A DNA stretch of 24,359 nt from a virus: the IMG/VR virus record IMGVR_UViG_3300025889_000916, positions 1 to 24,359 of that record; one strand, given 5' to 3'. The position numbers and the translations under genes were made by a program. Positions 1-24,359 of this stretch are shown piece after piece. The notes under the pieces are model-generated. The model searched no databases. It was not told where the DNA came from and saw only the letters and a list, made by a program, of their open reading frames with translations. Position 1 is the stretch's first letter; each line of letters starts with the position of its first letter.

Positions 1-9
1 TATTCTCAA

Positions 10-960
10 ATGAAAATAACCCAAGTAAACCCAGGCTGTGGAATTCCAATTCCTCCTCCATCATGGGGAGCTATAGAAAAAATTGTATGGGAATTTCACA
101 CAAATACTTTAAATTTAGGCCATGAATCTAAAATTAAATGGGCAAATGAAGTTCAAAAAGAAGAACAAGATATAGTAATGGTCCATGTAGCTAATTTAGC
201 AATTGAATTAGCAAATAAAGGAATTCCTTATATATTTCAACATCATGATCATCATGCTTATCATTATGGTAAAGATTCATTTGTATATAAACAAAATTTA
301 GAGGCAATGGAACGTTCTATAGTTTCTTTAGTTCCTGCTAAACATTTAGTAGAATATTTTGATACAAATAAAGTAATGTATTTTTCTCATGGAGTAAATA
401 CGGACGAATTTTATAATAACCCATTTAAAACATTCAAACCAGAAAATCCAAAATTACTAATGGTAGCAAACAATGGTTTAGCTGGTGATCCTACATTTGA
501 TAGAAAGGGATTTACATATGGTTTAGGATTAGCTATGATGAATGATTTAGAAATCACAATTGCTGGACCCTCAGCTAATAAACAATTCTTTAATGCTCAT
601 TTATGGATGTTAAATTATCCTAAATTAAATTTGGTATTTGATACTCCTAATGATAAATTATTAGAATTATATCATGATCATGACATATTTATTCATCCTA
701 CTATGCTAGAAGCAGGACACCCTAATTTAACTATGGTAGAAGCAGCAGCAGCAGGTTTACCTATTATTGCTGATTGGGAAATGGAAACTGATTTTCATGG
801 AGCTTGGAGATCACCTCGTGATGTATTTGAAATGGATCGAGGATTAAAAGATATTTTATCAAATTGGGATTCATATAAAACAAAAATTATTAATACTGGT
901 AAAGAATTGTCTTGGAAAAATAGAACAAAAGATTTAATTTTATTATTCGAATCATTATGA
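10..960 (+). CDS. Glycosyltransferase, GT-B fold (GT4-like)
   Basis: Probably transfers a sugar from a nucleotide-sugar donor to a glycan or protein acceptor. The N-terminus (MKITQVNPGCGIPIPPPSWG) is typical of phage and bacterial GT4-like enzymes, with a proline/glycine-rich first loop. The C-terminal half has the donor-binding region with an acidic pair, E234 and E244, in the stretch EAGHPNLTMVEAAAAGLP, a slightly lengthened version of the usual EX7E motif. At 316 residues it is compact for the family. The frame is open to the window edge, but the ATG at 10 gives the expected family start. It overlaps the next glycosyltransferase by 4 bases (ATGA), so the two are probably translationally coupled. 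Donor and acceptor cannot be read from sequence; virion protein, DNA or host surface glycan are all possible. Confidence 0.82.
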   Translation: MKITQVNPGCGIPIPPPSWGAIEKIVWEFHTNTLNLGHESKIKWANEVQKEEQDIVMVHVANLAIELANKGIPYIFQHHDHHAYHYGKDSFVYKQNLEAMERSIVSLVPAKHLVEYFDTNKVMYFSHGVNTDEFYNNPFKTFKPENPKLLMVANNGLAGDPTFDRKGFTYGLGLAMMNDLEITIAGPSANKQFFNAHLWMLNYPKLNLVFDTPNDKLLELYHDHDIFIHPTMLEAGHPNLTMVEAAAAGLPIIADWEMETDFHGAWRSPRDVFEMDRGLKDILSNWDSYKTKIINTGKELSWKNRTKDLILLFESL

Positions 961-2153
961 AAGAGGTTTTAATTCAAAATTATAATAACTTAAACCAATT
1001 AAATTTACCTTTTAAAGAAGCAGTAAATGAATTCTTAGTTAATTTTGTAGGTGGTGCTAAAATAGAAATTTTAGGAGATAAACAAGCTGAATATAATATA
1101 AAATTTATCAATAATAAAAATGGAAACATTATATTTGAAACCTCAATTTCAAATAATATGTGGACTAAACCTAATATTTCTTATTTTATTGAATGGAGAA
1201 TTGAAGTATATAATAAAAAAACAGGCAATTTAGAATTTACTCATATTTACAATTCAAGTAATAAACGAGTCTATATTCATTTAGAATCTTCAGCTATCGG
1301 AGATACATTAGCTTGGTTCCCTTATCTAGAACAATTTAGAAAACAACACGGATGTAAATTAATTGTTTCTACATTTCATAATGAATGGTTTAAAAAATCA
1401 TATCCAGAAATTGAATTTGTAGAACCAGCAACTGAAGTTTTTGATTTATATGCTATGTACAATATAGGATGGTTTTATAATGATAAACAAATTGAAACTA
1501 ATAAAATTCCTATTGATTTTAAAAAACATCCTTTAGGCCAAACTGCTACTTCTATATTAGGTTTAGATTATAAAGAAACAAAACCCAAACTAGATATTCC
1601 TGATAAAAGCCAACAAATTGAAGGAAAATATGTTTGTATAGCCCCTCATGCTTCAGCCCATGCTAAATATTGGAATTATCCTGGTGGATGGCAAACAATA
1701 ATCGATTACTTAAATAATAATGGGTATAAAGTAGTAATGATTACTCATGAACGTTTAGGAGATAAATGGCATGATTCTAAACTAGGAGGAACTTTAAAGG
1801 GAGTTATAAATAAAACTGGAGATTATCCTTTAGAAGATAGAATGGTTGATCTTAAATATGCTGACGCTTTTATAGGATTAGGAAGTGGATTATCCTGGAT
1901 GTCATGGGCAATAAACACCCCAACAATCCTAATCTCAGGATTCAGTGAACCCTATAGTGAATTTTTAGATTGTGAGCGCATATTTAATTATGATGATAAT
2001 GTATGTAGTGGATGTTTTAACCGTGAATGGTTAAATCCTGGTGATTGGGAATGGTGTCCTGATCATAAAAATACTCCTCGTCAATTTGAATGTACTAAAA
2101 CAATTAAACCAGAAAAAGTAATTGAATCTATTAATAAGGTTCTTAAATTTTAA
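957..2153 (+). CDS. GT9-type glycosyltransferase, TibC/autotransporter heptosyltransferase-like
   Basis: Resembles bacterial autotransporter O-heptosyltransferases (TibC/BAHT group), soluble enzymes that add heptose to serines of surface proteins. Residues 1-105 form a beta-rich N-terminal domain. The GT-B catalytic part starts near residue 106 (YIHLESSAIGDTLAWFPYLE), and the donor-site motif is at about 306-334 (GLGSGLSWMSWAINTP, then ISGFSEPYSEF). Near the C-terminus C350, C353, C367 and C379 form C-x2-C-x13-C-x11-C, matching the iron-binding cysteine finger known in TibC. It starts in the stop codon of the upstream glycosyltransferase (ATGA). Family membership is well supported. The acceptor in a phage is unknown; the adjacent sheath gene and host surface proteins are candidates. 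Confidence 0.83.
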   Translation: MKEVLIQNYNNLNQLNLPFKEAVNEFLVNFVGGAKIEILGDKQAEYNIKFINNKNGNIIFETSISNNMWTKPNISYFIEWRIEVYNKKTGNLEFTHIYNSSNKRVYIHLESSAIGDTLAWFPYLEQFRKQHGCKLIVSTFHNEWFKKSYPEIEFVEPATEVFDLYAMYNIGWFYNDKQIETNKIPIDFKKHPLGQTATSILGLDYKETKPKLDIPDKSQQIEGKYVCIAPHASAHAKYWNYPGGWQTIIDYLNNNGYKVVMITHERLGDKWHDSKLGGTLKGVINKTGDYPLEDRMVDLKYADAFIGLGSGLSWMSWAINTPTILISGFSEPYSEFLDCERIFNYDDNVCSGCFNREWLNPGDWEWCPDHKNTPRQFECTKTIKPEKVIESINKVLKF

Positions 2154-2173
2154 TAAAAAAACTAATATTTATT

Positions 2174-2422
2174 ATGGAACAAATATTTCTAACACAAGAA
2201 GAGTTACAACAATTAAAAAGTTTAAATGAAGAACGAGCTGATATAGTTACTAAATTTGGTGCTATTGAAGTAGAAATTCAAAGTTTAGAGTTACAAAAAA
2301 ATAAACTAACTAAAACCCTCCAAGAACTAATTAAACAATCAGAACTTGTAGGTCAAACGTTACAGAAAAAATATGGTGAAGGAAATATAAATATTGAAAC
2401 AGGTGAATTTATAAAGCAATAG
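2174..2422 (+). CDS. Small coiled-coil protein, function unknown
   Basis: An 82-residue charged protein, predicted almost wholly helical. Residues 5-65 carry heptad-like spacing of L/I/V between E/K/Q residues (for example LTQEELQQLKSLNEERADIV and LELQKNKLTKTLQELIKQ), so a coiled-coil dimer or oligomer is likely. There are no cysteines, no signal peptide and no membrane segment. It lies between the glycosyltransferase pair and the tail sheath gene. The leader AATATTTATT directly abuts the ATG and resembles the late motif seen at virion genes. I do not recognise the family; a minor virion or assembly protein is the most natural guess from position. Confidence 0.65.
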   Translation: MEQIFLTQEELQQLKSLNEERADIVTKFGAIEVEIQSLELQKNKLTKTLQELIKQSELVGQTLQKKYGEGNINIETGEFIKQ

Positions 2423-2440
2423 TTTTTTGAATTCTTTTTA

Positions 2441-2456
2441 TATATTTATAACAAAA
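2441..2456 (+). promoter_or_regulatory. Putative late promoter motif ahead of tail sheath gene
   Basis: TATATTTATAACAAAA matches 14 of 16 positions of the repeated motif AATATTTATAATAAAA found ahead of other virion genes here. It ends 18 bases before the sheath ATG, in an A-rich leader. Promoter function is inferred from recurrence and position. Confidence 0.45.
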
Positions 2457-2474
2457 CAATAACAAAATAATAAA

Positions 2475-4196
2475 ATGGCAGAAACTCTAGTATCTCCCGG
2501 TGTATTAGCAAGAGAAAATGATTCTTCTTTTGTAACCCAAGGCCCAGTAACCGTTGGTGCTGCTATCATAGGTCCAACAGTTAAAGGACCTGTAGAAATA
2601 CCAACAGTAGTTACTTCTTATAGTGATTATACATCTAAATTTGGAACTACATTAACAAGTGCAAGTAATGAATATACTTACTTTACTTCTATTGCAGCTT
2701 ACAACTATTTTAATAATGGTGGTGAATCACTATTAGTTTCTAGAGTAGTAAGTGGTTCTTTTACCTCAGCTACATCCTACAACTCAAATAACAACCCTGA
2801 AATTTCAGGTAGTGATAATACTGGAACTTTAGTGTTAAAAACAATCTCTGAAGGTGTTATCATGAATAGCTCTTCAAGCTTAGATAGTTCAGGTTCTTTA
2901 GAAAGTGGTTCTTCTGATAATATTAGATGGGAAATTTCAAACCCAAGTACTTCATCAGGTACATTTGATTTATTAGTTAGAAGAGGTGATGATAATACGA
3001 ATAATAGAATTGTATTAGAAACTTGGACTGGTTTATCATTAGATCCAAAATCAGATAATTATGTTGCTCGAGTAATTGGTGATCAAGTAGAAAACTTTAA
3101 TGGTAATACTAGTGATCCTCAAGTAACAATTACGGGTTCTTATAGAAATGCTTCTAGATACATTTATGTAAGTCAAGTATTAAGACCAACCCCTGATTAT
3201 TTTGATAATAATGGTATTGCAAAAACAATTTATACTGGTTATATTCCTGCAGCTCAAAGTGGTTCTTTTGGTAATGCTACTGGAGATGTAATTGGTGGAG
3301 CTAAATTCTATGATAATATTGAAGCTAATAATGCTCAAGGTATTGGCTCTTCAAGTTATGATGGAATGATTGCTTTATTATCAAATCAGGATGATTATGT
3401 TTATAATGCAATATTTGCTCCTGGTTTATATAACGAAGGACAAACATCACAATGTACTAACCTAATCAACAATACTCAGGTAAGAGGAGATGCTTTATTT
3501 GTATTAGATTTAGTAGATTATGGTTCATCAATTACAAATGCTGTTGGACAAGCTGCTTCAAGAAATACTTCATATGCTGCTTCATATTATCCATGGTTAC
3601 AAGTAATCGATCCTGATACAGGAGCTATGGTATGGGTCCCAGCATCAACAATGATTGCAGGAGTATATGCTTATAATGACGCTGTTTCAGAACCATGGTT
3701 TGCACCAGCGGGTATTAATAGAGGTGGTTTATCTCAAGTAATTAGAGCTGAAAGAAAATTATCTCAATCAAATAGAGATACCTTATATACAAATAAAGTA
3801 AACCCAATTGCAACATTCCCAGGAACTGGAGTTGTAGTATACGGACAGAAAACATTACAAACTAGAGCAAGTGCTTTAGATAGAGTAAATGTTAGAAGAT
3901 TATTGATTCAACTTAAATCATACATTTCTCAAGTTGCCCAAAACTTGGTATTTGAACAAAATACAATTGCTACAAGAAATAACTTCTTAGCACAAGTAAA
4001 TCCATATTTGGAAAGTGTTCAACAACGTCAAGGTTTGTATGCATTTAAAGTAATCATGGATGACACAAATAACACAGCTGATGTAATTGATAGAAATCAA
4101 TTAATTGGTCAGATTTATATCCAACCAACTAAAACAGCTGAATTTATTTACCTAGACTTTAATATTTTACCTACAGGTGCTACATTCCCTGCATAA
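2475..4196 (+). CDS. gp18: Tail sheath protein (T4 gp18-like)
   Basis: Forms the contractile outer cylinder of the tail. The N-terminus (SPGVLARENDSSFVTQGPVT) is the standard sheath opening, including the SPGV element that contributes to inter-subunit strand exchange. The conserved sheath core lies at about 330-573, containing WLQVIDPDTGAMVWVPAS, GINRGGLSQVIRAERKLS and a C-terminal beta region. At 573 residues it is somewhat shorter than T4 gp18 (659). A surface-type insertion at about 92-150 is rich in Ser/Asn/Gly; residues 131-148 contain 10 serines in 18. The tube gene follows directly and shares the same kind of leader, so both are probably highly expressed together and stopped by the terminator at 4756-4788. 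Confidence 0.96.
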   Translation: MAETLVSPGVLARENDSSFVTQGPVTVGAAIIGPTVKGPVEIPTVVTSYSDYTSKFGTTLTSASNEYTYFTSIAAYNYFNNGGESLLVSRVVSGSFTSATSYNSNNNPEISGSDNTGTLVLKTISEGVIMNSSSSLDSSGSLESGSSDNIRWEISNPSTSSGTFDLLVRRGDDNTNNRIVLETWTGLSLDPKSDNYVARVIGDQVENFNGNTSDPQVTITGSYRNASRYIYVSQVLRPTPDYFDNNGIAKTIYTGYIPAAQSGSFGNATGDVIGGAKFYDNIEANNAQGIGSSSYDGMIALLSNQDDYVYNAIFAPGLYNEGQTSQCTNLINNTQVRGDALFVLDLVDYGSSITNAVGQAASRNTSYAASYYPWLQVIDPDTGAMVWVPASTMIAGVYAYNDAVSEPWFAPAGINRGGLSQVIRAERKLSQSNRDTLYTNKVNPIATFPGTGVVVYGQKTLQTRASALDRVNVRRLLIQLKSYISQVAQNLVFEQNTIATRNNFLAQVNPYLESVQQRQGLYAFKVIMDDTNNTADVIDRNQLIGQIYIQPTKTAEFIYLDFNILPTGATFPA

Positions 4197-4210
4197 AAGA
4201 TAAAAAGTTG

Positions 4211-4226
4211 AATATTTATAATAAAA
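4211..4226 (+). promoter_or_regulatory. Putative late promoter motif ahead of tail tube gene
   Basis: Exact copy of AATATTTATAATAAAA, ending 20 bases before the tail tube ATG. The same 16-mer occurs at 5868 and 8503. It contains a TATAAT core. Function is inferred. Confidence 0.5.
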
Positions 4227-4246
4227 TAAAATAATAGCAAAATAAA

Positions 4247-4735
4247 ATGGCAGTATTAGATCCAAACGAAATATTTTTCACGGCATTTGAGCCAAAACAA
4301 TCCAATAGATTTGTATTGTATATTGATGGTTTCCCTTCTTACTTACTTAAGCAAGTAGGTGCTGTTAGTGTATCACAAGGAGCTGTAGCTCTTAACCATA
4401 TTAACGTTCAACGTTATGTAAAAGGTAAAACAACTTGGGGAACAATTCAGTTTACATTATTTGACCCAATTACTCCTTCAGGTGCTCAAGCTGCCATTGA
4501 ATGGTTAAGATTACACCACGAATCAGTAACAGGTAGAGATGGTTATAGTGATTTCTATAAAAAAGATTTAACATTTAACGTATTAGGTCCTGTAGGTGAT
4601 ATTGTTTCTGAGTGGATAATTAAAGGTGCATTAATCACTGAAATTAACTGGGGTGATTATAACTGGGATGATGATGGTACTGCTGTTAACATCCAGGTAA
4701 CTGTACAACCAGATTACTGTGTATTAAACTTCTAA
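4247..4735 (+). CDS. gp19: Tail tube protein (T4 gp19-like)
   Basis: Builds the inner tail tube through which DNA passes. At 162 residues it is almost the same length as T4 gp19 (163). Typical features are FEPKQSNRFVLYIDGFPSYL at 14-33, a central loop region (HINVQRYVKGKTTWGTIQFT), an alpha-helical segment GAQAAIEWLRLHHESV, and a C-terminal beta hairpin with NWGDYNWDDDG followed by IQVTVQPDYCVL. Its place directly after the sheath is the canonical T4-type order. It is followed by a strong terminator, consistent with separate control of the low-copy proteins encoded downstream. Confidence 0.96.
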   Translation: MAVLDPNEIFFTAFEPKQSNRFVLYIDGFPSYLLKQVGAVSVSQGAVALNHINVQRYVKGKTTWGTIQFTLFDPITPSGAQAAIEWLRLHHESVTGRDGYSDFYKKDLTFNVLGPVGDIVSEWIIKGALITEINWGDYNWDDDGTAVNIQVTVQPDYCVLNF

Positions 4736-4755
4736 AAAAGAAGACAAATATTTTT

Positions 4756-4788
4756 AAAGAGAGCTTGGCTTTGTCAAGCTCTTTTTTT
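4756..4788 (+). terminator. Rho-independent terminator after sheath-tube unit
   Basis: AGAGCTTG (4760-4767) pairs with CAAGCTCT (4775-4782) around a 7-base loop, and the stem can extend through a G-T and A-T pairs. A run of seven T follows (4782-4788). It lies 20 bases after the tube stop codon and would end the high-level sheath/tube transcript. Confidence 0.88.
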
Positions 4789-4793
4789 ATCGT

Positions 4794-4809
4794 TATATTT
4801 ATACTAGAA
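4794..4809 (+). promoter_or_regulatory. Putative late promoter motif ahead of gp26-like gene
   Basis: TATATTTATACTAGAA matches 13 of 16 positions of the repeated AATATTTATAATAAAA motif. It comes immediately after the terminator and ends 23 bases before the ATG at 4833, where a new transcript is needed. Function is inferred. Confidence 0.42.
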
Positions 4810-4832
4810 CAAAGTTATTAAAAATAAAAATT

Positions 4833-5579
4833 ATGGCCGAATTTAAATTCCCTACTGAACAAGTAGAATTACCTTCTAAAGGTTTAGTTTATTCTAAAGA
4901 CAATCCTCTGTCTTCTGGAGTCATTGAGATGAAATATATGACTGCAAAAGAAGAAGATATCCTCACTAATCAGAATTATATTAAAGATGGTACTGTTGTT
5001 GATAGACTATTAAAGTCATTAATAATGAGTAAAATTAACTATGATGATTTAGTTGTTGGAGATAAAAATGCTATTATGATAGCAGCTCGTGTTTTAGGAT
5101 ATGGTAAGGATTATTCATTTGAATATGAAAACGAAACTATTACAGTTGATCTTTCAGAACTAGAACAACGTTTCATTGATGAAGAAGCATTACTTGAAAA
5201 ACATGTAAATCTGTTTAAATATGTTTTACCTCATTCAAAAAATGAAATTACTTTTAAATTATTAAATACTAAAGACGAAACAGCAATTAAATCTGAAGTT
5301 AAAGGTTTACAAAAACTTGATAAAAAATCATCTCCAGAATTATCTACTCGTTTAAAACATATGATTCAATCTATAAATGGTGATGATGATTCAAAAACTA
5401 TTAGAGATTTTGTAGATAATTATATGTTAGCTAGAGATTCTAGAGCCCTTAGAGAATACATTAGGAACTTCCAACCAGATATTAATTTATCATTTACGCA
5501 CGTGAGTAGTGACGGCAACGAAAGGGAACTTGCCCTTCCGATGACCGTCAGCTTTTTTTGGCCTGACAGCGACCTATAG
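4833..5579 (+). CDS. gp26: gp26-like baseplate/tail assembly chaperone, short form
   Basis: Belongs to the T4 gp26-type baseplate hub/assembly family: the N-terminus has FPTEQVELPSKGLVYSKDNP followed by EMKYMTAKEEDILTNQNYIK, and the 0-frame C-terminus ends in FFWPDSDL. The 248-residue product is mostly alpha-helical after residue 100 and highly charged. It lies between the tube and tape-measure genes, the position used by tail assembly chaperones in long-tailed phages. Codons 241-242 (TTT TTT) sit in a run of seven T at 5553-5559. The adjacent reading frame continues with a well-formed domain to 5859, so a frameshift product of about 341-342 residues is likely (see 5560-5859). Homology to gp26 is fairly sure; the chaperone role is inferred from position and layout. 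Confidence 0.85.
   Translation: MAEFKFPTEQVELPSKGLVYSKDNPLSSGVIEMKYMTAKEEDILTNQNYIKDGTVVDRLLKSLIMSKINYDDLVVGDKNAIMIAARVLGYGKDYSFEYENETITVDLSELEQRFIDEEALLEKHVNLFKYVLPHSKNEITFKLLNTKDETAIKSEVKGLQKLDKKSSPELSTRLKHMIQSINGDDDSKTIRDFVDNYMLARDSRALREYIRNFQPDINLSFTHVSSDGNERELALPMTVSFFWPDSDL
5501..5570 (+). promoter_or_regulatory. Probable programmed frameshift signal: T7 slippery run in a GC-rich structured patch
   Basis: This 70-base patch has 38 G/C (54%), far above its AT-rich surroundings. It holds the T7 run (5553-5559) and several possible stems: TGACGG (5510-5515) with CCGTCA (5545-5550), enclosing AAGGG (5522-5526) with CCCTT (5533-5537). A competing stem, GTCAG (5547-5551) with CTGAC (5563-5567), brackets the slippery run. 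A +1 or -2 shift here joins the gp26-like frame to the downstream frame; a -1 shift would meet TGA at 5564-5566. Recoding is inferred. Confidence 0.6.
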
Positions 5580-5859
5580 AATAAATCTATTTACATCTAT
5601 CCATGAAATAGTATATTATGGAAATGGTGGATATGATTGGCATACTATTTATAATATGCCTATATGGTTGCGAAGATTTACTCACCAACAGATCCATGAA
5701 GCACGATCTGCAGAAGCTGAAGCTAATAAACAAGCTTCTAAAGGAAAAGGATCTAGTATAGATTTTGCGAAAGGTGCTAAACAAAATATTCCTAAACAAG
5801 CACTTAATCCAAAACTAAAGTCACCTCCTAATTATATTACGAAGGCATCAACAAAATGA
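5560..5859 (+). CDS. Frameshift-encoded C-terminal domain of the tail assembly chaperone (T-domain-like)
   Basis: This frame is open from 5545 (after TGA at 5542-5544) to the TGA at 5857. It has no ATG before 5656, yet the part before that ATG looks strongly protein-like: INLFTSIHEIVYYGNGGYDW, then NMPIWLRRFTHQQIHEARSA. That argues for translation by fusion to the upstream gene, not by starting at 5656. The first part resembles the compact second domain of frameshifted tail chaperones and of gp51-like proteins. The tail, about residues 70-99 of this segment, is basic and low in complexity. Joining at the T7 run gives about 341 residues for +1 and 342 for -2. Alternatives are independent translation of a 67-residue protein from ATG 5656, where the leader is AT-rich but has no ribosome binding site, or a single-base indel in the sequence. 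Confidence 0.68.
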   Translation, partial: GLTATYRINLFTSIHEIVYYGNGGYDWHTIYNMPIWLRRFTHQQIHEARSAEAEANKQASKGKGSSIDFAKGAKQNIPKQALNPKLKSPPNYITKASTK

Positions 5860-5866
5860 TGCCTTC
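5841..5866 (+). terminator. Perfect 10-bp hairpin overlapping the chaperone stop codon
   Basis: GAAGGCATCA (5841-5850) pairs perfectly with TGATGCCTTC (5857-5866) around a 6-base loop; the TGA stop is inside the 3' arm. What follows is TAATATTTATAAT and not a clean T run, so this may be a weak terminator, an RNA stability element or a processing site. It sits just before the late motif of the tape-measure gene. Confidence 0.5.
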
Positions 5867-5867
5867 T

Positions 5868-5883
5868 AATATTTATAATAAAA
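5868..5883 (+). promoter_or_regulatory. Putative late promoter motif ahead of tape measure gene
   Basis: Exact copy of AATATTTATAATAAAA, ending 10 bases before the tape-measure ATG and directly after the hairpin at 5841-5866. The arrangement of hairpin then motif repeats that seen after the tube gene. Confidence 0.5.
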
Positions 5884-5893
5884 CCTATTCTAA

Positions 5894-8497
5894 ATGGCTG
5901 CTGACAAACAAGGAGTAAAAAATCAAAAAGATTTTAATAATGAGATGTCCAATAGTATATCTTTGGAACAGCAAATTATTGATCTTTTAAAAACCAGAAG
6001 AGGTATTGATTCTGGTATTCTTTCAGACCAGCAAGATATATCTAATGTCCTTCAAGATCAAGTTAGCCAACAGAAATTTTTAAATTCTGAAAAAAAACTC
6101 ACCAGAGATATCTCAAATCAGATAACAAAAGCTGCTACTGAAGCTTATTCTATTCAACAAGATGAATTAGGACTTACTTCAACTAACGCAAAGTTAAAAA
6201 AACAACAGGAAAGTCTAGAAAAAAATATCATTTTAGCAAAACAACAACAAGCTAAATTTGCTAAGATGGCTACTGAAGGTGATGCTAAAAGCAGAGAATT
6301 AAATGCAGCAATAGCTGAATCATTAGGGGAACAAGTAACCCAGGCACAAATTATACAAGCCGAAATGAAAAAGATTTCTAGAGAATCTAAATTAACCTCA
6401 GATTCTTTAGGGGTTAAAACTTTCGGCGGTCTATCAGATTTAGTAAAATCAGTCCCTGGTTTGAGCAGATTTAGTGGTCCTTTTCAGGAAGCTGCAGAGG
6501 CTGCTAGGAAACACGGTGCAGCTCAAGCAAAAATGCTTACTACCGGGAAAGGTTTAACTAAAGATAAAATAAAAGAATTAGGACTTACTAAAAAGTTAAC
6601 AGTTACAAATGCAGATGGTACAAAGAAAGTTTTAACAGGTAGAGCAGCTGCTGTTAAATTACAAAAAGAGGGTGTTAAATTAACGGGTACCATGGGTGCT
6701 GGTTTTAAAAGTTTAGGACCAGCTATTGCTAAAGCTTTTGGCCCTATGGCGTTAGCTGCGGCTGCACTGAATCAAATTATAAAAGCATTTGGTGCAGCAG
6801 ATAAAGCTGCTGGGGATTTAGCTAAAAGTCAAGGGATATCATATAATGAAGCAGCAGCATTTAATAAAGAAATAGCTGATTCCGGAGTAACTACCGGTAA
6901 ATTATTAACTACTACTAAAGATGTAGTAGCAGCTCAAATAGAATTAAATAAAGTATTTGGTACCTCAGTAAAATTTTCTAATGAATTTGCTGCTGAATTC
7001 TCTGAAATTCAAAAAACAACAGGTCTTTCAACTGAATCCATGAAGATGTTTGCTGAACAAGCAATGGTTGGTGGAACTTCAATTCAAGATCAATTAGTTC
7101 AAGTTACAGCTGTTACCCAAGAATTAAATAACCAAAATGGGGTTGCTTTCTCAGCTAAAAGTATACAGGAAGGATTAGCTAAAGCTTCTGCATCTCAGTT
7201 AATAACAGCTGGTAGAAATACTAAAGAATTAGCCAATCAAGTGTTCCAAGCTAAATTAGTTGGTTTAAATATGCAACAATTAGAAAGTGTTGGTCGAAGT
7301 ATGTTAGACTTTGAATCTTCTATAGCAGCAGAAATGGAAGCAGAGCTAATGACTGGGAAACAACTTAATCTTGAAAAAGCTAGAGAAGCTGCCCTTCAAG
7401 GAGATCTTGCCACCTTAGCTTCAGAAATGAGAAAAGAGGTAGGTACGGCTGCTGAATTTGGAGAAATGAACGTTCTTCAACAAGAAGCTTTAGCAAAAGC
7501 TTTTGGTATGCAACGTGAAGATATGGCAGCAATGTTATTAGAGAATGAAAAATTAGAAAAAGTTAAAGCTCAAGGATTTGAGTCTATGGATGACGCCCAA
7601 AAACAGTACAATGAAGCTGTAAAAAGTGGCAATATGAGTGAAGAATTAAAAAAGAAGTTAGCTGATGCTGGAGTATTAAAACAAATGGAATCTGTAACTC
7701 AGCAAGAAAAAATGGCTGCTATTACTGAAAAATTAACAGATTTATTTATTAAATTAGCTGATCCTCTTATTCCTGTAATTAGTAAAATTATGGAAATTGG
7801 ATCTGCTGTGATTACAACTGTTACTCCTGCTTTTCAAATGTTAGGAAAAATAATTGAAGGGTTAATGGTAGTTATTCAACCTATTGTAGATGCTTTTTTA
7901 ACTATATTCGATTTAGTTCAATCTATTTTTGATCCTACAAAATCTTTTGGAGATGTTTTAGCAGAAGCAGGTCCTATAGTTAGTGGATTAGCAGTAGCTT
8001 TTGGAGTTGTCGGAACTGCTTTAGTAGTAAGTATTGTTCCTTCAATGTACGCCGCAGCAGCATCAGCAGTAGGATATGCTATTTCAATGGCATCAGCAGC
8101 AATAGCAGCAGTTACAACAGCCTCTGCAGCTACCTTAGGTATTGGTATAGCAGCTGTAGTAGCAGGTATTGCAGCCGCAGCATATGCTTTTAATAACGCT
8201 AAAAAAGAAGCATCATCAGCTGGTGACATGATTTCTCCCGCAGATGGTAAAACAATGGTATCTACTAAAGAAGGAGGATTATTTTCACTTTCTCCTAATG
8301 ATGATCTTGTAGCAGGTCCTGGAGCAGCCCAAGCCATTAGTAATAGTGGAGGTGGGGGTAATAATGATGCTCAATTAATGGCTTTAAATACTAAAATGAG
8401 TCGATTAATAGCTCTTATAGAACAAGGAGGAAATGTATACATAGATTCTACTAAAGTAGGTACAGCAATGGCTGTAGGAAGTTACAAAGTTCAATAA
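5894..8497 (+). CDS. Tail tape measure protein (T4 gp29-like role)
   Basis: Sets tail length and is chaperoned during tube assembly. The 867-residue protein has an N-terminal coiled-coil region (about 20-165, rich in Q/K/E), a small hydrophobic segment at about 277-298, and a long helical middle rich in Ala/Gln/Glu. A strongly hydrophobic Ala/Val/Ile-rich region at about 695-770 could cross the host membrane during DNA injection. The C-terminus (SRLIALIEQGGNVYIDSTKV) resembles the ends of other phage tape measures. Length, composition and position directly after the putative chaperone pair and before the baseplate genes all support this. Sequence identity to T4 gp29 itself cannot be judged by eye. 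Confidence 0.88.
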   Translation: MAADKQGVKNQKDFNNEMSNSISLEQQIIDLLKTRRGIDSGILSDQQDISNVLQDQVSQQKFLNSEKKLTRDISNQITKAATEAYSIQQDELGLTSTNAKLKKQQESLEKNIILAKQQQAKFAKMATEGDAKSRELNAAIAESLGEQVTQAQIIQAEMKKISRESKLTSDSLGVKTFGGLSDLVKSVPGLSRFSGPFQEAAEAARKHGAAQAKMLTTGKGLTKDKIKELGLTKKLTVTNADGTKKVLTGRAAAVKLQKEGVKLTGTMGAGFKSLGPAIAKAFGPMALAAAALNQIIKAFGAADKAAGDLAKSQGISYNEAAAFNKEIADSGVTTGKLLTTTKDVVAAQIELNKVFGTSVKFSNEFAAEFSEIQKTTGLSTESMKMFAEQAMVGGTSIQDQLVQVTAVTQELNNQNGVAFSAKSIQEGLAKASASQLITAGRNTKELANQVFQAKLVGLNMQQLESVGRSMLDFESSIAAEMEAELMTGKQLNLEKAREAALQGDLATLASEMRKEVGTAAEFGEMNVLQQEALAKAFGMQREDMAAMLLENEKLEKVKAQGFESMDDAQKQYNEAVKSGNMSEELKKKLADAGVLKQMESVTQQEKMAAITEKLTDLFIKLADPLIPVISKIMEIGSAVITTVTPAFQMLGKIIEGLMVVIQPIVDAFLTIFDLVQSIFDPTKSFGDVLAEAGPIVSGLAVAFGVVGTALVVSIVPSMYAAAASAVGYAISMASAAIAAVTTASAATLGIGIAAVVAGIAAAAYAFNNAKKEASSAGDMISPADGKTMVSTKEGGLFSLSPNDDLVAGPGAAQAISNSGGGGNNDAQLMALNTKMSRLIALIEQGGNVYIDSTKVGTAMAVGSYKVQ

Positions 8498-8502
8498 AAT
8501 TA

Positions 8503-8518
8503 AATATTTATAATAAAA
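8503..8518 (+). promoter_or_regulatory. Putative late promoter motif ahead of small virion gene
   Basis: Exact copy of AATATTTATAATAAAA, ending 7 bases before the ATG at 8526 and just after the tape-measure stop. It would serve the baseplate gene run that follows. Confidence 0.5.
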
Positions 8519-8525
8519 AATAATC

Positions 8526-8732
8526 ATGGGACTATTAGACAAATTAACAAATCAAGATTCTACATTAACTGCATTTAATGGAGCTACACCAAACAAGTAT
8601 GATAAAGAAAGTGGTTTAGTCACTCCAGCTAATAAAGTAATTAAATCAGACTCAGTACTAGATCTAGATGGACAAACACCATCTACAGCCTATAAAAATA
8701 CTGCTCCTGAAAATCAAGGCGGTAAAGTTTAA
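8526..8732 (+). CDS. Small unknown protein in tail module
   Basis: A 68-residue hydrophilic protein beginning MGLLDKLTNQDSTLTAFNG, rich in Thr, Asn, Lys and Asp, with no cysteine and no membrane segment. It has its own late-motif leader and is followed 3 bases later by the next baseplate gene, whose first residues (MPLLDLKTDL) look similar. A small virion protein or assembly factor of the baseplate is plausible from location. I do not recognise a family. Confidence 0.68.
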   Translation: MGLLDKLTNQDSTLTAFNGATPNKYDKESGLVTPANKVIKSDSVLDLDGQTPSTAYKNTAPENQGGKV

Positions 8733-8735
8733 TAC

Positions 8736-10703
8736 ATGCCTTTACTAGACCTCAAAACTGATTTAAAATCCCTAAGATTTGGGAAGGACAGGTTAGGTGG
8801 TGGTGATAGTGGACAACCATATATTACTTCTCCTATTCCTGAAGAGACAAATAATCTAGGAATTTTAAATAATGATTTTCTTTTACGAGGAGGAATTACT
8901 GCTGTAACTAATAGTGGGGAAGATGTTTTACGTTTGGGTAAAATGTTTATTGATACAAAATCCCCAAGTGGTATTTTATTTACAGCTAAACAACAATTAT
9001 TATCTAGAACATCTAATCGCACCCAAACTAGTGGTATTTTAAATGAAGGTATTTATACACCATTATCTACTTTAGCTCAAGCGGGTGTTAATGCTTTTGG
9101 AGGTCATTTAAATAAACAAGGTATAAACCCATTTGCTCAAACAGGTGCTTACTCTAATAATGATAATTTATATGGAGTTAAAGTAAAATGGAATCAACCT
9201 AAAGAAGAAAATAGACTAGTAGCTATTTATCAAAATATTACCGATAATACATCACAAAATAACTGGAATTTTTCAGGAGTAGATCTTAATGTAGGCCCTA
9301 ATATTTTATCATATGGTGGGGGACCTGGATCTGTTTTAGGTATTGGTAAAACTCATATTAGATTTGCTTCTCCTGAACAAAGAACAGGGACAAATAATCC
9401 TAATTATAAAGGAAATTCAACACCTAACCAAGAACTTCCAAAATATACTCCAACAGAAAATTTACTTAATTTTAAAACTTTTCTTAGTAATTCAAATAAT
9501 AAAGGAAAAGAATATAACGGGATTATAGTAAAAAACGCATATGTAACATTATCATCCCCTCCTTTTGTTAATGCTGCTACAGGATTATTAAACCCTTTAG
9601 GTGTAACCCAATATCCTTCTACATATACTACTACTCAATTAGAAGAAGCTAAACCCGACACTGAATTAGGAAGAGCAGTAGGAATTAAACAAGATTTTAG
9701 AAAAATATTACGTCAAGATATTTCATCATCTAAAGTTATTTCTATTAGTCCCGATTATCAAACACAAAATATTCAAACAAGAACTAACATAGGAAACCCT
9801 GGAGACTTTACTAGAAATCTCATTTCATACACCAGTGGTTCAGGTTTAGGACCTTTAGATAAAATTAATGCTTTACCATTATATAGCTCAACTAGTGTTA
9901 CTACGGACCCTATAGTAAATGATTTAGTTAAATTCAGAATAGCTATTATTGATAACCAAGACCCGTCACAAAAAGTATTTATTCATTTTAGAGCTTTCCT
10001 AGATTCATTTACAGATAGTTATAGTGCTAATTGGAACTCGCAACAATATTTAGGTAGAGGAGAAAAATTTTATACATATGGGGGATTTGAAAGAACTTTT
10101 AGTATGGGGTGGACAGTAGCTGCTCAATCAAAAGAAGAGTTAATTCCAATGTATAAAAAATTAAATTATTTAGCTTCTTCTTTAACCCCTGATTATAGTG
10201 GAAATGGATATATGAAAGGAAATATGGCCCAATTAACAGTTGGAGGCTATCTTTATGAACAACCAGGAATTATTACTGGATTAGGTATATCTGTAGAAGA
10301 AAATTCACCTTATGAAATAGGTATAAATGATGAAGGAAGAAGTGACAGAACAGTTAAAGAATTACCTATGATTATTAAAGTAACTGGCTTTAACTTTATC
10401 CCAATTCACAACTTTAGACCAGAAAAACAAAAGAATAGTTATGCTACTAGAAGTGAACTTGCTGATATTGGTACTTTAGACCAAAATTATTATGGAAATC
10501 AAAGATATATAGCTTTATCTAATGGTGGAGACGACAAATTCAGTAATTATAATTATAAACAAACTGGAATAATTGAAGGAGAAGGTAAAAATGCTAGAAT
10601 TACTAGTTTTATTCCTAATGTAGAAGCACCATCCCCTACTACAGGAGGAGGAGCTTCTGCCGGCGCATTAGCAGCAGCAGCAGCAGCAGCGAACACTGCT
10701 TAA
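8736..10703 (+). CDS. Baseplate/tail tube junction protein (gp48/gp54-like)
   Basis: Likely connects the tail tube to the baseplate. The 655-residue protein has a poorly recognisable N-terminal half. Its tube-like C-terminal domain lies at about 398-565, with KVFIHFRAFLDSFTDSYSAN, GGFERTFSMGWTVAAQSKEE, a P-D-Y motif (LTPDYSGNGYMKGNMAQLTV) and GLGISVEENSPYEIG. This pattern of an aromatic-rich beta strand, then a helix with KLNYLASSLTPDY, then a GGYLYEQPGIITG strand, is characteristic of tube-initiator and baseplate tube proteins. It is about twice the length of T4 gp48/gp54, so it may combine roles. The last 30 residues are Gly/Ala-rich and encoded partly by a GCA repeat. The ATG at 8736 is 4 bases after the upstream stop. 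Family-level call is moderate. Confidence 0.65.
   Translation: MPLLDLKTDLKSLRFGKDRLGGGDSGQPYITSPIPEETNNLGILNNDFLLRGGITAVTNSGEDVLRLGKMFIDTKSPSGILFTAKQQLLSRTSNRTQTSGILNEGIYTPLSTLAQAGVNAFGGHLNKQGINPFAQTGAYSNNDNLYGVKVKWNQPKEENRLVAIYQNITDNTSQNNWNFSGVDLNVGPNILSYGGGPGSVLGIGKTHIRFASPEQRTGTNNPNYKGNSTPNQELPKYTPTENLLNFKTFLSNSNNKGKEYNGIIVKNAYVTLSSPPFVNAATGLLNPLGVTQYPSTYTTTQLEEAKPDTELGRAVGIKQDFRKILRQDISSSKVISISPDYQTQNIQTRTNIGNPGDFTRNLISYTSGSGLGPLDKINALPLYSSTSVTTDPIVNDLVKFRIAIIDNQDPSQKVFIHFRAFLDSFTDSYSANWNSQQYLGRGEKFYTYGGFERTFSMGWTVAAQSKEELIPMYKKLNYLASSLTPDYSGNGYMKGNMAQLTVGGYLYEQPGIITGLGISVEENSPYEIGINDEGRSDRTVKELPMIIKVTGFNFIPIHNFRPEKQKNSYATRSELADIGTLDQNYYGNQRYIALSNGGDDKFSNYNYKQTGIIEGEGKNARITSFIPNVEAPSPTTGGGASAGALAAAAAAANTA
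10671..10690 (+). repeat. GCA trinucleotide repeat (six units) coding polyalanine
   Basis: Six GCA codons followed by GCG encode a run of alanines near the C-terminus of the junction protein. The repeat is in frame, so copy-number changes would alter alanine length without a frameshift. Confidence 0.85.
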
Positions 10704-10733
10704 GTAAAGTTTAAAATAAAAATAATTATATAA

Positions 10734-11036
10734 ATGTCTAATAGATACAGAAATATTCCTCAAGACACTATTAAAGGTAAACAAGCATATAAAACTTCTC
10801 GTTACCCTGAGGTTCCTTTATCCGAAAATGATTTGTATGTTTATACAACTCAAGGAGATAGATTTGATACTTTAGCTAATTTATATTATGGAGATAGTTC
10901 ATTATGGTGGATTATTTCTATAGCCAATACTGATGTAACTAATCAATCATCGTTAAATATTCCTATAGGTACCCAAATAAGAATTCCTAATAATTATGCT
11001 AGTGTAGTAAAAAATTTTAAATTAATAAACGAATAA
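10734..11036 (+). CDS. gp53: Baseplate wedge protein, gp53-like with LysM-type fold
   Basis: Probably a baseplate wedge component. The 100-residue protein contains a LysM-like module at about 33-90: YVYTTQGDRFDTLANLYYGD, then SSLWWIISIAN, ending in IPIGTQIRIP. T4 gp53 carries a comparable LysM-like domain, and small proteins of this kind lie next to hub genes in many myoviruses. The preceding sequence (YPEVPLSENDLYVYTT) is typical of this phage group. It follows the junction protein by 30 bases and precedes the hub gene by 3 bases. No signal peptide is present, so cell-wall binding by secretion is unlikely. Confidence 0.8.
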   Translation: MSNRYRNIPQDTIKGKQAYKTSRYPEVPLSENDLYVYTTQGDRFDTLANLYYGDSSLWWIISIANTDVTNQSSLNIPIGTQIRIPNNYASVVKNFKLINE

Positions 11037-11039
11037 GTT

Positions 11040-14000
11040 ATGGCTAATATAGTAGGAGAACCAACCCCGTCTTTTGTTATCAACCAAGTTAATAAAAGAC
11101 AAGAGATCCATGGTAAAATAAATAGGACAGCAGAAGAATTAAACTATTTAAACACTAAAACAGCTTGGTGTAAATTGATATCCTCAGTTTCAGTTGAATC
11201 TTCAATACCTAATAACACTATCAAAAACTTAGGATTAACAGGTAATCAATTAGCTGAAAAATATGTTTTATTTAATGGAATTACTAATGAATCCCCTACA
11301 AAAGGAAAAGAAGAAACCTATCAAAGATCAGGAATAGCTAGAAATAAATCTATAGATAATACTAATGCTTATGGAGTTGGAGGTTTAGAAATGGGTTTAT
11401 CCCCTATGATGGGAATTAAAGATGCTATTATTACTGCTAAAAATAGGGGATCCCTAAAATCAGCTAAAGTAAAAATTATAGCTAATAGTAGAATTCAATT
11501 TGAAATAATTGAGACTTTATATATTAAGTTAGGATATTTTATGCTTTTAGAATGGGGATGGACTAATTATTTTAAAGGTAATGAATATATAAAAGACAAT
11601 CCTTATAGTATAGCTGATAATTTTCTTTTAAGAAAAGAAGGATTCGATGCTTTAAATCGAAGGATCCTTAGTAATAGGGTAAAATCTGAAGGTAATTACG
11701 ATGCCATGATAGGAAAAGTTACTAATTTTAGTTGGACTTTTAAACCTTCAGGTCAATATGAAATTGAACTTGATTTACTTTCTCAAGGAGATGTAATTGA
11801 GTCTCTTAAAGTTAATACTCTTCTCCCAGATGATGCTAAAGGAGCAATTCTTTCTTTTGAAGCTTGGCAAAACGTTAATTTGCTTTCTATTATTACTGAC
11901 AATGATGAACAAGTAAAGGCTAAATATGAAAAATATAAAAAAAGTGGTGAATTATCTATTACTGCAGAAGCTTTAGCAAAATTAAATAACCCAATATTTG
12001 CTATTTCTAATTCTAGTTCTTTAGCTAAATTATTTACTCAAAAAATACAAGACCTAGTAGATGAGTCTGAAAATGGTGTGTATACCCAAATCCAAATTCA
12101 AGACTCAGATGGTAGTACTATATTTAAAGGAATGGATTGGGATGGAGATACTGATGATGAAGATCAATGGGTTTATTATATTAGGTTTGATCAATTATTA
12201 CGATTTATTGAAGATAATATAATTCCTATTATTGATAAACCACAAAAGGTTAAATTTCTTAATTTTAATACTAATGTTGAAGATAACCTAATCTTATTCC
12301 AAAGTAGTATTATAACATCAGACCCTACTATTTGTATATGGGATTCAAATTGGGAAATAGCGGGTGAAACTGGATATAGTCCAATACCAACCAAAAAAGC
12401 ACAGTTTTTAAAAACTGTAGGAAATAATACTTACGGAAAATTAATGTATCTTTTCTTTAATATGGAATGGATTCTACAAACTATGGATAGTTTAAAAGAT
12501 GATAATGGAGATGTAACTTTAATTGATTTTCTTGAAGCTCTTCTTAAAGGATTCCAAAAAGTTTCAGGAAATTATAATACCATAACTCCTGATATAGACC
12601 CTGATACTAACGTAGTTTATTTTATTGATGAAACTGCTCAACCTGATAGAAAATCAACAGGAGCAACAGCATTTTTTAATACTTTTGGGTACTTTCCTGA
12701 TGGTACTTCTAATTTTGTTAGAGATTTAAATTTTAATACAAGTATTACTCCTGAAATGGCTACTATGATTTCAATAGGGGCTACCCGAGATGGTAATACT
12801 CCTGGATATGATGCAACAGGGTTAAGAACAATTAACGCAGGAACTTTTGATGCTATTAAACCTAACCTTGTTACTACCTCGGGTCAATCCCAAGAAGATG
12901 CTGAAAGTACTACTAATAAACAAAAACTAGAAGATGCTAAAGAGAAATATAAAGAAGCTTCTAAAGCTTTAAGTGATTATGCATATTATACTATACGAAG
13001 AGACTTAGACCATAGGAATAATAAACAAAAAACTACAGCAGGAAAGATAAATAAAGAGGCTTCTCAAGCTTATGCAAATGCCCAAAAAACACTAATTGAA
13101 TATAATCAATTAAAAAAGACAAAATCCGCTAATAAACCATTTTCTGGATCCCCTACTATGGGTTTTATTCCATTTGATTTAGGATTAACTATAGATGGTT
13201 TATCTGGTGTAAAAATATATAATAAAATAGCAGTAGAAACAGAATTTTTACCTTATAATTATCCTCAAGCTTTAGAATTTATAGTAAAAGGAGTAGATCA
13301 CACTATTAAAAATAATGATTGGACTACTAATCTAACTACCCTTGCTATCCCTAAAAACCCAGTTGGTGGGGGTAAAGAATCACCTAATTTAGGTGTACCT
13401 TCTGGAAAACGCGGTGGCGGCGGAGGTAGTGGAGGCAGTAATCCTGCAGATTGGACCGATAAAACTATTACTAGTGGAAAACCTCTTAACCCTAGGGGAC
13501 ATGATGGTTCTCGTGAATATCCAAAAACTCAACTTTTATTCCATTATTCTGTAACTTGGCAAGCTAATGATAATGGTCAAAATGTTATAGATGTTCTTAA
13601 TAAAAGGGGACTCTCATACCATTACGTTATTGATGGAGCAGGGAACGTAGAACAATTAGTAACAGACACAACTAGAGCATACCACGCAGGTGTTCCTGAA
13701 AATCTTAAACTTAGTGCTAATTCTAAAAGTATTGGTATTAATTTCCAAAATATAGGATATGCTAGGAAGACATCATCGACAGAAGAAGGTATTACTGGAA
13801 AATTTAAAGAATATAATCAATATACAGGTAATGTTAAATTAGTTAATTACTTAGGTAAGCCTGAACCTTATAAAGGACATACTTATTGCCAAGAAATTTC
13901 TGATAACCAATTAAAAGCTGTAAAAGATTTAGTAAAAACACTTAAGAAAAACAACTCAGGTATTCCTTCTTATAAATGGGAAGGTAAAAAGACATTCGAT

Positions 14001-14141
14001 CAATTATTCCCACCTGATGGAAAAACAAGTTATTCTACTTCTAAACCTGGATTATATACCCACAATTCAAATGTTTTAGGAAAAGCAGATATTTTACCTA
14101 CTCCTAAAATTGTTAAATTCTTTAAAGAACTAGTATTATAA
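11040..14141 (+). CDS. Baseplate hub protein fused to C-terminal AmpD-type amidase
   Basis: Large 1033-residue puncturing hub. The N-terminal region (about 100-270) has hub-like motifs including GLEMGLSPMMGIKDAIITAK and FEIIETLYIKLGYFMLLEWG. A second conserved hub part at about 705-770 contains FIPFDLGLTIDGLSG and FLPYNYPQALEFIVKGVDH. A glycine-rich linker (about 775-803) then leads to an N-acetylmuramoyl-L-alanine amidase domain (about 820-1033): LLFHYSVTW with H835, YHYVIDGAGNVEQLVTD, RAYHAGV with H882, KSIGINFQN, and near the end H1008 and D1017. H835, H1008 and D1017 fit the His-His-Asp zinc set of AmpD-like Amidase_2 enzymes. It would cleave peptidoglycan during infection, replacing the lysozyme of T4 gp5. 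It overlaps the next gene by one base. Confidence 0.84.
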   Translation: MANIVGEPTPSFVINQVNKRQEIHGKINRTAEELNYLNTKTAWCKLISSVSVESSIPNNTIKNLGLTGNQLAEKYVLFNGITNESPTKGKEETYQRSGIARNKSIDNTNAYGVGGLEMGLSPMMGIKDAIITAKNRGSLKSAKVKIIANSRIQFEIIETLYIKLGYFMLLEWGWTNYFKGNEYIKDNPYSIADNFLLRKEGFDALNRRILSNRVKSEGNYDAMIGKVTNFSWTFKPSGQYEIELDLLSQGDVIESLKVNTLLPDDAKGAILSFEAWQNVNLLSIITDNDEQVKAKYEKYKKSGELSITAEALAKLNNPIFAISNSSSLAKLFTQKIQDLVDESENGVYTQIQIQDSDGSTIFKGMDWDGDTDDEDQWVYYIRFDQLLRFIEDNIIPIIDKPQKVKFLNFNTNVEDNLILFQSSIITSDPTICIWDSNWEIAGETGYSPIPTKKAQFLKTVGNNTYGKLMYLFFNMEWILQTMDSLKDDNGDVTLIDFLEALLKGFQKVSGNYNTITPDIDPDTNVVYFIDETAQPDRKSTGATAFFNTFGYFPDGTSNFVRDLNFNTSITPEMATMISIGATRDGNTPGYDATGLRTINAGTFDAIKPNLVTTSGQSQEDAESTTNKQKLEDAKEKYKEASKALSDYAYYTIRRDLDHRNNKQKTTAGKINKEASQAYANAQKTLIEYNQLKKTKSANKPFSGSPTMGFIPFDLGLTIDGLSGVKIYNKIAVETEFLPYNYPQALEFIVKGVDHTIKNNDWTTNLTTLAIPKNPVGGGKESPNLGVPSGKRGGGGGSGGSNPADWTDKTITSGKPLNPRGHDGSREYPKTQLLFHYSVTWQANDNGQNVIDVLNKRGLSYHYVIDGAGNVEQLVTDTTRAYHAGVPENLKLSANSKSIGINFQNIGYARKTSSTEEGITGKFKEYNQYTGNVKLVNYLGKPEPYKGHTYCQEISDNQLKAVKDLVKTLKKNNSGIPSYKWEGKKTFDQLFPPDGKTSYSTSKPGLYTHNSNVLGKADILPTPKIVKFFKELVL

Positions 14142-14800
14142 TGGCTTATTATCCTTTATCTCAAATAACACCTAATCTCTATACCGATGGAACCGAATAC
14201 GAAACACCATCAGGAGAAAATTATACTGGATTTTATTTTAGAACATCTAAAGGAGAACTATTTACAGGAAGAACTCCTCAAGACCAACCTAACTTAAAAT
14301 TATTCCCTCAACGTCAAAATGTTGAATTTCCTCTTTCAAACGAGTCTTTAAGACGTTTTGAAGTTAAAGGAGCATTTAATCCTGGGGATACTGACCCTGA
14401 TATGGATCCTGATCTTTTAAATGGGCCTATTTACATTTATGATGAGTATGCTTCTTTTAGGGGGTATCCTGAACCTACCTATCTTCCTTATTACTCTCCA
14501 TCATCCCCAACTGAAAAAGATTATTCTGTAGGAGAATTTAGAAGATACTTTTGTAAAAAAAGAAATCAAGTTATTTATATTGAGATTAATAAAATCCAAT
14601 ATGATAAATTAATTGCACAAGATCCTCAAATATATTGGCAAATGTATAAACCTTTCTTTTTAAACTGGCAAATTACGGGAAATAAACAACAAGTAGCTCA
14701 AACCAATAAAAATATAACTGAGTTAAAATCTAAAAGAGAAAAACTCCCAAAACTTGGAGATTACCTAAAAAATGATTATATTAAGTACTATCAAGAATAG
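14141..14800 (+). CDS. Unknown probable virion protein at end of tail module
   Basis: A 219-residue protein beginning MAYYPLSQITPNLYTDGTEY. It is rich in Tyr, Phe and Pro in the first half, suggesting a beta-rich fold, followed by a segment with FCKKRNQVIYIEINKIQYDK and QIYWQMYKPFFLNWQITG. The last 40 residues are charged and helical (NKNITELKSKREKLPKLGDY). There are no recognisable catalytic motifs and no signal peptide. The start overlaps the last base of the hub stop, implying translational coupling with the hub, so a baseplate or hub-associated structural role is likely. I do not recognise a named family. Confidence 0.72.
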   Translation: MAYYPLSQITPNLYTDGTEYETPSGENYTGFYFRTSKGELFTGRTPQDQPNLKLFPQRQNVEFPLSNESLRRFEVKGAFNPGDTDPDMDPDLLNGPIYIYDEYASFRGYPEPTYLPYYSPSSPTEKDYSVGEFRRYFCKKRNQVIYIEINKIQYDKLIAQDPQIYWQMYKPFFLNWQITGNKQQVAQTNKNITELKSKREKLPKLGDYLKNDYIKYYQE

Positions 14801-14806
14801 TGCTAA

Positions 14807-16081
14807 ATGTATTGGTTAGTAGAAACGGAAGAACAAATAAGTTATTTAATTAATAGAGGTTTTGAAGAAGCTTATATGGAGGTAATCCCTATATCTCACA
14901 ACCAACACCCTGCTATTAATGACGTATCTTTAGTGTATTATAGACCTACTAACGATACTAAAGGTTATATGATATGCGTTAACCATAGTGAAGGATTAAG
15001 TGTAAATAAAACGCGGATAAACGAATTATTAGAGCAAACAAAAAAGTTATGGACGTTAGATAAAAAAGATACGTTATTCTATTTTCCATTAAAAAGCTTG
15101 CTCGACGTTAACCTAATCTCTCCTACGTATATACAAGAACCAACAGCAGCACATTCAATTCTAGAACAGCGTTATAATAATAAACAAGATTTGAACCGCA
15201 TAGTGCCCATAGTTAAGCATTACGAGCGTAGCGAGACAACATATAACGCCATAAAACATAAGTTTAATGAGGTATTATTACCGCATTTTGAGTTCTATAA
15301 CAAATGGGCTACATTAGCATTTTTTGGGATAGAGCGTAATGGAATTAAAATAGATAAAGATGAATTCAAAAAACATTTTGACAGGGATCCGCAGGACGAG
15401 TTTGTATTTACTTCTTACAATCTTAAAACCCTTACTACAAGGCCTTCCAACAAGTATGATGGTATCAACTACGCGGCTCTCAACAAGGAAAACGGTTGTA
15501 GGAAAAGCTTTATTCCTCGTAATGATGTCTTTGTGGAATATGATATTAGCGCCTATCATCCTACTCTTAGCGGGCATCTTATCGACTTTGATTTTGGTGA
15601 TGATGATATACATAAGACTTTTGCAAGCATGTATGGTGTTGATTACAAAAAGGCTAAGGAATTAACGTTTAAACAACTATACGGAGGAGTTTTTAAGGAA
15701 TATGAACACCTTGAATACTTTAAAAAAATTAAATTATATATTGATGAGTTATGGGATAACTTTACTGAAAATGGGTGGATAGAATCTCCAATTTCTGGGT
15801 ATCAGTTCAATGAGGATAAATTAGATAATATGAACCCACAAAAGTTATTTAATTATGTTCTACAAAATTTGGAGACCGCAACAAACATTCGTATATTGAT
15901 TGAGTTACATAAATTGTTAAGAGGTAAGAAAAGTAAGATAGTATTATATACTTATGATTCGTTCTTATTCGATTTAGATGAAAGTGAAGATTTAATAAAA
16001 GAAATTGAACAAGTTTTTAAGAAATATAAAGTTAATGTAAAAAGCAGTTATGGAAGAAATTATGATTTTGGAACCGCCTAG
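14807..16081 (+). CDS. Short family-A DNA polymerase with non-standard motif C
   Basis: Replicative DNA polymerase of the Pol I fold. Motif A is VEYDISAYHPTL with metal ligand D246. Motif B is KELTFKQLYGG, where K284, F288, Y292 and G293 keep the K-x3-F-x3-YG spacing. The N-x3-Q element is FNYVLQ (N349, Q353). Motif C is LYTYDSFLFD, so the usual HDE becomes Y383-D384-S385. At 424 residues it is far shorter than typical phage Pol A (600-700). The first 150 residues look like a reduced exonuclease-like domain, but I see no intact DEDD acidic set. Codon use (more CGT, ACG and GCG) differs from the virion genes upstream. The 5' nuclease activity is supplied separately by the gene at 18496. The start 7 bases after the upstream stop is the only good ATG. 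Confidence 0.82.
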   Translation: MYWLVETEEQISYLINRGFEEAYMEVIPISHNQHPAINDVSLVYYRPTNDTKGYMICVNHSEGLSVNKTRINELLEQTKKLWTLDKKDTLFYFPLKSLLDVNLISPTYIQEPTAAHSILEQRYNNKQDLNRIVPIVKHYERSETTYNAIKHKFNEVLLPHFEFYNKWATLAFFGIERNGIKIDKDEFKKHFDRDPQDEFVFTSYNLKTLTTRPSNKYDGINYAALNKENGCRKSFIPRNDVFVEYDISAYHPTLSGHLIDFDFGDDDIHKTFASMYGVDYKKAKELTFKQLYGGVFKEYEHLEYFKKIKLYIDELWDNFTENGWIESPISGYQFNEDKLDNMNPQKLFNYVLQNLETATNIRILIELHKLLRGKKSKIVLYTYDSFLFDLDESEDLIKEIEQVFKKYKVNVKSSYGRNYDFGTA

Positions 16082-16517
16082 TCATATGTATATGGGATAC
16101 GATTTTGAAAGATCCCTAAATACAATAGACGTGAATAATAAGTTATTTTGTACATTTGTTAGTGAAGAACTAATAGACGAGCGAGTAAACGAAATTTCTG
16201 GATCATATAATATAATGTATAACAAAATGTTTGTTCTTTTTATTAAAAGCACAGGCGAATATGTTGTTACTTATAATGTTGATCAAGGAAATGTAAACGG
16301 TATTCCTGAGAATACTATCCTCGTACATAGAAAAAAAGATACCAATACTTTATATACAATCAATGCTCTTAATACATTGATTAAATCTCTTAATAATGGT
16401 GTAGTTGATACTAAATTTAGAGTCGACTGGCAACACTACAGAAACTGTATTCTCTTAACCCAGAACAATGAACTAAGACAATTGAATACAAAAGTTCACA
16501 ATATTATTGATCTTTAG
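16050..16517 (+). CDS. Unknown protein overlapping polymerase 3' end
   Basis: A 155-residue protein with no recognised domain. It has alternating hydrophobic strands in the middle (KMFVLFIKSTGEYVVTYNVD) and a mixed helical C-terminus (YTINALNTLIKSLNNGVVD). The open frame begins at ATG 16050, 32 bases inside the polymerase gene. ATGs at 16062, 16086 and 16092 are alternatives, so the true N-terminus is uncertain; the first 14 residues of the long form may be untranslated. Position between polymerase and ssDNA-binding protein suggests an early replication-associated role, but nothing in the sequence proves this. Confidence 0.62.
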   Translation: MEEIMILEPPSHMYMGYDFERSLNTIDVNNKLFCTFVSEELIDERVNEISGSYNIMYNKMFVLFIKSTGEYVVTYNVDQGNVNGIPENTILVHRKKDTNTLYTINALNTLIKSLNNGVVDTKFRVDWQHYRNCILLTQNNELRQLNTKVHNIIDL

Positions 16518-16559
16518 GTTGGTATTTTTAAAAAGTTTTATTATATTTAAATGTTATTA

Positions 16560-16567
16560 TAAATTTG
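16560..16567 (+). promoter_or_regulatory. Possible Bacteroidota-type -7 element (TAnnTTTG) ahead of gp32-like gene
   Basis: TAAATTTG fits the TAnnTTTG element of Bacteroidota primary sigma promoters, within the AT-rich 57-base gap before the gp32-like gene. It lies only 7 bases from the ATG and no clear -33 TTTG is visible, so this is tentative. Confidence 0.25.
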
Positions 16568-16574
16568 ATTAGTT

Positions 16575-17393
16575 ATGGATTTAAACCAAATTAAAAAGCG
16601 CCTGGATTCCCTTCAGGCCAAAAGCAACAATCAGGGAAACAACAATGGAAAAAGTTTGTTCTGGAAACCTTCAGTAGGTAAACAAACGGTACGTGTCGTA
16701 CCTAACAAATTTAACAAAGCAAACCCATTTACCGAAGTATTTTTCTACTACGGTATTGGAAACAAAACGATGATTTCACCTCTAAATTTTGGTGAAAAAG
16801 ATCCAATTGCTGAGTTCGCAAAACAACTACGTCAAACTAGTGACAAAGATAACTGGCGTTTGGCTAAGAAGCTAGATGCTAAAATGCGTATCTTTGCTCC
16901 TGTAGTTGTACGTGGTGAAGAAAGCGAAGGAGTTAAATTGTGGCAGTTTGGTAAAGAAATTTACGAAGCATTCCTACAAATGGCTGCTGATGAGGAAGTA
17001 GGTGATTTTACTGATGTAGCTACTGGTCGTGACATTAAATTAAACACAGTAGGACCTGAATCAACAGGTACACCTTACAATCGTACTACAGTATCTCCTT
17101 CGATGAAACAATCAGTATTATCTTCAGATGCGGATGCTGTAGAAGCAATGTTGGAAGATCAAAAGAACCCACTTGAAGTATTTAAGCGTTATTCATTTGA
17201 TGAAATGAAGGAAGCACTTCAAGAGTGGTTAGCTCCTGAAGATGAAGCACAAGAAGGTGACATTATTGATGATGAAAAAGAACCAGTTGCTGTTGCTCCT
17301 GAAAAGAATTATACGCTTAAGACTCCCGTTAAAAAGGAATCTAAAGCAGATAAATTCGATGAGTTGTTTGAAGAAGACGATTTACCATTTTAA
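16575..17393 (+). CDS. gp32: Single-stranded DNA-binding protein (T4 gp32-like)
   Basis: Coats ssDNA during replication and recombination. The 272-residue protein starts with a basic helix (MDLNQIKKRLDSLQ) like the cooperativity segment of gp32. The core contains LFWKPSVGKQTVRVVPNKFN, PFTEVFFYYGIGNKTMISPL and FAPVVVRGEESEGVKLWQFG, the standard gp32 OB-fold signature. The C-terminus is strongly acidic (from about 230) and ends FDELFEEDDLPF. There are no cysteines, so the zinc site of T4 gp32 is absent. The last four residues, DLPF, resemble the protein-interaction tip (DIPF) of bacterial SSB. It opens a cluster with recombinase, exonuclease and helicase genes spaced 2-17 bases apart. Confidence 0.93.
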   Translation: MDLNQIKKRLDSLQAKSNNQGNNNGKSLFWKPSVGKQTVRVVPNKFNKANPFTEVFFYYGIGNKTMISPLNFGEKDPIAEFAKQLRQTSDKDNWRLAKKLDAKMRIFAPVVVRGEESEGVKLWQFGKEIYEAFLQMAADEEVGDFTDVATGRDIKLNTVGPESTGTPYNRTTVSPSMKQSVLSSDADAVEAMLEDQKNPLEVFKRYSFDEMKEALQEWLAPEDEAQEGDIIDDEKEPVAVAPEKNYTLKTPVKKESKADKFDELFEEDDLPF

Positions 17394-17410
17394 TTAAAAA
17401 TTAACTTATT

Positions 17411-18493
17411 ATGCCAAGAAAGAAAAAGAGTGAATCTCTGACGGCTGCCGTCTCCGCTGAATTAAGAGCAAATTTTGACTTGAATAAATTCAAGGAGAAG
17501 AAAATGCTTAACAATAGTGTTAAGTTTAAGCCGCAACAATGGATTCCCCTTTCACCGGCGTTTCAAGAAGTTACAAGTGTGCCTGGTATTCCTACTGGGC
17601 ATATTTGTCTACTTCGTGGACATAGTGATACTGGAAAAACTACCGCACTTATTGAAGCAGCAGTTTCTGCCCAAAAAGTAGGTGTCCTACCAGTGTTTAT
17701 TGTTACTGAGATGAAGTGGAATTGGGAACATGCTAAACAAATGGGTTTAGAGTTTGATGAAATTGTGGATGAAGAAACAGGTGAAATTGTAAACTATGAA
17801 GGTAACTTTATTTATGTAGATAGAGAAAACTTACATACAATTGAAGATGTAGCTGGTTTTATCCTTGATTTGATGGATGAACAAAAGAAAGGTAATCTAC
17901 CTTATGATTTGTTGTTCCTATGGGATTCGATTGGTTCTATTCCTTGTGAAATGTCTGTTAAATCAAACAAAAACAACAACGAGTGGAATGCGGGTGCTAT
18001 GTCAACTCAATTCTCAAACAATGTTAATCAAAAAGTAGTAATGTCTCGCAAAGAGTCATCACCATATACTAATACATTAGTTTGTGTTAATAAAGTATGG
18101 GCAGCAAAACCAGAAATGCCTATGGGTAAACCTAAAATGATGAATAAAGGTGGTTTTGCTATGTGGTATGATGCTACGTTTGTTGTAACATTTGGTAATA
18201 TTGCTAATGCTGGTACAAATAAAATCAAAGCAATTAAAGATGGTAAACAAGTAGAATTTGCTAAACGTACCAATCTTCAGATTGATAAAAATCACATTAA
18301 TGGTATTACTACCCGAGGTCGTATTATTATGACGCCTCATGGTTTTATTGAAGACACAGATAAAGCACTTAAAGACTATAAAGGTGCTTACGCTACAGAA
18401 TGGAGCAAAATGTTAGGTGGAATGGATTTTGATATTTTCGAAGAAGAAAATACAGAAGACACAACTAATGTATTTGCTCACGAACCAGAATAA
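17411..18493 (+). CDS. uvsX: UvsX/RecA-like recombinase
   Basis: ATP-dependent strand-exchange protein for recombination-dependent replication and repair. Walker A is GHSDTGKT at 70-77, within GIPTGHICLLRGHSDTGKTT; the catalytic-glutamate region is VFIVTEMKWNWE near 95-106; Walker B is YDLLFLWDSIGSIP with D172. The central segment KSNKNNNEWNAGAMSTQFSN corresponds to the DNA-binding loop area. The C-terminus is acidic (FEEENTEDTTNVFAHEPE), as in many UvsX and RecA proteins. At 360 residues it is close to T4 UvsX (about 390). It lies 17 bases downstream of the gp32-like gene, its normal functional partner, and 2 bases before the exonuclease gene. Confidence 0.93.
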   Translation: MPRKKKSESLTAAVSAELRANFDLNKFKEKKMLNNSVKFKPQQWIPLSPAFQEVTSVPGIPTGHICLLRGHSDTGKTTALIEAAVSAQKVGVLPVFIVTEMKWNWEHAKQMGLEFDEIVDEETGEIVNYEGNFIYVDRENLHTIEDVAGFILDLMDEQKKGNLPYDLLFLWDSIGSIPCEMSVKSNKNNNEWNAGAMSTQFSNNVNQKVVMSRKESSPYTNTLVCVNKVWAAKPEMPMGKPKMMNKGGFAMWYDATFVVTFGNIANAGTNKIKAIKDGKQVEFAKRTNLQIDKNHINGITTRGRIIMTPHGFIEDTDKALKDYKGAYATEWSKMLGGMDFDIFEEENTEDTTNVFAHEPE

Positions 18494-18495
18494 AC

Positions 18496-19536
18496 ATGAA
18501 ACAGAACGAGTATTTAAAACTCCTCAATAATATTACTGAGGATCAGGAAACCTCCTCCCTAAATGAGCACGATCGTGTTTTATTTATAGATGGTTTAAAT
18601 TTATTCTTTAGGAATTTTGCTATGATGAATTTTATTAATGAAAATGGAATTCATATTGGCGGGTTAGGAGGTTTTCTTCGTTCTTTAGGGTCATTAATTA
18701 ATCAAATTCAACCAACAGCAGTTTATGTAGTATTTGATGGAGTAGCTTCTTCCCAAAATCGGAAGAACCTACTCCCCGAATACAAATCAGGTAGACATAC
18801 TACTAGAATTACTAATTGGGAAATATTTGAGGATGTTGATGACGAACATAATTCTAAAATTGAACAAATAGTTCGTTTAGTTCATTATTTAAAATGTCTT
18901 CCTGTAAGAAGTGTTTCTATTGATAAAGCCGAAGCAGATGATATTATAGCTTATTATGCTAAATTATTACCTAAAAAGTTTGATTCACAGGTAATTATAG
19001 TATCATCCGATAAAGATTTCCTTCAATTAGTAGATAAGAATGTAACCATTTATCGCCCTATGGAAAAAACATTCTATCAAAGAAAAACCATTGAAGATAA
19101 ATTTGGTATTTTACCTGAAAACTTTATTTTGTATAAAACACTTTTAGGAGATAACTCAGATAAAATCCCAGGTATAAAAGGATTAGGTGAAAAAGGTATA
19201 TTTAAAAAGTTTCCTGAACTAAAAGAACGTCCTTTAACTATGGATGATATTTTTGAAATATCTGAAGCCAAACTAAAGGAACACGTTGTCTATGCTAGAA
19301 TTATTCAGGATTTTGATAGATTAGAAACTAATTATAAATTAATGAACCTATCAAATCCTTTATTAAGTGAAAATGATAAAGAAGTCTTAGAAGCTATTTC
19401 AGAACATCCCCACTTAGGTTTGAATCCTGAAGGCTTTTTACGACTTTATAACGAAGATGGGATTGGGAAAATGATACGCAATGTTGATTTTTGGCTCAAG
19501 GATATCTTCAAAACATTAAATAGTTTTAATAAATAA
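18496..19536 (+). CDS. rnh: 5'-3' exonuclease / RNase H (flap endonuclease family)
   Basis: Removes RNA primers and 5' flaps from lagging-strand fragments. Metal-binding acidic residues are in place: D32 (LFIDGLNLFF), D81 (YVVFDGVASS), E146/D148/D149 (KAEADDIIAYY), D172/D174 (VSSDKDFLQLVD), and D219/D222 in the helix-hairpin-helix GDNSDKIPGIKGLGEKG. At 346 residues it is slightly longer than T4 RNase H (305) because of an N-terminal 25-residue extension. The family-A polymerase in this window lacks an attached 5' nuclease domain, so the two genes together supply the activities of bacterial Pol I. The ATG is 2 bases after the uvsX stop. Confidence 0.93.
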   Translation: MKQNEYLKLLNNITEDQETSSLNEHDRVLFIDGLNLFFRNFAMMNFINENGIHIGGLGGFLRSLGSLINQIQPTAVYVVFDGVASSQNRKNLLPEYKSGRHTTRITNWEIFEDVDDEHNSKIEQIVRLVHYLKCLPVRSVSIDKAEADDIIAYYAKLLPKKFDSQVIIVSSDKDFLQLVDKNVTIYRPMEKTFYQRKTIEDKFGILPENFILYKTLLGDNSDKIPGIKGLGEKGIFKKFPELKERPLTMDDIFEISEAKLKEHVVYARIIQDFDRLETNYKLMNLSNPLLSENDKEVLEAISEHPHLGLNPEGFLRLYNEDGIGKMIRNVDFWLKDIFKTLNSFNK

Positions 19537-19541
19537 GTTAC

Positions 19542-20918
19542 ATGACATTAATAAATCTTTCACAATACGGTACTGCTTTTCAAATTAAAGTATTATCTTC
19601 ATTACTGACTCATAAAGAGTTTTTGGTAAACATTTATGATATTTTAAGTGATGAATATTTTGATAACCAAGCTCATAAATGGGTTATTAAAGAGATAATG
19701 AAGAGTTACGAAAAATACCACACAGTACCTTCTATGGATGTTCTTAAAGTAGAACTCCAAAAAATTGATAATGAAGTACTTCAAGTATCAATCAAAGAAC
19801 AACTTAGAGCCGCTTATAAAGCATCTGATGAGGATTTAGAATATGTACAAGAAGAATTTTCAAATTTCTGTAAAAACCAACAATTAAAAAAGGCGTTGTT
19901 AACAAGCGTAGATTTTTTAAATGCTGGGGATTATGATTCAATTCGTCAAATGATTGATAACGCATTAAAAGCGGGTCAAGATAAAAATGTAGGACATGAA
20001 TATACAAAAGATATCGAAGATCGTTATAGAGAAGATAACAGACATCCTATACCGACTCCCTGGAATGAAATCAATGATTTACTTCAAGGAGGTCTCGGAG
20101 GTGGAGATTTTGGCCTTATATTTGGTAATCCAGGAGGTGGTAAGTCTTGGTCGTTAGTAGCATTAGGTGGATTTGCTGTAAAATTAGGTTATAATGTACT
20201 TCACTATACTTTAGAATTGGGAGAAAATTATGTTGGAAAACGATATGATGCTTTCTTTACTAATATCTCAGTTAATATTATAGATAAACACAAGTCTAAA
20301 GTAGAAGATGCTATTAAGGACCTTCAAGGTGAATTAGTTATTAAAGAATTCCCAACAGGTCAAGCTACTATCCACACAGTAAAATCACATATTCAAAAAG
20401 TAACGGATCAAGGTATGAAACCTGATTTAGTAATTATTGATTATGTTGACTTGATGGGTACTAAGAAACGAACTGCTGATAGGAAAGGAGAAATTGATGA
20501 TATTTATATTAGCACTAAAGGACTTGCCCGAGAACTCAATATTCCTATTTGGAGTGTTTCCCAAGTCAATCGTGCCGGTGCTAAAGACGATATCATTGAA
20601 GGTGACAAAGCAGCCGGTTCTTATGATAAGATCATGATTACCGATGTGGCTATGTCTCTCTCAAGAAAACGCAAAGATAAAGTCGATGGTACTGGTAGAT
20701 TCCATATTATGAAAAATAGATATGGAATGGACGGTATGACATTTGGGGTTAAAGCAGATACTTCAACAGGACATTTTGAAGTTTCGGAGCATATAGAAAT
20801 AAATGAGGACGATTCAGATACAACTCAAACAGTTACGGATTACGACAGAGATGTCAAAAAAGAATTAAGGAACAAATTTAACGAATTAAAACCATTTGAA
20901 TTAACTACATATGAGTAA
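19542..20918 (+). CDS. gp41: Replicative DNA helicase, DnaB/gp41-like
   Basis: Hexameric 5'-3' helicase that unwinds the fork. The N-terminal domain (1-150) is helical, as in DnaB, with TLINLSQYGTAFQIKVLSSL at the start. The RecA-like motor has Walker A GNPGGGKS at 195-202, FGNPGGGKSWSLVALGGFAV overall, Walker B LVIIDYVDL with D300, the DnaB motif H3 region WSVSQVNRAGAKDD (Q341, R344), and the C-terminal arginine-finger area SLSRKRKDKVDGTGRFHIMK. At 458 residues it is near T4 gp41 (475). No primase domain is fused and no primase gene is seen in the window. The gene starts 5 bases after the exonuclease stop and overlaps nrdB by 8 bases. Confidence 0.94.
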   Translation: MTLINLSQYGTAFQIKVLSSLLTHKEFLVNIYDILSDEYFDNQAHKWVIKEIMKSYEKYHTVPSMDVLKVELQKIDNEVLQVSIKEQLRAAYKASDEDLEYVQEEFSNFCKNQQLKKALLTSVDFLNAGDYDSIRQMIDNALKAGQDKNVGHEYTKDIEDRYREDNRHPIPTPWNEINDLLQGGLGGGDFGLIFGNPGGGKSWSLVALGGFAVKLGYNVLHYTLELGENYVGKRYDAFFTNISVNIIDKHKSKVEDAIKDLQGELVIKEFPTGQATIHTVKSHIQKVTDQGMKPDLVIIDYVDLMGTKKRTADRKGEIDDIYISTKGLARELNIPIWSVSQVNRAGAKDDIIEGDKAAGSYDKIMITDVAMSLSRKRKDKVDGTGRFHIMKNRYGMDGMTFGVKADTSTGHFEVSEHIEINEDDSDTTQTVTDYDRDVKKELRNKFNELKPFELTTYE

Positions 20919-21888
20919 ATTAATAGAACCTAGAATCGTCTATAAACCCTTTGAATATCAAGAAGCAGCAGATTACTGGCTAAAACAACAACAAGCCCAT
21001 TGGCTCCATACAGAAGTCCCAATGATGAGTGATTTAACTGATTGGACTTCAAATTTAAATGAAACCGAAAAAAATATTATTGGGTCTATCCTTAAAGGGT
21101 TTGCTCAAACAGAAACAGTAGTAAACGATTATTGGTCAGGGTTGGTAACAAAATGGTTCCGCAAACCAGAAGTTATAATGATGGCTACAACCTTTGGCGC
21201 ATTTGAAACAATCCACGCTGAAGCTTATTCACTTTTAAATGAAACACTTGGGCTCGACAATTTCGCTGAATTTATGGAAGATGAAGCTACAATGGCTAAA
21301 ATTGAAAATCTCATGTCTGTTAGGGATAGTTTTAATGGCGAAATGGATCTCCACGAGATTGCTAAATCACTCGCTATATTCTCAGCATTTACCGAGGGAG
21401 TTAATTTATTCTCTTCCTTCGCCGTCCTCTTATCTTTCAAAATGCGAAACAAGCTTAAAGGAGTGGGTCAAATTGTTGAATGGAGTATTAGAGACGAATC
21501 GCTTCATTCCGAAGCAGGATGCTGGTTATTTAGAACACTTATCAAAGAGAATCCTGAACTCAAAACTCCAGAACTTGAAGCAGCGATAAACGAAGCCGCT
21601 TTATTATCTCTACAACTTGAATTAGACTTTATTAAAAAGTGTTATTCATTAGGTGATTTAGAAGGATGTTCACAATACGATTTAGAACACTTTATTAAAA
21701 ATAGAGTTAACACAAAATTAGGTGACCTTGGATATAATCCAATTGTTACTGATATTGATGGAACAGCAGTAGAAAGAATGAAATGGTTTGATGCCTTATC
21801 AGCAGGTAAACAACACACAGACTTTTTTGCTAATAGAGTAACAAATTATAGTAAAGGCCACTTACAGTGGGATGAAAGTATTTTTTAA
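20911..21888 (+). CDS. nrdB: Class I ribonucleotide reductase, beta subunit
   Basis: Carries the dimetal/radical cofactor that starts ribonucleotide reduction. Ligand motifs are FETIHAEAY (E99, H102) with Y106 at the radical-tyrosine position, E162 (FTEGVNLFSS), and E196/H199 (IRDESLHSEAG). The spacing E162-E196-H199 equals that of E. coli NrdB (34 and 3). The first carboxylate ligand is most likely E69 (QTETVVNDYW), where E. coli has an Asp, though a one-residue offset makes this uncertain. The 325-residue chain is compact. The start overlaps the helicase stop (ATGAGTAA), and nrdA begins 3 bases after, so both subunits are made together with the replication proteins. Confidence 0.95.
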   Translation: MSKLIEPRIVYKPFEYQEAADYWLKQQQAHWLHTEVPMMSDLTDWTSNLNETEKNIIGSILKGFAQTETVVNDYWSGLVTKWFRKPEVIMMATTFGAFETIHAEAYSLLNETLGLDNFAEFMEDEATMAKIENLMSVRDSFNGEMDLHEIAKSLAIFSAFTEGVNLFSSFAVLLSFKMRNKLKGVGQIVEWSIRDESLHSEAGCWLFRTLIKENPELKTPELEAAINEAALLSLQLELDFIKKCYSLGDLEGCSQYDLEHFIKNRVNTKLGDLGYNPIVTDIDGTAVERMKWFDALSAGKQHTDFFANRVTNYSKGHLQWDESIF

Positions 21889-21890
21889 TT

Positions 21891-23600
21891 ATGGATAGTA
21901 ATTTAATATCAGATTACTCCCAATGGGAGAGAGGTAAAGATTACCCAGAGTTTTTTGATGAAGTAGCATTATCGACTATTTCTAAAGGTTATTTATTGCC
22001 TGGGGAAACACCCCGTAAAGCCTATAAACGTGTAGCTAATGCGGTAGCTGAAAGATTAAACAGACCAGACTTAGCTAATAAATTCTTTAAATATATCTGG
22101 AATGGATGGATTGGATTGGCTAGCCCTGTTCTCAGTAATACTGGCACCGATCGTGGTTTGCCTATTAGTTGCTTTGGTATTGATACCCCTGATTCTATTA
22201 GGGGAATTGGTCTTACAAATGCTGAACTTATGCGACTTACGTCCTATGGCGGAGGAGTTGGTATCTCACTTTCCCGTATTAGGGGTCGTGGTGAACATAT
22301 CACCGGAAACGGAAAATCAGAAGGAGTAGTACCTTGGGCTAAAATTTATGATTCTACTATTATTGCTACTAATCAAGGTTCAGTACGCAGGGGGGCAGCA
22401 TCTGTAAACTTAGATATCAACCATAAAGATATTAAAGAATATTTACAGATTCGTAGACCAAAAGGTGACCCTAATAGACAATGTCTAAATCTCCACCAAG
22501 CTGTAGTTGTAGATGATGCGTTTATGAAACGATTAAATGATCGTGATAGTGAGGCTATGTCTTTATGGCTTGAAATTTTAAAATCGCGTGTAGAAACGGG
22601 TGAACCATATATTATGTTTAAGGATAATGTTAATAAAGATAATCCTTTAGCATATCGTATGAATAACTTAGACGTCTCTATGACTAACATTTGTACTGAA
22701 ATTACACTTCATACAGATGAGGAACATTCCTTTATCTGTTGTTTATCTTCTCTTAACTTAGCTAAGTATGATGAATGGAAAAATACAGATGTAGTTGAAG
22801 TTGCTACTTATTTTTTAGACGGGGTAATGGAAGAATTTATCGTTAAAACTAATGGTAAAGATTCGATGATCCGTTCACATAGATCAGCTAAGAAAGGTAG
22901 AGCATTAGGTTTAGGTGTAATGGGATGGCATACATTTTTACAACAGAAAGGATTACCATTTAACTCTATTGCTTCAACAGCTTGGACTCACACTATTTTT
23001 AGTGATATTAGAGCAAAAGCTGAGGCAGCTTCTCGTCAAATGGCAGTTGAATACGGAGAACCACTATGGTGTAAAGGAACAGGTATGAGAAATACTCACG
23101 TACTAGCCATCGCCCCTACAGTATCTAATTCTCGTATTAATAGTTGTTCAGCAGGTATTGAACCTCAACCAGCAAATGTTTATGTGTTTAATGGTGCTAA
23201 AGGAACATTTATTGTTAAAAATCCAGAATTAGAAAAATTATTAAAAGAAAAAGGACATAATAATTCTAAAATATGGGATAAAATCATGGCTGATAATGGT
23301 TCAGTTCAAGGATTATCCCATGAAATTCTAACTGAAGATGAAAAGGAAATTTTCTTAACATTCCCAGAAATTAACCAATTGGGTCTTATCCAACAAGCCG
23401 CTGTTAGACAAAAATATATTGATCAAACTCAATCATTAAATGTATCATTTGATCCAACAGATTCACCAAGATGGATAAATCAGGTTCATATGGAAGCTTG
23501 GAAATTAGGAATTAAAACATTATATTATTTAAGAACCGATAGTGTAATTAAAGGAGATTTAGGTTCAAGAACTGTAGATTGTATAAGTTGTGATGGATAA
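21891..23600 (+). CDS. nrdA: Class I ribonucleotide reductase, alpha (catalytic) subunit, no ATP cone
   Basis: Converts ribonucleoside diphosphates to deoxy forms with the NrdB radical. Active-site residues are C94 (GLPISCFG), N266/C268/E270 (TNICTEI, C268 being the thiyl position), C283 (ICCLSSLNLA), and the radical-transfer pair Y545-Y546 (LYYLRT). The C-terminus ends CISCDG, a C-x2-C redox pair for reduction by thioredoxin or glutaredoxin. At 569 residues it is much shorter than the 750-residue E. coli/T4 types. The N-terminus starts directly with the ten-stranded barrel region, so the ATP-cone allosteric domain is missing. The gene overlaps the oxygenase gene by 8 bases. Confidence 0.96.
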   Translation: MDSNLISDYSQWERGKDYPEFFDEVALSTISKGYLLPGETPRKAYKRVANAVAERLNRPDLANKFFKYIWNGWIGLASPVLSNTGTDRGLPISCFGIDTPDSIRGIGLTNAELMRLTSYGGGVGISLSRIRGRGEHITGNGKSEGVVPWAKIYDSTIIATNQGSVRRGAASVNLDINHKDIKEYLQIRRPKGDPNRQCLNLHQAVVVDDAFMKRLNDRDSEAMSLWLEILKSRVETGEPYIMFKDNVNKDNPLAYRMNNLDVSMTNICTEITLHTDEEHSFICCLSSLNLAKYDEWKNTDVVEVATYFLDGVMEEFIVKTNGKDSMIRSHRSAKKGRALGLGVMGWHTFLQQKGLPFNSIASTAWTHTIFSDIRAKAEAASRQMAVEYGEPLWCKGTGMRNTHVLAIAPTVSNSRINSCSAGIEPQPANVYVFNGAKGTFIVKNPELEKLLKEKGHNNSKIWDKIMADNGSVQGLSHEILTEDEKEIFLTFPEINQLGLIQQAAVRQKYIDQTQSLNVSFDPTDSPRWINQVHMEAWKLGIKTLYYLRTDSVIKGDLGSRTVDCISCDG

Positions 23601-24219
23601 AAAAATAAAAACAATAGGTACTTTAATGACATTAGATCATTTTGTTTATGTAAAAGAAAATGCTTTTGATAGTAAATTTTGTCAAGATATACTTGATATT
23701 TTTGAAGAATTAAAAAATAAAGGTAAAGGATATGTAGGTCAAGCATCAACAGGACAAAATCAAGAAATAAAAAATTCTTATGATATGTCTATGTTTACAG
23801 AACCTGAATTTGCTTCGTTTGTAAATCCAATTATTACTACTTTTAATCATCATTTAACTGAAGAATATTTAGGTAATTTACCCAAAGAAGATGAATATCC
23901 TCGATATAGTTTATTTTCAGGAGAAACTCATTATCCTGCCCTTCAAATACAAAAATACAATAAAAATCAAGGACATTTTAAGGAATGGCATGTTGAAACT
24001 TTTCCTAAAGAATTAAGTAGTAGAATGTTTGTTTTTATTCTTTACTTAAATGATGTTGAAGAAGGAGGAGAAACAGAATTATTATATAGTGGGTGGAAAA
24101 TCAAACCTAAACAAGGAACCCTATTAATCCATCCTACAGGATTTCCTTTTGTTCACCGAGGAAATGTTCCTGTAAGTAATGATAAATACATATTAACTAC
24201 TTGGTTGACTCAGTTGTAA
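23593..24219 (+). CDS. 2-oxoglutarate/Fe(II)-dependent oxygenase (prolyl 4-hydroxylase-like)
   Basis: Oxidises a substrate using Fe(II), O2 and 2-oxoglutarate. The double-stranded beta-helix has iron ligands H133 and E135 (EWHVETF, an HxE variant of HxD) and H188 (FPFVHRG), with K198 (NDKYILTTWL) as the likely 2-oxoglutarate contact. The family phrase YLNDVEEGGETEL at 151-163 and the later KPKQGTLLIHPTGFPF are highly characteristic. I chose ATG 23593 (208 residues); a GTG at 23590 adds one residue and an ATG at 23626 is also possible. It overlaps the end of nrdA, suggesting co-expression. The substrate is unknown: protein prolyl or lysyl residues or a modified base are possible. Confidence 0.88.
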   Translation: MDKKIKTIGTLMTLDHFVYVKENAFDSKFCQDILDIFEELKNKGKGYVGQASTGQNQEIKNSYDMSMFTEPEFASFVNPIITTFNHHLTEEYLGNLPKEDEYPRYSLFSGETHYPALQIQKYNKNQGHFKEWHVETFPKELSSRMFVFILYLNDVEEGGETELLYSGWKIKPKQGTLLIHPTGFPFVHRGNVPVSNDKYILTTWLTQL

Positions 24220-24272
24220 AATTAAATTTTTAAGCTTTTTTATATGTATAACCACATTAAAAATAAATAATT

Positions 24273-24359
24273 ATGAAAAATGTATTAAACTTTATTAAGA
24301 AAATCTTTATGATTGTTAAAGATTGGATCGTAGCAAACGGAGTAGAAGGAGTTTTAGGA
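24273..24359 (+). CDS. Start of a small unknown protein, cut by window end
   Basis: Begins at an ATG after the AT-rich leader AAAAATAAATAATT, typical of starts in this window. The 29 codons present encode MKNVLNFIKKIFMIVKDWIV followed by a Gly/Val-rich stretch. The first half is an amphipathic, positively charged helix and the second looks like the beginning of a hydrophobic segment. A small membrane protein is plausible, but the gene is incomplete and this cannot be decided here. Confidence 0.5.
   Translation, partial: MKNVLNFIKKIFMIVKDWIVANGVEGVLG

Follow-up and report, generated by a model that had tools for sequence, protein, structure and literature searches.

The tail assembly chaperones G and GT of phage lambda, with their equivalents in HK97, P2 and Mu, are the closest described system. 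The gene lies between those of the tail tube and the tape measure, two reading frames overlap, a short and a long product are made, and the frame changes shortly before the first frame ends. Lambda shifts by −1 and Mu by −2. A 2016 review described this frameshifting as conserved in long-tailed phages except T4, and frameshifted tail chaperones include known +1 and −2 cases (PMC5009743). Going by its title and the citations to it, a study by Vladimirov et al. (Virology, 2022) names gp26 and gp51 as the tail chaperones of T4 and states that T4-like phages use another mechanism. A 2025 paper (PMC12846349) attributes poly-T −1 signals in the TAC-N genes of T4-like phages to the same study. In T4, gp26 and gp51 (PF12322, phrog_150) are encoded by separate, divergently oriented genes. 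A +1 shift is also used by Listeria PSA, very likely by the archaeal myovirus HSTV-2, and by bacterial RF2, whose site is CUU_U (PMC10885494); these share the direction with the locus described here, but their proteins or lineages differ.

We analysed a stretch of viral DNA of 24,359 nucleotides (IMG/VR record IMGVR_UViG_3300025889_000916), called the window here. An earlier note on it had proposed that a gp26-like tail chaperone is extended by a +1 (or −2) frameshift at a T-run, and comparative data from about 180 loci now bear this out. Our main reading, with a probability of about 0.8, is that positions 4833–5859 encode a T4-type tail assembly chaperone of the G/GT kind, made in two lengths by +1 ribosomal frameshifting at UUU_U. 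As far as the above sources reach, the assignment of gp26 and gp51 as T4 tail chaperones and the use of +1 by some phages are already published. The use of +1 across a T4-type lineage, the flips of direction within one family and the 5′ hairpin are new. A literature search, which covered the 2022 study by its title and citations, found no published account of the +1 lineage. The data put frameshifting, in an unusual direction, into the wider T4-type family, which was formerly held to be an exception.

Layout of the locus

The features of the window that bear on this reading are as follows.

2475–4196: sheath gene (Pfam match)
4247–4735: tube gene (weak gp19 match)
4756–4786, + strand: terminator-like hairpin 5′ of the chaperone gene (hairpin call)
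4833–5579, + strand: ORF1, the short product (TAC-N-like, 248 aa, gp26/gp51 family; phrog_150 match, AlphaFold model, Foldseek matches)
4833–5859, + strand: predicted long product of 341 aa, N and C domains joined by a +1 shift (TTTT taken as one step)
5510–5550, + strand: 5′ RNA hairpin, outer stem GACGG/CCGTC, 2–3 nt ahead of the T-run (−19 kcal/mol, covariation)
5545–5859, + strand: ORF2 frame (+1), the C-terminal domain (ORF2 conservation, helical AF2 domain, codon position differences)
5553–5561, + strand: putative slip site TTT TTT TGG (codon conservation over 144 nonredundant sites)
5562–5567, + strand: CCT GAC, double-coded as Pro-Asp in frame 0 and Leu-Thr in frame +1 (codon bias against the rest of ORF1)
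5564–5566, + strand: TGA in the −1 frame, closing any −1 shift immediately (−1 stop here in 72/75 sites of the first set)
5841–5866, + strand: terminator-like hairpin spanning the ORF2 end (hairpin call; weak because its T tail is short)
5894–8497: long ORF in the tape-measure position, without family match and named by position and size

ORF1 ends in a TAG at 5577–5579 and contains a T7 run at 5553–5559, and the two frames overlap at TTT TTT TGG CCT. The ORF2 frame is +1 relative to ORF1, or equivalently −2, and holds no ATG, GTG or TTG before 5656 in the window sequence. The coordinates previously given for the gp26-like frame with its stop, for the second frame lacking an early start and for the overlap at the T7 run all hold, as does the blocking of a −1 shift by the TGA at 5564, which leaves +1 or −2. 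The word TTTT occurs in frame once in the chaperone gene of the window. In both the window and phage immuto, the tube gene is followed by the chaperone gene and the tape-measure position lies directly downstream. The two terminator-like hairpins flank the chaperone gene and may separate its transcript from those of the tube and the tape measure.

Related loci

A tblastn search found the ORF1/ORF2 pair also in the phages immuto, Mel-JY01 and the 484-kb LR756508, and IMG/VR contributed 80 close relatives. Every locus of this first set with a detectable second ORF (84/84) carries ORF2 in the +1 frame. In an enlarged set of 200 loci, the best match of the ORF2 HMM lies in +1 in 178 and in −1 in 2, and the extension is in −1, without an ORF2 profile match, in 12 distant loci; these counts run over related and hence not independent sequences. 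On the sequence comparison, the +1 arrangement is far beyond chance. The lineage of the window looks like a seemingly abundant environmental T4-type lineage of uncultured phages.

Homopolymers are error-prone, and the second frame might in principle reflect a sequencing or assembly error at the T-run. This reading is already refuted, because 178 contigs and records agree in the frame relation, among them isolates and sites that are not homopolymers.

Double coding at the T-run

Alignment of the homologues, which the earlier note had proposed as a check, shows that the overlap is conserved in 178 loci, with the 14-mer TTTTTTTGGCCTGA exact in 65 of the 75 nonredundant sites of the first set. Upstream of the T-run the +1 frame is often stopped (20/75 at one codon), and directly 3′ of it the +1 translation is almost always F-F-G-L-T. 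The Pro codon after the run is CCT in 73/75 sites against 37% elsewhere in ORF1, and the Asp codon is GAC in 70/70 Asp codons against 21%. These choices run against normal usage because the +1 frame requires Leu and Thr. Such codon choice shows that, directly past the T-run, both frames are in use as coding sequence. The nearest ORF1 stop lies 15 nt past the first TTT. The +1 stops ahead of the run, the nearly fixed +1 residues and forced codons behind it, and the closeness of the ORF1 stops therefore place the frame change at the T-run and not at the stop. A shift at CTA TAG near the stop, suggested earlier as an alternative, does not survive: ORF1 stop positions vary among loci, CTA TAG is not conserved, and the +1 constraint starts at the T-run.

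The same evidence bears on the possibility that ORF2 is a separate gene whose translation begins at a non-standard codon or is coupled to the ORF1 stop. There are precedents, in that an internal product, 26′, is annotated for T4 gene 26, and in two loci, L194 and L199, ORF2 does start at its own ATG just past the ORF1 stop. However, the +1 coding constraint starts inside ORF1 right after the T-run, ahead of any coupled start. Neither stop positions nor starts are conserved, the first start in the ORF2 frame lying over 60 nt beyond the ORF1 stop in 36/144 sites, and a separate gene would leave the conserved slip motif without a reason. We consider this explanation very improbable for the family at large and retain a frame change within ORF1.

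L194 and L199 are the only relatives with clearly separate genes, and both lack the slip codons, which are replaced by TTC TTG TAT and TTC CTT TGG CCA. Here ORF2 is a separate ORF (2223–2543 in L194, from 2223 onward in L199) with an ATG 2–5 nt past the ORF1 stop. These loci work as a natural control, since slip codons were lost where an own ATG was gained. In these two loci the long fusion protein may be absent altogether.

The putative slip codons

Over 144 nonredundant sites, codon 2 of the motif is TTT in 139, CTT in 4 and CTA in 1, and codon 3 has T as its first base in all 144. CTT TTT TGG is found at three further sites. Codon 1 had been favoured as a universal slip codon while it was TTT in 75/75 sites; it was dropped after 14 loci with TTC and 3 with CTT were found. 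Re-pairing in the P site from YUU_U to UUU is possible at every site except L003 (TTT CTA TTC), where codon 2 cannot re-pair and codon 1 (UUU_C) would be needed. The CUU_U of RF2 is also present among the sites of the window clade. RF2 is aided by a Shine-Dalgarno sequence and a stop codon, whereas here the site is a sense codon, accompanied in some clades by a 5′ hairpin.

The ORF2 frame could also be reached by a −2 ribosomal shift at the T-run, for which Mu offers a precedent (PMC5009743). The P-site UUU could re-pair two bases back within T7, and the long product would gain one extra Phe. At TTC TTT T (14 loci), however, codon 2 would land on TCT, which tRNA-Phe cannot read, and at TTT CTT T re-pairing would be weaker for −2 than for +1, CUU_U being the site that RF2 uses for its +1 shift. 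With a 5′ hairpin behind it, the ribosome should also be hindered from moving backward. A −2 shift is thus quite unlikely, and +1 fits the sites better.

The base 5′ of the run is C or G in 130/144 sites. A T at this position would create the −1 heptamer T_TTT_TTT. We also considered a conserved Shine-Dalgarno stimulator and rejected it. There is an excess of GAG and GGG codons upstream, but some clades do not show it, and many of these codons form pairs inside hairpins.

Within ORF1 of the 178 loci, T follows TTT codons in 8.6% of cases and TTC codons in 10.8%, compared with a codon average of 19%. The rarity of TTT_T is not clear avoidance of slip sites, since TTC shows much the same.

The 5′ hairpin

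Among 10 relatives in the window's subclade, 6 of the 15 pairs in the hairpin at 5510–5550 show compensatory changes, and its covariation score exceeds those of 500/500 shuffles and of all slid controls. Across 139 sites, the best hairpin adjoining the run has a mean of −7.0 kcal/mol, compared with −4.7 for shuffles of the same stretch (p 6e-6) and −1.9 at other places in ORF1 (p 1e-29). Part of this general signal is local composition, so that the hairpin is claimed firmly for the window's subclade only. Downstream RNA structure was little above controls. The 5′ hairpin probably favours the forward move.

A hairpin followed by a T-run also suggests that RNA polymerase drops one U there, and that normal translation of the shortened mRNA gives the long product. 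The layout is that of Roseiflexus IS630, in which a hairpin directly 5′ of a T-rich run accompanies a one-base deletion (PMC5009743). The covarying hairpin and the T7 or T8 present in 156/178 loci agree with such slippage. The IS630 case needs a slippable run, whereas 19 loci here are without one and keep ORF2 in +1 with T-runs of 3 (5 loci) or 4 (14 loci). These short runs read TTTCTTTGG in four loci, one of them the isolated phage immuto, and otherwise TTCTTTTGG (14 loci) or TTTCTATTC (L003). The use of a ribosomal −1 heptamer at the same place by distant relatives also argues against the polymerase. As the short-run loci keep +1, the ribosome is favoured as the general mechanism; polymerase slippage is unlikely in that role, and some of it may occur at T7.

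Protein family and predicted structure

ORF1 matched phrog_150, labelled 'baseplate hub', in a profile search (E 2.3e-9, residues 4–243), and T4 gp26 and T4 gp51 both match the same family. A Pfam search with ORF1 gave no match to PF12322 at E 1, so the placement comes from phrog. The ORF1 and ORF2 halves were modelled apart. The AlphaFold (AF2) model of ORF1 has a pLDDT of 90.7, and a Foldseek search of BFVD with it identified the SP-15 baseplate hub subunit (E 2e-18) and gp26 of Aeromonas phage 25 (E 8e-4). ORF1 is a T4 gp26/gp51-family protein. Against the lambda-like systems, the fold match to HK97 gp13 is weak (2OB9, rank 42, E 4.3, TM 0.39 by target).

The ORF2 model is a small helical domain (pLDDT about 84–91 over residues 11–60) followed by a low-confidence tail, and a fold search with it returned nothing significant. 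Codon position differences in the +1 frame past the ORF1 stop are 0.48/0.38/0.58.

Pairs of CxxC cysteines are present in many relatives (SP-15, L003, L004 and the jumbo phages compared). The window clade lacks them, which would fit the loss of a zinc site.

Distant relatives

The direction of the shift differs among distant members of the family. The frame continues in +1 in Listeria LIS04, Bacillus SP-15 and Streptococcus GXN1, and in −1, at T_TTT_TTC/T, in 121Q, RaK2, PA5oct, Atu_ph07, XaC1, RAS14, Vibrio 2.275 and LR756511. In the −1 relatives both the N and the C domain are homologous, and a T-run occupies the same position. The base that precedes the run is T in these relatives and mostly C or G in the +1 clade. 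A profile of 77 predicted fused products of the window clade aligned over its full length, both domains included, with the fused products of the distant relatives (hhalign E 4e-36, or E 2e-25 with the −1 group by itself). On the tree, the +1 label needs 2–3 changes, with some deep forks weak. The −1 group may be known already, since the 2022 study is credited with poly-T −1 signals. One protein family that flips direction offers a test bed for what determines +1 versus −1.

T4 gp51 appears to have its N and C parts in one frame, with an extra C-terminal part that resembles the long product. The distant fused set aligned with it across the C domain (Prob 95, E 2e-8). The window clade profile gave no significant match to T4 gp51 directly, and the fused product had no direct profile match to either T4 gp26 or gp51 alone. 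ORF1 is placed with T4 gp51 because the two are linked through phrog_150 and the distant relatives, not by a direct profile match. In T4 the chaperones come from two genes, whereas in the window one gene with a frame change would make both.

The gene pair 106/107 of P-SSM2, the sole cyanophage candidate examined, was rejected because it is not of the gp26/gp51 chaperone family.

The putative shift site of GXN1 (L092) is UUC_UUU_CGU, with the end of ORF1 at about 2710–2750. Influenza PA-X has UUU_CGU as its +1 site, judging by the title of PMC3498833.

Proposed mechanism

We propose that most ribosomes would end at 5577 and release the short protein, and that a minority would move one base forward at UUU_UUU_UGG. 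The P-site tRNA on 5556–5558, the codon that we infer to slip, would re-pair on the overlapping UUU at 5557–5559. Translation would then run in the +1 frame to 5859 and append the helical C-terminal domain. On the lambda G/GT pattern, the short form may coat the tape-measure protein, and recruitment of tube subunits may fall to the long form, which would be the rarer of the two. For the window, the tryptic peptide across the junction would be ELALPMTVSFFGLTATYR after a +1 shift and ELALPMTVSFFFGLTATYR after a −2 shift.

More tentatively, and at odds a little short of even, the locus may represent a new type of bacterial +1 signal, in which a UUU_U slip site is combined with a hairpin immediately ahead of the slip codons, near the position of the Shine-Dalgarno helix in RF2. 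The chaperone family would then have switched among +1, −1, in-frame fusion, gene duplication and a separate start, and the base before the T-run would divide forward from backward slipping.

Annotation of the second part

Gene callers overlook the proposed frameshift, and the annotations of immuto and Mel-JY01 list the second part as a separate hypothetical protein. The public records of L001 (6839–6949), L002 (6737–6973) and L005 (6821–6940) annotate it in this way, with starts that lie within or upstream of the real domain.
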